From: Bacteroidota bacterium
GTDB lineage: Bacteria > Bacteroidota > Bacteroidia > Bacteroidales > Paludibacteraceae
DNA length: 64,000 nt
Direction of reading: 5' to 3'
NCBI GenBank assembly: GCA_030706455.1
Contig: JAUZOL010000001.1
Span: 62,001-126,000, forward strand
Under the pieces are notes generated by a model. It was given only the letters and a program-made list of their open reading frames with translations. It ran no database searches and was not told the origin of the DNA. How positions within the stretch are numbered: position 1 is the first letter of the stretch; each line of letters begins with the position of its first letter. Below, piece by piece: positions 1-64,000 of this stretch. A program made the translations under genes and the position numbers.

Positions 1-2095
1 CGTCCGGAACAATTCCGAAATAAAGAGCTGCACTTAAAGCCGTTTGGCCCCCATTTGCATAACTTCCTTTGGCTGTATCCAGAAACTTTCGGTTTATCGC
101 CTCTTTGATGGTTGCCGCCAGAATTTTATAATACGATTCATCATCGACTCTACCAGTTAAGCCTGCAAATTTCGACAACAGCAAAGCATCCATATAGTAA
201 TAACAGGAAGAGGTCAATTCCACCGGAGTTTCTGTTTTCCAAGGCACCCAGTCGCCCAGACCAATGTCAACCAAATGATCTTTGGATCGGTAAGTCAGGT
301 AATCGACATACCGTTTGTAATTTTCATAGTGATTGCGAATCAACTCATCATCGCCATAATACTGATACAAATTCCATGGAATCAACAACAAACCACTATC
401 CCAGGCAGGACCGTTACCCCAAGAGTAACCCCAACCGGAACTTGGAATAATCCCCGGCACTTCTCCACTGTTACGTTGCTCATCGGCAAAATCGTTGATC
501 CATTTTTCATAGAATAAAATTCCGTCGAAATTCAGAAGTCCGAATTCAGAAGCAATATGCCCGTCTCCGGTCCAGCCGTTTTTTTCGCGATGCGGACAGT
601 CAGTAGGAATACTGAAAAGATTAGACAAATAGGACCATCTGGTCGCTTTCCAAATGGCATTTTCCAGCGGATTAGAACATTCAAAACTACCGATTGGAAA
701 CAGGTCGGTATGCATCACCATTCCTTCCAGACTCCCTTTTTCAAGATCAATCTCTTTGTCGGAGGATATTTCCACGTATCTGAAGCCATGATATGTAAAG
801 CGAGGCATATATTCTTCAATCCCTTCTCCTTTAAGAATATACGTATCGGTTTGTCCCTGCTCTAATGAATCTTCAAAAGTATAATATTGATTATTCAATT
901 TATTATCCAAACGACCATTTGCATCCAACTTATCACCGTGTTTTATTTGAATCACAGCTCCCTTCTCTCCCCTTATGCGAATTTTACTAAGTCCTGCAAA
1001 ATTCTGCCCTAAGTCGTAGAAATAAGTTTTAAAATCAATTTTTCTACATGCAATCGGTCTGATGGTTTCTTTAATTCGGATGGGTGGCATCAATTGCGAT
1101 TTCACGCGTCCTTCATTCGGCAAGATAACAGCAGCCTGCTTCCAACCCTTATCGTCAAAGCCTGTGGTATTCCATCCGGTTTGTTCTAACCGCGCATCAT
1201 ATTTTTCGCCGGAGTAGATATTATTGAATACGATAGGACCCATTCCAACTTTCCATGAAGTATCGCTGCTTATAATTTCTTTTTCTCCATTAGTATATTC
1301 TATCGATAAATTAAAAAGCAATCTGGGTCTGGCTCTCCATGGAGCTTTATCAAAATACCAGACAGCCTTTGATTGCTCGTTATACCATCCATTTCCAAGA
1401 ATTACACCAATTGCATTATTCCCTTCTTGCACAAAACGAGTAACATCATACGATGCATACAAGGCTGTTTTATCAAACCGCGTATAGCCCGGATCCAGCA
1501 TCCGATCTCCAATTTTTGATCCGTTGAAATACAGTTCATAATAACCAAGGCCACAGATATATGCAAAGGCTCTTTTCACTTTTTGTTTAGCAGCAAAAAT
1601 TTTGCGAAAATAGGGAGCCGGTTTAAAATTCACATTCTGACCATCGTCAATCCACGAACCTTTCCAGTCCTTTAAACCATATAAGCCTGTATTCCAACGA
1701 GCTATTGCAGACGGAACACAAGCTTTCCCATTTTCATCCCAGACGATGACTTTCCAGAAATATTGTTTATCAGATCGTAGAGACGGACCATTATACGGAA
1801 CTGAATTGGTTCGTGAACTACGTATCTTGCCGGAATCCCAAATATCAGTTTTGCCCTCAGATAGAAGAGACGAATCGGACGCTACCAAAATTCTGTAAGC
1901 TGATTGAAAAGCTCCTCTTCGTTCATCATCCAATCGCCATGACAATCGGGGATGAGGCACATCAATTCCACTCGGATTGCACTGATATTCGCATCTCGGA
2001 TCCACCGGTTGACCATAGGTCTGACTAAATCCCTGAATAAACAAGCTTTCCCAAAAGCAAGCAAACACTGCTAATAAAACCCTCATAAACAGCAT
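1..2095 (-). CDS. alpha-L-rhamnosidase, GH78 (C-terminus cut by window edge)
   Basis: Hydrolyses terminal alpha-L-rhamnose, probably in the periplasm or on the outer membrane. I translated the minus strand from ATG at 2095 to base 1 and met no stop, giving 698 visible residues; the end lies beyond the left edge. A second in-frame ATG at 2086 is an alternative start. The N-terminus is a signal-peptide-like segment, followed by a beta-sandwich region with the motif YYELYFNGSKIG. The GH78 signature DCPHREKNGWTGDGH is present, with Asp499 and Glu504 at the positions of the family's conserved DxxxxE acid pair. The general base normally lies further downstream, near the part that is cut off. The gene follows the second PUL's lipoproteins, and a terminator-like hairpin sits about 30 bp before its start. 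The family call is firm; linkage specificity cannot be read. Confidence 0.9.
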   Translation of the reverse strand, partial: MLFMRVLLAVFACFWESLFIQGFSQTYGQPVDPRCEYQCNPSGIDVPHPRLSWRLDDERRGAFQSAYRILVASDSSLLSEGKTDIWDSGKIRSSRTNSVPYNGPSLRSDKQYFWKVIVWDENGKACVPSAIARWNTGLYGLKDWKGSWIDDGQNVNFKPAPYFRKIFAAKQKVKRAFAYICGLGYYELYFNGSKIGDRMLDPGYTRFDKTALYASYDVTRFVQEGNNAIGVILGNGWYNEQSKAVWYFDKAPWRARPRLLFNLSIEYTNGEKEIISSDTSWKVGMGPIVFNNIYSGEKYDARLEQTGWNTTGFDDKGWKQAAVILPNEGRVKSQLMPPIRIKETIRPIACRKIDFKTYFYDLGQNFAGLSKIRIRGEKGAVIQIKHGDKLDANGRLDNKLNNQYYTFEDSLEQGQTDTYILKGEGIEEYMPRFTYHGFRYVEISSDKEIDLEKGSLEGMVMHTDLFPIGSFECSNPLENAIWKATRWSYLSNLFSIPTDCPHREKNGWTGDGHIASEFGLLNFDGILFYEKWINDFADEQRNSGEVPGIIPSSGWGYSWGNGPAWDSGLLLIPWNLYQYYGDDELIRNHYENYKRYVDYLTYRSKDHLVDIGLGDWVPWKTETPVELTSSCYYYMDALLLSKFAGLTGRVDDESYYKILAATIKEAINRKFLDTAKGSYANGGQTALSAALYFGIVPD

Positions 2096-2124
2096 TTTAA
2101 TTTTTACATCCTATTTTCAAAGAA

Positions 2125-2161
2125 AAATGCCATCCAAATACGGATTATTAAGATGGCATTT
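2125..2161 (-). terminator. rho-independent terminator or attenuator before GH78
   Basis: Arms AAATGCCATC (2125-2134) and GATGGCATTT (2152-2161) are perfect 10-bp complements. On the minus strand the stem runs into a T-rich tract. It lies 63 bp after the stop of the 275-aa lipoprotein gene and only 30 bp before the GH78 start, so it either ends the upstream operon or attenuates read-through into GH78. Confidence 0.75.
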
Positions 2162-2223
2162 TATCTTCTTCTCATATAAGCAAACACTCTCCCTTTTTTC
2201 AGGAAATCAACAGAAAAATCAGT

Positions 2224-3051
2224 CTATTTTTGAATTTTCTCATCAATCAAAAGGTCTCCCTCTGGTTCTGTCATCGAAATAATTTTGATCAAGCCTCTCT
2301 TGCCTCCTTTTGTGATAAAGAAAATTACATCACCCTCTTTAATAGCAACTTCCTTAAGCGGTGCTGTATAATCCTTAAAATAAATATCGGATCTGATTTT
2401 ATCAAAGTCAGCCGCACTCAATGTCGTTTTATTAAACCTTGTACCAGTATCTTTTAACCGATTCACACCATAATATATGCTATCAAGATCGGTACAAGCC
2501 AGCTTTGCATCATCAAAAAAGACATCCAAAAGAGGCGCAACATCAGGATCGGTAGTAGCACTTCCACTTTGCATTGTTCCGGTTTCTGCTTCCAGACAAC
2601 TTCCATACCCACTATTCCAACCGCCTAAATAGATTCCCGAAAAAGTCTTAATATTTACCGGAATAGTTTTAATAGTAAAGCTCTTTTCGTCCTGATGACC
2701 GCCTTTCTGTGTCACGACCACTTTAATTGTGGTAGTAGATGTAACCTGAGGAACTGATATTGAAAATCCACAGGTATCTTTGAGATTATACTTTGCAGTA
2801 CCGGCCATTTCCACCTGATCTGGTTTGTTATTGAACGTAAAACTCCGAAAGAACTGTACTTGTTCAATATTTCCACCTGCTACGATTTTCCCCTTCAACA
2901 CGTAAGTATCATTCTCATAGACAGAATCAATAGCTGAAGCTTGATCGAAAGTAAATGACACCGGGAAAACATCATTATCCGATTTACAACTAGTGACCAA
3001 ATTCATTGCCACAACAGCAATCACGAGAATACAAAACCTTATCTTGTTCAT
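2224..3051 (-). CDS. lipoprotein of unknown function, probable surface glycan-binding protein
   Basis: 275 residues. The signal peptide ends in a lipobox (LVTSC, lipid-accepting Cys22), followed by KSDNDVF; an acidic stretch after the cysteine is typical of surface export in Bacteroidota. Residues about 30-130 look like one all-beta Ig-type domain. The C-terminal half (about 135-275) contains a Gly-rich GGWNSGYG segment and two further cysteines; I do not recognise it. It is the last gene of the tandem SusCD operon, 37 bp after the F5/8 lipoprotein. Position and lipidation fit an SGBP (SusE/F-position) protein, which is inference from context only. Confidence 0.75.
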   Translation of the reverse strand: MNKIRFCILVIAVVAMNLVTSCKSDNDVFPVSFTFDQASAIDSVYENDTYVLKGKIVAGGNIEQVQFFRSFTFNNKPDQVEMAGTAKYNLKDTCGFSISVPQVTSTTTIKVVVTQKGGHQDEKSFTIKTIPVNIKTFSGIYLGGWNSGYGSCLEAETGTMQSGSATTDPDVAPLLDVFFDDAKLACTDLDSIYYGVNRLKDTGTRFNKTTLSAADFDKIRSDIYFKDYTAPLKEVAIKEGDVIFFITKGGKRGLIKIISMTEPEGDLLIDEKIQK

Positions 3052-3088
3052 AAATTTACTGTTTTAATAAATGAGAAACCAATCAGAG

Positions 3089-4162
3089 TTATTTATAAAA
3101 GACGGACATTTCAGCCATGTGCATCCAAGGTTGTCCACCACTAATTCCAACAAACTTTATATATCGCCCGTATATCTGTGCAAATGGATAATCGTGACCA
3201 TATACCTTGGTATTATCAAAAGCATAAGTGCCAATATCGGTAAAATTCACTCCATCCTGACTGTACATCAACTGAATTTTGGTCGGCGCCCATTGCCCAT
3301 TGCCACCATCATCCTGACGACGTACAAACTGGATGTCATTTACAAAATAACTATTGCCAAGATCAACAACAACCCAATGAGGGAAGCCTGTTAATTGTGT
3401 ATGCCAATAAGTGTATATATCATTATCTATCAGATAAGACCCTGAACACCCACCCCATTCTGAAGAAATAGATGCAATCGACATCTGGCTTTTAGCCAAT
3501 TCTCCAATAGTTGGAGTCACGGGATCTAAAGCCCGTGCCGCAGATTTGCTTCCTGAGACATTTTCAACCGTTACTGTTATGGTTGTTGCCGCCATAAAAC
3601 TTCCAACAACAGCCTTTCCAGAAGTAGACGCCTTAAATTTCTTCACCTGATTAACTCCCTGTCCATCGGTAAATGAAATATTCACGTAATTTTCAACTCC
3701 GGTCTCATTGGTCCAGCTGACTTCTGCACCTTCAAAAGCCGGCACGGCTTTAATTGTAGTAAGAATATAATCCTTTGCCGCATCGGTACTTAATGGAGTC
3801 GCCGAAATATTAACAGTTTTAGACACAGCTCCGGAAAAGCCATATGAAGTCAATGTAAAGTCATACGACTTAACATCAGTAAAACCACCTATTGTTAAGG
3901 TAGTACGACCTGTAGCATCAGCATCGTAACAGCTCACTTTTCTGGTCACCTTTTGCCCTTTAGCATTCACATATGAAACCATGGTATAGTAGTAATCCTT
4001 ATCTGCCGGATCAGCCCAGTTCAAAATTACCGAACCGTAAAAAGGAGTAGTTTTCACATCTGTCACAGGAGTTATTGTTCCACCCTGACTGTCATCTTTA
4101 CTACACGATGGCAGCAATGTGACCAAAATAAATATTCCCAATATATATATTAGTTTATTCAT
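3089..4162 (-). CDS. lipoprotein with C-terminal F5/8 type C (discoidin) domain
   Basis: 357 residues. The signal peptide and lipobox (TLLPSC, Cys20) mark an outer-membrane lipoprotein. Two Ig/FnIII-like units follow (about 32-125 and 130-215), each with the pattern 'V.W......YY/YVNISF...G'. Residues about 218-357 form an F5/8 type C fold: ASISSEWGG near its start, DNDIYTYWHT, WVVVDLG, and GRYIKFVG near the end. Such domains bind sugars, and proteins of this layout occupy the SusE/F slot of many PULs. It lies downstream of the second SusD, separated by a hairpin at 4248-4278. The likely job is glycan capture next to SusCD; the ligand is not readable. Confidence 0.82.
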   Translation of the reverse strand: MNKLIYILGIFILVTLLPSCSKDDSQGGTITPVTDVKTTPFYGSVILNWADPADKDYYYTMVSYVNAKGQKVTRKVSCYDADATGRTTLTIGGFTDVKSYDFTLTSYGFSGAVSKTVNISATPLSTDAAKDYILTTIKAVPAFEGAEVSWTNETGVENYVNISFTDGQGVNQVKKFKASTSGKAVVGSFMAATTITVTVENVSGSKSAARALDPVTPTIGELAKSQMSIASISSEWGGCSGSYLIDNDIYTYWHTQLTGFPHWVVVDLGNSYFVNDIQFVRRQDDGGNGQWAPTKIQLMYSQDGVNFTDIGTYAFDNTKVYGHDYPFAQIYGRYIKFVGISGGQPWMHMAEMSVFYK

Positions 4163-4247
4163 AGTTCTGTAAGTTTATATCATCAACTTTAAGTATTTGA
4201 AATCCTATTCTTGTGCTGTCAAACTTGAGATTTGAGACTCGGAATTT

Positions 4248-4278
4248 AATCTGCGGAAGAAATTCCCCCGCAGATTAT
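4248..4278 (-). terminator. intercistronic hairpin between SusD and F5/8 lipoprotein
   Basis: TAATCTGCGG (4248-4257) pairs perfectly with CCGCAGATTA (4269-4278) across an 11-nt loop. It starts 6 bp after the SusD stop. The minus-strand 3' flank is AT-rich but lacks a clean T-run, so a processing or attenuation site is as likely as a full terminator. Confidence 0.55.
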
Positions 4279-4283
4279 TAACA

Positions 4284-6050
4284 CTACTCCCAACCCGGAT
4301 TTTGCCAGTTCTGACCTGTCAATGTCAACATTTTAGTGACTTCACTACGTTCAATTGGATAAAGCAAATATTTATCACTGGTAGTCACTCTGTCATCAAA
4401 CTTAAAACGATTATAGGTTGTAACCGATCCATTCACGGTAATATCCATACCTGTAATTACCTTAAAGATATCAAGCGTTTTCCAACGACGAACATCAAAG
4501 AAGCGTTTTCCTTCGAAAGCAAATTCGATACGACGCTCGTTACGGTATCTGGCTTCAAAGTCTGCCTTTGACAAGCCCGAGGGCAGATCCGGCATACCGG
4601 CTCTTGTCCGTATTGCATTGACAGCATCACGTGCTGACATGGTCATGCTACCTCCGATTGTAACTTTTGTATCAGGATTGCCTGCATTATAAGCCGCTTC
4701 TGCAAAATTCATATACAATTCAGCCAAGCGGAACAATCGGTTATAACCATCGTAATTTGCATATTTTGAAGATCTGAAGTCATTAAACTTTCTCAAATAA
4801 TAACCTGTGTGGGTATATTTTATATCCGTCCTGTTAATTCCTTCTGTTCCCCCTTCATATGTTTGAACCTTAACTCCAGTCGGTTGGTCCAAATAACGTA
4901 AAGCTCCGTTATAATAAATGGATGCGTAAAATCTCGGGTCACGATTGGCATAAGGATCTGCTGCATCATAACCGGAACCCACATTTATAACCGGTTGTAA
5001 ATGCTGGGCATCTTTGTAACCAGTAATGGCTTGTTGACCATTCGCCATCTCATATGCATCAATCAACTCTTGAGAAGGACAAATACCTGATTCGCTTACC
5101 CCATCATTAGTAGGCAAACCAAACCAAGACCAAACGGACAGCTGACCATTAACAGCATAAATTGATTCCTTATCCGTCTTTCGCTTATCATATGGCGACG
5201 CTAAGAAATAAGATGCATACGCATTTGGAGCATTTGGAGAAACGATATTCCAAAGAGAATAATCATGAGAAAGACACTGATATAAGGCATCTTTGGTTAC
5301 ATTCAAAGCCTCAGTCCAGGTAAGTGTACCATCGTTAAATAAAGGGCTAACCGCAAACAGAGCAGCTTCCGATTTAATAGCATAAGCTACGGCACGTGTC
5401 ATCATTCCATTTTGGCTATCTTCACTGAGACTCCATACAAAAGCCTGATCTGAAGTTGCGAGGGCTGCATCACAATCGGATAAGATTAGTTTTACGATGT
5501 CGCCAACTTTAGCTTTTGTTGCCTTCGAGTAGTCGTAATTAGTTCCCAAATCGGTGGTAACTAAAGGCACCTGTCCATATCGTTTAAACAGTTCTAGGTA
5601 ATAATATGCCCGTAGTACACGAGCCTGAGCTATCCAACCCGCTTTTTCATTATCTGTTGCAAAAGCAGTAGACGTCGGCATGTTTGCGATAAAGACATTA
5701 CATTTTCTGATTCCATCAAAGAATCGGGTCCAGGGTTGTCCATCAAAACTGTACGAGCCATAGTTATCCACAGACATACCAATAGAATACCAGTATCTGT
5801 AACGATCACCTGCATTTATCATACGTGAATCAACAGCTTCGTCCGTCAACCCTGCAATATCAAGGTCCATTCCATTGCGATAATTATAGCATGAATTTAA
5901 ATATCCCTGTACGCTGTTCCGATCTTTAAATACGTCTGCCATGGTGGTATGTCCATCATTATTCAAATCCAGAGCATTATTACATGATATAAAAAACATA
6001 GCACATACAATGGCAGATAAAATCTTATATATTTTCATAGTCATAGTCAT
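4284..6050 (-). CDS. SusD/RagB family outer-membrane glycan-binding lipoprotein (second pair)
   Basis: 588 residues. Lipoprotein signal with FFISC (Cys23); Met5 is an equally good start. The mature protein opens CNNALDLNNDG, like SusD family N-termini. Helical TPR-type segments follow, including ARVLRAYYYLELFKRYGQVP at about residue 145, a hallmark of the family. The C-terminal part has RNERRIEFAFEGKRFFDVRRW and ends GQNWQNPGW, also typical. SusD proteins sit as a lid over the partner SusC barrel. The partner is the gene immediately upstream, 24 bp away. Substrate is unknown. Confidence 0.95.
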   Translation of the reverse strand: MTMTMKIYKILSAIVCAMFFISCNNALDLNNDGHTTMADVFKDRNSVQGYLNSCYNYRNGMDLDIAGLTDEAVDSRMINAGDRYRYWYSIGMSVDNYGSYSFDGQPWTRFFDGIRKCNVFIANMPTSTAFATDNEKAGWIAQARVLRAYYYLELFKRYGQVPLVTTDLGTNYDYSKATKAKVGDIVKLILSDCDAALATSDQAFVWSLSEDSQNGMMTRAVAYAIKSEAALFAVSPLFNDGTLTWTEALNVTKDALYQCLSHDYSLWNIVSPNAPNAYASYFLASPYDKRKTDKESIYAVNGQLSVWSWFGLPTNDGVSESGICPSQELIDAYEMANGQQAITGYKDAQHLQPVINVGSGYDAADPYANRDPRFYASIYYNGALRYLDQPTGVKVQTYEGGTEGINRTDIKYTHTGYYLRKFNDFRSSKYANYDGYNRLFRLAELYMNFAEAAYNAGNPDTKVTIGGSMTMSARDAVNAIRTRAGMPDLPSGLSKADFEARYRNERRIEFAFEGKRFFDVRRWKTLDIFKVITGMDITVNGSVTTYNRFKFDDRVTTSDKYLLYPIERSEVTKMLTLTGQNWQNPGWE

Positions 6051-6074
6051 TAAATAAAAGCTTTTTCCGACATT

Positions 6075-9000
6075 TTAAAAATTAGCTCTAATACCGATAT
6101 TATACACTCTGTACACAGGTATCTGTTGATAGCTATCGGCTTCAGGACCAAAATCATTTGATTTCATATGATCCCATGTCAATAGATTCTGGCCACTCAA
6201 CACAAATCGCAACGACTCTACGCCAAAACGTTTTGTCATGTTTGTCGGAAGCGTGTACCCAAGTTCCACATTCTTCAGCCGAACATACGAGCGGTTATAA
6301 ACATAGTAATCGCTATACTGGAAGCTTGTTGAGGTTCCGGTTGTAAGAGCCGGGGCGGTAATCTTCTCTCCATTATTCCAACGTTCTTCAGTCCATGCAT
6401 TGCGATGCAAAGAGCCGTAAACGCCGTCATAAGCATTTTCCCATACTCCCATGCCTGAATACACAGAGTTCCACTTTCCAACACCTTCCACCAAAACACT
6501 AAGATCAAATGATTTGTATTTAAGAAGGCCGTTAAACCCAAATGTATAATTAGGAATTGAACCGTTTGTTATCGGAGCTTTATCCTTCTCATCTATAGTG
6601 CCGTCATGATTCAAATCCTGATATTTCAAATCACCTACACGAGGAGTTCCAAAAGAATAAGTAGGACCTTTGGCAATTTCGTTTTTGAAATTGTAAAAAC
6701 CATTACCATTGCTATAATCTACCAAATAACCGAATACCTGTCCGTAAGAGAATCCCTGATCACGGAACGGATAAGCATAATCTGCTCCCCGGTTAACCTC
6801 GCCGTCGTATATTACTTTGTTCTTGTTATAGGCCACATATCCACCGACTTTGAATTCAAGTCCGTTCTTAAGAGCTTTTCCTACAGCCAGAGAGATTTCG
6901 TAACCTTTATTTTCATAAATCCCGGCATTAGTAGGTGGATATTGACCCAAGTCAACACCTTGATATGTTGGCGTCAAAGCAACAGATGTGATAACGGCAT
7001 TATTGAGTTTTTCACGGAACAAGTCTACTGACAAGCTTACCCAGTTAAAGAGTCCCAAATCAACACCGACATTGGTTTTCTTGGTTTTTTCAGCTCTTAA
7101 ACTCGGGTTTCCAAGGCTATTTTCATTCACGATGTAACCCAATGCGCCGATAGGGCCACCACCATCAACTTTCACATTATCTTCATAAGAATAGCGTCTC
7201 AATCCGTTTTGGTCATTGGCAGTCATACCGTATGCTGCTCTCAATTTAGCCAGGCTAATAAACGACAGATCTTTCATAAACGATTCATTAGATACAATCC
7301 ATGCAGCCGACACAGCAGGAGTTGTGGTCCATCTGGTCTTTGCAAGATATTGCTCACTGCCAGAATATCCACAATCCAGTCTTAATGCATATTTATGAGC
7401 ATAGTTGTAAGAGACGTCGACTCCGGAATTAATGTGCATATAAGGCATAGGTTCTGTTGTTTCAAATCGCTGATAAAACGAATATGCCATTGCACTCAGG
7501 TGATGGTTATTCCAGTCGCGTTTATAATCCACTTTTCCTCTCAGGTATAAATCATAAAACTCACATGTATTTACGCCATAATTCAACCCGGAATTATCAG
7601 AAGTTCCTTTCCTCACAAAATCCAGCTTTGTTGGGTCTGTAGTCCTTGTATACAATCTGTGATCTTTGGTCGTAGAAAGAGAATTTGTGGTATTGGACAT
7701 ATAAGAAACATCACCGGTAACACTTAATCCTTTCGTAAGAAAATCCAAATCGGCCTTTACTCCAAAGTCTGAATAAATATTTGTAACTGTGTGATTGATA
7801 TATCCGCTACGGTTGATCATTCCAAACGCTGAATCGCCTTCCTTCTGAGTAACAATTACTTCGTTTGCCGGATAACCAGCCCCCTCAACCGTTGGGGTAA
7901 CGGGGCCATATTCAGTAGAGGGCATTGTAAACAGGTGAGGATAAATATTACCTAAAAATCCTGAGCCGGGAACATGTTCTTTTTTAACATTTCCTGCCAC
8001 GTTCATATAGGCGCTCAAAAACTTGTTTATCTTAACATCCAGATTAGTTCTGAAATTGAACCAATACCATGCATTATTGGGGTTATATTTATCGTTCGAC
8101 TCTGTCTTATACGGGCCATCTGTATGCATCAGGTTAAGATTTGAGAAATAGGTAACATGCTCATTACCTCCGGTCACATTAACACCCATACGCTGCATCT
8201 GCTGAACATTTTTCATTAGCAAGGAATACCAATTGGTATTGGGATACAGAGGATCATTGCCAGCGCGATATTTGGCTATTGCATCATCTGAATAAAACTT
8301 GTTTTTCCCTAAGCCGTCATTATAAGCAGCTTCATTACGCAGCGTTGCATATTCTGCCGAATTGATAAATACCGGTTTTGTGGTAACCTGTTGTAATGAT
8401 TCGTCAAAATTAAAACTGACTTTTATTTTACCCGGGACTCCTCGTTTTGTTCTGATCAACAACACGCCATTAGATCCTTCAGCTCCATACAATGCCTGCG
8501 ATGCCGCATCCTTCAATATGGTAACCGATTCAATTTCATTTGCTGAAATATACGACATACTATAACTCTCAGTCCCCGGATAACATACGACTCCGTCTAT
8601 TACAACCAAAGGCGGATTGTTATGTATACTGGAAATGCCCCGGATATGAAGATCATAATTGGCCCGACCAACTTCACTATAGGTCTCATGAGCTGTTAAA
8701 CCCGATAAATTACCGGCCAGAGCCTGAGTTAATATGGAAACCGGAGCTTTTGCCAGCTGATTGGAAACAGCAGTTGATGCAGCTCCCGAAAAATCGGTTT
8801 TAGACATTGTCGTATAGCCCAAATCTATAGTTTCGTCCATCTGGCTGATATCAGCCTTCATCTCCACATTCATTCCATCCTGCACACTGTTTTTCGTACT
8901 CTTATATCCTAATAAAGAAAAACCGTATGAATTGTCTTCTTGTGTCTTCATCACGGAAAACTTTCCGTTAACATCAGTAACCCCTATGGGTGTACCTTTT

Positions 9001-9143
9001 GCTGCTGTGATCACAACGCCAGACAACGGCTTGCCTTGCGCATCCTTAACCGTACCACTGATACTGATATTTTGAGCTAATACGGGTAACGCGAATCCGA
9101 GCAGAACAATAAGCACGTATATATATTTTTTATTCATTGTCAT
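6075..9143 (-). CDS. SusC/RagA family TonB-dependent transporter (second pair)
   Basis: Outer-membrane importer for oligosaccharides, driven by TonB. An upstream in-frame ATG at 9194 would overlap the preceding SusD stop, so I chose the ATG at 9143 (or 9137), right before a clear signal peptide (KKYIYVLIVLLGFALP). That gives about 1,022 residues, normal for SusC. A carboxypeptidase-regulatory-like domain follows (SGTVKDAQGKPLSGVVITAA), then the plug (ALAGNLSGLTAHE, IRGISSIHNNPPLVVIDG, ILKDAASQALYGAEGSNGV) and a long beta-barrel ending in aromatic-rich strands with final Phe. The usual VVVGYG segment before the plug is replaced by a divergent DLGYTTMSKTD. It sits directly between the two SusD genes. 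Confidence 0.94.
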   Translation of the reverse strand: MTMNKKYIYVLIVLLGFALPVLAQNISISGTVKDAQGKPLSGVVITAAKGTPIGVTDVNGKFSVMKTQEDNSYGFSLLGYKSTKNSVQDGMNVEMKADISQMDETIDLGYTTMSKTDFSGAASTAVSNQLAKAPVSILTQALAGNLSGLTAHETYSEVGRANYDLHIRGISSIHNNPPLVVIDGVVCYPGTESYSMSYISANEIESVTILKDAASQALYGAEGSNGVLLIRTKRGVPGKIKVSFNFDESLQQVTTKPVFINSAEYATLRNEAAYNDGLGKNKFYSDDAIAKYRAGNDPLYPNTNWYSLLMKNVQQMQRMGVNVTGGNEHVTYFSNLNLMHTDGPYKTESNDKYNPNNAWYWFNFRTNLDVKINKFLSAYMNVAGNVKKEHVPGSGFLGNIYPHLFTMPSTEYGPVTPTVEGAGYPANEVIVTQKEGDSAFGMINRSGYINHTVTNIYSDFGVKADLDFLTKGLSVTGDVSYMSNTTNSLSTTKDHRLYTRTTDPTKLDFVRKGTSDNSGLNYGVNTCEFYDLYLRGKVDYKRDWNNHHLSAMAYSFYQRFETTEPMPYMHINSGVDVSYNYAHKYALRLDCGYSGSEQYLAKTRWTTTPAVSAAWIVSNESFMKDLSFISLAKLRAAYGMTANDQNGLRRYSYEDNVKVDGGGPIGALGYIVNENSLGNPSLRAEKTKKTNVGVDLGLFNWVSLSVDLFREKLNNAVITSVALTPTYQGVDLGQYPPTNAGIYENKGYEISLAVGKALKNGLEFKVGGYVAYNKNKVIYDGEVNRGADYAYPFRDQGFSYGQVFGYLVDYSNGNGFYNFKNEIAKGPTYSFGTPRVGDLKYQDLNHDGTIDEKDKAPITNGSIPNYTFGFNGLLKYKSFDLSVLVEGVGKWNSVYSGMGVWENAYDGVYGSLHRNAWTEERWNNGEKITAPALTTGTSTSFQYSDYYVYNRSYVRLKNVELGYTLPTNMTKRFGVESLRFVLSGQNLLTWDHMKSNDFGPEADSYQQIPVYRVYNIGIRANF

Positions 9144-9172
9144 AATTGTTTCTTTTAACAGATAAAACTTCA

Positions 9173-11092
9173 TTACCAGCCGGGGTTTTGCCAATTTTCG
9201 CCTGAAATAGCAATCATCCTGTTCACTTCATTAAGAGGGATGGGACTTTTTAACCATTTGTTGGTATAGCACTGACGTGGAGTGTTATTCACCGGTTTAC
9301 GGCTATAAGTATAGGTACCATCCGAATTCCTGATTATATATGCTGCAGTAACCCATTTGTCTGTTTTTACAAGATCTTCATTTGGTTTGTGCAAACGGCG
9401 TACGTCGAAATAGCGAGCCTCTTCCAATGCCAGCTCCACTCGTCTTTCGTTTATAATCCGGTTCAAAAGGTCTTGTCCTGTTGTAGTTGATGGAATACCG
9501 GGCATTCCTACTCTGCTTCTGATTTCATTTACCGCAATGATAGCTTCATCTTCATGACCGGCATGAGCAGCTGCTTCTGCAAAATTCAAGATCACTTCGG
9601 CTAATCTGAATTCTTTGTAGTTGGCCTCTCCTCTGTAAGTACCATTGTTATCACTGGTCGTAGGAGTCATATATTTGCGGATAAAATAGCCGGTACGAGT
9701 TGCCGTTCTGCCGTTTGCAGAAGTTCCTGTACGAGGCTCTCCAATATAAGTCATGATATTACGTGTTCTGAAATCGGCATTTGCAGGAAAGTTTTCGGGC
9801 GATTCTGCGCTTTCAGCAAATGGCCACCAGCAATATCTTTTCGAACCATTATAGTAAATATCTGCATAAAAACGGGGATCTCTGTCTTTGTAAGGATCTT
9901 GCGGATTATAAAGTGTATTTGCTGAATTGTAGTTCGGATCCAGATGGGTTTCCTCATCGTTATACGGCTTTGACAAATTCAAAATAGGCTGACCATCCAG
10001 CGTTTCGAAACAATCTACCAACTCCTGAGAAGGACAGGTTCCTGTTTTATAACCACGCTGCGCACCGATACCTTCCACATCAAAACTCAAAGAGCTCCAA
10101 CGTGTCTGGAAAATAGTTTCCTTATCGACAGGATTGGATGAATATTCCATTGTATTGGTGAAATATTCATTACACATAGCTGATTTGGCACTCAGAGGAT
10201 AACCGTCGGGACCAAAATAGCAGTTACTATTTAAATAAGTATTCGGATCATGTAAAGTATTATACAGCTCATAACCCTGAGCCCGCAAACCTGCTAAAGC
10301 AGCCTTAGTAACCGTATAGGCTTCATTCCAGTAGTTTTTGTCTCCACAATACAATGGACTGGCGGCATAAAGCATCATACGCGATTTAATCGCATAAGCA
10401 ATTGATTTGGGCAGCCGTCCGGCTTCATCACTGGTTGTAATACGCCAGGGCAATTCGTTGCATGCCAATGCCACATCGCATTCTTTTATAATAAACTGCA
10501 CTGTTTCATAATAGCTGGCACGCTTTACTTTCGAAAAATCCTGTGTAAAATCATACGGAGTTTCAACTATAGGCATACCACAACCAAACCATCTTAACAG
10601 TTCTGAATAATAGTAGGCTCTCAATAGGTGAGCTTCAGCAGTCCACCGTGAGCGGTCACTTTCATTTGTAACCGTAGCTTTACCAATATTCTGTAAAAAA
10701 TAAGCACAATCGTGTATAGATGTAAAATAATGGTCCCAATAATGTTCACAATTGGCACCCTGGCCAGTAACACCCCACGACGGATGATCCGCAGCAGAAG
10801 CATTTCCGCTGTAATAGCGAGCCGAACCTGCCCAGTTTACATCCAGGTCATCGGCATCCCAGGCCTCATCACTCCAGCAGGCTGGACCTCTTTCAAAGAA
10901 AAAGTACATATTACCTTTTCCTGACATGTTTTTATAACAAGTGTTCAGATAAGCGGCCACTTTATCATTATCCTTAAATACCTCGTCCAGTGAGAGCTTT
11001 CCGTCAGGAGCCTGATCAAGAGCGCTATTGCACGAAGACAAGAAGGCACAGGATGCGATAAAGAATGTATATATATAGTTTCTACATTTCAT
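9173..11092 (-). CDS. SusD/RagB family outer-membrane glycan-binding lipoprotein (first pair)
   Basis: 639 residues, somewhat long for the family. Lipobox FLSSC (Cys21) followed by NSALDQAPDGKLSLDEVF, the standard SusD opening. AEAHLLRAYYYSELLRWFG at about residue 160 is the conserved TPR helix; the C-terminal INERRVELALEEARYFDVRR and terminal GENWQNPGW complete the signature. It lies 12 bp downstream of its SusC partner. It probably recruits the same glycan class as the next pair, since both ends resemble the second SusD. Confidence 0.95.
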   Translation of the reverse strand: MKCRNYIYTFFIASCAFLSSCNSALDQAPDGKLSLDEVFKDNDKVAAYLNTCYKNMSGKGNMYFFFERGPACWSDEAWDADDLDVNWAGSARYYSGNASAADHPSWGVTGQGANCEHYWDHYFTSIHDCAYFLQNIGKATVTNESDRSRWTAEAHLLRAYYYSELLRWFGCGMPIVETPYDFTQDFSKVKRASYYETVQFIIKECDVALACNELPWRITTSDEAGRLPKSIAYAIKSRMMLYAASPLYCGDKNYWNEAYTVTKAALAGLRAQGYELYNTLHDPNTYLNSNCYFGPDGYPLSAKSAMCNEYFTNTMEYSSNPVDKETIFQTRWSSLSFDVEGIGAQRGYKTGTCPSQELVDCFETLDGQPILNLSKPYNDEETHLDPNYNSANTLYNPQDPYKDRDPRFYADIYYNGSKRYCWWPFAESAESPENFPANADFRTRNIMTYIGEPRTGTSANGRTATRTGYFIRKYMTPTTSDNNGTYRGEANYKEFRLAEVILNFAEAAAHAGHEDEAIIAVNEIRSRVGMPGIPSTTTGQDLLNRIINERRVELALEEARYFDVRRLHKPNEDLVKTDKWVTAAYIIRNSDGTYTYSRKPVNNTPRQCYTNKWLKSPIPLNEVNRMIAISGENWQNPGW

Positions 11093-11104
11093 AGTATCAG
11101 ATTT

Positions 11105-14100
11105 TTAAAAATTAACATTAAGGCCAAAATTGACCATTTTTGTCATTGGATATCCATAAGGATTGCTTTGCTCCGGATCCAAATGATCTGTATGCAAATG
11201 ATCCCAGGTAAATAGGTTCTGACCTCCGACAAAGAGACGACAAGAAGTAACACCCATAAAGCTTAACGCTTTTTGAGGCAGCGTGTAGCCAAACTCTATA
11301 TTCTTCAAGCGCAGGAACGATCTGTCCTGAATGAAAAAGTCATTCGGTTGCTGGCTTGTGCTATGCGTTGCTGTGAGTGCCGGATAGGTTATTTTTTCTC
11401 CACTCAGATAGCGCTCTTCTGTCCATGCTGTACGATGATAATTAAAATAGTAGCCATGCATAATATTTTCATAAACACCAGGACCTCCATAAGCCATTGA
11501 ATAATGAGCTAAGCCCTGAAAGAAAACGGACAAATCAAAACCTTTGAAAGTTGTATTCAATCCAAACCCATAGCTGATTCCCGGTATTGGAGAATATTTA
11601 ATAGGCACTTTATCCCGGTCGTCTATAGTTCCGTCATGGTTGACATCTACATATTTAAAATCACCGGGACGGGGAGTCCCAAAACTATAGGTCACGCCAC
11701 TGGCCTTAATTTGATCTTTCGATACCCAGTATCCTCCATGATCAGCCCAATCAATTTTATAACCTAAGCACTGATACAATGAAAGTCCCTGCTGTTCATA
11801 ACGGGTAGCATAATCTTCGGTACGAATCGGTTCGTCAAAGAAGGTAACTTTGTTTTTGTTCGTTGAATAATTACCCTTCAACTGGATATGCCAGTCTTTT
11901 GTAATATTTTTATTGTAAGTAAGTTCAAAATCTATGCCTTTATTTGACATTTTTCCCATATTTGCTGTGGGGATATTAGACAAATCAACCCCCTGAAAAG
12001 CAGGAATAGACATCCTGTTTATTAAAATCTGGGTTCTGTTTTCTGTAAAATAGTCTGCACTAAGGGTCAGTTCTTTGAATATTCCCAAATCAATACCCCA
12101 GTTCTGTTTATGCGCCAACTCCCAGGTAATTGTTTTATTTCCCAACAGACCCTGATCAACTGAACGAATAGCCGGAGTTCCTAATCCACCCACATAGCTC
12201 CCTCTGGATATTTGAATATTGTCCTGATACAAAAATCTCCCGCCATAAAACTGGTCATTTCCAACCATACCATTCGAATAACGTAATTTCAGATTATCTA
12301 ACCAGTTAAAACTTTTCATAAACTTCTCATTACTGATCACGTAACCAAGCGATACAGCAGGAAAAAATCCGAAACGCTTTTCCGGTGCAAATTGTTCAGA
12401 TCCGTTGTAGCACATATCATATTCCACCAAATAGCGAGCATCATATGCATAGGTTGCACGAGCAGCAATACCAATCACATTCCATGGAATGTTAGCACCA
12501 GCTTCTCTATAATCGCGCTGTGCAACAAACATACCTCCCACATCATGTTTCTTTCCGAAATTTCTGTGATAATTCAGCGAAGCCTGAGCATTAACAGAAA
12601 ATAATGCATCATAACCACGATACATCGAGAGTGTCCCCGGTGAAGTACCTGGTAAGGCGTAATCAAACGTTCCTTTATCATAATTAGGAATTATTTCACA
12701 AGAGGTTTCATTTTTCGAGCCTTCACTTATCGTGTATCCGGAACTGTTATACGAAACCATTCCCTTCAAAGTCAATCCACTTGTAATCAAGCTACTCAAA
12801 TCCCATTCCAAAGCTAATTGTGATGAAATATTAGCCTCTGTATAGTTGCGAAAACCTCTCCGGTTCATTACCTGAAAAGGTGAACGGTCCATATTGGAAG
12901 GTCGAACCACCAGTCCGGCAGGTACTCCATAACCGGGCAGCGTAACAGGACCTGCCTGAATAGGCAGCATAATTTGAGCATTATAAAATAAGTCAGTAAT
13001 CATATGGTTTTGAGATCCATACAACCCAGCAACTGCCGGCATATTAGTTGTTTGAAGAGTTGTTCCCAGATTTAATTGAGCTTTCAATGAATTGGAAAAC
13101 TTATAGTCCATATTGGAACGGAAATTTTCACGGTTCATTTCGCAAGCCGAATTATAGCCCAATTGGCTTTCAGGTTCAACCTTTAAATTACCTCCCTGAT
13201 GAATATAACCAGCATTTAAGAAAAACGTAAACTTATCGTTACCGCCGGAGATATTCATATCTGCCTTTGTTTGAGGAGTTGATTTCTTAAAGAACTCATC
13301 CATATAGTAGTGGTCACAATATAAATATTTGCGAGCTTCAACTTTCTGGGCATAATCAGGATCCGAAGTATTCAGTCCCCACAAAGGATTTTTAAATTTA
13401 GCAATCACGTCGTCGCTAAATTCTGCAGGCTGACCATCATTAGCTAAAGCCTGGTTTCTCAAAGTCATAAAGTCCCAGGAATGCAAACGTTTATCTACTT
13501 TCTCAAATGAAGTATAACTTTGTGTTACATTCATAGATAGATTGGTCTTTCCGCTTTTTCCTCGTTTGGTAGTAACAATAATTACACCATTTGCTCCTTT
13601 GATACCAAAAACAGCAGTTGCAGAGGCATCTTTCAGAACCGAAATACTTTCAACTTCATTCGGATCTATCTCCGACAAAATATTGCTTCGGAAATTGTCA
13701 AAGTTCACCCCATCTACCAAGATTAAAGGATTGTTACCATTCATTGTAGCAACACCTCTTAAGTATAAATAACCAGCATCTTGCCCCGGCTGACCTCCAT
13801 CTGATTGAGTTGCAATCAAACCAGGTATACGACCTGCCAGTGCAACATCGAGATTAGCATCTGAGCTCTTTTTAACATCAGCCATATTTGCTGTTGAAAC
13901 AGAACCTGTCACAGAAGCTTTCTTCTGAGTTCCATAGCCAACAACAACAACCTCACTTAGAGACTCTGCATTTTCTTTTAATACAATGTTGATAGAAGTA
14001 CGTCCTTGTACATCTATCGTCTGAGTCTGCATTCCCACATACGATACAACTAGCTTGGACTGTGATGGAACATTAGGAATAGCAAATTTGCCATCTACGT

Positions 14101-14287
14101 CCGTCAAGGTTCCATGTGTTGTTCCCTGCACTTGTATAGTCACCCCAATAAGAGGTTCTCTTTTTGAATCTGTAACCGTACCCGATACAGAGACAGTCCT
14201 GTTTTGCCCATTAACGGCAAAAGGCAGTAGACACAAAAAGATAAACGCCAAGCATTTTAACGGTTTTAACATTCTCTTCTTTCTCAT
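11105..14287 (-). CDS. SusC/RagA family TonB-dependent transporter (first pair)
   Basis: 1,060 residues, typical length. Signal peptide LKPLKCLAFIFLCLLPFAVNG; Met6 is an alternative start. Carboxypeptidase-regulatory-like domain at about 30-110 (SGTVTDSKREPLIGVTIQV), then SEVVVVGYGTQKK, the classical link before the plug, and the plug itself (ALAGRIPGLIATQSDGGQPG, LRGVATMNGNNPLILVDG, VLKDASATAVFGIKGANGV). The remaining roughly 800 residues are barrel, ending VNFGLNVNF with the terminal Phe expected of outer-membrane barrels. First gene of the second PUL, preceded by more than 1 kb of non-coding DNA; no regulator is adjacent. Confidence 0.96.
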   Translation of the reverse strand: MRKKRMLKPLKCLAFIFLCLLPFAVNGQNRTVSVSGTVTDSKREPLIGVTIQVQGTTHGTLTDVDGKFAIPNVPSQSKLVVSYVGMQTQTIDVQGRTSINIVLKENAESLSEVVVVGYGTQKKASVTGSVSTANMADVKKSSDANLDVALAGRIPGLIATQSDGGQPGQDAGYLYLRGVATMNGNNPLILVDGVNFDNFRSNILSEIDPNEVESISVLKDASATAVFGIKGANGVIIVTTKRGKSGKTNLSMNVTQSYTSFEKVDKRLHSWDFMTLRNQALANDGQPAEFSDDVIAKFKNPLWGLNTSDPDYAQKVEARKYLYCDHYYMDEFFKKSTPQTKADMNISGGNDKFTFFLNAGYIHQGGNLKVEPESQLGYNSACEMNRENFRSNMDYKFSNSLKAQLNLGTTLQTTNMPAVAGLYGSQNHMITDLFYNAQIMLPIQAGPVTLPGYGVPAGLVVRPSNMDRSPFQVMNRRGFRNYTEANISSQLALEWDLSSLITSGLTLKGMVSYNSSGYTISEGSKNETSCEIIPNYDKGTFDYALPGTSPGTLSMYRGYDALFSVNAQASLNYHRNFGKKHDVGGMFVAQRDYREAGANIPWNVIGIAARATYAYDARYLVEYDMCYNGSEQFAPEKRFGFFPAVSLGYVISNEKFMKSFNWLDNLKLRYSNGMVGNDQFYGGRFLYQDNIQISRGSYVGGLGTPAIRSVDQGLLGNKTITWELAHKQNWGIDLGIFKELTLSADYFTENRTQILINRMSIPAFQGVDLSNIPTANMGKMSNKGIDFELTYNKNITKDWHIQLKGNYSTNKNKVTFFDEPIRTEDYATRYEQQGLSLYQCLGYKIDWADHGGYWVSKDQIKASGVTYSFGTPRPGDFKYVDVNHDGTIDDRDKVPIKYSPIPGISYGFGLNTTFKGFDLSVFFQGLAHYSMAYGGPGVYENIMHGYYFNYHRTAWTEERYLSGEKITYPALTATHSTSQQPNDFFIQDRSFLRLKNIEFGYTLPQKALSFMGVTSCRLFVGGQNLFTWDHLHTDHLDPEQSNPYGYPMTKMVNFGLNVNF

Positions 14288-15358
14288 CCTTGTTTAATTT
14301 GAGTGATAGATACTTAATTTGATCATGATATATAATTTAGGTTACGCATTTCTTCACTAGCCCATTCTTCAACTCCAAGAATTAGTTATTTGACCTGAAC
14401 ATAAACCCCAATTCATACAATTACTCTTATAATTGAGATACTACCACAACCTTTTTGCCTTAATTACTATACCTAAAAAATAAAATTCCAATTCTTTTAC
14501 TTTAATGAACCATCTATTTTGAGAAAACACTTAATTTTACCTCTATTTTTGTTTGAATATTCCATACAAATTAGCATTAGCAAAATACGGAATAATATTA
14601 TTTTTTATTCATGATTATTTTGGCATTTTGTATTTGCATTTTGATTTTTAATCCCATTTTTATTTTTTGACTCGTTATTAACTTTATAATAAACAATAAC
14701 GTTTCTCAAAAGTTAACAATAAAAGAAACAACATCAAATTCGGAATTATCAACTGCAACCTGATATATATTAATAATGAAACAATTAGCTTTATAACAGC
14801 TAATAAAAAAAACAGAGTCACCTCTCTGATTTCAATGACAACAGAACAGAAGAATTAAAAATTTATCAATTCAAACAGTGTCAAACAGCAATAACACACA
14901 CATTTTATTAAACATTTTACAGTATAATGCCACTGTGTTTTTACTTATTTTCATACATAAATTAATAATCAGTAATATCAATGTATGTTACTAATTTTTA
15001 ACCATGTCAAAAAAGAACTATTTTATTTAATACGAGGAAACACATTACCACATTTGTAAAATATTTATATTACACGAAATACGACAAATATTTTTTATGT
15101 TTTTCCCCTTACAAAGTAAGATATTATTTATTTTTCAATTCTTGAAGATATTGACTTTCACCTTTAAGATTTGATTTTTTATCTCACAAACACATATATC
15201 TCAGCAATAGGTCATTATTATTTTGTTGCTTTGGGATTAATAATAAATACAAATATTACAGCCTACGCAGGCTCTGGTTTTAATTACTTAAACCACCAAT
15301 CAGATATCCAATCTCAATAAAATGCAAACAAAATTCTCAAATCAGTTTTATATTTTAT
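14288..15358. other. AT-rich intergenic region upstream of the second PUL
   Basis: About 1.07 kb without a plausible gene on either strand. It is very A/T-rich with frequent A- and T-tracts. It must hold the promoter of the tandem SusCD operon, but I found no exact TAnnTTTG element on the minus strand. A short hairpin (AGCCT/AGGCT) around 15260 is too weak to name. Confidence 0.7.
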
Positions 15359-15400
15359 AAAAAAAAGAGGCTGCCTCAATTTCTATATTGAGACAACCTC
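15359..15400 (-). terminator. rho-independent terminator of the first PUL
   Basis: On the minus strand, GAGGTTGTCTCAAT pairs with ATTGAGGCAGCCTC (15367-15400) and is followed by an eight-T run (15359-15366). It lies 95 bp after the GH3 stop and ends the GH42-GH31-GH3 unit. Confidence 0.9.
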
Positions 15401-15495
15401 CGTTCAAACAAGTGGGCAATCTGAATCTCCCCACCTCATAACTATTTTGTACAAATTACATACTATTAGTGCGGCAAATATCTATCGTTACATCT

Positions 15496-17703
15496 TCATT
15501 TGACATGGATTTCGACTTTACCTTTTATATCGCGTGACGAGCTGCCGAGCAACAACGTATAGCTACCCGATTCTACTTCCCAACCATGTTTGGCTTCATT
15601 GTAGAAGGCAAAACTGCGCACAGGCACTTCCAGCGTTACCACCTGAATTTCTCCCGCTTTGAGGAATATTTTCCTGAAGGCTTTCAACTCTTTAACAGCA
15701 CGTGTCACAACTGATTTTTGCTTGCTCACATAGAGTTGAGCTGTTTCTGCACCATCAATTTTACCACTATTTGTGAGGGTAAAGGTTATTTTTACGATAC
15801 CATCGGTGGCAAGTTCCGTTTTATCAGCTGAGGGCTTGGAATAGGCAAAAGAGGTATAACTCAACCCAAAACCGAAGGGGAACAGCGGCTCTATCTTTTT
15901 CGTATCGAACCAACGGTAACCAACCAGAATGTCATCCTTGTACCATACGTTTACACTGTCTCCGGGGTAAGAGAGCTTACCAAAAGAATGAGCCGCATTA
16001 TCTTCGAGTTTTTTCGGGAACGAAAAGGGCAATTTACCCGATGGATTCACGTCGCCAGCAATCACATCGGTTAGAGCGTGACCGGCCTCAGAACCGAGAT
16101 ACCATCCCTGCATAATTGCAGGCACCTTATCTACCCACGGCATGGCCACGGCGTTACCACTCAGCAGCACTACGGCAATGTTTTTGTTTACTTTCAACAG
16201 AGCGTCTATCAGTTTATTCTGGCCGAAAGGCAGGTCAAGCGATTTGCGGTCACCACCCTCACAATCCTGAAAATGATTCTTATTGAGGCCACCGACAAAG
16301 AGCACCACATCGGCACCTTTTGCTACATTGATAGCTGCCGCGATCAACGAGTCGGTATTAAGCTTTGACGGCTCTTCACGTCCGTACATCGACGGACCGG
16401 AGGCATATCCAAGGCTATAGGCTATATGATCTTTGCCATATTTTTCCGTCAATGCTGCCAACGGAGATACTTCATACGCCACTTTCAGAGAAGAAGAACC
16501 TCCGCCGATTACCAGGCTGCGGGTAGCATTCTCTCCGATAACGGCAATCTTATTGTATTTACCGACAGGAATAGGCAGCAGTTGTTTCTCGTTCTTTAAA
16601 AGCACAATTCCTTCACGGGCAATCCTCCGCCCGGCTTCGCTATGTTCCGGCGACACAAAACGTCCGAAAGGCCGGTTAGCGCTCATGGTGGTACGGAAGA
16701 TCATGCGCAGGATGCGACGCGCTTTGTCGTTGAGCAGTGCTATGTCGTATTTACCCTCCTTGACTCCTTTCAGGAACGGATCGGCCAGATAATAGGATGA
16801 ATATGGAAATTTTCCGTTGGTGGTTAAGCCATTGGTAAAAGTTCCCATTTCCAGATCAAGACCGTTCTTCACCGCCTGATCGGTATCGTGAGCTCCTCCC
16901 CAGTCACTGATTACCACCCCGTCAAAATTCCAGTCTTGTTTGAGAATCTTATTCAAAAGCAGATCATTATGACAACAATGTTCACCTCTGAGCTGATTGT
17001 ACGAGCCCATGATCGACCACGCCTTACCTTCCTGCACGGCAGCCTTAAAAGCCGGTAGGTAAATCTCGTACAAAGCCCTGTCGCTAAGGCTGACGTTGAT
17101 ATGCCCGCGCCACTCTTCCTGATTATTGAGAGCAAAATGTTTCACACAAGCCGCCACGCCGATAGATTGAACACCTTCGATGTAGGGCACTACCAAACGT
17201 GATGCCAGATAAGGATCCTCTCCCATGTATTCGAAATTTCGTCCGTTCAATGGCGTGCGGTAGATATTGACACCCGGGCCCAGCAATACAGTTTTGTTGC
17301 GGTAACGAGCTTCTTCTCCGATCGACTTGCCGTAAAGCAGCGACAAATCGGGATTAAAGGTAGCTGCCAGACAGGTAAGTGCCGGAAAAGCGGTACAATA
17401 GTCGTTTGTCCAGCCTGCTCCACTCCACTCGTCCCAGAAAACCTCTTCGCGAATACCATGGGGGCCATCATCAGTCCATACTTCGGGAATACCCAAACGG
17501 GGAACTCCCATAGAACTGAATTTAGATTGGGCATGGCACAAGCCCACCTTTTCTTCGGTGGTCATTAGCGAAAGGGCATTTTCAACCCGTTCTTCGATCG
17601 GTTTGTTTACGTCCAGGTAAATCGGAGTATTGTTTTGAGCTGAAGTTGTAAAAGCTATTCCCAGCAAAAGAGATGAAAGAAGTTTTGTTTTGAAAGTCAA
17701 CAT
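15496..17703 (-). CDS. GH3 beta-glucosidase-type enzyme
   Basis: 735 residues with a signal peptide (LLSSLLLGIAFTTSAQ). The N-terminal GH3 barrel carries WTDDGPHGIRE near residue 77, the sugar-binding KHFALNNQE near 188, and the nucleophile Asp267 in VVISDWGG. The alpha/beta sandwich domain follows (GIVLLKNEKQLLPIP), and the C-terminus is the fibronectin-III-like domain (LFPFGFGLSYTSF, then AQLYVSKQKS). GH3 enzymes of this layout are mostly exo-beta-glucosidases; in a xyloglucan locus this would trim the glucan backbone of imported oligosaccharides after side-chain removal. It is last in its unit, 47 bp after GH31. Beta-xylosidase activity cannot be excluded. Confidence 0.92.
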   Translation of the reverse strand: MLTFKTKLLSSLLLGIAFTTSAQNNTPIYLDVNKPIEERVENALSLMTTEEKVGLCHAQSKFSSMGVPRLGIPEVWTDDGPHGIREEVFWDEWSGAGWTNDYCTAFPALTCLAATFNPDLSLLYGKSIGEEARYRNKTVLLGPGVNIYRTPLNGRNFEYMGEDPYLASRLVVPYIEGVQSIGVAACVKHFALNNQEEWRGHINVSLSDRALYEIYLPAFKAAVQEGKAWSIMGSYNQLRGEHCCHNDLLLNKILKQDWNFDGVVISDWGGAHDTDQAVKNGLDLEMGTFTNGLTTNGKFPYSSYYLADPFLKGVKEGKYDIALLNDKARRILRMIFRTTMSANRPFGRFVSPEHSEAGRRIAREGIVLLKNEKQLLPIPVGKYNKIAVIGENATRSLVIGGGSSSLKVAYEVSPLAALTEKYGKDHIAYSLGYASGPSMYGREEPSKLNTDSLIAAAINVAKGADVVLFVGGLNKNHFQDCEGGDRKSLDLPFGQNKLIDALLKVNKNIAVVLLSGNAVAMPWVDKVPAIMQGWYLGSEAGHALTDVIAGDVNPSGKLPFSFPKKLEDNAAHSFGKLSYPGDSVNVWYKDDILVGYRWFDTKKIEPLFPFGFGLSYTSFAYSKPSADKTELATDGIVKITFTLTNSGKIDGAETAQLYVSKQKSVVTRAVKELKAFRKIFLKAGEIQVVTLEVPVRSFAFYNEAKHGWEVESGSYTLLLGSSSRDIKGKVEIHVK

Positions 17704-17750
17704 TGTTATTTATTTGATTGTTACGATTTCTGCTATTACGTTTCTTTGTA

Positions 17751-20573
17751 TCATAATGTCACTTCAACTTTTGTTCCTGTATAACGTACCACTTGAGCAG
17801 AAGCATTGGAAGTGCCAATAGGCACAATGCGGAAAGTGCGGTTCAGCAACATGCCGGTGAATTGTCCCTGACGTTCACCGATAACCAATTGGCGTGTGGT
17901 TTCGTTATAGTCGAAACTAATGGTAGAGAAAGCACCTTTTTCGTAGTTGTAGTTGTCTCCTTCATCTTCGTACAGGCTGAATTTGCCATCTTTACCCTGA
18001 TATACACGTATCTCCATGTCTTCACCTTTTTTCTCGGAAGCATATTGCATTACATCACCTATGGGCAAAATAGTTCCAGCGGGAACGAACAATGGGATAC
18101 GTTCGAGTGGTGCGTCTGCTATTACCTTCTGACCACCGGCAATTTGTTTGTTGCTATAAAAATCAAACCATTGAGAGCCTGCTGGCAAATAAACCTCTTT
18201 CGTACGGGCTTTGTAGTTGTAAACCGGACAAACCATGATTCCGGAACCAAACATAAACTGGTCGCTCACGCCATAAGTTTGTTTATCGGAAGTATAACTC
18301 ATTACCAAAGAGCGCATAATGGTGTAATCTTTGTGATAAGCCATTCCTGCCAACGAATAAATATAAGGCATCAGGCGGTAGCGCAATTCATCGTAGTAAA
18401 CCAGACTTTTATAGACAGGATGTCCTTCAGGTGCCAGATTATATATTTCGCGAAGCGGGAACTGACCGTGACTGCGGAACAGCGGAGCAAACGAACCAAA
18501 CTGGAACCATCGAAGGTTCAATTCGCGCCATTCGTTCAGGTCGGCATTTTCTTGTCCCGTTTTATCGAACAGGCGTTGACCTTCTTCGTATCTTTTCTCC
18601 ACACAGAAACCGCCAATATCCATTGTCCAGAATGGAATGCCCGACATGGCAAAGTTCAGTCCGGCAGAAATCTGCGCCTTCATATCTTCCCAACGGGTAG
18701 CAATATCACCACTCCAGGTAGCTGTAGAATAGCGTTGCAAACCTGCAAAACCCGAACGGGTCAACAGGAATACGCGCTTGTTGTTGTCCACTTCGCGTTG
18801 TCCGTTGTAGATTGCATCAGCATTCTCCAGTGCATAGGCATTAAAGTATTTCCATGAAGAGCCCAAAGCCGTTGGGCCACACAGCTCTTTGCGATAGGTC
18901 ATATCGGTACAGTCCCTCACATTTGGTTCCGAAGCATCCATCCACCAGGCGTCAAAGCCTTTGGTGTAAATATTTTCTTTCATTTGATTCCAGAACAGTT
19001 TGCGAGCACCGGCACTGTATGCATCGTAGAAAGATCCCACATAACCAGGACCAACCCAATCGCGGATGCTGTCTTTTGCAGCCTGCATATACATCCAGCC
19101 TTTTTGTTCGAATTGCTTGAAGTGATCGGTGGTGACATAGAATTTAGGCCATACCGAAATCATGATATGGGCGTTTTGTTTGTGCAACGAATCCACCATA
19201 CCTTTTGCATCGGGGAAACGGTCAAGATCGAACTTGTGGCTTCCCCAAGCATTTTCAGGCCAGTAGTTCCAGTCGAGCACGATATTGTCAATAGGAATAT
19301 TGCGTTTGCGATATTCCGACATAACCCCAAGCAATTCGGCTTGAGTTTTGTATCGCTCGCGGCTTTGCCAGTAACCCATGGCCCATTTAGGCATAATGCT
19401 GGCTTTACCGGTAAGGGTACGGTAACCACCAATCACATCGTCCATGTTTTTACCTGCAACGAAGTAGTAATCAATCTTATCTCCCATTTCGGACCAGAAA
19501 GAGATATTTCCGTTCTTCTCAATCGGGCTGGACGACAGCGCTTTTAAGCCTATGTACGAAACACCGCCATCGGGTTTCCATTCCAATTTCACTTTGTTGC
19601 GTTTACCTTTTCCCAAATGGCAGGTAAAACGGAAAGTATTCGGATTCCATGAAGTTCTCCAGCGCTCAAGTACTACCAACGAGTCGTTGATCCAAACTTT
19701 GGTATAGCCGGCATAGTAAAGGCTAAATTTGTAAGTATCGGTAACAGGCGATACGATAGAGCCTTCCCACACAATTGATCCATCATTGAAATCAAAATCC
19801 CCGGGAAATTTCTTTACTGTTTTCAGGTTTTCGTAGTCAATAGCATTCTCTTTGCGAACGATAGACGGTTTGCTTTTTTGAATATAAGTGGCTGTAAGGT
19901 TGCCTTCGTTACCCTCTTTATCGAAAAGTGTAAACTGATTCAGATCTTTATAGTCGCGGGGATCGCCATATTTGCTTTGCGAATAATTGTCCCAAAGAAT
20001 ACCGTAATTGGCCGTTGACACAATAAATGGCACCGACACCTTGGTGTTATACTGGAAAAGATCTTCGCTTTTGTTCTTGTAATTGAAATCGTCCGACTGG
20101 TGCTGTCCCAATCCGTAAATAGCTTCGCCCTGCGTGCCTTTGAAAATCTGCTGCATGGTATAGCCGTGGTCGTTTTGAGCCGTAAAAGGCTTGAAGCTCT
20201 TTCCTTTTGGCATCTCCTCCAGCAAGGCTTTGCCCGACTTGTCGAAAAACGACACTTCGCCACTTGCCAATGCCACTTTCACGGTAAGTTCATCGGTGGT
20301 TAACGACGCGAATTTGCTGTTGGTTGCTACCTGAAAATTAGTTTTGGTAGCCGCATTGGGCACCACACACAAACTGCCCACCGAAGGCTCCTCTGCTGAA
20401 GGAAGTGCTTGCACACGGATAATCCTGCTATTAATAACTGAAATCTCGATTGTTTTTGCAGCCCCGTTTTTAGGCAACACGCGCATACCGTTCGATAGTG
20501 TTTGTACCGGACTTGCGGCACACAAGCTTCCTGCAAACCAAAGAAGCATTAAGAGGAAAGGAATTCGTTTCAT
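17751..20573 (-). CDS. GH31 alpha-xylosidase-type enzyme with PA14 insert
   Basis: 940 residues. Signal peptide ends SLCAA. The N-terminal beta-sandwich is interrupted by a PA14 domain (about 220-350; SIVWEGSIVSPVTDTYKFSLY). The GH31 barrel has the nucleophile Asp546 in WWMDASEP and the probable acid/base Asp623 in WSGDI. PA14-bearing GH31 proteins characterised from Cellvibrio and Bacteroides xyloglucan systems are alpha-xylosidases that remove the xylose from the non-reducing end of xyloglucan oligosaccharides. The neighbours (GH42, GH3 and the BACON-GH5 upstream) support that reading over alpha-glucosidase. Substrate assignment is inference from architecture and context. Confidence 0.92.
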   Translation of the reverse strand: MKRIPFLLMLLWFAGSLCAASPVQTLSNGMRVLPKNGAAKTIEISVINSRIIRVQALPSAEEPSVGSLCVVPNAATKTNFQVATNSKFASLTTDELTVKVALASGEVSFFDKSGKALLEEMPKGKSFKPFTAQNDHGYTMQQIFKGTQGEAIYGLGQHQSDDFNYKNKSEDLFQYNTKVSVPFIVSTANYGILWDNYSQSKYGDPRDYKDLNQFTLFDKEGNEGNLTATYIQKSKPSIVRKENAIDYENLKTVKKFPGDFDFNDGSIVWEGSIVSPVTDTYKFSLYYAGYTKVWINDSLVVLERWRTSWNPNTFRFTCHLGKGKRNKVKLEWKPDGGVSYIGLKALSSSPIEKNGNISFWSEMGDKIDYYFVAGKNMDDVIGGYRTLTGKASIMPKWAMGYWQSRERYKTQAELLGVMSEYRKRNIPIDNIVLDWNYWPENAWGSHKFDLDRFPDAKGMVDSLHKQNAHIMISVWPKFYVTTDHFKQFEQKGWMYMQAAKDSIRDWVGPGYVGSFYDAYSAGARKLFWNQMKENIYTKGFDAWWMDASEPNVRDCTDMTYRKELCGPTALGSSWKYFNAYALENADAIYNGQREVDNNKRVFLLTRSGFAGLQRYSTATWSGDIATRWEDMKAQISAGLNFAMSGIPFWTMDIGGFCVEKRYEEGQRLFDKTGQENADLNEWRELNLRWFQFGSFAPLFRSHGQFPLREIYNLAPEGHPVYKSLVYYDELRYRLMPYIYSLAGMAYHKDYTIMRSLVMSYTSDKQTYGVSDQFMFGSGIMVCPVYNYKARTKEVYLPAGSQWFDFYSNKQIAGGQKVIADAPLERIPLFVPAGTILPIGDVMQYASEKKGEDMEIRVYQGKDGKFSLYEDEGDNYNYEKGAFSTISFDYNETTRQLVIGERQGQFTGMLLNRTFRIVPIGTSNASAQVVRYTGTKVEVTL

Positions 20574-20598
20574 TCTTTATTATGATTGTTCATTAAAA

Positions 20599-22701
20599 TT
20601 ATTCGCTCCATACCAGAACACCGGCAGGCTTCAAGGTTTTATCGCCAACAAGAACTTTTGCAGTAGCAGGGATATTCATCGCATAGTCGGTCGACGAATA
20701 GTTCACCGCCACATAAAATCCATCGCGCCAGTACACATACACACCTTCGGGATAATTTTCGGTGGTAGCACCCACGCTTTGATATGCATGCCGCAAAATA
20801 TCTTTTTCCAGCTTCGAATCGTCGGTATCCACGCCGATATAGGTTACCGAGCCTTTTCCGAATTTATGACGCACGACAGCCGCTTTGCCTTTGTAGAACT
20901 GGTTGTCATAAGTAGCCAGCACTTCCGTTCCCTTATCAGCATCGAGCAAGTCGCCCCAATTGTTCCAGTTGTATGTAGTGCCTTGCATGGCAATGGAGCC
21001 TTTGGCGTAGCCCGAAAGCATGTCGGTCGCTTTTACATGTGCCCCGATTAGGCCGGAAATAGGAGCTCCCCATTCGCCTTCCCAGAAATGACCGGCGCGG
21101 TCTTTAGTCGCAGTACGGCAGGTCAAAATCAGATTACCGCCATTGCTCACATATTCCGTCCATTTTTTTACCAGAGCAGAATCGGCCAATTCGTAAGCCG
21201 GCACAATCAGCACTTTGTATTTCGAAAAATCAGCTGTTTCGGGAATCACATCTGTTGGCGCACCCAGCGATTTTGCCATTTCAAGAAATTTGACGGGATA
21301 ATTCCATGTGTCCCATTGGTAGGTTTGTTTCTGGCGATCAATTGTCCAATAATTTTCCAGATTCCAAAGGATGGCGGTAGAACGAGCGGCCAGCTTTTCA
21401 GGCATTTTCGCGTCCGGTTTGCACACCTTTCGCAGCTCTTTGATTTCTTTTATAAACTGCATGTATTCCTCGCCTCCAGGCGATGGAGTTACGCCGTCGG
21501 TTTTGATAACGCCGGAATGATATTGCTCCGAACTATACAAAATCTGGCGGAAACGGTAGGAACAAGCCAGTTTACCGCCGGCTGCAAAAGAGTGATACAA
21601 CCACATGCGTACGGTACCGGGCAAAAGCAATGGATTGTAGCCACCCCAATTTACAGGGCCAGGCTGAATTTCCATCACACCACTTACACCGCCCACAGCT
21701 TTGTAAAATTCGGAAGCAAAAAGAATTACCTTGCTATTTCCCAACCGAAATCCGGTTTCGCCAATATTGTCGTTACCTCCGTTAGGGTAAGCCGTATAAC
21801 TTGCAAAATCGAGTTTTTTTGTTCTCAAAGCATCAGCACCGGTACAAACCGCAGTATAATTGGTCGTAATATACTGCTGAGCCAAGATGTATTTACGAAG
21901 TGTGCCCGCCTGGAGGTCAAGAAAATCGGCTTGTGCATCGGCTTCGTAGCGTTTGAAGTCGAGCAGTGCGTGAGGGTTATTGCCCCACCAGCCCACCAGA
22001 TTAGTATTGGGGATAATAACCTGCCCAAAATCGTTAAACCACTGACTCCAGAATGCAGCACCCCAGGCTTTGTTTAGCTCATCAATGGTTTTGTATTTAT
22101 TTTTCAGCCAAAGGCGAAAAGCCTCCTGAGAAGAAGGGCTGAAGTCGGAAATTGCAGGAGGTTCGTTATCTACCTGCCAACCAATCACGGATTTGTTCTG
22201 TCCGTAACGTTTGGCCATTTCGGCAACAATCTGCGTTGTAAATGCGCGATATTTTTCGTTCACCACCGAACCCAATCCGCGCGTTCCGTTCTCGGCACGA
22301 ATGTAATGCCCATCCATAATGAAAGTTTCAGGATATTTCAGTCGCATCCAGGTAGGCGTAGTTGCAGAGGGTGTACACATCACAATTTTGAGATGATATT
22401 TTTCGCAAAGTTTCACCACCCTATCCAGCCATTCAAAATTGTATTGTCCTTCTACGGGTTCCATTTTGTACCATGCAAATTCGGCCAGATGGACGAATTC
22501 GTACCCCATATCGGCAATCTTCTTTATGTCGCGTTCCCATTGGTTTTCGGGCCAATGTTCCGGGTAGTAATAAATTCCGGTGGTGATTAGATCTTTTGCA
22601 GGAAAAAACCGGCTATTTTCCTTTGTCTGAGAATTTGCAACCTGGTTGACTATTGACACGAACATCAGTATCAATATCAGATAAAAGTGTTTCAGATTCA
22701 T
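20599..22701 (-). CDS. GH42 beta-galactosidase
   Basis: The open frame extends to 22830, but the signal peptide (LKHFYLILILMFVSIVNQVANS) begins at ATG 22701, so I place the start there, giving 700 residues. GH42 marks: GIYYYPEHWPENQWE near the barrel start, acid/base Glu180 in WQVDNEPP, and nucleophile Glu344 in VMEIQPGPVNWG. The trimerisation (beta-galactosidase middle) domain follows (VLIVPAYELAD), then a short C-terminal beta domain. It would remove beta-galactose from galactosylated side chains. It is the first gene of the unit containing GH31 and GH3, preceded by its own promoter candidate at 22828-22835. Confidence 0.92.
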   Translation of the reverse strand: MNLKHFYLILILMFVSIVNQVANSQTKENSRFFPAKDLITTGIYYYPEHWPENQWERDIKKIADMGYEFVHLAEFAWYKMEPVEGQYNFEWLDRVVKLCEKYHLKIVMCTPSATTPTWMRLKYPETFIMDGHYIRAENGTRGLGSVVNEKYRAFTTQIVAEMAKRYGQNKSVIGWQVDNEPPAISDFSPSSQEAFRLWLKNKYKTIDELNKAWGAAFWSQWFNDFGQVIIPNTNLVGWWGNNPHALLDFKRYEADAQADFLDLQAGTLRKYILAQQYITTNYTAVCTGADALRTKKLDFASYTAYPNGGNDNIGETGFRLGNSKVILFASEFYKAVGGVSGVMEIQPGPVNWGGYNPLLLPGTVRMWLYHSFAAGGKLACSYRFRQILYSSEQYHSGVIKTDGVTPSPGGEEYMQFIKEIKELRKVCKPDAKMPEKLAARSTAILWNLENYWTIDRQKQTYQWDTWNYPVKFLEMAKSLGAPTDVIPETADFSKYKVLIVPAYELADSALVKKWTEYVSNGGNLILTCRTATKDRAGHFWEGEWGAPISGLIGAHVKATDMLSGYAKGSIAMQGTTYNWNNWGDLLDADKGTEVLATYDNQFYKGKAAVVRHKFGKGSVTYIGVDTDDSKLEKDILRHAYQSVGATTENYPEGVYVYWRDGFYVAVNYSSTDYAMNIPATAKVLVGDKTLKPAGVLVWSE

Positions 22702-22827
22702 TGAAATGCAATTATTATAAGTATTAGAAGGTTCAAAAAACTGACATATCGCCACATCACCGCTCAAAATTGAGACAAAAGATCTGGCAACAGTGTTTTC
22801 TCTTATTTGGCTAAAGCAGATGGAATA

Positions 22828-22835
22828 CAAAAGTA
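22828..22835 (-). promoter_or_regulatory. candidate Bacteroidota -7 element for GH42-GH31-GH3
   Basis: Minus-strand TACTTTTG matches TAnnTTTG exactly. It lies about 127 bp before the chosen GH42 start and after the terminator hairpin at 22919-22955, the right order for a new transcription unit. I see no clear -33 TTTG at the usual distance. Confidence 0.45.
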
Positions 22836-22918
22836 TTTTAATTTTTTGGTTCCCATATTATCCAAATGTTTCTCATATGGTATCATTTTCGCTCTTTACG
22901 CGGTTTATCCAAATAAAG

Positions 22919-22955
22919 AAGCCTATCCTGAAGCATAATACTTCTGGATAGGCTT
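22919..22955 (-). terminator. terminator hairpin after the esterase genes
   Basis: AAGCCTATCCTGAAG (22919-22933) pairs with CTTCTGGATAGGCTT (22941-22955) with one mismatch in 15. The minus-strand 3' flank is CTTTATTT, T-rich but interrupted. It would close the long operon that starts at susC 60343. Confidence 0.65.
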
Positions 22956-23033
22956 TACACGTTCAAGAAACACGGTTGGAGTATCTTATCGGATAATAAT
23001 CGTCCTTTTTTAAACCCCGATAAAAAAATCAAA

Positions 23034-23081
23034 TTATTTTCCGAATAACAAACCTTTCGCTTTCATCCATTTTTCACAGAC
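23034..23081 (-). pseudogene. fossil 3' end of a third esterase copy
   Basis: The minus-strand frame reads HVCEKWMKAKGLLFGK then stop. Both intact esterases upstream end CRKWMEVRGLLVK, so Cys, Lys, Trp, Met, Gly, Leu, Leu fall in register. The similarity stops exactly where the palindromic repeat at 23082-23177 begins. It has no start codon and about 15 codons, so it is not a gene but the tail of a deleted paralogue. Confidence 0.6.
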
Positions 23082-23177
23082 ATGGGACAAGCGACTTCTC
23101 AGTCGCTTGGTAACATTAAAAAAATGTACCTATTGCATGGAATACCATTCAAGCGACAGGAAAGTCGCTTGTCCCAT
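23082..23177. repeat. REP-like palindromic element, copy 1
   Basis: Terminal arms ATGGGACAAGCGACTT (23082-23097) and AAGTCGCTTGTCCCAT (23162-23177) are perfect 16-bp inverted repeats. Each arm also folds locally: CAAGCGACT-TCTC-AGTCGCTTG and CAAGCGAC-AGGAAA-GTCGCTTG. It begins 31 bp after the esterase stop at 23208. Confidence 0.85.
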
Positions 23178-23207
23178 TCATTTGCTCATCCCCTTAAGCC
23201 ACTTTTA

Positions 23208-24143
23208 CTACTTTACCAAAAGTCCTCTCACTTCCATCCATTTGCGACAGGCCTCAGGCCATGTTGATTCAGTCCCTGTATTTTTCTTTCCCAATCCATA
23301 TCCATGGCCACCCCGTTCATAGATATGAAGTTCGCACGGAATGTTGTGCTTTTGCATTGCCAAAGCATACTCAATGCTATTTTGTACCGGAACTGCTCCA
23401 TCATCCATTGAATGAACCATAAAAGCCGGAGGTGTGTTAGCGTTAACCTGCAAAGCATTAGAGAAATGCTTCAGTATTTCCGGAGTTGGATTCTTGCCCA
23501 GCAAACTTTCTCTGGAACCCCAATGAGTTATAGCCGAATCCATGGAAATTACAGGATAAATCAACAACGAAAAGTCGGGACGTGCACTGGTTGTGTCTTT
23601 TGATTCATAAACCTTTTCGTCGAAATGGGTAGAAACCGTAGAGGCAAGGTGACCTCCGGCCGAAAAGCCCATTATGCCAATTTTATGCGGATCAATACCC
23701 CATTTTGTTGCATTGCGGCGTACAATGCGCATAGCTTCCTGACCGTCCTGCAACGGAGCTATAGATTTGTTTTGCATAATGGCATCGTCGGGCAAACGAT
23801 AGTGAAGAACAACAGCCGTTACACCCAACTGGTTGAGCCATTTGGCCACTTCCGTACCTTCGCCAACATAAGACAGGCCATAATATCCACCTCCCGGACA
23901 GACCACAACTGCCGTTCCGGTATTTTTGTCGGCAGGTGCCGGATAAACCTGAATGGTCGGTTTTGTCACAAACCTGATTTTGATCCAGTAAGACGAATCA
24001 ACTATTTCTTTATAGTTGGTATTGGGAATTTCCCCGGGAACTTTACCATTCCAGATATCAATTACTTTGCTCTGACTAAAAACACTGGCTGCAATCATTA
24101 TGAGGCCAGTTAACACGAATACGTTCTTTTTGAAATACATCAC
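23208..24143 (-). CDS. alpha/beta-hydrolase carbohydrate esterase, second copy
   Basis: 311 residues with a signal peptide (VFVLTGLIMIAASVFSQ). Alpha/beta-hydrolase of the secreted acetyl-esterase type: oxyanion segment VCPGGGYYG, nucleophile Ser161 in GFSAGG, acid Asp247 or Asp248 in HSMDDGAVP, and His280 in GGHGYG. Probable action is removal of O-acetyl groups from imported oligosaccharides; xyloglucan galactose is often acetylated, and related esterases occur in xyloglucan loci. It is a tandem paralogue of the gene at 24296-25237, alike through the whole length and for the 31 bp after the stop. A repeat copy and a paralogue remnant follow it. Substrate is inferred. Confidence 0.9.
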   Translation of the reverse strand: MMYFKKNVFVLTGLIMIAASVFSQSKVIDIWNGKVPGEIPNTNYKEIVDSSYWIKIRFVTKPTIQVYPAPADKNTGTAVVVCPGGGYYGLSYVGEGTEVAKWLNQLGVTAVVLHYRLPDDAIMQNKSIAPLQDGQEAMRIVRRNATKWGIDPHKIGIMGFSAGGHLASTVSTHFDEKVYESKDTTSARPDFSLLIYPVISMDSAITHWGSRESLLGKNPTPEILKHFSNALQVNANTPPAFMVHSMDDGAVPVQNSIEYALAMQKHNIPCELHIYERGGHGYGLGKKNTGTESTWPEACRKWMEVRGLLVK

Positions 24144-24200
24144 GTTAAACTATTTTGTAACACATCTATTGATTAACTCCGAAATCAGACTAACTTCTAC

Positions 24201-24265
24201 ATGGGACAAGCGACTTCCCTGTCGCTTGGAAATGATTCGAGCGACTGCGAAGTCGCTTGTCCCAT
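24201..24265. repeat. REP-like palindromic element, copy 2
   Basis: The same 16-bp arms as copy 1, ATGGGACAAGCGACTT (24201-24216) and AAGTCGCTTGTCCCAT (24250-24265), with a shorter middle. Inner hairpins CAAGCGAC-TTCCCT-GTCGCTTG and CGAGCGACT-GCGA-AGTCGCTTG. It also begins 31 bp after the stop of the esterase gene upstream (24296). Confidence 0.85.
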
Positions 24266-24295
24266 TCATTTGCTCATCACCTTAAGCAGCTTATA

Positions 24296-25237
24296 CTACT
24301 TTACCAGAAGCCCTCTCACTTCCATCCATTTACGGCAGGTCTCAGGCCAGGACGATTCCGTATCTGTCGATTTGCCCATACCGTAACCATGCTTGCCGGT
24401 CGGATAGAGGTGAAGTTCGCAGGAGATATTTGCTTTGTGCAATGCCAGGGCATAGTTGATGCTGTTTTGCACCGGAACTGCATCATCGTCCAGTGAATGT
24501 ACCATAAAAGCAGGCGGCGTTTTGTCGTTCACCTGCAACTCATTTGAATAGTGTTTCACCATCTCCTGAGTTGGTGAATTGCCCAGCAGATTTATCCTCG
24601 ACCCCCAATGTGTAATGTCGCCATTCATGGAAATTACCGGATAAATGAGTATCGAAAAATCAGGTCGGGCGCTCATTTGGTCGTCAGACTCATACACTTT
24701 GTCGTTATAAAGAGTAGAAAGAGTTGCCGCTAAATGACCTCCAGCAGAGAATCCCATGATTCCGATTTTCGCGGGATTGATGCCCCACTCTTTCGCATGA
24801 CTTCGTACCAGTCGAATTGCCCGTTGCCCGTCCTGCATAGGCCCGATTGTTTTGTTTTCCATAATACTATCATCGGGCAAACGATATTTCAGCACAAAAG
24901 CAGTTACGCCCAATCTGTTCAACCATTTAGCCACCTGCTCGCCTTCGTGCTTAATGGCCAGTCCGCCATAAGCTCCACCGGGGCAAATAATAACAGCAGC
25001 ACCTGAAGCTTTTGCCACAGGAGCCGGATAGAAATAAAGGCAGGGATTGACAATGGAATGCTTATCCACCCAGCCGGCGGCCGTATCTACCATCTGTTTG
25101 AAATGATTGCTGTATTTCGCTCCGGGAATTTTCCCATTCCAAAGATCAATCACTTTGGTTTGAGCTGATAAACCCCCGCTTATTGTCATCAGGCATATAA
25201 ATGCCAACATTGTTAGTTTTAGTTTGGATACCATCAT
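24296..25237 (-). CDS. alpha/beta-hydrolase carbohydrate esterase, first copy
   Basis: 313 residues with a signal peptide (LKLTMLAFICLMTISGGLSAQ). Catalytic set as in the downstream paralogue: ICPGGAYGG oxyanion loop, Ser164 in GFSAGG, Asp250 or Asp251 in HSLDDDAVP, His283 in GKHGYG. Its ATG overlaps the TGA of the upstream GH2 gene (ATGA), so the two are translationally coupled. The two esterases diverge most at the N-terminus and around residues 50-65, which may reflect different acetyl positions. Family assignment is strong; acetyl-xyloglucan esterase is a contextual inference, with acetyl-xylan or acetyl-mannan as alternatives. Confidence 0.9.
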   Translation of the reverse strand: MMVSKLKLTMLAFICLMTISGGLSAQTKVIDLWNGKIPGAKYSNHFKQMVDTAAGWVDKHSIVNPCLYFYPAPVAKASGAAVIICPGGAYGGLAIKHEGEQVAKWLNRLGVTAFVLKYRLPDDSIMENKTIGPMQDGQRAIRLVRSHAKEWGINPAKIGIMGFSAGGHLAATLSTLYNDKVYESDDQMSARPDFSILIYPVISMNGDITHWGSRINLLGNSPTQEMVKHYSNELQVNDKTPPAFMVHSLDDDAVPVQNSINYALALHKANISCELHLYPTGKHGYGMGKSTDTESSWPETCRKWMEVRGLLVK

Positions 25238-27045
25238 TTATTCTTATAAAATTCATGCATTATATACCAAGCTTTCTTTTTTTCTCCTTTTTCAGAGAGT
25301 AAACCTTTGCGGTTGTAACCGTTCTGGTACACCTGATTCATACGTCCCAACGATCTGTAATCGAACAATATCCACGGACACACCCCACACAGATTGGGAA
25401 TTGTACCAAACAATTCTATTTGATTCTTATAAATTTGCTCCTGATATTCTTCAGACCAATAAGCAGCTTCGTCGGTTGGTCCGCTATTGCTACCAGACAA
25501 AGCTTCACCTCCAAATTCGGAGATAAACACCGGCTTGTCGGGGAAGGCTATTTGCCACTTGGTTTCCGACGGCTGTCCCTGCCACGGATCATACCAACCG
25601 ATGTATTCGTTAATGGCAATCAGGTCGGAATACTTATAAAGCGGATCCCACACGTTGAATGTGTTATCTTTATATTCCTGTGTATTAATCACATGCACTA
25701 CCAGGCGAGTAGAGTCTAATGTCCGACATTTGGCTGTTAAGCTGATAAGTGCCTCGTTACGGTTAGGAGTTCCGGGGTACGTTTCGTTGGAAAGGCTCCA
25801 CACAATCACTCCGCAGCGGTTTTTGTCGCGACACATCATTTCGTTGAGCATTCGTTCCAACTTCGGTGGCACAACACTATCCAAAAACTGAATATGCTGA
25901 AAGACAGGAATTTCATCCCAGATCATCAAACCCATCTTTTCGGCTTCACGAATCGTATTTTCGCTATGTGGATAATGCGCCAATCTGACAAAGTTGCAAC
26001 CCAATTCTTTGGCTGCATTCAGCAAAATGCGGGCATCGTTAATCAAATAAGCACGAGCCTTTTTGTAGGGATTTTCTTCGTGAATATTGACAGCTTTCAG
26101 AAAAACCGGTTTGCCGTTAAGCAATACTTTATTTCCTTTCACTTCAATACTTCTGAAACCAATAGTGTCTACCAAGGTATCGCTTTCGCTTTCCACAATT
26201 ACCTTGTAAAGCTTCGGGGTTTCGGGCGACCAGAGTTTGAAGCGGGCAGAAAACTCAACTTTTGCAAGTCCTTTTTCGTCTGTTCGGGCTTTACACAGTA
26301 GGTTCAGCTCCGGTATTTTTACTTTAATGTTTTGAGCAGCTTTTGCGCCATTCATTTGCACCCAACCCAGCACCTGGTTCAGGCAGCCTTTTTTCAACTG
26401 AATGAAATAATCCTCAATATACGAGCTATTGGTTTCAATCAGATCAACATCGCGGGTAATGCCACCGTAATTAAACCAATCGTAACCGGTACCCGGCAAT
26501 CCGTTTGCCTGGCGGTTATTGTTGACCTTAACAACAATGGTATTACTTCCGGTTTTCACCTTGTCGGTAATCTCGAACTGGAACGGGGTAAAACCACCTT
26601 CGTGGCTACCTATCTTTTCGCCATTCAGATAGACATCGTCCAAATAATTAACCGCTCCAAAATGAAGAAAAAGCCGTTTGCCGGATTGAAGCGTATTATT
26701 AAACTGCTTTTTATACCAGACAGTTCCTTCAAAATATGTAAGTTCGCACAATTGCGAATTGAAATCGCCAGGCACTTTCAGATAAGGTCCACCATCAAAC
26801 GAATATTCTACAAAATCAGTCTTCTTTTGCGGTTTCTTTTCCTGCCAAACCTGTTTTCCCTCGCCAATTCCGGTTGGATCGAGTATCACTTGCCAATTGC
26901 CGTTCAGGCTCGTTTTGTGCCGGTTTAACACATTCACCATAGCAGTTTGAGCATGCAACCCACCTGTTAAATGCATTAGGCAAAGAAGAGCAACTATCTG
27001 AATCCTGAATAGCGGTTTCTTTCTAACAGTCGTTATATTTTTCAT
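25234..27045 (-). CDS. GH2 beta-glycosidase (glucuronidase/galactosidase-like)
   Basis: 603 residues with a signal peptide ending GGLHAQ. Compact three-domain GH2: jelly-roll (about 45-200; VYLNGEKIGSHEGGFTPF), Ig-like middle, and TIM barrel. Acid/base Glu421 in WSLSNETYP, nucleophile Glu520 in VFISEFGGEA. The DWFNYGGITRDV segment and lack of extra C-terminal domains resemble beta-glucuronidase-type GH2 proteins more than the two longer GH2 enzymes in this locus. Beta-galactosidase or beta-glucuronidase are both possible. It overlaps the first esterase by 4 bp and follows GH29 by 28 bp. Confidence 0.88.
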   Translation of the reverse strand: MKNITTVRKKPLFRIQIVALLCLMHLTGGLHAQTAMVNVLNRHKTSLNGNWQVILDPTGIGEGKQVWQEKKPQKKTDFVEYSFDGGPYLKVPGDFNSQLCELTYFEGTVWYKKQFNNTLQSGKRLFLHFGAVNYLDDVYLNGEKIGSHEGGFTPFQFEITDKVKTGSNTIVVKVNNNRQANGLPGTGYDWFNYGGITRDVDLIETNSSYIEDYFIQLKKGCLNQVLGWVQMNGAKAAQNIKVKIPELNLLCKARTDEKGLAKVEFSARFKLWSPETPKLYKVIVESESDTLVDTIGFRSIEVKGNKVLLNGKPVFLKAVNIHEENPYKKARAYLINDARILLNAAKELGCNFVRLAHYPHSENTIREAEKMGLMIWDEIPVFQHIQFLDSVVPPKLERMLNEMMCRDKNRCGVIVWSLSNETYPGTPNRNEALISLTAKCRTLDSTRLVVHVINTQEYKDNTFNVWDPLYKYSDLIAINEYIGWYDPWQGQPSETKWQIAFPDKPVFISEFGGEALSGSNSGPTDEAAYWSEEYQEQIYKNQIELFGTIPNLCGVCPWILFDYRSLGRMNQVYQNGYNRKGLLSEKGEKKKAWYIMHEFYKNK

Positions 27046-27073
27046 TGACCTGGCTATCGTTTCTGTAAATATT

Positions 27074-29149
27074 TTATTCGGTTATCACATCCACATCGGC
27101 ATACCCCGCCACATTATCACCTGACGTGTTCTTCAACGCACGGAGTTTGATATATCTAGTCGTTACCGGCGCGAATTTTTTAGTCTGTAACAATGGATTG
27201 TTTTTGATATTCGAAAACTCGCCCTGATCCACTATTTTCCAGTTCACATTATCGTCCGATACATAAAATTCGTACGTGGTGATGATGCCTGAACTCCACC
27301 TGTTTTGATCCGGCAGGTATTTGAAGCCGGACACGTTGTACTTATTTCCCAAATCGATAACCAAATCTATTGGCATCTTATTATCTCTCTGGTGCCATAC
27401 GCTGGCCGGATCTCCATCAATAACAGCAGCGGCTTTTTCGTCGCTTATTCCAATCAATTTCCAGTTTTTCTTCGAAATATCAAATTTTTCGATGCTCACC
27501 GGACTGCTTTTGCCCGAAGTTGGGTCATAGCTGATTGCTTTTATTTCCAGTTTTCCATCCGCTGAGAAAGGACCTATATATTTGGTTGATTTTGCAGTAG
27601 GAGTGCTACCATCCAGTGTGTAATAAAAAATCGGACCTATATCATTTGTGTTTATGGTCACTTGGCCTGCCTGATTACGGATAATAACCGGTGCATTGAG
27701 AAATACCGGAGCGTTATAAATGCCAATATTAGAGATTGCCGGACTGCATTTTGAATCGATGATGGTGAAACGTATCTGCGTTGCCTTTACAGCCGGAAAG
27801 CGCAATATACGCTTGTAACCGATAGTAGTTGCTTTGGCTAATTCTTTCCAGACTCCATCCACAAACGCCTCGACAGTAAAAGCCTTAACACGCTGTCCCA
27901 ACCGGATATATTCCTGTGCCAGAAAGCGGTTGAACAAAGTCGGCTTGCCTAAATCGATGGTCAACGAACCCGTTTTTGTATTGTCATCGGTAGCCCAATA
28001 GGTATTTTTGTTGCTATCAACTGCCATTGCTGCCGAAAATCTGCCGGATTTTCCACGAACAGTGGAAGCTGAAGCTTTCTTATTCAATGCCAGATTAACG
28101 GCAAACGATTCGTTTACAGCTTTGGCAAATGCAAGGGCATTTTTTTCGTCGGTCGGATGTATCAATCCATTGGGCATGATGGGAAAATTGAGCAACATGG
28201 AGCCGTTGCGTCCCACAGAATTGTAGTACAGATCCATCAGTTGAGGCACGGTTTTCACCTTGCCGTCTTCACTCGGATGATAGAACCACTCGGGACGAAT
28301 GGACGTGTTTACTTCGGCTGCCACCCACGCATTGCCGTTTTCCACACCGTAATGCAACATATTCCAGGGCACTTCGCCGGTAGCATTCAACAAGCTCCAG
28401 TTGGTTTCGCCCACATAACCATCTTCTGTTCCCACCCAGCGAAGGTCGCCACGGTCGCCGCCATCGTTCCAAATCACACATTTAGGCTGCAATTTATGGA
28501 TCAAAGCATAGGTATTTTTCCAATCGTAGTAGGTAGTGCGGTCGATGGTGCGGGTTTCGTTTGCGCCGCCATAATAACCATTACCGCCATTAGCTCCATC
28601 GAACCAAACTTCAAAAATTTCGCCGTAGTTGGTCAAGAGTTCAGTAAGTTGGTTACGGAAGTAAGTGATATATTCAGGCTTTCCATAATCCTTGCTATTC
28701 CTGTCCCAGGGAGACAGGTAAATTCCAAGTTTCAGACCATATTCTTTACAGGCGTCGGCCATCTCGCGCACCATATCGCCTTTCCCGTTTTTCCACGGAG
28801 CGTTCTTAACCGAATATTCGGTGTATTTAGACGGCCAAAGACAAAAACCGCAGTGGTGCTTTGCCGTAATGATAATCCCTTTCATTCCCGCTTCTTTGCA
28901 AACACGCGCCCATTGCCGGCAATCTGCCTTTTCCGGGTTAAACAACTTAACATCTTCATTTCCAAAACCCCATGACTGGTCGGTGTAAGTATTCAACGAG
29001 AAATGGATAAATGCGTATCGTTCCATTTGCTGCCACCTCATCTGATTCTCTGTCGGAACCGGACCACATGGAGCCGGAGCTTTTACCTGAGCATTCAGCC
29101 CCATTGTACACACGGAAAGAATTACAGAATAAAAAATAGTTTTAATCAT
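27074..29149 (-). CDS. GH29 alpha-L-fucosidase with two F5/8-type domains
   Basis: The frame opens at 29191, but the signal peptide (IKTIFYSVILSVCTMGLNAQ) starts at ATG 29149, giving 691 residues. Catalytic barrel: FIHFSLNTYTDQSWGFG, IITAKHHCGFCLWPS, and nucleophile Asp184 in FEVWFDGANG. After the barrel come an F5/8 type C domain (SASTVRGKSGRFSAAMAVD), a chitobiase-C-terminal-like unit (IFYYTLDGSTPTA), and a second F5/8 domain (DGDPASVWH). This modular layout is seen in GH29 enzymes acting on alpha-1,3/1,4-linked fucose, distinct from the single-domain type. It would strip fucose; the exact linkage is inferred. Confidence 0.9.
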   Translation of the reverse strand: MIKTIFYSVILSVCTMGLNAQVKAPAPCGPVPTENQMRWQQMERYAFIHFSLNTYTDQSWGFGNEDVKLFNPEKADCRQWARVCKEAGMKGIIITAKHHCGFCLWPSKYTEYSVKNAPWKNGKGDMVREMADACKEYGLKLGIYLSPWDRNSKDYGKPEYITYFRNQLTELLTNYGEIFEVWFDGANGGNGYYGGANETRTIDRTTYYDWKNTYALIHKLQPKCVIWNDGGDRGDLRWVGTEDGYVGETNWSLLNATGEVPWNMLHYGVENGNAWVAAEVNTSIRPEWFYHPSEDGKVKTVPQLMDLYYNSVGRNGSMLLNFPIMPNGLIHPTDEKNALAFAKAVNESFAVNLALNKKASASTVRGKSGRFSAAMAVDSNKNTYWATDDNTKTGSLTIDLGKPTLFNRFLAQEYIRLGQRVKAFTVEAFVDGVWKELAKATTIGYKRILRFPAVKATQIRFTIIDSKCSPAISNIGIYNAPVFLNAPVIIRNQAGQVTINTNDIGPIFYYTLDGSTPTAKSTKYIGPFSADGKLEIKAISYDPTSGKSSPVSIEKFDISKKNWKLIGISDEKAAAVIDGDPASVWHQRDNKMPIDLVIDLGNKYNVSGFKYLPDQNRWSSGIITTYEFYVSDDNVNWKIVDQGEFSNIKNNPLLQTKKFAPVTTRYIKLRALKNTSGDNVAGYADVDVITE

Positions 29150-29264
29150 CGTATTCAAGTTATTGTATTTGTTGCCTTTAATACTATGCACACATAAAAA
29201 ATTGATTTTTCAGTTCACCTACTCTGGGTGCATTGGTTCCATTTTAATTCACCGAAACCCTTTG

Positions 29265-29930
29265 TCATTCACCGGCCCAATCATCTTTGGGCTTTCTGGG
29301 TTGAAAGCTAATGTCTGAAAAATCCACGCTACATTTTTCTCCTGTGGGAGATTGAGCACTAAATCCAATTTGGAGGTTGTCCGTTTTGTCGAGTTTAAAA
29401 CTCCGGATTGGAAACCATGTTTTTCCATTTTCAGAATAATACAATCCAAACGTATTTCTTTTTGTAGAACCTATGATTCTATAATACACTTGACCATTGT
29501 TAATAGCCATTGAATTACAGTCGTCTGCCACATCGTTACACACTACGGATACAACACGCGGTTGCCCTTTAAAATCACTCTCGAAGCAAAATTTAGCAAA
29601 GTGTTTGCTGTCATTATATATCAGCAAAACACCGGCATCCCATTTTGACTTAAAATCAGGAATAACATTTGCAGTTAAAATAAAATCCGAATCGGGCTTA
29701 AATATCAATCTGGGCGACTTATCAATGGCGTACCCTCCATCAGGGCTAATAAACAAGTCTGTATTAGCTGGTGCAACTATTCTAATATGATTTTCACTTA
29801 GTATTTTATAATCTAACGCCTTGTTTTCAAAGTGCATTGCATACGGAATAGTTGTAATTTTCACATTCTGAGCCTGTATTTGCAATGTGCAAAAAACGGC
29901 AATCAGATGAACTAATAAAATTCGTTTCAT
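29265..29930 (-). CDS. stand-alone DUF1349-like concanavalin-A-fold protein
   Basis: 221 residues with a signal peptide (KRILLVHLIAVFCTLQIQAQ). The whole mature part resembles the DUF1349 beta-sandwich: DLFISPDGG, a central WDAGVLLIYNDSKHFAKFCFE strand set, YRIIGSTKRNTFGLYYSENGKTW, and LQIGFSAQSPTGEKCSVDFSDI. Such domains are usually fused to GH43 enzymes as accessory modules; here it is alone. No catalytic residues can be assigned. It sits between GH2 and GH29, 22 bp after the former. A carbohydrate-binding periplasmic role or a cryptic hydrolase are both possible. Confidence 0.75.
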   Translation of the reverse strand: MKRILLVHLIAVFCTLQIQAQNVKITTIPYAMHFENKALDYKILSENHIRIVAPANTDLFISPDGGYAIDKSPRLIFKPDSDFILTANVIPDFKSKWDAGVLLIYNDSKHFAKFCFESDFKGQPRVVSVVCNDVADDCNSMAINNGQVYYRIIGSTKRNTFGLYYSENGKTWFPIRSFKLDKTDNLQIGFSAQSPTGEKCSVDFSDISFQPRKPKDDWAGE

Positions 29931-29952
29931 GTAGACAATTTATTGTTATGTA

Positions 29953-32403
29953 TTAAAATTTCCTCTCAGTCAGCACTCTTACACTTAAAGTTGTATTCAC
30001 CAAACCCGGCGAGCTTACTATCAATTTAATAGTGCCTGCATTATGCGAGCTCTTCAGCACAACCAGAGCACGACCTTTCCATGCTTTGCGGGAATTGCCC
30101 ACATACGGGTCACAATCTTTCATATCGGCATTGCCGACACCCGCTATTGATCCCTCGCCCTCCACCATAAATGTGAGGCGATTGTTAGCATTTGGCTGAA
30201 CAATTCCATTTCTGTCAGTAATTTCAACCGTTACAAAAGATAAATCCTGACCATTAGCCAGCAGTTCGCTTCTATCGGTTGTCAGCTTTATCCGGGCAGC
30301 CTGATCGGCAGTTTGCAGAATGGTGGTTTCTATTTCCTTATCATTTTCAACACCTACAGCCTTTAACGTACCGGCGACATAAGGAACAGTAAAAGTAGCT
30401 TTAAATTGTTGCTCGCGGTCTGTAAGCTGTTCGCCAATAAGCTTATCATTGAGATAAAGCCGTACTTTGGAATATTTCGAATACACCTCCACCTGCACTT
30501 TTTTACCCTCAAATCCGGGCCATGTCCAGCTTTCCCAAGTTGGCCAAACCGACCAAAGGGTCTCTTTAATTTCGATGGGTTCGGGAGCCGGTTCGCGAAC
30601 GGCCATGTACAATTTTTCGGTATTGTTGTACAACATGCTACGGTAATGCGAAATAGGCTTGCGCCAACCGATCATATCCACATCGCCACAGTAGGCACCA
30701 TGCCACGGAAAGAAATCATGTTCCCAGTGTTCGCCGGGAATATCGCCCGAATAATACCAGCGACCGATGGACGATTCGCCAAAATAGTCGAGAGCCGTCC
30801 ATACAAAATCGCCAATAATATACTTGTTATCCTGCACCAGTTGCCAGTTTGAGAAAGCGTCGCGGGGATACGATTCAGTCTGAACAATAATGCGTGAAGG
30901 CACCCGTTGATGATCGTCGGCGGCGCGGTGCAACTGGTAATTGTACCCACACACATCGTGCGCTGCCATAAGCGGATCGAACAGGCTCCATTCATTGTCC
31001 CAGGTGGTCATGGCCGAAGTGACCGGCCGTGTCGGATCGATTTTCTTTATAGCATTTGCCAGCATTTTAGCGGTTTCTACAGCGGCAGGCTCTTTCCTTT
31101 CAATTATTTCGTTCCCGATACTCCACATGATTATGGAAGGATGATTGCAATCACGCAACACCATGGCATTCAGGTCGCGTTGCCACCAGGTGTCGAAATG
31201 AATGGAGTAGTCGTATTTGGTTTTGGCCGTTCGCCATCCATCAAACGCTTCGTCAACCACCAACAAGCCTAAGCGGTCGCAGGCTTCGAGAAATGCCTCC
31301 GACGGTGGGTTGTGCGATGTTCTTACGGCATTAAAACCGGCAGCTTTGAGCAATTCTACGCGCCGTTCTTCAGCACGATCGTATGCAGCCGCGCCAAGGC
31401 AACCATTATCATGATGAACGCATCCGCCATTGATTTTTATTGTTTTACCGTTCAACTGAAAGCCGTTTTCAGCTGTGAATTTCAGCGAGCGAATGCCAAA
31501 AGTATTTTTGCTCTCATCAACCACCTGTTTGCCATTTACGACCTCTATTTCAGCCGTGTATAAATTGGGTGATTCGGGCGACCAAAGCAAGGGATTGGAA
31601 ACCGTGATGGTTTGAGCGACATCCCTTTCGCTGTTTGCCGCAAGTTCGATGCTGGTTTGCTGAATGCCTGATTTTTTTCCACTTTTGTCCACAAGCACCG
31701 TTTTCACAGTAACTCTTTGGAGCAAAGAGGTTTCATTTTTCACCACCGTTTTTATCTGGACTTTGGCTTTTCGCGCAGCGACTTCAGGAGTGGTAATACC
31801 GACTCCCCACCTCGCAATATGCAACGGATTTTCCACCATCATCCAAACATGGCGATAGATACCCGAACCGCTATACCAACGGCAATTTACTTGCTGCGAA
31901 TTATCGACCCTCACAGCAATTACGTTTTCCTGTCCGGCACGAAGGTAGGGCGTAAGATCATAGCTAAAAGAAGAATAGCCGTAGGGATAAATGCCCAGCG
32001 ATTTGCCATTGATAAACACTTCGGAATTCATGTAAACCCCTTCAAAATACATGGAAACGTTCTTATTTTTCCATTCGGCAGGGACTTTAAACGATTTACG
32101 ATACCAGCCAATGCCCGCAGGAAAATAACCACCGGCACTCCCGGTTGGATTCTTTGAGCTAATCTTGCCCTCTATGCTCCAATCGTGGGGCAAGTCGAGA
32201 TTGCGCCAGTCTGCATCGTTGAAATCTACATTCTTTGCATCTTGTGCATCTCCCAAAAAGAACTTCCAGTTAAAATCAAAAAGCTGTTTTTTCTCCTGAA
32301 AACTTTGACCATATCCATTATAGGCAACCAACAATATCATTAACACAAATACAATTGGCCTTACAAAACAATAGTTATTTCGACTTGAATTTATATTCAG
32401 CAT
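29953..32403 (-). CDS. GH2 beta-galactosidase-type enzyme with DUF4982 and Ig-like C-terminus
   Basis: 816 residues; hydrophobic N-terminal signal up to YNGYGQ. Sugar-binding jelly-roll (LPHDWSIEG, VFINGKSLGIYPYGYSSF), Ig-like domain, TIM barrel with acid/base Glu432 in WSIGNEIIE and nucleophile Glu510 in IVQTESYPR. C-terminal DUF4982 (VEVYSKYSKVRLYLNDKLIG) and a bacterial Ig-like domain (VTVEITDRNGIVQPNANN). This is the common PUL-type beta-galactosidase layout. It probably acts on beta-galactosyl side chains, a role shared with the other GH2 and the GH42 enzymes. It follows the GH78-like gene after 74 bp. Confidence 0.92.
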   Translation of the reverse strand: MLNINSSRNNYCFVRPIVFVLMILLVAYNGYGQSFQEKKQLFDFNWKFFLGDAQDAKNVDFNDADWRNLDLPHDWSIEGKISSKNPTGSAGGYFPAGIGWYRKSFKVPAEWKNKNVSMYFEGVYMNSEVFINGKSLGIYPYGYSSFSYDLTPYLRAGQENVIAVRVDNSQQVNCRWYSGSGIYRHVWMMVENPLHIARWGVGITTPEVAARKAKVQIKTVVKNETSLLQRVTVKTVLVDKSGKKSGIQQTSIELAANSERDVAQTITVSNPLLWSPESPNLYTAEIEVVNGKQVVDESKNTFGIRSLKFTAENGFQLNGKTIKINGGCVHHDNGCLGAAAYDRAEERRVELLKAAGFNAVRTSHNPPSEAFLEACDRLGLLVVDEAFDGWRTAKTKYDYSIHFDTWWQRDLNAMVLRDCNHPSIIMWSIGNEIIERKEPAAVETAKMLANAIKKIDPTRPVTSAMTTWDNEWSLFDPLMAAHDVCGYNYQLHRAADDHQRVPSRIIVQTESYPRDAFSNWQLVQDNKYIIGDFVWTALDYFGESSIGRWYYSGDIPGEHWEHDFFPWHGAYCGDVDMIGWRKPISHYRSMLYNNTEKLYMAVREPAPEPIEIKETLWSVWPTWESWTWPGFEGKKVQVEVYSKYSKVRLYLNDKLIGEQLTDREQQFKATFTVPYVAGTLKAVGVENDKEIETTILQTADQAARIKLTTDRSELLANGQDLSFVTVEITDRNGIVQPNANNRLTFMVEGEGSIAGVGNADMKDCDPYVGNSRKAWKGRALVVLKSSHNAGTIKLIVSSPGLVNTTLSVRVLTERKF

Positions 32404-32477
32404 AGTTTATCACTTTTTATTTCCTATCTATAATTCATTTAATACTTTCAGGTTACACCCATCAATTTACGTTCGAT

Positions 32478-34907
32478 TCACTTGTCCGAGTAGCTGGTTT
32501 TTAGATGGTTGATATGCTTGTTCCTTATCTCAATATTATTAACACCTTCTTTTAGTTGCCGTTGAACCCCATTCCAGATGAATATGCCGTCCAGATTATT
32601 TGGCAAAGTAATATCACCACTAAGATGATTTTCATTCTCTTGTTGCAATTTAACATGTATATTGCCAAGCCTGTGTGGTATTATTGCATCTATGTTCTTT
32701 AGACTTCCCAAATGCGGTTCTATCTTCACTGACTTGAAGCCCGGAGAAACTGGTTTAACACCAGCTACTAAAGACAGAAAGTAATATACAGGCGAAGCGC
32801 TCCATGCATGACAATCGGAACGTGTCGGGTCAGGCGTTTCGGCAAAAGTGGTTAATCCTGCTTTTGTCATTTGTTCCCATGGGAGTAATAAATTTATAAA
32901 TTTGTCTGCCTGCCCTGCTTTCTCAAGCGCCTCGAACAAATAAAATCTAAAATACAGCGTGCACTGTGCCAGATCATTATCATTAACAACAGCATTTACA
33001 ATTTGGGCTTTATCCGCTGTTTCCAGAAACGTATTAGTTAAAACAGCCAATACATTTGCATGTTGGCTAAAAGTGTTTTTTTCCGGCGTATCGGCAATCA
33101 AACCTTTATTCGGATCATAGCATTCTTTGTAAACTGCTTTTTTAATCTTAGCCGCCAATTTTTTATACTCCTCGGCCATGTCGTTCATTTTGTATGCTTC
33201 GAATACTTTTACTGCTTTTTCGAGCGTGTAAACATACTGCAAACTAAGAATCGACGAACCACCGGCATGCGAGGCAGGCGGATTACCATTATCCCAGCCC
33301 TTTGCATAAGTCCAATCCACAAAATTCCACCATTCGACAGGCCCTAACATACCGGTAGCATCAATACGGTTTCCGAACCAATTGAGGATTTCCTGCATTT
33401 CGGGTATCATTGATTTGACAAAGACCGGATCATCATTTAGCATCCAATAATCATATACCATTGTAACCCAAACCAACGAAAAGGTAGGAATAATTTGGGT
33501 TTGACTACATGGAAAACGACTTTGTGTTATACCTAAAGGCAATCGTGAATTTCGTAAAGCACTTATCGCATTTTTAGTCAATCCGGCATCTCCTGCAACA
33601 TAAGTAGAAACTAATGCCTGAATCCGGGTATCTCCAATGTATTGAAGCTGTTCGTAATAAGGACAATCAAAAAAAGTTTCATTAGCACATAAGCGCTGTG
33701 TTCGCCAGCCCACATTCCAAATCTCCTTCAATAGCGGGTTGTCGCAATTAAACGAAGCCTCTTCTTCCAATGGATATGCTGAAAAAATGCTCGAAAAATC
33801 GTTTACTATCAAAGGCTCATCCTTTGTCGTAATTTCCATTTCAACATACCGGAAAGTGCGCCACCATAATGTCTGGAATATCCGGTTGTTTCCTCCATCG
33901 CTAATGACAATATCAGAATTGCCGGTTATTTGTTTGTTTTCAATATCATTACGATTGCCTTTATTTCCGGTATTATCAAACAGGCTTTCTGCATAAGTGA
34001 GCTTTATAATACTTCCCCCTCCTTTCGAAAAGTTGAGAATCGGATACGCCGTGGTCAATTCATTTTGGTCAAACAGCAATTTTACTTTCGAATTTGCCGC
34101 AATAGTAAGTGGCGTTTTACCATTTAGAAAACCGTCAGGAAGGGAGGCTAGGTCGGAACGGCGAATTTTGGAAAACCGCTGTGATTTTTCTTCCATCAAA
34201 GGTATTTCCCTTTGAGCCAATAAACGGATTGAGGGGTCTCCCCACTCTCCGAGGCAAGACACCGGTTTTCCGGCTGCAACCTCCCGGGCATGTTTCCATC
34301 CCGAAGCATTATAATCCTGAAGCATCCAATTCCATGGATGTTTATCACAATCAAACTCTTCTCCGGCTCCCATGGCATAGTATTGGGTTAGCCTTACCGG
34401 AAGAGGTTTGTAAGCCGCATCTTTTAATACAACCCAACTGGTGTCCGTATTAATGATACTTTCGGTCTTTGAGTTGCCCTGAAGTATAAAACCTGTTTGC
34501 GCGGAAATTTGCGCTAAAGGACGATATTCGGCAAAGTTCCAAACAATGGACGAAATAATGTTCTTACCCGAATGAAGGTATGACGAAATGTCTATACTCT
34601 CGAAATTCCACTTGAACAAATAACTTCTGGCAGGCCCGTTACAAACATACACCCCATTAACATATAGCCTGTAGCGATTGTCTGCCGATACATGAATAAT
34701 GAATTCATCAGGCTTTGTATTAATGGAAATTTCTTTTCTGAATAAATAAACTCCATATTCCGAATTTGAATTATCAGGACATGAAATCCATTTGGCAGTC
34801 CAAGGTTTATGCAGCAATTCGGGATTGATTTCGGTTACCTGTTGGGCAAAAAGTTTTGGGCTAACCAAAAACAAGACTAATAATATTTTTGCAATATATT
34901 TTTGCAT
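32478..34907 (-). CDS. GH78-like alpha-L-rhamnosidase family protein
   Basis: 809 residues with a signal peptide ending KLFAQ. N-terminal beta-sandwich with ADNRYRLYVNGVYVCNGPAR, then the helical barrel whose start has ANETFFDCPYYEQLQYIGDTR. Asp414 and Glu419 match the conserved DxxxxE of GH78; Arg of the common DCPxRE form is replaced by Tyr418. C-terminal beta domain (VKIEPHLGSLKNIDAIIPHRLG). Rhamnose is not a normal part of xyloglucan, so the enzyme either extends the substrate range or has another specificity. It differs clearly from the GH78 at the left edge. Confidence 0.85.
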   Translation of the reverse strand: MQKYIAKILLVLFLVSPKLFAQQVTEINPELLHKPWTAKWISCPDNSNSEYGVYLFRKEISINTKPDEFIIHVSADNRYRLYVNGVYVCNGPARSYLFKWNFESIDISSYLHSGKNIISSIVWNFAEYRPLAQISAQTGFILQGNSKTESIINTDTSWVVLKDAAYKPLPVRLTQYYAMGAGEEFDCDKHPWNWMLQDYNASGWKHAREVAAGKPVSCLGEWGDPSIRLLAQREIPLMEEKSQRFSKIRRSDLASLPDGFLNGKTPLTIAANSKVKLLFDQNELTTAYPILNFSKGGGSIIKLTYAESLFDNTGNKGNRNDIENKQITGNSDIVISDGGNNRIFQTLWWRTFRYVEMEITTKDEPLIVNDFSSIFSAYPLEEEASFNCDNPLLKEIWNVGWRTQRLCANETFFDCPYYEQLQYIGDTRIQALVSTYVAGDAGLTKNAISALRNSRLPLGITQSRFPCSQTQIIPTFSLVWVTMVYDYWMLNDDPVFVKSMIPEMQEILNWFGNRIDATGMLGPVEWWNFVDWTYAKGWDNGNPPASHAGGSSILSLQYVYTLEKAVKVFEAYKMNDMAEEYKKLAAKIKKAVYKECYDPNKGLIADTPEKNTFSQHANVLAVLTNTFLETADKAQIVNAVVNDNDLAQCTLYFRFYLFEALEKAGQADKFINLLLPWEQMTKAGLTTFAETPDPTRSDCHAWSASPVYYFLSLVAGVKPVSPGFKSVKIEPHLGSLKNIDAIIPHRLGNIHVKLQQENENHLSGDITLPNNLDGIFIWNGVQRQLKEGVNNIEIRNKHINHLKTSYSDK

Positions 34908-34977
34908 TTTTATTTCATATCAATTATTTTCATATTCGTATTTATCATATAACGCAACCCATCAATATTTCTAACAA

Positions 34978-37386
34978 TTATTTAATGGATGTCGAATTAA
35001 AGTTCGCACCAGGAATTTTAATTACAACTTCTTTCTGATTCCTGAATACCACCATTTCAATCGGTTTACTCAAATCAGCCTGATTTGTTGCATTTTGCAA
35101 ATCGCTGAGGTTATTGACTGTTTTTTTTTCAAATTTCAGGATTACATCATTTACACGGAGTATTTCCTTCAACTTGTTGTAAGAATCTGCTATTGACAAA
35201 ACATATACCCCTCGCTCTGAATCCATACCGGTTGCAGAACGCTCGCCCAATGTTTCGAGGCTCTTGATTCTCCATCCTTGCCATTCGACAATATTTGCAG
35301 ACACATTTTCATCTAGTATTTGAGGCGAAGTTATTTTTGGTGTTTTTGCAATGCGTTTCAAGTCAGGAGATAAAACACCAAATTTATCCATCTCAAAATT
35401 TTGAAATCCGATGCGAAAAACAGAATTTATGGTACTTCTTACAGCAAAATTCCCATGAACTGCATCCTGAAACTCTACCACGCAAGCTATGGAATGCTTG
35501 TCAACTCCCTGATTTTTGGCTTCGGACAAAGCGTGGCTGGTGGTAAATATGTTATAATCTACCATCGCCCCCCAGCCAGACAAGTTGATGGGTTTGTAAG
35601 GCTGCATAACGATGTTTCGAGTGAATACGTCACCACTATTTTCGAACCACACATGCGGATGAAACGTATTGTTTATCAGAATATTATTTTCAACTACACG
35701 ATTAAACCCCTCACGGAGCTTTATTCCCCCATTCAAACACAAATTATTATATATATGATAGTTACTTGCTCCATCATCTAAGTCAATATCCCAGCCACGA
35801 TCACAGCGAAAACGATTGTTGCGGATAATGATGGTTGACGTAACATCGGCCAACATCAACGATGACTCCTGAGCAGTAAATTTGTTCATTTTCTCGCGGT
35901 CAGGATGCCAGTAGCGGTCGCGCCCCCAGGAATTGAACGAACCATGGTCTCCGGTTTCCTTCACAGTTTCAAACACATCATTGTACTCGATAATATGTCC
36001 GCCCCAGGTACCTTCACTCACATTGATTCCTGCCCGCGGAACATCATAAATGCTGTTATGACTCACAGTGATAGACTTACTCATGGATAACTCCACACCG
36101 GTTATCTGTTTTTCAAACAAGCCTATCGTATGAATTAAATTATCACGAACAAAACATTCCGCCGGATAATTATTTGATTTTGGCCCTTGCTGACGGTCTA
36201 TTTGATCGTACGACCCATAGACATCATAATTAAATACGGCAGACCTGACGGCATTGGGGTCGCCAACGAAACAAACAGCACTTGCACCAACCTGTGTGAT
36301 ATGCAACGACGAAACACCTGAATATCGGTTGTAATTGGAGAAAAACACGGCGTTGCCTCCTAAATTATGAAGATAGCAGCCTGTGAGCGAACAATTTTCA
36401 GTTCCTTCAAAAACAATTGCGCCACCACGGTATATCGTCCAATCGGAACGCAACAGCGGTTCGTACTTTTCCATGAAAGTGCGGGCCGTTTGTGTGAACT
36501 CTATGTTTTTGATTGTTATATTACTTACCGGTTCCTGTTCAGTTCCTCTCAATTCCACCAAATGCTTTAGCTGCGAAACTTCAAACGTCGATTTGGCAAC
36601 ATCTTCACCCGACACTGGGTAATAGTATAAAATGGCCTCATTGTTATCGTAATACCACTCGCCGGGTGCGTCCAGTTCTTCAAAGATATTTTCAACCATG
36701 CGGTTGTCTTTACTCAAGCCATACGGTCGGTTATTTTGCCACCCACCTTCCATTTTCAATTCACCTTTTTCATCCTTTCCGGTTATGCGGTAATGAAAAT
36801 CGCCCCAGTCGCTCACATGCATGGCATGAAGAAAACCTCCGGCAGGATTCTTCCAGGTTTTAACACGTTCAGGAGAAGTGGCGTCAGCCGATGTACCGTT
36901 GAAACGAACGGCAGTAGAATCGTAATTCGGATATCGCGCCATAGAACGAATTTTACCGTTCACCGTGAGCATATCAATTGTAGTCTTTGGAGGAACCTTC
37001 GCTTGCATGATTCCGTGTTTGTAGGGCTGCCATTGAAGTTTAAGTAAAACACCGCCGGAGACAACTACGTTTTCTCCCGGATAAGCACACAGCGTAAGGC
37101 GTTTATCCTTGTTTCCATCAAGCGGATTAAAAACCAAAGCTTTATCAATCCGATATTCGCCACCGCGTAAATAGACTGTAACTTCTCCTTTTTGTTCGCG
37201 GGCTTTGTATTGTGCGGCCTTTATACTTTTCAACGGCGATTTTTCGGTACCTTTGTTCTTATCGTTACCGGCTGGCGAAACGAAATAGCTAGTTTGGGCA
37301 TGTAGCTGAATTGATATACCGACTAGAATTACCGACATACTCAGCCAACGCCACATTCCTAAACTAATATTTTCAACAAACTGCAT
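34978..37386 (-). CDS. right-handed beta-helix protein with C-terminal PDZ domain (GH141-like)
   Basis: 802 residues. A signal-like segment lies at 11-30 (MWRWLSMSVILVGISIQLHA), and Met11 is an alternative start. It opens YFVSPAGNDKNKGTEKSPLKSIKAAQ, the standard start of secreted beta-helix glycan enzymes, followed by a beta-sandwich insert (GEWYYDNNEAILYYYP) and many parallel beta-helix coils (residues about 280-620; NITIKNIEF, NNRFRCD, IIRNN). The layout recalls GH141 enzymes, where an alpha-L-fucosidase is known, but I cannot place catalytic residues. Residues about 695-795 form a PDZ-like domain (GVYVLSIADSYNKLKEILRVNDVIL). It starts one base after the GH2 stop. Confidence 0.75.
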   Translation of the reverse strand: MQFVENISLGMWRWLSMSVILVGISIQLHAQTSYFVSPAGNDKNKGTEKSPLKSIKAAQYKAREQKGEVTVYLRGGEYRIDKALVFNPLDGNKDKRLTLCAYPGENVVVSGGVLLKLQWQPYKHGIMQAKVPPKTTIDMLTVNGKIRSMARYPNYDSTAVRFNGTSADATSPERVKTWKNPAGGFLHAMHVSDWGDFHYRITGKDEKGELKMEGGWQNNRPYGLSKDNRMVENIFEELDAPGEWYYDNNEAILYYYPVSGEDVAKSTFEVSQLKHLVELRGTEQEPVSNITIKNIEFTQTARTFMEKYEPLLRSDWTIYRGGAIVFEGTENCSLTGCYLHNLGGNAVFFSNYNRYSGVSSLHITQVGASAVCFVGDPNAVRSAVFNYDVYGSYDQIDRQQGPKSNNYPAECFVRDNLIHTIGLFEKQITGVELSMSKSITVSHNSIYDVPRAGINVSEGTWGGHIIEYNDVFETVKETGDHGSFNSWGRDRYWHPDREKMNKFTAQESSLMLADVTSTIIIRNNRFRCDRGWDIDLDDGASNYHIYNNLCLNGGIKLREGFNRVVENNILINNTFHPHVWFENSGDVFTRNIVMQPYKPINLSGWGAMVDYNIFTTSHALSEAKNQGVDKHSIACVVEFQDAVHGNFAVRSTINSVFRIGFQNFEMDKFGVLSPDLKRIAKTPKITSPQILDENVSANIVEWQGWRIKSLETLGERSATGMDSERGVYVLSIADSYNKLKEILRVNDVILKFEKKTVNNLSDLQNATNQADLSKPIEMVVFRNQKEVVIKIPGANFNSTSIK

Positions 37387-37387
37387 T

Positions 37388-39856
37388 TTATCTTACTTTA
37401 ACGATCACTTCGGAACCCTTCAATTTATCCGAAACTGCCCTCACCTTAATTTCTCCAGCCTGATTATCAGCTTGCACCAACACCATGCAATAACCATTGA
37501 ACGCCATGCGCTGACTGGCTTTGTCGGGCTCGTGGCTAGTAGGATTACCGTTGCCTACACCAATTATCTTGCCAGGGCCTTCGATGCTAAACTTCACCAG
37601 ATTATTGGCTGTTGGCACTACCCGTCCTTTGACATCTTGGATGGCTACTTTAATGATGGCCACATCGCAACCGTTGGCTTTGAGCGTATTTACATCGCTA
37701 TTGAGTACAACTTGTGCTGCTGTTGACGTAGTTTCAATAATGTCTTTTGTTACCAATTTTCCGGCCTTGTAGCCTTTTGCTTCCAGTCTTCCGGGTTTGT
37801 ACACAGCAGGCCAGATCAATTTCTTGTAAGGCACAGCTTTCTGTTTGCCTAAGCTTTTGCCATTGAGCAGCAATTCCACTTCATCGCAATTAGTGTAGCA
37901 ATGTACTTTTACAGTATCGTTTTCCTTGCCTGGCCAGTTCCAGTGTGGAAAGATATGAACAACCGGCTCATTACCCCATGCTGCTTTATAGGCGTAATAG
38001 CCATCTTTGGGAAAACCGCATACATCCATGAACCCAAATTGAGAGGCTACACTAGGCCACAAAAATGGCGTTGGTTCACCACGATAATCAAATCCGGTCC
38101 ATACAAACAAACCTCCAAGGTATGGATATTTTACAATATCAGCCCAATCTTCGCCCGGATAAGGTCCCCATCCGGGTTGCCAAATAATTGAATTGGAACA
38201 GGTATGCTTCTCCCAACTATTCTCGTATTCGCCACGGGTAGAGACGAAACTTGTTCCTTCAGTGCAAAACATCACGCGGTCGGGGTGTGCTTCCTTATCT
38301 TTTACATATGCCAATTGTTTGTCTCCATAGTTATAGCCAACCACATCAAGCACATCACTATAGCCTCCATCGTTCCGGGCATGGTTCATAGCGGCCGTTA
38401 CCTTACGCGTTGGATCAAGTTTATGCGCTGTGTTCACCATCGTTTCTAGAATACGTGCTCCCATTACCGTACCCTGTATAGCCTCTTCGTTTTCCATGCT
38501 CCACATAAAGATGGAAGGGTGGTTACGATCACGATAGATCATCGCACTCAAATCGTTTAACCCTTCTTCGCTGCTTGACAAATGACGGTTTTCATCTAAA
38601 ACGATAATCCCCATACTGTCGCACATATTGAGCAACTCGGGCGTAGGCGGATGGTGCGAGCAACGGTAAGCATTGCTTCCAAGGTCTTTTAGAATCTTCA
38701 ATTTATACCAGTTGATTTTATCCGGCAGCGCCACCCCAATTCCGGCAAATTCCTGATGGTTACATGTTCCTTTTATCGGACATAACTTTCCATTGAGGAA
38801 AACTCCGTTTTTATTGACCGCGAAAGTACGTACACCAAATGTAGTTTCATAATTATCAATCACATTACCATTTTCAGAAACTTCTGTCAGCACTTTGTAT
38901 AAATACGGACTTTCGGGCGACCAAAGCAATGGTTTCTTGATAGAACCAAGTTGTGCTATTTCCACCTGTTCAAGCGGAGGTATTGACTGAGTAATGGTTT
39001 TCGTATCCAGTACAATTCCTTTTTCATCAACAATCTTTGAAATTAACGTAATGTTTTTTGCCGTCTTATATTCATTCTTCAGCGTAGTTTTAATATCTAC
39101 GGATGCATTCATTTCTTTAATAGACGGAGTGGTTACAACAGTTCCAAACCGCGCCACATGAAGTTTATTTGTCTTAATCAACCATGTATGCCTGTAAATG
39201 CCACCACCTTCATAGTACCAACCTTCTGCTTCGCTGGCATCCACTCTTACAAGGATCACATTTTTACCTTCACTACCATATCGCAGTACATCGGTCAGGT
39301 CGTAATTCGAAGGAGTGTAGCCGCTCTGGTGGTTGCCTAACAAATGCCCGTTTACCCAAACGGTGCTATTCCGAAAAATGCCATCAAATTCGATTGAAAT
39401 TTTCTTGCCCTTATCCGATTCCGGTACTTCAAATTCTTTGCGGTAGAAACCGACTCCAGTGGGCAAATATCCATTACCGCCCGGCTGGCTTCCCAACTCA
39501 TTATCATTTACAAAAGCTCCTTCCACCACCCAATCGTGCGGCAAATTAACCTCTTTCCAGTCGGCTGGCAAAAATGACGTACTACTTTGAACGTTGTTAT
39601 AGTCAATTACCGTGTCTTTTTTCGTAATAACAGGCACATTTATATCGGTTATCCCACCCTGTCCCACTCTTACCACTTTTTTAATAGCAATATCGCCTTT
39701 GTGGAACTGCCAACTGAAATCAAAATTATCCTTGATTCTTCTTGTTGGAGATGTTTGTTGTAACCCATCAGCTTTCGCCTCAACAAAGATTAAAAACAGA
39801 AAAAATGACACGTTCCAAAACAACATCGATCTTAAAAGCTGCTTATTCATATTCAT
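37388..39856 (-). CDS. GH2 beta-galactosidase-type enzyme with DUF4982
   Basis: The frame begins at 39919, overlapping the preceding gene; I place the start at ATG 39856 (MNMNKQLLRS), just before the signal peptide and 7 bp after the upstream stop, giving 822 residues. Jelly-roll with LPHDWVVEGAF and STVWVNGHLLGNHQSGYTP, Ig-like domain, TIM barrel with acid/base Glu457 in WSMENEEA and nucleophile Glu533 in MFCTEGTSF, then DUF4982 (VKVHCYTNCDEVELLLNGKSLG) and an Ig-like domain. The acid/base motif MEN-E replaces the usual GNE. Likely beta-galactosidase on imported oligosaccharides. Confidence 0.9.
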   Translation of the reverse strand: MNMNKQLLRSMLFWNVSFFLFLIFVEAKADGLQQTSPTRRIKDNFDFSWQFHKGDIAIKKVVRVGQGGITDINVPVITKKDTVIDYNNVQSSTSFLPADWKEVNLPHDWVVEGAFVNDNELGSQPGGNGYLPTGVGFYRKEFEVPESDKGKKISIEFDGIFRNSTVWVNGHLLGNHQSGYTPSNYDLTDVLRYGSEGKNVILVRVDASEAEGWYYEGGGIYRHTWLIKTNKLHVARFGTVVTTPSIKEMNASVDIKTTLKNEYKTAKNITLISKIVDEKGIVLDTKTITQSIPPLEQVEIAQLGSIKKPLLWSPESPYLYKVLTEVSENGNVIDNYETTFGVRTFAVNKNGVFLNGKLCPIKGTCNHQEFAGIGVALPDKINWYKLKILKDLGSNAYRCSHHPPTPELLNMCDSMGIIVLDENRHLSSSEEGLNDLSAMIYRDRNHPSIFMWSMENEEAIQGTVMGARILETMVNTAHKLDPTRKVTAAMNHARNDGGYSDVLDVVGYNYGDKQLAYVKDKEAHPDRVMFCTEGTSFVSTRGEYENSWEKHTCSNSIIWQPGWGPYPGEDWADIVKYPYLGGLFVWTGFDYRGEPTPFLWPSVASQFGFMDVCGFPKDGYYAYKAAWGNEPVVHIFPHWNWPGKENDTVKVHCYTNCDEVELLLNGKSLGKQKAVPYKKLIWPAVYKPGRLEAKGYKAGKLVTKDIIETTSTAAQVVLNSDVNTLKANGCDVAIIKVAIQDVKGRVVPTANNLVKFSIEGPGKIIGVGNGNPTSHEPDKASQRMAFNGYCMVLVQADNQAGEIKVRAVSDKLKGSEVIVKVR

Positions 39857-39863
39857 TTGAAAA

Positions 39864-42509
39864 TTATATCGAAAACCAATAGTTAAACTTGGCAAGGATA
39901 ATATTATTGGGAAATACATTTCTTAAACCGCTCAAGCTTGCACCTAAAGCCTGATTACCAGGCTGTACGAAAGCTGTACGATCCTGCGACCAGACAAGAT
40001 AAAATTGCGAGCCCGGCCTGTATTCCCACCTTAACACCAGATTAGACCGGAATTGGCTAAAATCAAAATTCGGATTATCAAATTTATAATTGACGGCACC
40101 GCTGTGGTTGTGAGACACTTCATAAACGTTGCCATTCAACGTAGGATCTATCAATGAAAAGCGGTTATCGTAATCGACTGCCTTGGGGTTGATCACGTTT
40201 TTAAATTCGGAGAATTTTCCTACCGAAGCAAACGGACTACCATAATACTGAATCGACAGTTCCGGGGTTATGTTATAATCGGCTCTGAAGGTAATACCCA
40301 TAGTATATTGGTCTATCTTCCCAAGTATATACCTCTGTTGGTTACCGTCAGTAGCAGTTGTAATATATTGCAAGGCATTCTTGTTTCGCGAATAATTAAA
40401 CCTGGCGGAAAGCTTCAGGGCATTGATAGGTGTATATGTCATACCTGGTTGAACCGAAAAATACCGTGCACTGCCGCATCCCGAATTAGACAGCTCGGAA
40501 TTCAATTCAAAAAAAAGTTTTCGTGCAGGATCTGTTTTCATATACAAGCTTTTATACCAAACAGAAGGAGTCAGCATAGCGCTCCCCCCCCGTAACATGA
40601 ACGGATCCAGCGATTGTGCAGTATAACTGACAGTTGTATTTAATGCCCATCTATTCAAAAATTCGAGATAAGCACTCAATTTTATATCTGACGATAAATA
40701 CCTCCACCCAAAATCCCAATTATTTGTTTCCGACAATGTAGCATTGTAAGTACGAAATATAGATACAGGCTTATTTACAAAATAATAAACTGAATTTTTT
40801 TGCTTAATAACGTCAGCCATCTGCATGTATCCCATATCATTGAGATCAAGACCCGGAGAGCGCCATATCAGTTCGGTGGAATATCGCCACAAACCTTTAC
40901 TACCTTTCCCTATCTTGACATCTCCTCCATAGCCCGATAAACAGTTAATGGAAGTATCAAGATGTGCGCATTGAATATCCGGACGTTGGTAATAACGAGC
41001 CGAAGATTGCTGAAGATTCCTCATTGCTTCACGACTACCGGTGATAGTGCTACCCACGATTTTTGCATCTAAATAATACTCTTTGTCATGCCATTGATGC
41101 AGTAAATCGACTCCTCCGGTATACGCATTACGGTTCAAGAATTCTAATTGCGGGGCATTAATAAACCGGTTGGTGGAAGTAAGTATTCCTCCGAGCACCG
41201 TATTCCCCTGTTTAAAATCCTGCTGAACTCTGACAATCGCATAATTTGTCAATGGTTCCACACCCGTTTTAGTTCTTTTCCCCAACGAATCAACTGTAGC
41301 ATATTCAGATGCAGTCAGGCTTGCCAATACCCCTATTGAAAGACCTTTGGCCGTTTTTCCACTTATTTTGGCAGCACCAAGAATACTCGTATTATCCAGA
41401 AAATTCATAAATTGATTGTTGCCTAGAGTGGGATAAAACGATGGCGCGTGCCCGATTCTGCGGCTATAAAACAGGCTGGAATTATCGAAATCAAAGCTAA
41501 AAATATTTTTTCCTTCGAGAAAGAAAGGACGCTTTTCGTCGTAAAAAGTTTCAAAGGCAGTAAGATTCATTACGGACGGGTCTGACTCAACTTGTCCGAA
41601 ATCGGGATTCACCGTCAGGTCGACCGTAAAGTTGCTTGTCAGACCGATTTTGGCATCTAAGCCTGCATTGCCATACCAGCTCTTTCCCCTATTTGCAAAC
41701 GGATTGTTGGGCTCCGCCTTAAAAGTTTTAAGTCGCCCCAGCACGTATGGCATAATTTCAATTCTTCTGGATTTTGGCAAGCCACTGATTCCCTTTAGTT
41801 CACCAAACAAATACAAGATACCCGGGCCTGTTGAAGATTGCAGTTCCCACTCACTCTCTTGTTGAAACCGATCAATCCAACGCCATGCATGAAGACCCCA
41901 AACCTGTACGGAGTCATTACTGTAACGAAGCTGGCTCAACGGTATTTGAATCTCAGCAGTCCAGGCTGAATCTTCTTTTGAGGTTTTCGCATACCATATC
42001 GGATTCCAGTTAAAATCAATGTTACAAGGATTTGTAACAACCAGATCGACCTTTTGCCCAGCGGCAGAAACATCAAATTCAAATCCGGTTCGACGATCGT
42101 GATAACTATCAAAGGCAACACCTACCATGTCGCCGGTAAACTCATCACGCCTTCCCGCTTTACGGCTGATTTTTTTCGGTATGCTATCAAATGCCCGTAT
42201 GGCCACATAGATATTCTTATCATCGTAAAAGATTTTCAGGAATGTTGGCTGCGAAGGTTTGGCTCCCTCATTTGGTATCCACTGGGTATAATTACCAGCC
42301 CACTCTCCCACCTTCCAGCAGGCATCATTTAATTTGCCGTCTATGACAGGTTTTTCGGCCGAAAGACGGGACGTATTATAGACCCGCAATGGCTTTATTG
42401 CAACCATTTTCGTACTATCATTCAGTCTATTCTCTTTCGGGAAAGCTTCCTGAAAATGAAAGAAAGACAAAACCAACAAGAAGCAAAAAATTCCACACGT
42501 GTTTTTCAT
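39864..42509 (-). CDS. CBM9-like / DUF5916 outer-membrane barrel protein
   Basis: 881 residues with a signal peptide (GIFCFLLVLSFFHFQEAF). Residues about 50-240 form a CBM9-like carbohydrate-binding fold (KPVIDGKLNDACWK, FLKIFYDDKNIYVAIRAFD, WTAEIQIPLSQLRYS). The rest matches DUF5916: LTVNPDFGQVESDPSVMNLTAFETFYDEKRPFFLEG, then alternating aromatic strands ending in Ile, like an outer-membrane barrel. Proteins of this kind are common in Bacteroidota but their function is not established. Its place in the operon suggests sugar sensing, binding or passage. It follows a 236-bp gap, the largest in this part of the operon. Confidence 0.85.
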   Translation of the reverse strand: MKNTCGIFCFLLVLSFFHFQEAFPKENRLNDSTKMVAIKPLRVYNTSRLSAEKPVIDGKLNDACWKVGEWAGNYTQWIPNEGAKPSQPTFLKIFYDDKNIYVAIRAFDSIPKKISRKAGRRDEFTGDMVGVAFDSYHDRRTGFEFDVSAAGQKVDLVVTNPCNIDFNWNPIWYAKTSKEDSAWTAEIQIPLSQLRYSNDSVQVWGLHAWRWIDRFQQESEWELQSSTGPGILYLFGELKGISGLPKSRRIEIMPYVLGRLKTFKAEPNNPFANRGKSWYGNAGLDAKIGLTSNFTVDLTVNPDFGQVESDPSVMNLTAFETFYDEKRPFFLEGKNIFSFDFDNSSLFYSRRIGHAPSFYPTLGNNQFMNFLDNTSILGAAKISGKTAKGLSIGVLASLTASEYATVDSLGKRTKTGVEPLTNYAIVRVQQDFKQGNTVLGGILTSTNRFINAPQLEFLNRNAYTGGVDLLHQWHDKEYYLDAKIVGSTITGSREAMRNLQQSSARYYQRPDIQCAHLDTSINCLSGYGGDVKIGKGSKGLWRYSTELIWRSPGLDLNDMGYMQMADVIKQKNSVYYFVNKPVSIFRTYNATLSETNNWDFGWRYLSSDIKLSAYLEFLNRWALNTTVSYTAQSLDPFMLRGGSAMLTPSVWYKSLYMKTDPARKLFFELNSELSNSGCGSARYFSVQPGMTYTPINALKLSARFNYSRNKNALQYITTATDGNQQRYILGKIDQYTMGITFRADYNITPELSIQYYGSPFASVGKFSEFKNVINPKAVDYDNRFSLIDPTLNGNVYEVSHNHSGAVNYKFDNPNFDFSQFRSNLVLRWEYRPGSQFYLVWSQDRTAFVQPGNQALGASLSGLRNVFPNNIILAKFNYWFSI

Positions 42510-42563
42510 GTCAATAATTATCAGTTCAAAGGTCGTATTTTTTGTTGTGTTTATTCATCCATC

Positions 42564-42719
42564 TTATAAATTTGCTCCATCAATTGCCATTTTTAGTCTG
42601 CCGAAGTATCCTGAAACTGTGACATGTGTGCTTCCCATTCGCTTTGGAGTGGCTTCGATTAATGACGGGTCGTTACGCGATTCCATTGTTTTGCAGTAAC
42701 GTTTGAATGAAGTTTGCAT
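42564..42719 (-). CDS. possible 51-aa protein of unknown function
   Basis: Minus-strand ATG at 42719 to TAA at 42564. The product is basic, starts MQTSFKRYCKTMESRNDPS and contains GSTHVTVSGYFGRLKM. No signal peptide or membrane segment. I do not recognise it. It fills most of the 236-bp gap between GH3 and DUF5916, while most neighbouring gaps are under 80 bp. It could be a real small protein, the tail of a lost gene, or chance. Confidence 0.4.
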   Translation of the reverse strand: MQTSFKRYCKTMESRNDPSLIEATPKRMGSTHVTVSGYFGRLKMAIDGANL

Positions 42720-42745
42720 GTTTTCTTCAATAGGTATTCAATTGG

Positions 42746-45346
42746 TTATTTAATTGTTAGTTTAGTATTTTTCAAATCATTAGCAGCAGAACTATTCCCA
42801 TATAAAACTTCATACTCACCCGGAGTTACCATCATTTTACGTTGATTCCAGTCAAAAAACTCGAAAGCAGAATAGGGTAAATCAATCTGAACCTGCTGTG
42901 TTTGACCCGCCTGAACTTCAATACGTTTATATCCACGCAATGTTTTCAAAGGCCCTTCAATGTCATTCACTTTGCGTACATATACTTGCACAACCTCTAC
43001 GCCATCGCGCTTTCCGGCATTGGCTACCGGTACGGTCAACTGAACGGTTTCGTTAGCCGCAATAACTGTTTTATTTAACCTTACCTCTCCAATGTTGAAA
43101 GTCGTATAGCTTAATCCATATCCAAAGGGGAAAAGCGCCTCGTCTGTGAAGCGGTAAGTACGCCCCTTCATCGAATAGTCTTCAAAATCGCCCAGTTTGT
43201 CCGAATTCTTGTAGAAGGTCACCGGAAGCTTTCCCGATGGGTTATAGTCGCCAAACAAGACATCGGCAACAGCCTGTCCGCCGGATTGTCCACCATACCA
43301 TGCCTGAAGAATGGCATCACAACTTTCTGTTTCAGGTGTCAAAGCAATTGCCGAACCTGAGCAGTTTACGAATATCACTTTCTTTCCTGCGGTTTTCAAT
43401 GCTTGCAAACATTTGCGTTGCGATTCAGGAAGTTCAATATTGGTTCTGTCGCCACCTTTAAAACCGTGGAATTCTACCGGCATTTCCTCGCCTTCCAGTT
43501 TTGGAGAAATTCCACCCACAAAAATCACCTTGTCTATTCCTTTCAGCGATTGAATCAATGCGGTATAATCAACCGGAATTTCGCGTCCGATATTCAATTT
43601 CAGGCTGGCATCCATGTCTTTATAAATAGCCGAATATCCAACCTCAATTCTATATTCCTTTCCTTTCTCTACCTTAAACGGAAGCCTTATAGGTGCAATT
43701 TGCCACACTTCTTTATTCAATAAAGTGTCATGATTGACTACCACATGGCATTTCCCGGCAAATTCCAGTCTTATTACTAAATCTTCGGATTTGGCAGCCG
43801 GATAAACGGTTTGATATTTTCCCGAGAAGTTTTTGAGATTGACCCCGCGGCTAAACTGGTTTTGACCGGCAGTTGTCAATTGTACCGGACTTGCAAGTTG
43901 TTCGACAGCGACAGCTTTCCCCTTGAACTCATTGTTGTTCCAATAAGTTGACTTCAGGCCTGTTTTCCCTTCATATGAACAATTGCCGATAAGACTTTGA
44001 GTGATTTTATCTTCAATCAAATCACAACCTTTATCGTATACTATTTTATTAGCTGGAAGTTTCGTTTTTACGCCTTTTAAAATGGTTGTGATACTGGATG
44101 AAAAACCATTGTAATTGCCTAACAGCATAGGCTCATCGTCGGCGTTAGGACCAATAACGGCTATTTTATTTACTGATTTGGAAAGCGGCAGAATGTTGTT
44201 TTTATTTTGGAGCAAGACCATTGATTCCTGTGCCATTTTAAGGGCTATTTTCTGATGCTCTTTTGAATCGACAACCGACATCGGAATTTTCGACCAAGGA
44301 ACTATTGAATCGTTGTCCATTTCACCCAAATCGAAACGCCCCGCCAAAACCCGGGTAAGGCTCTTGTCTATTTCCTTTTCATCAATCAAACCTTTTTCTA
44401 CAGACAGAGGTAGCTTATTGAATGAATATCCCCAGCCACATTCCACATCAGTTCCCGACAAGACAGCTTTTGAAGCGGCATGTAGATCATTAGAGGAAAC
44501 TTTATGAGTGCTATAAAAATCGGCAATAGCACCACAGTCGGAAACGACAAGGTGTTTGAAGCCCCAATCGTCGCGAAGGATTTTTTGCAATAAACGGGTA
44601 CTGCCACAGCATGGTTCATCATCGAGACGCTGATAGGCACACATCACTTCACGCACATCAGCCTGTTGAATCAAGGCTTTGAATGCCGGAAGGTAGGTTT
44701 CCCATAAGTCTCTCGGATTTACATTATTGACATTTAAGGTGTGCCTGCTCCATTCGGGGCCCGAGTGTACCGCAAAATGCTTGGCACATGCCAACAGCTT
44801 CTTGTATTTTGAATCTGCAGGTCCTTGTAAACCGGTCACAACAGCAACTCCGATCCGGGAAGTCAGGTAAGGGTCTTCGCCATACGTTTCCTGACCACGC
44901 CCCCAGCGCGGATCACGAAAAATATTGACGTTCGGCGTCCAAACCGACAAGCTTAAAAATTTGCTATTTTCCTGTCCTTTCTTGCGTGCTTCATGGTATT
45001 TAGCTCTGAACTCGTCGGAAATTGCGGTAAAAGCATCACGAACCAGTTTATCGTCAAAAGATGCGGCTATTCCTATAGACTGAGGAAGAACGGTTACATT
45101 ATATCCGTAACGAATGCCATGCAAAGCTTCGCTCCACCAGTTGAATTTTCTTATGCCTAAACGCGGAATCGCGTCAGACTCATCACACATAAGAGCCGCT
45201 TTCTCCTTCAACGTCAGTCGTGATATTAAATCTGCAGCTCGTTCCTCCGAACTAAGTTTGTGATTTTGATAGGGTAATTGAGCGCCTGCATTCAAAGTGA
45301 ACAGCAGGCCTAAACCAATCAATAATTTTATTCTCATTATACCCAT
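42746..45346 (-). CDS. GH3 beta-xylosidase/beta-glucosidase-type enzyme with PA14 insert
   Basis: 866 residues; signal peptide LLIGLGLLFTLNAGAQ, with Met4 as alternative start. GH3 barrel with WWSEALHGIRYG, KHFAVHSGPEWSRH and nucleophile Asp270 in VVSDCGAIADF. The alpha/beta sandwich domain (KNNILPLSKSVNKIAVIGP) is interrupted by a PA14 domain at about 458-588 (LKSTYWNNNEFKG to SLKLNIG). The fibronectin-III-like C-terminus follows (LFPFGYGLSYTTF). The WWSEALHG and VSDCGAI motifs place it nearer xylosidase/arabinosidase-type GH3 than the GH3 at 15496-17703. It starts 5 bp after the GH29 stop. Confidence 0.9.
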   Translation of the reverse strand: MGIMRIKLLIGLGLLFTLNAGAQLPYQNHKLSSEERAADLISRLTLKEKAALMCDESDAIPRLGIRKFNWWSEALHGIRYGYNVTVLPQSIGIAASFDDKLVRDAFTAISDEFRAKYHEARKKGQENSKFLSLSVWTPNVNIFRDPRWGRGQETYGEDPYLTSRIGVAVVTGLQGPADSKYKKLLACAKHFAVHSGPEWSRHTLNVNNVNPRDLWETYLPAFKALIQQADVREVMCAYQRLDDEPCCGSTRLLQKILRDDWGFKHLVVSDCGAIADFYSTHKVSSNDLHAASKAVLSGTDVECGWGYSFNKLPLSVEKGLIDEKEIDKSLTRVLAGRFDLGEMDNDSIVPWSKIPMSVVDSKEHQKIALKMAQESMVLLQNKNNILPLSKSVNKIAVIGPNADDEPMLLGNYNGFSSSITTILKGVKTKLPANKIVYDKGCDLIEDKITQSLIGNCSYEGKTGLKSTYWNNNEFKGKAVAVEQLASPVQLTTAGQNQFSRGVNLKNFSGKYQTVYPAAKSEDLVIRLEFAGKCHVVVNHDTLLNKEVWQIAPIRLPFKVEKGKEYRIEVGYSAIYKDMDASLKLNIGREIPVDYTALIQSLKGIDKVIFVGGISPKLEGEEMPVEFHGFKGGDRTNIELPESQRKCLQALKTAGKKVIFVNCSGSAIALTPETESCDAILQAWYGGQSGGQAVADVLFGDYNPSGKLPVTFYKNSDKLGDFEDYSMKGRTYRFTDEALFPFGYGLSYTTFNIGEVRLNKTVIAANETVQLTVPVANAGKRDGVEVVQVYVRKVNDIEGPLKTLRGYKRIEVQAGQTQQVQIDLPYSAFEFFDWNQRKMMVTPGEYEVLYGNSSAANDLKNTKLTIK

Positions 45347-45350
45347 TGGT

Positions 45351-46967
45351 TTATTCTCTCCAAATTTTAAATACGACAGCTATATCATTCGGAATAAACT
45401 TCGGTTTTTCAATTATCAATGAGTCTGAATGCTGTTTCCAGGAAAGCTTTTCTTTACTGCCAAGCAGTTCTATTTTTGTGATTTTGTTCGTGCCAATATT
45501 TTTCACCAGCGATTTAAGCGAAATATCTTCGGTTGGAACTCCCATTAAAGTTGCATACAACACATTCCCTTTTTGGACATACCGAACATCCTTTTCAGTA
45601 TACGCTAGTTTCCCCTCATTAAAACCGGCACCATCCAACTTATTGACAGCATCCACCGATGGACCTTCTCCGAAAATTTTCCAAGGGCGGGTATCAAAAA
45701 TACTTTCTTTGTTAATTTTCATCCATTTGGCAATACCCTCCAATACAGTAACTTCTTTATCATCAATAGTTCCATCACCACGAACCGGAATATTGAGTAA
45801 CAAGTTACCATTTTTGCTTACAATGTCAATCAACGTTCGGATGACGGTGGTCGCCGATTTGTAATTATTATCGTTGTAACGGCCACGATTGTAATGCCAA
45901 TCGCCAATGCAGGTACAGGTTTGCCATGCAAGCGGTTGACCTTTGTCAGGGGCTCCGCGCTCCACGTCCCACACCATACATTTCTTTTGGTCTTCTGTCA
46001 GAATTTTCCCAAACATTACAGCCTCAAGCTTACCGTGGTGAGTAGCCATGTTGTGATTGTAATAGTGCGCAGCCAGTTTCAAACCTGCATCGCTAACCGG
46101 GTAAAGCGGTAAAGTGGTATCGTCAAAATAAACCAGATCCGGATTGTACTTATTAATCAGATCCATTGTCCGGTTGTAAAATTTGTCGCAATATTCCTGC
46201 GACGGTGGGGTTACAACTCCCTTTTGCCATTCCCAGCTCCAACCGGTACTTGGTTTGTGATTTTGCACATAGAGTGCTTGCGGATCCAGACCTTCCCACC
46301 AGGTTCCTTTTCCATCTGCTTTTGTTAATTTGCCATCGTAAGGGACGCCTTTCATCGGACCAGTTGTGTCTGCACGTTGGGCTGTTTCGTAAAAAGTCCA
46401 CGCATGTGAAGCATGAACACTTAAACCAAAAGGAAGCTTATATTTTTTTGCTGCTTTAGACCATCCGTCAATAATATTTTTTTGCGGACCAACACGGGTA
46501 GTATTCCATTCCTGGTATTTGCTATCCCACATATCCAAATTATCATGATGATTTGCCATGGCAAAGAAATACTGTGCCCCTGTTCTTTTGTATAATGCTA
46601 CCAATTTTTCAGGGTTCCAATTTTGGGCTTTCCAATCGTGTATTACTTCTTTAAAACCGGCTTTTGAAGGATGACCGTAATGAGCCACCTGATACTTGTA
46701 GTAGCCGGAACCTTCCTCGTACATTCCACGTGCATACCAATCGCCCTGTTCTGCCTGACACTGAGGTCCCCAATGAGCCCAAATACCAAACTTGGCATTG
46801 CGAAACCATTCCGGAACCTTGTATTGGCTCAGTGATTGCCAGGTTGGTTCAAACTTACCGGAGGCAATGGGTTCTTTCTCGGTGTTAACTATCACTATTT
46901 TATTATCCTGCGCCGACATGTAAAAAGATGTCAGCACAAATACCGCACTCAAAATTCTTGCTTTCAT
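45351..46967 (-). CDS. GH29 alpha-L-fucosidase, single-domain type
   Basis: 538 residues with a signal peptide (ILSAVFVLTSFYMSAQ). GH29 barrel: WFRNAKFGIWAHWGPQ, FAMANHHDNLDMWDS, and the nucleophile Asp282 in LVYFDDT. A C-terminal beta domain follows (DIVSKNGNLLLNIPVRGDG, then VLYATLMGVP). The layout differs from the F5/8-bearing GH29 at 27074-29149, pointing to a different linkage preference; terminal alpha-1,2-fucose on xyloglucan galactose would fit the locus, although that activity is also common in GH95. It lies between GH42 and PA14-GH3. Confidence 0.9.
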   Translation of the reverse strand: MKARILSAVFVLTSFYMSAQDNKIVIVNTEKEPIASGKFEPTWQSLSQYKVPEWFRNAKFGIWAHWGPQCQAEQGDWYARGMYEEGSGYYKYQVAHYGHPSKAGFKEVIHDWKAQNWNPEKLVALYKRTGAQYFFAMANHHDNLDMWDSKYQEWNTTRVGPQKNIIDGWSKAAKKYKLPFGLSVHASHAWTFYETAQRADTTGPMKGVPYDGKLTKADGKGTWWEGLDPQALYVQNHKPSTGWSWEWQKGVVTPPSQEYCDKFYNRTMDLINKYNPDLVYFDDTTLPLYPVSDAGLKLAAHYYNHNMATHHGKLEAVMFGKILTEDQKKCMVWDVERGAPDKGQPLAWQTCTCIGDWHYNRGRYNDNNYKSATTVIRTLIDIVSKNGNLLLNIPVRGDGTIDDKEVTVLEGIAKWMKINKESIFDTRPWKIFGEGPSVDAVNKLDGAGFNEGKLAYTEKDVRYVQKGNVLYATLMGVPTEDISLKSLVKNIGTNKITKIELLGSKEKLSWKQHSDSLIIEKPKFIPNDIAVVFKIWRE

Positions 46968-47021
46968 GTTATAATAAGGTCTTTATTTTTGAAAATCAGG
47001 AAGGCATTCAGTATTCAGGCC

Positions 47022-49061
47022 TCACTTTGTTTCGATAAATTCAGGTTCGTAGGGTGCAACTGTAAAGCTGTCGTTATAATCCTTATCAAGCAGGATACTT
47101 CTGGATTTCCCTTTCAACGGAATTTCTTTAGGTTCTCCGCTTACATTCAGGTACAAAAAGTGCGTTTTATCAATCTGACGCGCCATGACACCCGATGGAA
47201 CTTCGGGACCTTTCATTATGTTCAACTGAGCAATCAGTTCATCAAGCAAAGGATTGAGCACGCTGGCATCAGCAGGCAAACCGACATAGATTGCGCGCCC
47301 TTTACCATATTTGTTCGAGGTGATGATCGGATAATCCTTATCCAGGCTGGTAATATTTCCGATTACCTCGGCTCCTTTCGGTTCGATAACGTCAAATCGT
47401 GTCGATTCGGTATCGACCGCTTTCCCTTTGTAAGTAAACTCAAGTTTTTTCCCTTTGTATGATTTGCGGGATATTTCATTATAAGCTTCCGTTTCCTCAA
47501 AATTTGCAATACGGATACCAAACGCATCACTCAAACGGCCGGGACGCGTTTCTGAGAATACTTTTCCGGTTTCGTCGACAAAGGCTGAGTTGCTGGTCAT
47601 GATAACAGTACCTCCGTTCTTTACAAATTCTCGGATTTTATTGGCTGTCACGTCATCCATGACCGTAATACCCGGAACAAAAAGCAATTTATAGTTCAAT
47701 GCGCTTTTACTGATTTCCACAACATTTGCATCCATATTGCGCCAGTAAAACAGATTCCAGCAAGCTTGCAGCTGGCTCTCCTGTTGCTCTAGGAAAGCGC
47801 TACTTGCTATCTGGCTCGGGAAAGAAAATGCAAGGCCGACTTCCGGTTGTTGTTTGTAGGGGAAATATTTTCCTATCTTTTTAAATTCGGCGGCGATTTT
47901 CTTGTATTCTTCGTACTTACGATTAGGAATGCCATCCCAATCCAGCATACCTTCCAGATATTGTTCTTCTCCGCCAACCATACTTTGCCATGTCCAGCCA
48001 CAGACCATCTGGTTGCCGTACATCAAAGTGGCATAAGCCGACTTGCGAATGGAGTTCGGCACCGCGTTGTGCGTGGTAAACTCGCTGCACCAGAAAGGGT
48101 TCTTGCTTTCAAACTGGATTCTTGATATCCCAAATGCAGCATTCATTACGCCCCAGTTTGTGGTCAGGGAGTTTCCGGGATAAAAGCCGCAACCTTCACG
48201 TGTCATTTTGCCCGAATATGCAATTTCTGACCAATCGATATATTTCAAAGGGCTATAGTACCAAGCATTTGTATTTATCAGGACACCCGGTGCGTTGGTG
48301 TTAACTTTGTCCAAAACGGCAAGCAAGAAATTATTCACTTCGCTGGAAACGAAAGTGCGGAAATTGAGGATTTTTTCAGGGGCACCGTTTTTTTGTCCTT
48401 CGGTTGGCAACCCAACTTCTTCGAACTTATTTAACCGGCGCGACCACCGTTGGGTAGCCCATGCTTTATTGAGAACTTCGACCGTACCATATTTTTTGCG
48501 CAACCATTCTGCAAATCGAAGTCGCACCATTTCCGAATACGAAATGGGGCCGTCTCCCGACTCATTATCAACGCCAAAAGCAAGTATAGCCGGATGTTTA
48601 GCATATCTTTTTGTCAGCATGTCAGTATATCGAAGCGCATACTTCTGAAAGTTGGGATCTCCGGCATCGTCCATGTAGCGGTGATTGGGGTACAACTGGT
48701 TGCCGGTCGCACTGACAACGTCGATGGAAGGGAATTTCTTGTGCAACCATATCGGAGCAGGATGCACGGCAATATCCAGAATCACCTTGATTCCGGCTTC
48801 GTTCATCAGGTCCATCACCTTATCGAACCACTCAAAATCAAATTGACCTTCAGACGGTTCGTAGCTATCCCAAGCTAAATGCCCCATGCGCACCACCGTA
48901 AATCCTGCGGCTTTCATTAACCTGATATCGCTCTTTATCTTCTCGGCATTCTTGTCATCGTGAGGATGGTAATTGGTTCCGACATAAAGTCCTTGCGCCT
49001 GCAATACGTAATTAAACGAAAATACAACCGCAATGAGCAGTATAAACTTAGTACTCTTCAT
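47022..49061 (-). CDS. GH42 beta-galactosidase-type enzyme
   Basis: 679 residues with a signal peptide (FILLIAVVFSFNYVLQAQ). Barrel with YVGTNYHPHDDKN at its start, MGHLAWDSYEPSEGQFDFEW, acid/base Glu167 in FGVDNESGDG and nucleophile Glu327 in FWCSEFTT. The middle domain (LLFVPGITVMDD, VKNGGTVIMTSNSA) and a small C-terminal beta domain follow. It is divergent from the GH42 at 20599-22701: the start motif lacks YYPEHWP and the nucleophile segment differs. It may have another galactoside or arabinopyranoside preference. It sits between GH43 and GH29. Confidence 0.87.
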   Translation of the reverse strand: MKSTKFILLIAVVFSFNYVLQAQGLYVGTNYHPHDDKNAEKIKSDIRLMKAAGFTVVRMGHLAWDSYEPSEGQFDFEWFDKVMDLMNEAGIKVILDIAVHPAPIWLHKKFPSIDVVSATGNQLYPNHRYMDDAGDPNFQKYALRYTDMLTKRYAKHPAILAFGVDNESGDGPISYSEMVRLRFAEWLRKKYGTVEVLNKAWATQRWSRRLNKFEEVGLPTEGQKNGAPEKILNFRTFVSSEVNNFLLAVLDKVNTNAPGVLINTNAWYYSPLKYIDWSEIAYSGKMTREGCGFYPGNSLTTNWGVMNAAFGISRIQFESKNPFWCSEFTTHNAVPNSIRKSAYATLMYGNQMVCGWTWQSMVGGEEQYLEGMLDWDGIPNRKYEEYKKIAAEFKKIGKYFPYKQQPEVGLAFSFPSQIASSAFLEQQESQLQACWNLFYWRNMDANVVEISKSALNYKLLFVPGITVMDDVTANKIREFVKNGGTVIMTSNSAFVDETGKVFSETRPGRLSDAFGIRIANFEETEAYNEISRKSYKGKKLEFTYKGKAVDTESTRFDVIEPKGAEVIGNITSLDKDYPIITSNKYGKGRAIYVGLPADASVLNPLLDELIAQLNIMKGPEVPSGVMARQIDKTHFLYLNVSGEPKEIPLKGKSRSILLDKDYNDSFTVAPYEPEFIETK

Positions 49062-49133
49062 GTTAGTATATTTAATTTTAAGGAGTTAACGCCAAAACTG
49101 AGCGTCAGTATTTAATTTCACAATCCCGTTCTT

Positions 49134-50738
49134 TCAATTAAGTCCGTCTTCATAATCAAACCAATCAAAATCGGCAGGATTAGTATTTGTCCGTCCATTT
49201 CCGGAAGCATACATGCCGATATACGCACCGGTGAAACCTCCAATCACCTCGGTAGATATATCTTTTGTCAATGCAGAACCAAGGAGCCTGAAAGACTTTC
49301 CTTCCTCCTGCACCCAGAATTTGTATTGATTTCCCGTAGCAGTTATGCGTAATACAATGTCTCCATCTACAATATTTCGATAATTGACGCCAGCAATTTT
49401 GCCTTTCAGATATTTTCGGAACATTGCAACCCGTACTCCTTTTACCTTAGTAATCAGAAGGTCAAAATGGTTAATATCATCGCCGCGTACCGTCAAACCG
49501 GCTTCTTCATTAGCCGCTACCGGTATAAAACTGATTTTGGTTGAGGCTGTCACATTGAAAGATGTTTGCCTACGCCCCACAAAAGCAGGTGAGTCTCTAT
49601 CGCTCAAACTGACGCCAGATCCTTTAAGTCTGAGGTAGCCGGGTTTTTCGGTTAGTGACCAATCTTTACTATATGGCACTCTGAGAAAATTCCAGGGTAA
49701 CCGCAAAGCACTGCTGTCAAAATTATCGCGGACAGGCTCTTTGTCCCAAACATGCTCGGGAAGATTCGGGCTTTGAAATCGCTCTTTCACTACCCCATCG
49801 ACACCTCCTTTCGGCCAGCCGTCTGCGCTCCAGGTGACAGGTGCCAGAAAAGTCTCCCTCCCTAAGTGATGAAATTTACCACCATTGGGTCGGATTCCCA
49901 GACAAACCAACCACCAACTGCTATCCGCAAGCTGGAACATATCAGCATGTCCTATAGCCTGAATAGGACTTTTAGGTGCTTTCACATTGGAAACAACCGG
50001 ATTATAAGGGCTTGCCTCAAACGGTCCCCAAGGCGTTTTGCTTCTCTGAATCACTTCCCTATGTTCATATCCGGTTCCCCCTTCGGCAGACATCAAATAA
50101 TAATAACCGTTTATTTTGTACATATGCGGTCCTTCGGGTGATGAACCACCCAGCCCGGCGGCAACTTTACGTAGCGGCGTTATAAATTTTCCTGTAGCAG
50201 AATCGATAGTTCCTGTCATAAAGCCGCCCTTATTGTCAGGACTGATCCAGTACATGCTATCGTTGGCAAACATCATCGAAGGATCAACATTCCAGTTGCC
50301 TATCCAGATAGGATCCGACCATGGCCCCGCCGGGTCTTTGGCTGTTACATAAAATACTCCCCGCGAACCTTTTCCACCGTAATTTGTGCATGAGACATAA
50401 AAGGTGCCGTTGTGGTAACGAAGCGCCGGAGCAAAGTTACCTCCTGACGAAGATGCCCCTCCTACCGGACAGTTGCTTGCACGGGACAAAACATACCCGA
50501 TCATTTTCCAATGCACTAAGTCTTTACTATGATAAATTGGTATACCCGGGAAATACTCAAATGTAGAAGTAACCATATAAAAATCGTCATTGACACGACA
50601 AATGCTCGGGTCGGGATTCATCCCCGTAATGATGGGATTTTTATAGGATTTCTGACTAAAAACAAAACCGCTCAACAACAAACCTACGAGAACCAAATAT
50701 ATTGATAATCTTGTTTGTAACCAAACCTTTACCGCCAT
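49134..50738 (-). CDS. GH43 beta-xylosidase/alpha-L-arabinofuranosidase with C-terminal beta-sandwich
   Basis: 534 residues with a signal peptide (LSIYLVLVGLLLSGFVFSQ). Five-blade propeller with catalytic base Asp43 (GMNPDPSICR), pKa modulator Asp152 (NVDPSMMFAND) and acid Glu202 (SPEGPHMYK). From about residue 330 a GH43 C2-type concanavalin-like sandwich (DSSALRLPWNFLRVPYSKDWSL). In xyloglucan loci GH43 enzymes remove arabinofuranose from side chains; beta-xylosidase is the main alternative. The start is three bases after the GH39 stop, so the two are tightly coupled. Confidence 0.92.
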   Translation of the reverse strand: MAVKVWLQTRLSIYLVLVGLLLSGFVFSQKSYKNPIITGMNPDPSICRVNDDFYMVTSTFEYFPGIPIYHSKDLVHWKMIGYVLSRASNCPVGGASSSGGNFAPALRYHNGTFYVSCTNYGGKGSRGVFYVTAKDPAGPWSDPIWIGNWNVDPSMMFANDSMYWISPDNKGGFMTGTIDSATGKFITPLRKVAAGLGGSSPEGPHMYKINGYYYLMSAEGGTGYEHREVIQRSKTPWGPFEASPYNPVVSNVKAPKSPIQAIGHADMFQLADSSWWLVCLGIRPNGGKFHHLGRETFLAPVTWSADGWPKGGVDGVVKERFQSPNLPEHVWDKEPVRDNFDSSALRLPWNFLRVPYSKDWSLTEKPGYLRLKGSGVSLSDRDSPAFVGRRQTSFNVTASTKISFIPVAANEEAGLTVRGDDINHFDLLITKVKGVRVAMFRKYLKGKIAGVNYRNIVDGDIVLRITATGNQYKFWVQEEGKSFRLLGSALTKDISTEVIGGFTGAYIGMYASGNGRTNTNPADFDWFDYEDGLN

Positions 50739-50741
50739 TAC

Positions 50742-52346
50742 TTATAATTTTATCAAATTTAGAAAGACCACATCATTTTCCCTGATATCCAATTCTTTTA
50801 CAAAAGGCTTGCCGGATTGTATATTTACCATCTCCCTGATAAATGGCGATCCGTCGTTCTGTTTTTTGATTTGTTCCACCTGAATCTTATTCAGTTGTGA
50901 TGGCTTTCCTAAATCGAGATAAGAAGAAAAGGCATCATTGCACCGATATCCGATTTTATAAACTTCGAGTGCATAATGTCCTTGCGGAATTTTTGAGAAA
51001 CTTATATTCAGCTTCCCCTTTGGTTTTGAAGGCAAATCCTGTATGTAATATTTTTGATTGTGTACTGAATCGCCGGGATGTGTATTCGTGAAGTCCCAAC
51101 AAAGCAATTGAACATCGCCGTTGTCATTTTTGGTTGCCCACGAACGTTTGTCGGAATTCGCCAGCTCCGTTTTTCCAAGTTTATTCATAAACTGGTAAGC
51201 GTAAAAGGCCGGTTTGGGAATTCCCTGAATGTTCAGCAGTCCGAATCCGCCATGGAAAGGCGTGAAGCGGGGACCTGATTCTTCAAAAATATCGGTAAAC
51301 ACCCAATATGACATAGAGTTGGCCGCATTTCCAACCTGCTTGATCTTCTCCAAAATATAAGCAGCTTCGTGATAGCTATCATGCAGCGGATCCGCAGGAG
51401 TGTATGAAGAACTCCATTCGGTATAATGCAATTCCAAGTTGGGTTTGGAAGAAGCGGCAATCTCTTTGCGAGACTGAAGCACATCACCACTGACACTCAT
51501 CGAATCTTTACTCAACACAGTACCCCCAACACCATATTCATCAAGAAATCCCTGTTTTACGCCATACGAATGAGTACTGACAAAGTCGATTGGAACGCTG
51601 TTTTGGGTGCAATATTCAATCATTTCGCTTTCCCATGCTGCACCCGCAGTTCCCGGCCCGCCGACTTTATACCCCGGATTTACACTCTTGATTGCTTTTG
51701 CTGTGTATTGGTACAATTTGAAGTAATCGGCTTGTGTACCGGACCAAAATCCGGGCGAAAGGTTGGGCTCATTCCAAACCTCAAAATACCACGATTTTAC
51801 TTCATCCGAACCATAACGATCCGTGAAGTGTTGCGTCAGATTACGGATAAAATCTCCCCATTTATTATAATCTTTGGGCGGAGTAACATTCCCTTTCCAC
51901 CAAAAGATAGTTTGATTGCCACTGGCCAGCGCATTCGGCATAAAACCTAACTCAACAAAAGGCTTAATCCCGATACTTAACAAGAAATCATACAGCGCAT
52001 CCACATACATGTAGTTATAAATGGGATTCCCTTTACTATCTTCGGTATATACGGCCATATCATCCGTCAGCAAGCCGTGCATACGAATGTATTTGAACCC
52101 ACACTCTTTTTTAACGTAAGTCAACTGTTGTTGCCAGTCGGCACGCAAACCCTCATTGGCGCGTCCAGCCCCAACACATTCTTTGAACATGGTATTCATC
52201 GCCCCTGTGGTTTGATTGAAATCGATGCTTATCACTCTCTGCTGAATTTCTTGCTTTTTATTTTTTCGATTCATTCCCGTAACCGGAAGAATCACCAAAC
52301 ATACAAATGCAGCTATAATAACACGTCTTGCTCTCATTAAAATCAA
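50742..52346 (-). CDS. GH39 beta-xylosidase-type enzyme
   Basis: 534 residues; signal anchor or peptide RVIIAAFVCLVILPVTG. TIM barrel with acid/base Glu193 in FEVWNEPN and nucleophile Glu310 in LHYTEWSSSY; C-terminal small beta domain. The family holds beta-xylosidases and alpha-iduronidases; the short length and context favour a beta-xylosidase or related pentosidase. Beta-xylose occurs as an extra decoration in some xyloglucans and in xylan. It lies 35 bp after BACON-GH5, immediately before GH43. Confidence 0.88.
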   Translation of the reverse strand: MILMRARRVIIAAFVCLVILPVTGMNRKNKKQEIQQRVISIDFNQTTGAMNTMFKECVGAGRANEGLRADWQQQLTYVKKECGFKYIRMHGLLTDDMAVYTEDSKGNPIYNYMYVDALYDFLLSIGIKPFVELGFMPNALASGNQTIFWWKGNVTPPKDYNKWGDFIRNLTQHFTDRYGSDEVKSWYFEVWNEPNLSPGFWSGTQADYFKLYQYTAKAIKSVNPGYKVGGPGTAGAAWESEMIEYCTQNSVPIDFVSTHSYGVKQGFLDEYGVGGTVLSKDSMSVSGDVLQSRKEIAASSKPNLELHYTEWSSSYTPADPLHDSYHEAAYILEKIKQVGNAANSMSYWVFTDIFEESGPRFTPFHGGFGLLNIQGIPKPAFYAYQFMNKLGKTELANSDKRSWATKNDNGDVQLLCWDFTNTHPGDSVHNQKYYIQDLPSKPKGKLNISFSKIPQGHYALEVYKIGYRCNDAFSSYLDLGKPSQLNKIQVEQIKKQNDGSPFIREMVNIQSGKPFVKELDIRENDVVFLNLIKL

Positions 52347-52381
52347 TCTTGTTGGTTTTTAGCTAGATAGAATTCTTCTTT

Positions 52382-53830
52382 TCATTTTCCTCCTGCAACA
52401 ATTGCATCAATTGTGCGTTGATCTTTTATTGTATTGGCTACCCGATCAAGAACTCCTCCGGTTTCCCAATAAAATGGAGCAGCGCCAATTGCTTTACATT
52501 GTTTTGTATTAAACTTTACCCAATCATCCACCGATTGGTTGTGTTTATCCATCTCTTTTGGTACAAATTTGTTATTTGTCGCAGACCATCTTTGCGCACT
52601 GTATTCTCCCATAATACAAGGGATTCCTTTATCAATGTATTGCGCTTTCATCCTAGTATAATCTTTCAATAAATCCGTTTCTTCTCCATAGGAACAGTTC
52701 CTGTCCGGTTCAATTGTTGAATGATTCACCACACTCCAATAAAACCGTACATTATCCCATCCACCGTTAATTTTATCATCCGACAATATGGTAAAACTAC
52801 TTGGCGTATAATTATGAAACTCAAATACTAAGCGATTGGGGGTTGGGTCTGTTGGGAAATTGACGCCTGGTTGGATATAATTATCCGGTCCCTGAATGGC
52901 TATCGTCCTGTAAGTATTGTGCCCACCGGTTGAACGCACAGCGTCGATACATGCCTGATGATAAGAGACCAGAATTTTGGCAGCTGCATCATCCTTAACG
53001 TTAAACGGTTCGTTAGCGCTGGCAAACATCAGATGTTCATCGAAATCGCGCATGGCAGTAGCTATTTGCTCCCAATAGGCTTTTTGACGAGCCTGAACCG
53101 AATCTTTCTTTGCAGCAGATATATTACCGTCACCCTCTAACCATCCGCCATCCCAGTGAATATTGAGCAACACATACATATCGTTGCTTACACACCATTG
53201 CACAACTTTCTTCACAGAATCCATCCACACCTGAGGTATTTTTGCCGTGGAATTTTTGCCACCCTGCAAATACCACCCGCAAGGAAGGCGTACCGCATTA
53301 AAGCCTGTCCGTTTTAGAAGCTGAATATATGCCAGTGTCGGATAAGGTTCATGCCATTGATTCAATTCCAGCGTATTGCCTATATTTATCCCTAAATTAA
53401 TTTTCGCGATTAGCTGAGCTGCCGTGCTGCTCATGCCGGTTGCATCCGGGGCTTTGGGCGACGTGTTGTAAGACGGGAATATCTGACAAGCCTGAGACAC
53501 AGACACACGTCGGGCTTGCCCGTTTTCCGAATCAACAGACAGAATCGCAGAACGAATTGCACCTGTGTCATTAAGTTTTGTGGTCAAGTGGATAGAATCG
53601 CTACCGTTACTGCCAGAGGATTTATCCAGTTGAAGCCATGTCGCAGAATTAGTAACTTTCCAATCATCATTACAGGTGACTCCCACAGCCAACGTTCCCC
53701 CTGTAGCCGGAAAGGAGACCGAAGACGGAGAAACCGACAACTGAGGATCTAATTCTGCCGTCTTTGAACAAGAAACAACTGGCATAACCAGCAACAACAA
53801 TGCGAAAACTAGAATGTGGTTTAATCTCAT
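52382..53830 (-). CDS. BACON-GH5 endo-glucanase (probable xyloglucanase), lipoprotein
   Basis: 482 residues. Lipobox VVSC (Cys21). Residues about 28-116 form a BACON domain (LSVSPSSVSFPATGG, CNDDWKVTNSATWL, SENGQARRVSVSQ). The GH5 barrel follows with INIGNTLELNQWHE, VRLPCGWY, acid/base Glu274 in SANEPF and nucleophile Glu409 in IMGEYSA. This arrangement, a surface lipoprotein with BACON then GH5, is that of the characterised B. ovatus xyloglucan endo-hydrolase; here too it lies just after SusC, SusD and the IPT glycan-binding protein. It would cut the polymer at the cell surface. A mixed-linkage glucanase is the main alternative. Confidence 0.92.
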   Translation of the reverse strand: MRLNHILVFALLLLVMPVVSCSKTAELDPQLSVSPSSVSFPATGGTLAVGVTCNDDWKVTNSATWLQLDKSSGSNGSDSIHLTTKLNDTGAIRSAILSVDSENGQARRVSVSQACQIFPSYNTSPKAPDATGMSSTAAQLIAKINLGINIGNTLELNQWHEPYPTLAYIQLLKRTGFNAVRLPCGWYLQGGKNSTAKIPQVWMDSVKKVVQWCVSNDMYVLLNIHWDGGWLEGDGNISAAKKDSVQARQKAYWEQIATAMRDFDEHLMFASANEPFNVKDDAAAKILVSYHQACIDAVRSTGGHNTYRTIAIQGPDNYIQPGVNFPTDPTPNRLVFEFHNYTPSSFTILSDDKINGGWDNVRFYWSVVNHSTIEPDRNCSYGEETDLLKDYTRMKAQYIDKGIPCIMGEYSAQRWSATNNKFVPKEMDKHNQSVDDWVKFNTKQCKAIGAAPFYWETGGVLDRVANTIKDQRTIDAIVAGGK

Positions 53831-53865
53831 TTGTATATCTTTATTTAATAGTTATGTGTTAGTTT

Positions 53866-53977
53866 AGGGGCGTTAACCCGGTCATTTTGGAAAAGTATGG
53901 CTCGCAATTAGCAGGATTGGCTTTAGACCATATGTCTTACTGCGATTTCCGACCCAAAACTCAGGAGTAACGCCCCT
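53866..53977. other. structured intergenic element between glycan-binding protein and GH5 genes
   Basis: AGGGGCGTTA (53866-53875) and TAACGCCCCT (53968-53977) are perfect 10-bp inverted repeats enclosing about 90 nt. Inside, nested minus-strand pairs GGTC/GACC, GGAAA/TTTCC and TCGCA/TGCGA occur in the right order to continue the stem. No open frame. It may be an RNA structure that tunes GH5 expression or a small non-coding repeat. Confidence 0.55.
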
Positions 53978-54011
53978 TTCTGTGAGTTAGTTGTAAAACC
54001 CAACAAGATTT

Positions 54012-55529
54012 TTACTTGATTTTTACAACTCTGAAATTATCAAATCCACCATAAAATCCTGTAGTAGTAGTTGATGTGCCGTAATTATTGATAAACACAC
54101 TACATCCGGTCTTTCCTGTAGGTCCCAACAAGTTTGCCAGTGTTGTTACGGATGCACCCTTACCTTCGCCCAACGTAGCGTCTTTTGCCCGGAACATTGA
54201 AAGCGGAATGGTTACCGTTGTCCATCCCTTGGTTGTATATGCGGCCGTGGCGGTCGCTGAAATCTGCCAGGGTTCGTACCGGGCGGTGTATGAACCCGTA
54301 AATCCTGATTGAATACACACTGCACCTCCGTTCCATGCTTTTGGAATGTTTATTTCAAATTTCAGAGCCCAATTATCAACCGGGTCATTCATATTGGCAG
54401 CAGGTATCCACTGAGCACCACCTATGGGGATGCTGTTGCCTTTAGCTCCGGCGGCCAGAGTTCCTTCGTTGATTGACATGAACATTCCCGGATTGGTTGC
54501 CATATCAGCACAAAGGGTTAACCATCCTCCGGTTCGGCCGGCATCGCTTACCGAGAGATTGGCACCTCCCCACCAGCCCCAGCCGAATGCATCACCCCAT
54601 TCCATATTAGCTAACACGCCTGTTGTGGCGCTTCCAACAGACTGTACATTATACTGATTATATACATCATATACTGTTGTAGCTGTTCCAAATACGGTTG
54701 TTACTGATGCCGGTCCGGAGTGTACAGACGAGGGTAAAACAAACCCAATAGAGTTTCCTTTGGCGGATAACTTATAAGAAGTAATTGCCGCTCCCCCGAA
54801 CGTGAATAACTGGATACCTTTAAGGTAAGTCCCATAAACAAAAACCGAATCACCAGGATTGGCATTTTCGTTGGAAACACCTGTAATGGTAGGAAGGGCA
54901 ACAATATCAAAACTAGCTGAACCACTTTTTGTTGTCAGCAACACCTTCCCTGATGTAGGAACCGGAGACGGCATCACAAAACCGAGAGATGTTCCATCAA
55001 GGTTTGATTTATACGAGCTGATTTTTGCGCCTCCATAATTCAGACTCTCAACCAGGACAAGGTCTGTACCATAAAGAAAAACCGAATCGCCCGGGTTGGC
55101 AAATACATCTGAGATTGCGGTAATAGTTGGTGCCGCAGGTCCCAGCTTAAAAGAAAACGATGCAGTACCCGTTGTGGTTTTATATTCTATGGTATACAGT
55201 TTATTCATATCTATTGTTGAGAACAAAATAGCTGGTATCTGAACAACAGCATGATCTGACGAAAACAAAGCGTTATTGAAAGCTGCTGGCACCCCATCAA
55301 AAGATATTTGAAGGGCATCTTGAAGGTATTTTCCTTCAATAACCACCCACTGCCCTTTCGCCACTGCGCTATTGATAATAGTATCGTTAGGAGAGGCTAC
55401 ATAATTTCTCACAGCAGTAATTACCGGCGAACCTATAGTATCATTTTTACAAGATGTCAGCAGAGCGCAAAATGCAGTCATGCAGCACACAAGTAAAAAA
55501 TACATTTGTCTATGTGATATTTTTTTCAT
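54012..55529 (-). CDS. surface glycan-binding lipoprotein with three IPT/TIG domains (SGBP-B type)
   Basis: 505 residues. Lipobox ALLTSC (Cys27). Three IPT/TIG Ig-like domains at about 36-128, 135-210 and 214-288; the second and third share NPGDSVF.YGT and look like an internal duplication. The C-terminal 215 residues are a separate beta domain rich in Trp and Gly (GDAFGWGWWGGANLSVSD, FGGFDNF-type end). This is the layout of the B. ovatus xyloglucan-binding SGBP-B, in which the IPT stack presents a C-terminal binding domain to the polymer. It follows SusD by 21 bp, the same order as in that locus. Confidence 0.88.
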   Translation of the reverse strand: MKKISHRQMYFLLVCCMTAFCALLTSCKNDTIGSPVITAVRNYVASPNDTIINSAVAKGQWVVIEGKYLQDALQISFDGVPAAFNNALFSSDHAVVQIPAILFSTIDMNKLYTIEYKTTTGTASFSFKLGPAAPTITAISDVFANPGDSVFLYGTDLVLVESLNYGGAKISSYKSNLDGTSLGFVMPSPVPTSGKVLLTTKSGSASFDIVALPTITGVSNENANPGDSVFVYGTYLKGIQLFTFGGAAITSYKLSAKGNSIGFVLPSSVHSGPASVTTVFGTATTVYDVYNQYNVQSVGSATTGVLANMEWGDAFGWGWWGGANLSVSDAGRTGGWLTLCADMATNPGMFMSINEGTLAAGAKGNSIPIGGAQWIPAANMNDPVDNWALKFEINIPKAWNGGAVCIQSGFTGSYTARYEPWQISATATAAYTTKGWTTVTIPLSMFRAKDATLGEGKGASVTTLANLLGPTGKTGCSVFINNYGTSTTTTGFYGGFDNFRVVKIK

Positions 55530-55550
55530 GTGATCGAATTTTTAGAGTAA

Positions 55551-57140
55551 TCAATAATAAGGCACTGGTGCATCTGCCAGTTTTGGATCTGAAGTCAACT
55601 CTGATGCCGGTATCGGCAAGGTAAACGAACCGATAGTTGGCGTAACAATCGGCTGAGGACCACCAGCTTCACCAGCCGGAGTTGTGGTGGCCACCCCCTT
55701 GTCGTATTTAAATGTAACACGCTGCTGATTAGAAAGAACAGACAACGCTTTTGTCGGGTTGTAATACGAGAGCCGTACTAAATCGATCCAATATTGACCT
55801 TCAAATGCCAGCTCAATTCGTCTTTCCCGATAAATAACATCTAAATCTAATGTGGATACCGGATCAACCCCTGCTCTTGTGCGGACTTTATTAAAATAAG
55901 ACAGAGCATCGGCATCGGTAGTGGAAGCATTATTTCCCAAAACAGCCTCGGCATAGATGAGGTAAACATCTGCCAGTCGAAGAATTGCATTGTGCTCAAC
56001 AGATGACCAGATATCCATGGTTGGTGCATTGTTATCTTTCTCATTGCCGATGATATGTTTCTTCATTGTTTGCCCCGTAGACTTATAACCGCCACCGGCG
56101 GCATTCAGCTCGGGATAATAATCTCCGTTGAGCATAAAACTTGCTTTTCGTCTTACCGTATCTTTTGGAGAGTAAAGCAAATACAAATCATACGTAGGAG
56201 CCAATGGCGTCCACGCTCCGTTCTTTTGCGGATTAATATCATTGCTAGGTGAGTAAGTTAGCCAATGGTTACCGTTGTTATAGCCCACGCCTGCTGCCCA
56301 CTGAAGGGCAAATAATGATTCCTGGTTGTCGTTATACTGTGCTCTGAAAAGGTTATAATAATCCGGCAATAAAGACAAACCGCTGTTTTTACAAACATTG
56401 CCGGCATATTTTTTTGCATTATCCAAATATGCCTGATTACGGATACCGCCTGTTTGGTTCAAACCTGCCGCTGTTAAATATACCTTGGCCAGCATTCCTT
56501 GTGCAGACCATGTAGTAACTCTACCCGAAGTATCAGTTGTAGGAAGATTCTGGGCTGCATAAGTCAGGTCGGCAATAATAAATTTATACACATCGGCAAT
56601 AATGTTCCGGTTCAGTAACGGATTCTGTATCAATTTACGGTTATCCTCAATAATGGGCACTGCACCCCACATTACTGCCAAATGATAATAAGCTACTGCC
56701 CGAATAAATTTTGCCTCTGCAATAGCTGCATTTTTGTCAGTTGCCGATATAGAAGACGAGGCTTGCTCCTGTATAGCATTGATTACCGTATTGCACTGAG
56801 CCACCACATTGTACAAACCTGTCCACCCACTGGCAACAACACTATTCTGAGCTGTAATCGTACGGGTATACAACTGGACAAAATCACCAAACCATGCGAA
56901 ATAAGCGTTGCCACTCAAAATATCACCAAGGGGCAACAAAGCACTATTGTGCCACTGCATCCATGGAGCTCCCCCATAAAGGCTTGCTGTTGCAAGTCGC
57001 AAATCCGAAGTCGTTTGATAAAAATTATTAGAGCTGATTTGCGATTGAGACGGGCGATCCAAAAAACTTTCAGTGCATCCTCCGGCTATAACTGCAAAAA
57101 ACAGCAATAAAGAAATGATTGATTTATTTATTGATTTCAT
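55551..57140 (-). CDS. SusD/RagB family glycan-binding lipoprotein (main PUL)
   Basis: 529 residues. Lipobox VIAGGC (Cys22) followed by TESFLDRPSQSQIS. TPR-like helices with AEAKFIRAVAYYHLAVMWG at about 140; C-terminal IYRERRIELAFEGQYWIDLVR is the family signature. It ends without the GQNWQNPGW tail found in the other two SusD proteins here, so it belongs to a different subgroup. It pairs with the SusC 29 bp upstream and probably binds the polymer as SGBP-A. Confidence 0.95.
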   Translation of the reverse strand: MKSINKSIISLLLFFAVIAGGCTESFLDRPSQSQISSNNFYQTTSDLRLATASLYGGAPWMQWHNSALLPLGDILSGNAYFAWFGDFVQLYTRTITAQNSVVASGWTGLYNVVAQCNTVINAIQEQASSSISATDKNAAIAEAKFIRAVAYYHLAVMWGAVPIIEDNRKLIQNPLLNRNIIADVYKFIIADLTYAAQNLPTTDTSGRVTTWSAQGMLAKVYLTAAGLNQTGGIRNQAYLDNAKKYAGNVCKNSGLSLLPDYYNLFRAQYNDNQESLFALQWAAGVGYNNGNHWLTYSPSNDINPQKNGAWTPLAPTYDLYLLYSPKDTVRRKASFMLNGDYYPELNAAGGGYKSTGQTMKKHIIGNEKDNNAPTMDIWSSVEHNAILRLADVYLIYAEAVLGNNASTTDADALSYFNKVRTRAGVDPVSTLDLDVIYRERRIELAFEGQYWIDLVRLSYYNPTKALSVLSNQQRVTFKYDKGVATTTPAGEAGGPQPIVTPTIGSFTLPIPASELTSDPKLADAPVPYY

Positions 57141-57169
57141 ATGATAATAATTTTCTTATTTCACAATAC

Positions 57170-60100
57170 TTATTTTGTCAGTGATAAGCTAGCACCTATA
57201 GTAAATATTCTTGGCTGCGGATAATAACCATTGTCCCAACCCGCTTGAAGAGGATTCCATGAACCAATTTCAGGATCCATACCTGTATACTTTGTTATGA
57301 TAAAGGCATTTGTAACACTCGCATATATGCGCAACGTGTGCATGCTCACCTTTGCCATCCATTTTTCGGGAAGTGTATACCCAAGAGTAATGGTTTTGCA
57401 TCGCACAAAAGATCCATCTTCGATAAACAAGTTGGAAGGACGATTATTTGCGTTGGTATCGTCATTTCTCAATCCAACAATCTTTGTATTTGGATTGGTG
57501 ACATACACATTGTTGACATCGGTCGCCGAGCCATTGGGATCTATCAAGGCCAGTCTGGCATAATTCAACACCGAGGTAAAATAGGCCGTATTATTCTGAG
57601 GGTTATTTTGTGATATTGCTAATTGATTGAGCACTTTGTTGCCTATGCTGGCTGTAAAAAATATGTTCAAATCAAAATTCTTGTAATTGAAAGTATTATT
57701 GAATCCTAACTGAACCTTTGGAATCGGTGATCCTAAAAAAGTCTGGTCTTTGGAGTCTATAACACCATCGCCATTCAAATCCTTAAATTTGCGGTCGCCA
57801 TACCAGATACCACCACCTGCAGAAGAGACTTTATAGGGCACTCCGCTTTGGTCAACGGGCAGGGCATGTGTTTTGAAATCGTTGGCAGTTGCAAACACGC
57901 CGTCGAATATGTAGCCATAAAATTCACCGATGGGTTGTCCGACAACAGTTTTTTCGAATACCTGATTGTTTAGCGACTTGCTTAAATTAGCTGAACTTCC
58001 ACCTGAACCCAAATTGAGCACTTTATTGACGTTGTGAGAAACGGTAAGGTCGGTTTTCCAGGTAAACTTACTATTGCTAATATTAGTCGAGCTGATTCTA
58101 AGGTCAAATCCTTTGTTACTCATAGAACCCACATTTGCATAAGGAGCCTGCATTGCTCCGGGAGACCAGTCAGCCGTAGTACCTGAATACAAGGGGAGTG
58201 GCAATTTTAATAACAGTCCGTCTGTTTTGCGGTTATAAACATCTAACGAGAAATTCAATCTCCAGTTAAAGAATGTCCCATCAAGTCCCAAACTGGAAGA
58301 ATTTGTCTTTTCCCACGTCACATTCGGATTGGCTAAGTTGTTTTGAAACTGTGCTGTTCCCGACAAACCATTAGCTGCCGATGCAAGTTGGGTCACGAAT
58401 GTATTACCGGGGATACCCTGATTATTGGTAAGACCATAACCCAGTCGTAACTTTAATTCATTAATCGCTTTTATGTTTTTCAAAAACTCTTCGTTATTGA
58501 TTTTCCATGCAAACGCACCCGAATATGTTGTTACCCAACGCTTACCTGCGTCAAAATTCGATGATCCATCATCCCGGAGGTTACCTGTAATCAAATATTT
58601 GTCAAACAGTGAAACATTGACACGTCCGAAATAAGATTCCTGGGCCGGACCGGTTCCCTGATCACCTGAATTTTTTGCAGTAGTGGCATCTCCGCTATTT
58701 ATGGCTTGTACGTTATTTGAGGGAAAATTGGAACGATAAGCATAGACATTGTTGAACGAACTCAATTGAGCCTCATGTCCCAGCATGGCATTGAGCGTAT
58801 ACTTACTAAATGCATGGTTATAGGTAAGAAAGTTTCTGATTACTGTATAAAAATTTTGACCGGAAGTAAATGATGCATTATTAGTTCCATTCACGGTTTT
58901 TCCAAACGTGTAAGTTGGAGTAAAGGTGTCTTCTGTATTGAAATCAAAATTGCCGGACACCTCGTTTCTCAGAGACAAGTCTTTATTGATTTGTATTTCA
59001 GCATATGCATTGCCAAACACTTGATTTCTTTTTCGTTTGTCCTTGAGCAAAAGTGCAATCCCGACAGGATTGGCTACAGAATTTACCCAACCACTTGTGT
59101 TGGTAACACCACCCCAGGTACCATCAGGATTTTTGACAGGAATATCAGGAGTAAGGCTGAGTGCCGTAGAAATAACACTGGAACTGGTAGCGTTCACATT
59201 TTCGTCAATGTGAGCCAACTGGAGACTGGTGCCTATCTTTAACCAATTCGTGGTCTTATTATCAAGATTAAGTCGTACCGAATATCTTTTGAAGTCTGAA
59301 CCGATAGAAATCCCCTGTTGATCAAAATAAGACGCTGACAACAAGTATTGTGTCCCCTTATCGCCGCCTCGTAATGTAACGGAATGGCTACTCATCGGCG
59401 CTTTGCGAAATAAAGCATCCTGCCAATCGGTACCTTTACCCAGATATTGAGGATTGGTAAATTCTGGTCTGGCATCAAAACCCCAGACAGCAGCCCGGTC
59501 ATTGAGCAAAGTGGCATCCTGCTGTAAATTCAATGTAGGAAGTCTCTTTGCCAATTCCTGATATCCGGCATAAAAATCGTACGTTATCTGCGGAGTTCCC
59601 ACCGCACCTCTTTTCGTTGTAATCACAATCACACCATTGGTAGCCTGCGAACCATAAATGGCCGTTGCTGAAGCATCTTTCAATACGTCGATAGATTCTA
59701 TTTCAGAAGGATTTATGGTATTCAACGGGTTGGAACCACTATGGGGATCACCAGGAGGAGGAATTATGACCCCATCTATAACATAAAGCGGAGAATTAGT
59801 GCCATTTACGGAAGAAATACCATGTATCTGGATAGATACCCCGCCACCGGGCTGTCCCGATACCTGTTGTACCATAAGGCCGGCAACTTTGCCCTGCAAG
59901 GCCTGATCGAAGGTAGTTGGTTGTGTTTTGCGGAGTTCATCACCGGTAACGGAAGAGATAGATCCTGTTACGTCTTTCCTTTTCTGTTTCCCATAACCGA
60001 TCACCACCACTTCGTTCATTTGCCTGGTATCTTCGGACAATGTAATAGTCATATCATTGGAAGCAATGCGCACATCCTTCGGGGTGTAACCCATATAAGA

Positions 60101-60343
60101 GATGTGTACTACAACTCCTTTTTCAATATTGTTGAGAATAAACTTCCCATCAATGTCCGTAACGGTGCCCTGTCTGGTTCCTTTGACGGAAACAGCTGCT
60201 CCGATAAGAGGATTCCCTGAAGCATCCACTATTTTTCCGGTCACTCCAGATTGAGGAAGCGCTAAATCAGGTTTGGCCGTTTGCGAATAAATGAAGCCAA
60301 ACATTGATAGAAACGCCGCAATCAAAACGATTTGTTTCTTCAT
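57170..60343 (-). CDS. SusC/RagA family TonB-dependent transporter (main PUL)
   Basis: 1,057 residues. Signal peptide (IVLIAAFLSMFGFIYSQ), carboxypeptidase-regulatory-like domain at about 34-110 (GKIVDASGNPLIGAAVSVKG), then NEVVVIGYGKQKRKD, plug (ALQGKVAGLMVQQVSGQPGG, IHGISSVNGTNSPLYVIDG, VLKDASATAIYGSQATNGV) and a full-length barrel. It is the first structural gene after the HTCS regulator and probably imports the oligosaccharides made by BACON-GH5. The long upstream region holds a palindrome and a -7-like element. Confidence 0.96.
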   Translation of the reverse strand: MKKQIVLIAAFLSMFGFIYSQTAKPDLALPQSGVTGKIVDASGNPLIGAAVSVKGTRQGTVTDIDGKFILNNIEKGVVVHISYMGYTPKDVRIASNDMTITLSEDTRQMNEVVVIGYGKQKRKDVTGSISSVTGDELRKTQPTTFDQALQGKVAGLMVQQVSGQPGGGVSIQIHGISSVNGTNSPLYVIDGVIIPPPGDPHSGSNPLNTINPSEIESIDVLKDASATAIYGSQATNGVIVITTKRGAVGTPQITYDFYAGYQELAKRLPTLNLQQDATLLNDRAAVWGFDARPEFTNPQYLGKGTDWQDALFRKAPMSSHSVTLRGGDKGTQYLLSASYFDQQGISIGSDFKRYSVRLNLDNKTTNWLKIGTSLQLAHIDENVNATSSSVISTALSLTPDIPVKNPDGTWGGVTNTSGWVNSVANPVGIALLLKDKRKRNQVFGNAYAEIQINKDLSLRNEVSGNFDFNTEDTFTPTYTFGKTVNGTNNASFTSGQNFYTVIRNFLTYNHAFSKYTLNAMLGHEAQLSSFNNVYAYRSNFPSNNVQAINSGDATTAKNSGDQGTGPAQESYFGRVNVSLFDKYLITGNLRDDGSSNFDAGKRWVTTYSGAFAWKINNEEFLKNIKAINELKLRLGYGLTNNQGIPGNTFVTQLASAANGLSGTAQFQNNLANPNVTWEKTNSSSLGLDGTFFNWRLNFSLDVYNRKTDGLLLKLPLPLYSGTTADWSPGAMQAPYANVGSMSNKGFDLRISSTNISNSKFTWKTDLTVSHNVNKVLNLGSGGSSANLSKSLNNQVFEKTVVGQPIGEFYGYIFDGVFATANDFKTHALPVDQSGVPYKVSSAGGGIWYGDRKFKDLNGDGVIDSKDQTFLGSPIPKVQLGFNNTFNYKNFDLNIFFTASIGNKVLNQLAISQNNPQNNTAYFTSVLNYARLALIDPNGSATDVNNVYVTNPNTKIVGLRNDDTNANNRPSNLFIEDGSFVRCKTITLGYTLPEKWMAKVSMHTLRIYASVTNAFIITKYTGMDPEIGSWNPLQAGWDNGYYPQPRIFTIGASLSLTK

Positions 60344-60587
60344 GTAATTAAATTTAAGAAGTTAATAAAGTAAGCCAACACTATCCATGGTCATAACAGT
60401 AATACAGTTGGTGTGTACATACTGCCTTTGATTTGTACTGCAATTCTTCACCTATCAGGCACAAACTCACCCTTAAATATGTCAACGAAATTTTTGAGCT
60501 ACAGAACGGTATGGCTCGTACAACAACCCTCCGTCGCCAAAAACATCATTTAACATCAGAACCCAATACAAATCCAAAATTTCATTA

Positions 60588-60595
60588 CAAAAATA
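60588..60595 (-). promoter_or_regulatory. candidate -7 element for the main susC operon
   Basis: Minus-strand TATTTTTG matches TAnnTTTG. It would give a leader of about 240 nt before the susC ATG at 60343. No TTTG at the -33 distance is visible, which would suit an activator-dependent promoter but also weakens the call. Confidence 0.35.
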
Positions 60596-60648
60596 CCCCT
60601 CCTTTTATCGAAGGATGGTATCATTTTGTTGTAGATATACGCCATATT

Positions 60649-60678
60649 TGTTGCATTTTTGCCTTAAAAAATGCAACA
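60649..60678. promoter_or_regulatory. 12-bp-arm palindrome upstream of the susC promoter candidate
   Basis: TGTTGCATTTTT (60649-60660) and AAAAATGCAACA (60667-60678) are perfect inverted repeats with a 6-nt spacer. The minus-strand 3' side is AAATATGG, without a T-run, so it is a poor terminator. Its centre is about 80 bp upstream of the presumed start point, a usual place for an activator site. Confidence 0.5.
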
Positions 60679-61011
60679 CACGAATATGAATACACACATA
60701 ATAATCTATATTAATGCAATTTAAATATCACAAAACAACAAAACCAACATGATCTGTCAATATATCACCGTCCTACGGACTTCTGTTCAATAATCAATTC
60801 AAACGACAACAAAACCCGAATTAATATTTCACATTTATTTACATTTACAGAATCTGAAGATATTTTGCTTGTAATACAAAAAGGAAGCACACAAACGCTT
60901 ATTGGGTATTTCTTTCGCGGGAGAAAAGATCGGTTGGACGAATGCACATAAAAGAAGGAAAAGACATTCGGAAAACGAATTTCCGGTCAATCAACTATGA
61001 TTGCAGGAAAA

Positions 61012-61045
61012 TAAAAAACGGGGCATTCCAATGTGGAATACCCCG
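61012..61045 (-). terminator. rho-independent terminator of the HTCS gene
   Basis: CGGGGCATTCCA (61019-61030) pairs with TGGAATACCCCG (61034-61045) with one G:T position across a 3-nt loop. On the minus strand it runs into TTTTTTATTTT (61012-61018 and beyond). It begins 37 bp after the HTCS stop. Confidence 0.92.
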
Positions 61046-61082
61046 CGGTATAATGAAGATAAATGATGCAAGTGAATACGTC

Positions 61083-64000
61083 TTATTCTTCCTGAATGGG
61101 TTTATTCAGGCTGCGCAAATATTCGGATGGCGATACGCCAAACTCAATTCGGAAGTTTTTAGTAAATATTTTAGGCGAATTAAACCCTACGGCATAAGCA
61201 ATTTCGGCTATTTGCAGTTGACTTTTCTCCAGAAGTTGTCGTCCCCGCTTCAAACGAACGGTACGAATAAATTCCGCAGGCCCCTTTCCGGTTATATTCA
61301 TCAGCTTCTTATACAAGTGACTACGGCTCATTCCCACGGCCGAGCCAAGCGCTTCGACAGAGAATTCAGTATCGCTTATATTTTCCTCAACAACCCTGAT
61401 AGCTTTTTCAATCAGCTGTTGATCCAACGACGTTATAGTGATCTCACTGGGTGAGACATCCATTTTTTGACTAAAAGCGATATGGCATTTCTCAGTCCAT
61501 TCAATGAACCGCCGAACCCTCAGTTTCAGAATATTAAAATTGAAGGGTTTTGTTATGTAATCATCGGCACCAAGCTCCAGTCCTTCTACCTGAGCCTCTT
61601 CCGCAGTGCGGGCTGTCAACAGTATAACCGGGATATGAGACCACAGGATATTCGTTTTTATTTGCTTACAAAGCTCTGTCCCACTCATCACCGGCATCAT
61701 TACATCGCTCACCACAATGTTCACATCAAACTGATTCAACTGATCGATAGCTTCCTGTCCGTTATAAGCCGTCAACACTTCGTATTCATCCGAGAGGCTG
61801 TCCGACATAAAATCACAAAAATCTTTATTGTCGTCAACAAACAACAACACCGGTCTTTTATTAACAATCGGACTTTCCAGGCTATCAGGCACATCCTCTT
61901 CTTTTTCTATTGCTTCCGTTTCCTCCAAAACCGGCATATCAGGCTCAACAATAGGGATCGTAAACGAGAAGACACTTCCTGCCGGCACATTGTCTGTCAC
62001 CTCAACAACACCTCCGTGCATCTGCACGTATTCGCTGACAATATGCAGGCCGATTCCACTACCTGTTTTATCCTGCTTTTGCGGAGCCTGATAAAAACGC
62101 TCGAACACATGTCTTTTTTCCGCGTCGCTAATACCGGAGCCTGTATCAGAAATACGGATACAGGCATTATTGTCCTGTCTGGATATGCTCACCTTTACAG
62201 CTCCTCCGTCAGGTGTATACTTAAATGCATTCGAAAGCAGGTTGATTACGATTTTCTGTACCTTATCAGGATCAAATCGCATCGGAAGAGTATCGACATC
62301 CGTTGTCAACATAAAGTCTATTTTCCTATCGGCTGCATACATCTGAAATGAAGAATACACTCCTCTGATAAAGCTAACCAAATCCTCGCTTCTGAGTTTG
62401 AGTGTCTCTGCACCGACATCCAGCTTTCTAAAGTCCAGCAACGAATTGATTAATTGCAACAACTGCTCTGCGTTCTTGTGCATTGTCTGAAGTGTTTTCC
62501 GCAGCTTTTCATCCGACACTTCATTTAACATGATTTGAATTGGAGTAATAATCAACGTAAGTGGTGTACGCAAATCATGACTTATATTCGTAAAGAATTT
62601 CAATTTCATTTCATTGAGATTCATAGCCTGCTCATGCTCTATCTGCATTTTTTGTTGCTCCAGCTTAGTCCGATGATGACGTTTAGTCCGTTTAATGATA
62701 TACAGTAACAGCGAGATCAACAGTATTATATAAATCACTATGGCTTCCCACGACAAATAAAACGGAGGTAAGACTCGAATATCCAACACAACCGGATCTT
62801 CATTCCACACGCCATCGCTATTACATGCTTTGATTAACAGACGATAACTACCCGGAGGCAAGGCTGAGAATTCAATTTTATTTTCTTTCGTAAACAGCCA
62901 TTGATTCGTGAAGCCTTCCAATTTATAAGCATATTTTACCTTATCGGCATGAAGTAAATCTCCGGTAGTAAAATAAAACGCGATCAGTTGATCATCATAT
63001 CTGAATGTCAACTCAGATGTTTTTTCCAATGAACAATGAAGAAACTTATGACTATGGTACAACGAATCAACCTCAATCACCTGATTCGCCACCCTAAGTT
63101 CCGTAAAAACGACATTAGCAAGCGGGCGCTTTTTTTCCGCCATTTTATTGGAATATATCAGCGTACATCCGTCGGCATCACCCAACAAAATATTTCCGTT
63201 CCGCAGTTTACATAAAGAATGGTTATTGAAACTATTACTTTTCAGTCCATCTTTGACGGAAAAATTTCTGCAGGCAAAAGTCAAATTCCCTGCTTTATTA
63301 TTGCTCTCTGAAATTATAGACATCCCATTGCTGGTAGTAACCACAATATTCCCATATCCATCTTCAACAATACCCCTGATAATATCATCGCATAATCCCG
63401 TTTCCTTATCCAGATAATAAAGGGTATCCTGCTTCAAATCCCAAATGGTTATTCCCTGCAAATGTCCCAGCCACAAGCGGCCTTTCTTGTCCTTAAAGAT
63501 AGTTGATATGTAGGGTTGCCTGAATTTTTGCGTTCCATGTGCATTGCCGAAATACGACACCTTTTTACCATTCAGGACATTCTTAATATAAAGACCATAA
63601 GCTGTTCCGACATACAAATTGTTTCCTCCGTCATAATATGTATTCTGAGGGTATTTGACCTCCATCCCAACTCTCTCCGGACAAAATCTTCTGGTATCGG
63701 GCTGAAAGCATTGAACTCTTCCGGCCAGAGCACCTATCCACAAATTTCCATAACGATCTTCCTGCAAACTCCAGATATTATTATCCGACAAGTTGCTATT
63801 TGCCGTTGTAAACTGAGTAATAGTACCATGGTCATAGCAAAACAGACCATTCTGATATGTCCCGATCCACATTCTTCCTTTCTTATCTTCAAGTAAAGAG
63901 ACGATTGCAAAGTTTGGAAATGAGAATTTCTGCATTGGATTGTTTACGCCTCCATTCTGTATAAAAATTCCATTGCCGTCAGTTCCATACCATATATTTC
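61083..64000 (-). CDS. hybrid two-component system sensor/regulator (HTCS), N-terminus cut by window edge
   Basis: The frame is open to base 64000: upstream of the ATG at 63935 it reads IWYGTDGNGIFIQNGG, a propeller repeat, so the true start lies outside. About 972 residues are visible. Numbering from that ATG: periplasmic two-component propeller repeats to about 275 (WIGTYQNGLF, WIGALAGRV), Y_Y_Y domain about 320-385, one membrane segment about 393-415, histidine kinase H-box with His453 (NISHDLRTPL), ATPase N and G boxes (NLLSNAFKYTPDG, GSGIGLHIV), receiver domain with phospho-acceptor Asp744 (VVSDVMMPV), and an AraC-type DNA-binding domain about 840-945. HTCS proteins sense oligosaccharides in the periplasm and switch on the adjacent PUL. 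Confidence 0.95.
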   Translation of the reverse strand, partial: NIWYGTDGNGIFIQNGGVNNPMQKFSFPNFAIVSLLEDKKGRMWIGTYQNGLFCYDHGTITQFTTANSNLSDNNIWSLQEDRYGNLWIGALAGRVQCFQPDTRRFCPERVGMEVKYPQNTYYDGGNNLYVGTAYGLYIKNVLNGKKVSYFGNAHGTQKFRQPYISTIFKDKKGRLWLGHLQGITIWDLKQDTLYYLDKETGLCDDIIRGIVEDGYGNIVVTTSNGMSIISESNNKAGNLTFACRNFSVKDGLKSNSFNNHSLCKLRNGNILLGDADGCTLIYSNKMAEKKRPLANVVFTELRVANQVIEVDSLYHSHKFLHCSLEKTSELTFRYDDQLIAFYFTTGDLLHADKVKYAYKLEGFTNQWLFTKENKIEFSALPPGSYRLLIKACNSDGVWNEDPVVLDIRVLPPFYLSWEAIVIYIILLISLLLYIIKRTKRHHRTKLEQQKMQIEHEQAMNLNEMKLKFFTNISHDLRTPLTLIITPIQIMLNEVSDEKLRKTLQTMHKNAEQLLQLINSLLDFRKLDVGAETLKLRSEDLVSFIRGVYSSFQMYAADRKIDFMLTTDVDTLPMRFDPDKVQKIVINLLSNAFKYTPDGGAVKVSISRQDNNACIRISDTGSGISDAEKRHVFERFYQAPQKQDKTGSGIGLHIVSEYVQMHGGVVEVTDNVPAGSVFSFTIPIVEPDMPVLEETEAIEKEEDVPDSLESPIVNKRPVLLFVDDNKDFCDFMSDSLSDEYEVLTAYNGQEAIDQLNQFDVNIVVSDVMMPVMSGTELCKQIKTNILWSHIPVILLTARTAEEAQVEGLELGADDYITKPFNFNILKLRVRRFIEWTEKCHIAFSQKMDVSPSEITITSLDQQLIEKAIRVVEENISDTEFSVEALGSAVGMSRSHLYKKLMNITGKGPAEFIRTVRLKRGRQLLEKSQLQIAEIAYAVGFNSPKIFTKNFRIEFGVSPSEYLRSLNKPIQEE

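Follow-up and report, generated by a model that had tools for sequence, protein, structure and literature searches.

A stranded gene tail beside a REPIN-like palindrome as the probable displaced C-terminus of a tandem esterase in a Bacteroidota polysaccharide-utilisation locus

Two tandem esterase genes, E2 and E1, of a Paludibacteraceae genome are each followed by a palindrome, and behind the second palindrome stands a short frame that reads like one more esterase end. An earlier note on this DNA (64,000 nucleotides of contig JAUZOL010000001.1, here called the window) read this frame as what is left of a third gene that a deletion between palindromes had removed. The comparisons described here do not uphold that view. 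Very probably, the remnant is the original tail of the downstream gene E1, displaced when the 3' end of its upstream neighbour E2 was copied into it together with a palindrome.

The two genes belong to a polysaccharide-utilisation locus on the minus strand of the window, with GH2, fucosidase, GH42, GH31, rhamnosidase and GH3 enzymes and SusC/SusD-like proteins. That they are esterases in tandem, as had been noted, was confirmed: E2 (24296-25237, minus strand, 313 aa, an alpha/beta hydrolase) lies upstream and E1 (23208-24143, minus strand, 311 aa) downstream, and both match the BD-FAE family (PF20434). They are old paralogs, since each has separate orthologs in locus L114 of G001, which is of the same genus and the closest relative with both genes, and in loci L115, L119 and L191; the E2 orthologs share 89% amino acid identity in L114 and 90% in L191. 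Each gene is followed by a spacer (24266-24295 after E2 and 23178-23207 after E1, both minus strand), the second being a copy of the first with 26 of 30 bases identical; the conservation described earlier holds, and the length is 30 bp in both, not 31. Behind the spacer comes a palindrome, of 65 bp after E2 (24201-24265), with a short linker of 11 bp, and of 96 bp after E1 (23082-23177), with a different linker of 40 bp (23110-23149). Single-stranded DNA folding is strong in both (z -10.6 and -10.0). The identical 16-bp arms that had been described are the outermost 16 bp, which indeed do not differ between the palindromes; the arms themselves are longer, 26-28 bp, and 89-92% complementary.

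Identity along the genes changes sharply near their 3' ends. E1 and E2 of the window agree in 566 of 879 bases (64%) up to position 882 and in 46 of 51 (90%) after it. For E1 against its ortholog in L191 the figures are 738 of 882 and then 30 of 51 bases, and against that in G001 750 of 882 and then 34 of 51, which is 84-85% up to 882 and 59-67% over bases 883-933. A maximum chi-square scan placed a breakpoint at bases 880-886, with 52 of 276 sites of E2 type to the left and 19 of 22 to the right, and none of 2000 shuffles was as extreme. The same breakpoint came out of each of four runs, for which three E1 genes (L191, G001, L116) and two E2 genes served as references, at 0/2000 each. Other peaks of the scan were found in E2 of the window at 570 (0/2000), in L167 at 585 (6/2000) and in the control E1 of L191 at 705 (1/2000), and are read as uneven rates along the gene; on the E1 genes of G001 and L115, 95 and 70 of 2000 shuffles did as well.

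On this profile E1 is a chimera, an E1 body that bears an E2-type end of the last 16-17 codons, with E2-type sites starting by about 23258 (gene position 886). The donor tail of E2, its last 13 codons from the cysteine codon plus the stop (24296-24337, minus strand), is identical to its E1 counterpart in 38 of 42 bases. What E1 and E2 share recently is only about the last 50 coding bases, the spacer and the palindrome. The proposed duplication of a unit is thus retained for the 3' end, spacer and palindrome and given up for the whole gene plus palindrome, the genes being old paralogs with 64% nucleotide identity up to base 882. Between the copies, four of the 42 bases of the tail and four of the 30 of the spacer differ, somewhat below the 15% by which E1 of the window differs from that of G001, so the copying was not very recent.

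Just past the second palindrome the sequence reads TGTGAAAAATGG..., which in the orientation of E1 encodes 14 codons, CEKWMKAKGLLFGK, and a stop (23034-23078, minus strand). Its resemblance to an esterase C-terminus was borne out. When the 127,936 six-frame 11-mers of the window were scored with a profile built on five E1 tails, CEKWMKAKGLL ranked first (48.8, with both real gene tails at 43.0 each and the best unrelated 11-mer at 24.0), and against an E2-tail profile it came third (45.0) after both gene tails (56.75), the best unrelated one scoring 23.5. The tail begins within 2-3 bases of the palindrome edge, close to where it had been put; the esterase homology itself starts at the cysteine codon, and the preceding H and V derive from the edge of the palindrome. 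The remnant has just 42 coding bases. Over 33 bases it matches E1 of L116 in 28, E1 of L118 in 27, the present E1 end in 23 and E2 in 21, and it fits the E2 tail of L115 and the E1 tail of G001 equally (25 of 33 each). Tails of the CRKW type were found in two of eight E1 orthologs (L119, L167) and a CEKW tail in one E2-like gene (L169); tail type alone is insufficient to assign a gene to E1 or E2. Since tail type is ambiguous and the scan also peaks in controls, the case for displacement is carried chiefly by L191 and the identity profile, and not by the tail residues or the scan alone.

Locus L191 comes from genome G574, which belongs to another family of the same order, and its E1 runs unbroken into ...TKACEKWLEVKGLLSGK-stop, with a 3' untranslated stretch and then a terminator-like repeat behind it. 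The part homologous to the stranded tail, CEKWLEVKGLLSGK-stop, is contiguous with the gene. In the window, the stranded tail, the next 67 bases (22967-23033, minus strand) and the terminator-like inverted repeat (22919-22955, minus strand) align with this E1 end with only single- and two-base gaps, and none of 1000 shuffles aligned as well for tail and 3' stretch; the repeat also lies within a stretch that aligns with G001. The single large difference at the E1 end is 171 extra bases in the window (23080-23250, minus strand), which comprise the 13 terminal codons of E2 type with their stop, then the spacer, the palindrome and two further bases. No palindrome of this type was found in the 14 kb of L191 that were read, allowing one mismatch per arm. 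The stranded tail is interpreted as E1's own original C-terminus because the E1 of L191 ends uninterrupted in a homologous tail and 3' stretch.

The similarity between L191 and the window extends beyond the esterases. Over 17751-29191 of the window six genes were matched, and their proteins are 84-95% identical in spite of the different family, compared with 86-94% for the same genes in G001, which is of the same genus. This suggests horizontal transfer of the locus.

Copy number was compared by tblastn in 18 distinct related loci, within the stretch fetched for each and with duplicate rows counted once (L168 = L117, L170 = L116, L192 = L115, L038 = L114). Three esterases were found in none of the 18, two in four (L114, L115, L119, L191) and one in 13 (L116, L117, L118, L120, L121, L122, L123, L039, L040, L167, L169, L171, L193). 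Where a contig is short, as with L040 (3.8 kb) and L116 (6.7 kb), a further copy may lie past its ends, and the count leaves out other matching genomes, among them G324 with a more distant tandem pair. In the remaining locus, L102 of G005, both esterases are missing except for a deletion fossil (5835-6184) in which the GH2 gene upstream of them is joined near codon 92 to E2 codons 256-298. This is a different piece from the remnant; a relative with the remnant and no esterase, the case that the earlier note had set against its own reading, was not seen. In L117 and L119 E1 lacks a stop at its usual end and stays open beyond it, so that the frames measure about 595 aa; by eye, this extension resembles a second esterase domain.

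When the remnant and its 3' stretch were used as DNA query against 358 genomes of the family, 34 of them, the window's own included, matched at E <=0.01. Outside the window's own genome the matches are short (19-61 bases), and the single esterase match is the gene tail of L169 (75%). Viral contigs scanned with E2 gave nothing. At 6124-7056 of L169 (genome G308) an E2-like esterase ends in a tail that resembles those of E1 (CEKWLKVKGFLDLQKM), which may reflect another tail exchange, in the opposite direction. The breakpoint scan of this gene gave 0/2000 with one reference pair and 174/2000 with another, and no hairpin of this type was found in the L169 stretch.

The palindromes were also followed in the eight genomes of the genus that were examined. 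The hairpin AAGCGAC-N(4-8)-GTCGCTT has 12 exact matches in G000, the window's own 4.0-Mb draft genome, 10 in G001 and nine in G005, and none in the other five; the counts leave out mismatched copies, and a reversed control pattern gave 0. One match in each of the three genomes is the same 21-mer, AAGCGACCAAATAGGTCGCTT, and was taken for something else. Several hairpins form inverted pairs with varying linkers, as judged by eye in eleven stretches. Within the eight genomes the E1 palindrome has a single relative of full length, 86% identical over 96 bases. It lies at the 3' end of E1 in G001 (L038 8645-8741 against window 23082-23177), behind the stop codon, inverted relative to the gene and at a different site; other matches are to arms or short pieces of the linker. 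The linker alone aligns inverted with this relative, in 29 of 35 bases (0/1000 shuffles as good). Linker orientation was discarded as a guide to the direction of copying, the E1 and E2 palindromes aligning about equally well direct (41.2) and inverted (41.6). In the gap between E2 and E1 of G001 (L038, 7412-7687) another palindromic element (GCCCCTAAAGGGGA ... TCCCCTTAAGGGGATTTAGGGGC) takes the place that the REPIN-like palindrome has in the window. A descent of the spacer from ancestral E2 downstream sequence was considered as well and found little footing: the E1 spacer has an 11-base exact match to this gap (9/1000 shuffles), a weak hint, and the E2 spacer matches in 10 of 11 bases (121/1000).

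REPINs or BIMEs are described as pairs of REP hairpins, one inverted relative to the other, with a linker between them (PMC3116915, PMC8266576), usually in more than 100 copies per genome (PMC2817692). The elements of the window resemble them in that their hairpin arms (AAGCGAC...GTCGCTT) form an inverted pair, separated by a linker that varies, and are found at several genome sites. They are unlike them in number, with 12 exact hairpins in a 4.0-Mb draft, and in the foot of the hairpin, which is GGGAC and not a GTAG or CGTC tag. A subclass of Bacteroidetes TnpA-REP proteins with the motifs NH[LIV]H and YIH[QN]NP is described along with atypical REPs that have no GT[AG]G tag (PMC6006769). A Y1_Tnp search of the draft G000 gave eight matches. 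Three of these loci encode proteins with motifs similar to those two, and the hairpin, with one mismatch allowed in each arm, is absent from all eight (1.9-3.3 kb each), so that no cognate RAYT adjoining a palindrome was found in this search. Rfam gave no match at the gathering threshold in the window. Because the tag is absent, copies are few and none of the eight Y1_Tnp loci carries the repeat in the flanks examined, the palindromes are called REPIN-like and are not classed as REPINs.

Ectopic recombination between tandem paralogs is well known, and much of what is seen here resembles interlocus gene conversion: a short, sharply bounded patch of E1 carries the sequence of the neighbour E2 within a strongly diverged background, and is closer to the paralog than to the ortholog with a significant breakpoint (0/2000 shuffles, with some controls peaking elsewhere). 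The difference is that E1's own segment was pushed downstream and not replaced, with a net insertion of 171 bp. Going by its title, a 1988 paper by Higgins, McLaren and Newbury raises gene conversion as a route of evolution of intergenic palindromes (REPs); the present case is set apart in that coding sequence and a stop codon moved along with the palindrome. No paper on a displaced tail of this kind was found by title or abstract opening, a search that says little about what is in print overall.

As an overall explanation we hold with good confidence that the E1 tail was displaced by a copied E2 end with its palindrome. The ancestral E1 would have ended in a tail like that of L191 (...A-CEKWMKAKGLLFGK-stop), with the 3' untranslated stretch and the terminator-like repeat directly behind. 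Some 16-17 codons from the 3' end of E2, with the stop and the 30-bp spacer, and the REPIN-like palindrome would then have been copied into E1 just before its last 14 codons, giving E1 an E2-type C-terminus and stop and leaving the native tail as a scar behind the stop codon. What is observed directly is an E2-type patch with a sharp boundary, the displaced tail, a relative whose E1 is uninterrupted, and the lack of a third copy in the inspected loci. For the route we lean slightly towards a single copying event, which would have started by strand exchange within the homologous coding sequence of the esterases and stopped, or switched, at the edge of the palindrome, a switch that hairpins or matching arms would favour. 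A plain transfer of the entire E2 cassette would need a later change of linker, because the E1 palindrome has a linker unlike that of E2, and this counts against it. Either E2 had a long linker that was later shortened, or the element was at E1 before the tail was copied, or the arms recombined.

The second of these options leads to a history in two steps that is a serious possibility, if one we would not bet on. A REPIN-like element would have inserted in E1 before its last 14 codons and severed the tail, and a later gene conversion from E2, with homologous coding sequence as one anchor and the matching palindrome arm as the second, would have restored a C-terminus and a stop. It accounts both for the linker of the E1 palindrome and for a stranded tail that starts within 2-3 bases of the palindrome edge, and palindromes of this type do occur at other sites in three of the eight genus genomes; on the other hand it takes two events, no interrupted and unrepaired E1 has been seen, and none of the eight transposase loci has the repeat in the flanks examined. 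No sister strains with and without the insertion were found.

Explanations by gain and loss of whole genes fare worse. A transient duplication of the larger E2-E1 pair, followed by two deletions, could also leave an E1 body with an E2 tail and a stranded E1 tail, and the GT after the E1 palindrome equals the two bases after the E2 palindrome, as expected if more sequence downstream of E2 had come along. Such an agreement of two bases arises by chance about once in 16, three rearrangements would be required and none of the 18 loci has kept the duplication; we regard this course as improbable. Still more so is the third copy of the earlier note, a gene-plus-palindrome unit grown to three with one deleted between palindromes. 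It was right that the tail is genuine and starts at the palindrome edge. Tail and 3' stretch belong to E1 in L191, however, none of the 18 loci has three copies, and a deletion between palindromes would spare part of a gene only if one of the palindromes lay within it. An assembly artefact between similar 3' ends is hardly credible, even in a draft of 340 contigs, the copies differing (38 of 42 tail bases and 26 of 30 spacer bases identical, palindromes of 96 and 65 bp) and so not being one sequence used twice.

For the esterase, the exchange of tails was most likely close to neutral, since the patch affects no more than the far C-terminus, past the GHGYG motif that presumably holds the catalytic His. 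The value of the case lies in an unusually readable scar: within 2.2 kb stand the donor and the recipient, the patch, the boundary element and the segment that was displaced, and a relative shows the site free of the insertion. It also advises caution, as a gene tail beside a repeat may be the displaced end of the adjoining gene and not the fossil of a lost one. A broader reading, which we think unlikely, is that the palindromes are boundaries of mobile 3'-end cassettes: a palindrome that is copied would take with it the last codons, stop and spacer of the preceding gene, and neighbouring paralogs would in this way repeatedly swap C-termini. An exchange that recurs, with palindromes as its limits, would hold more interest than plain ectopic recombination, and at present it rests on one clear case. 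If the cassette reading were true, stranded native tails would be signatures that can be searched genome-wide, and if displaced tails are common beside REPIN-like palindromes they would provide a countable trace of the spread of these elements.
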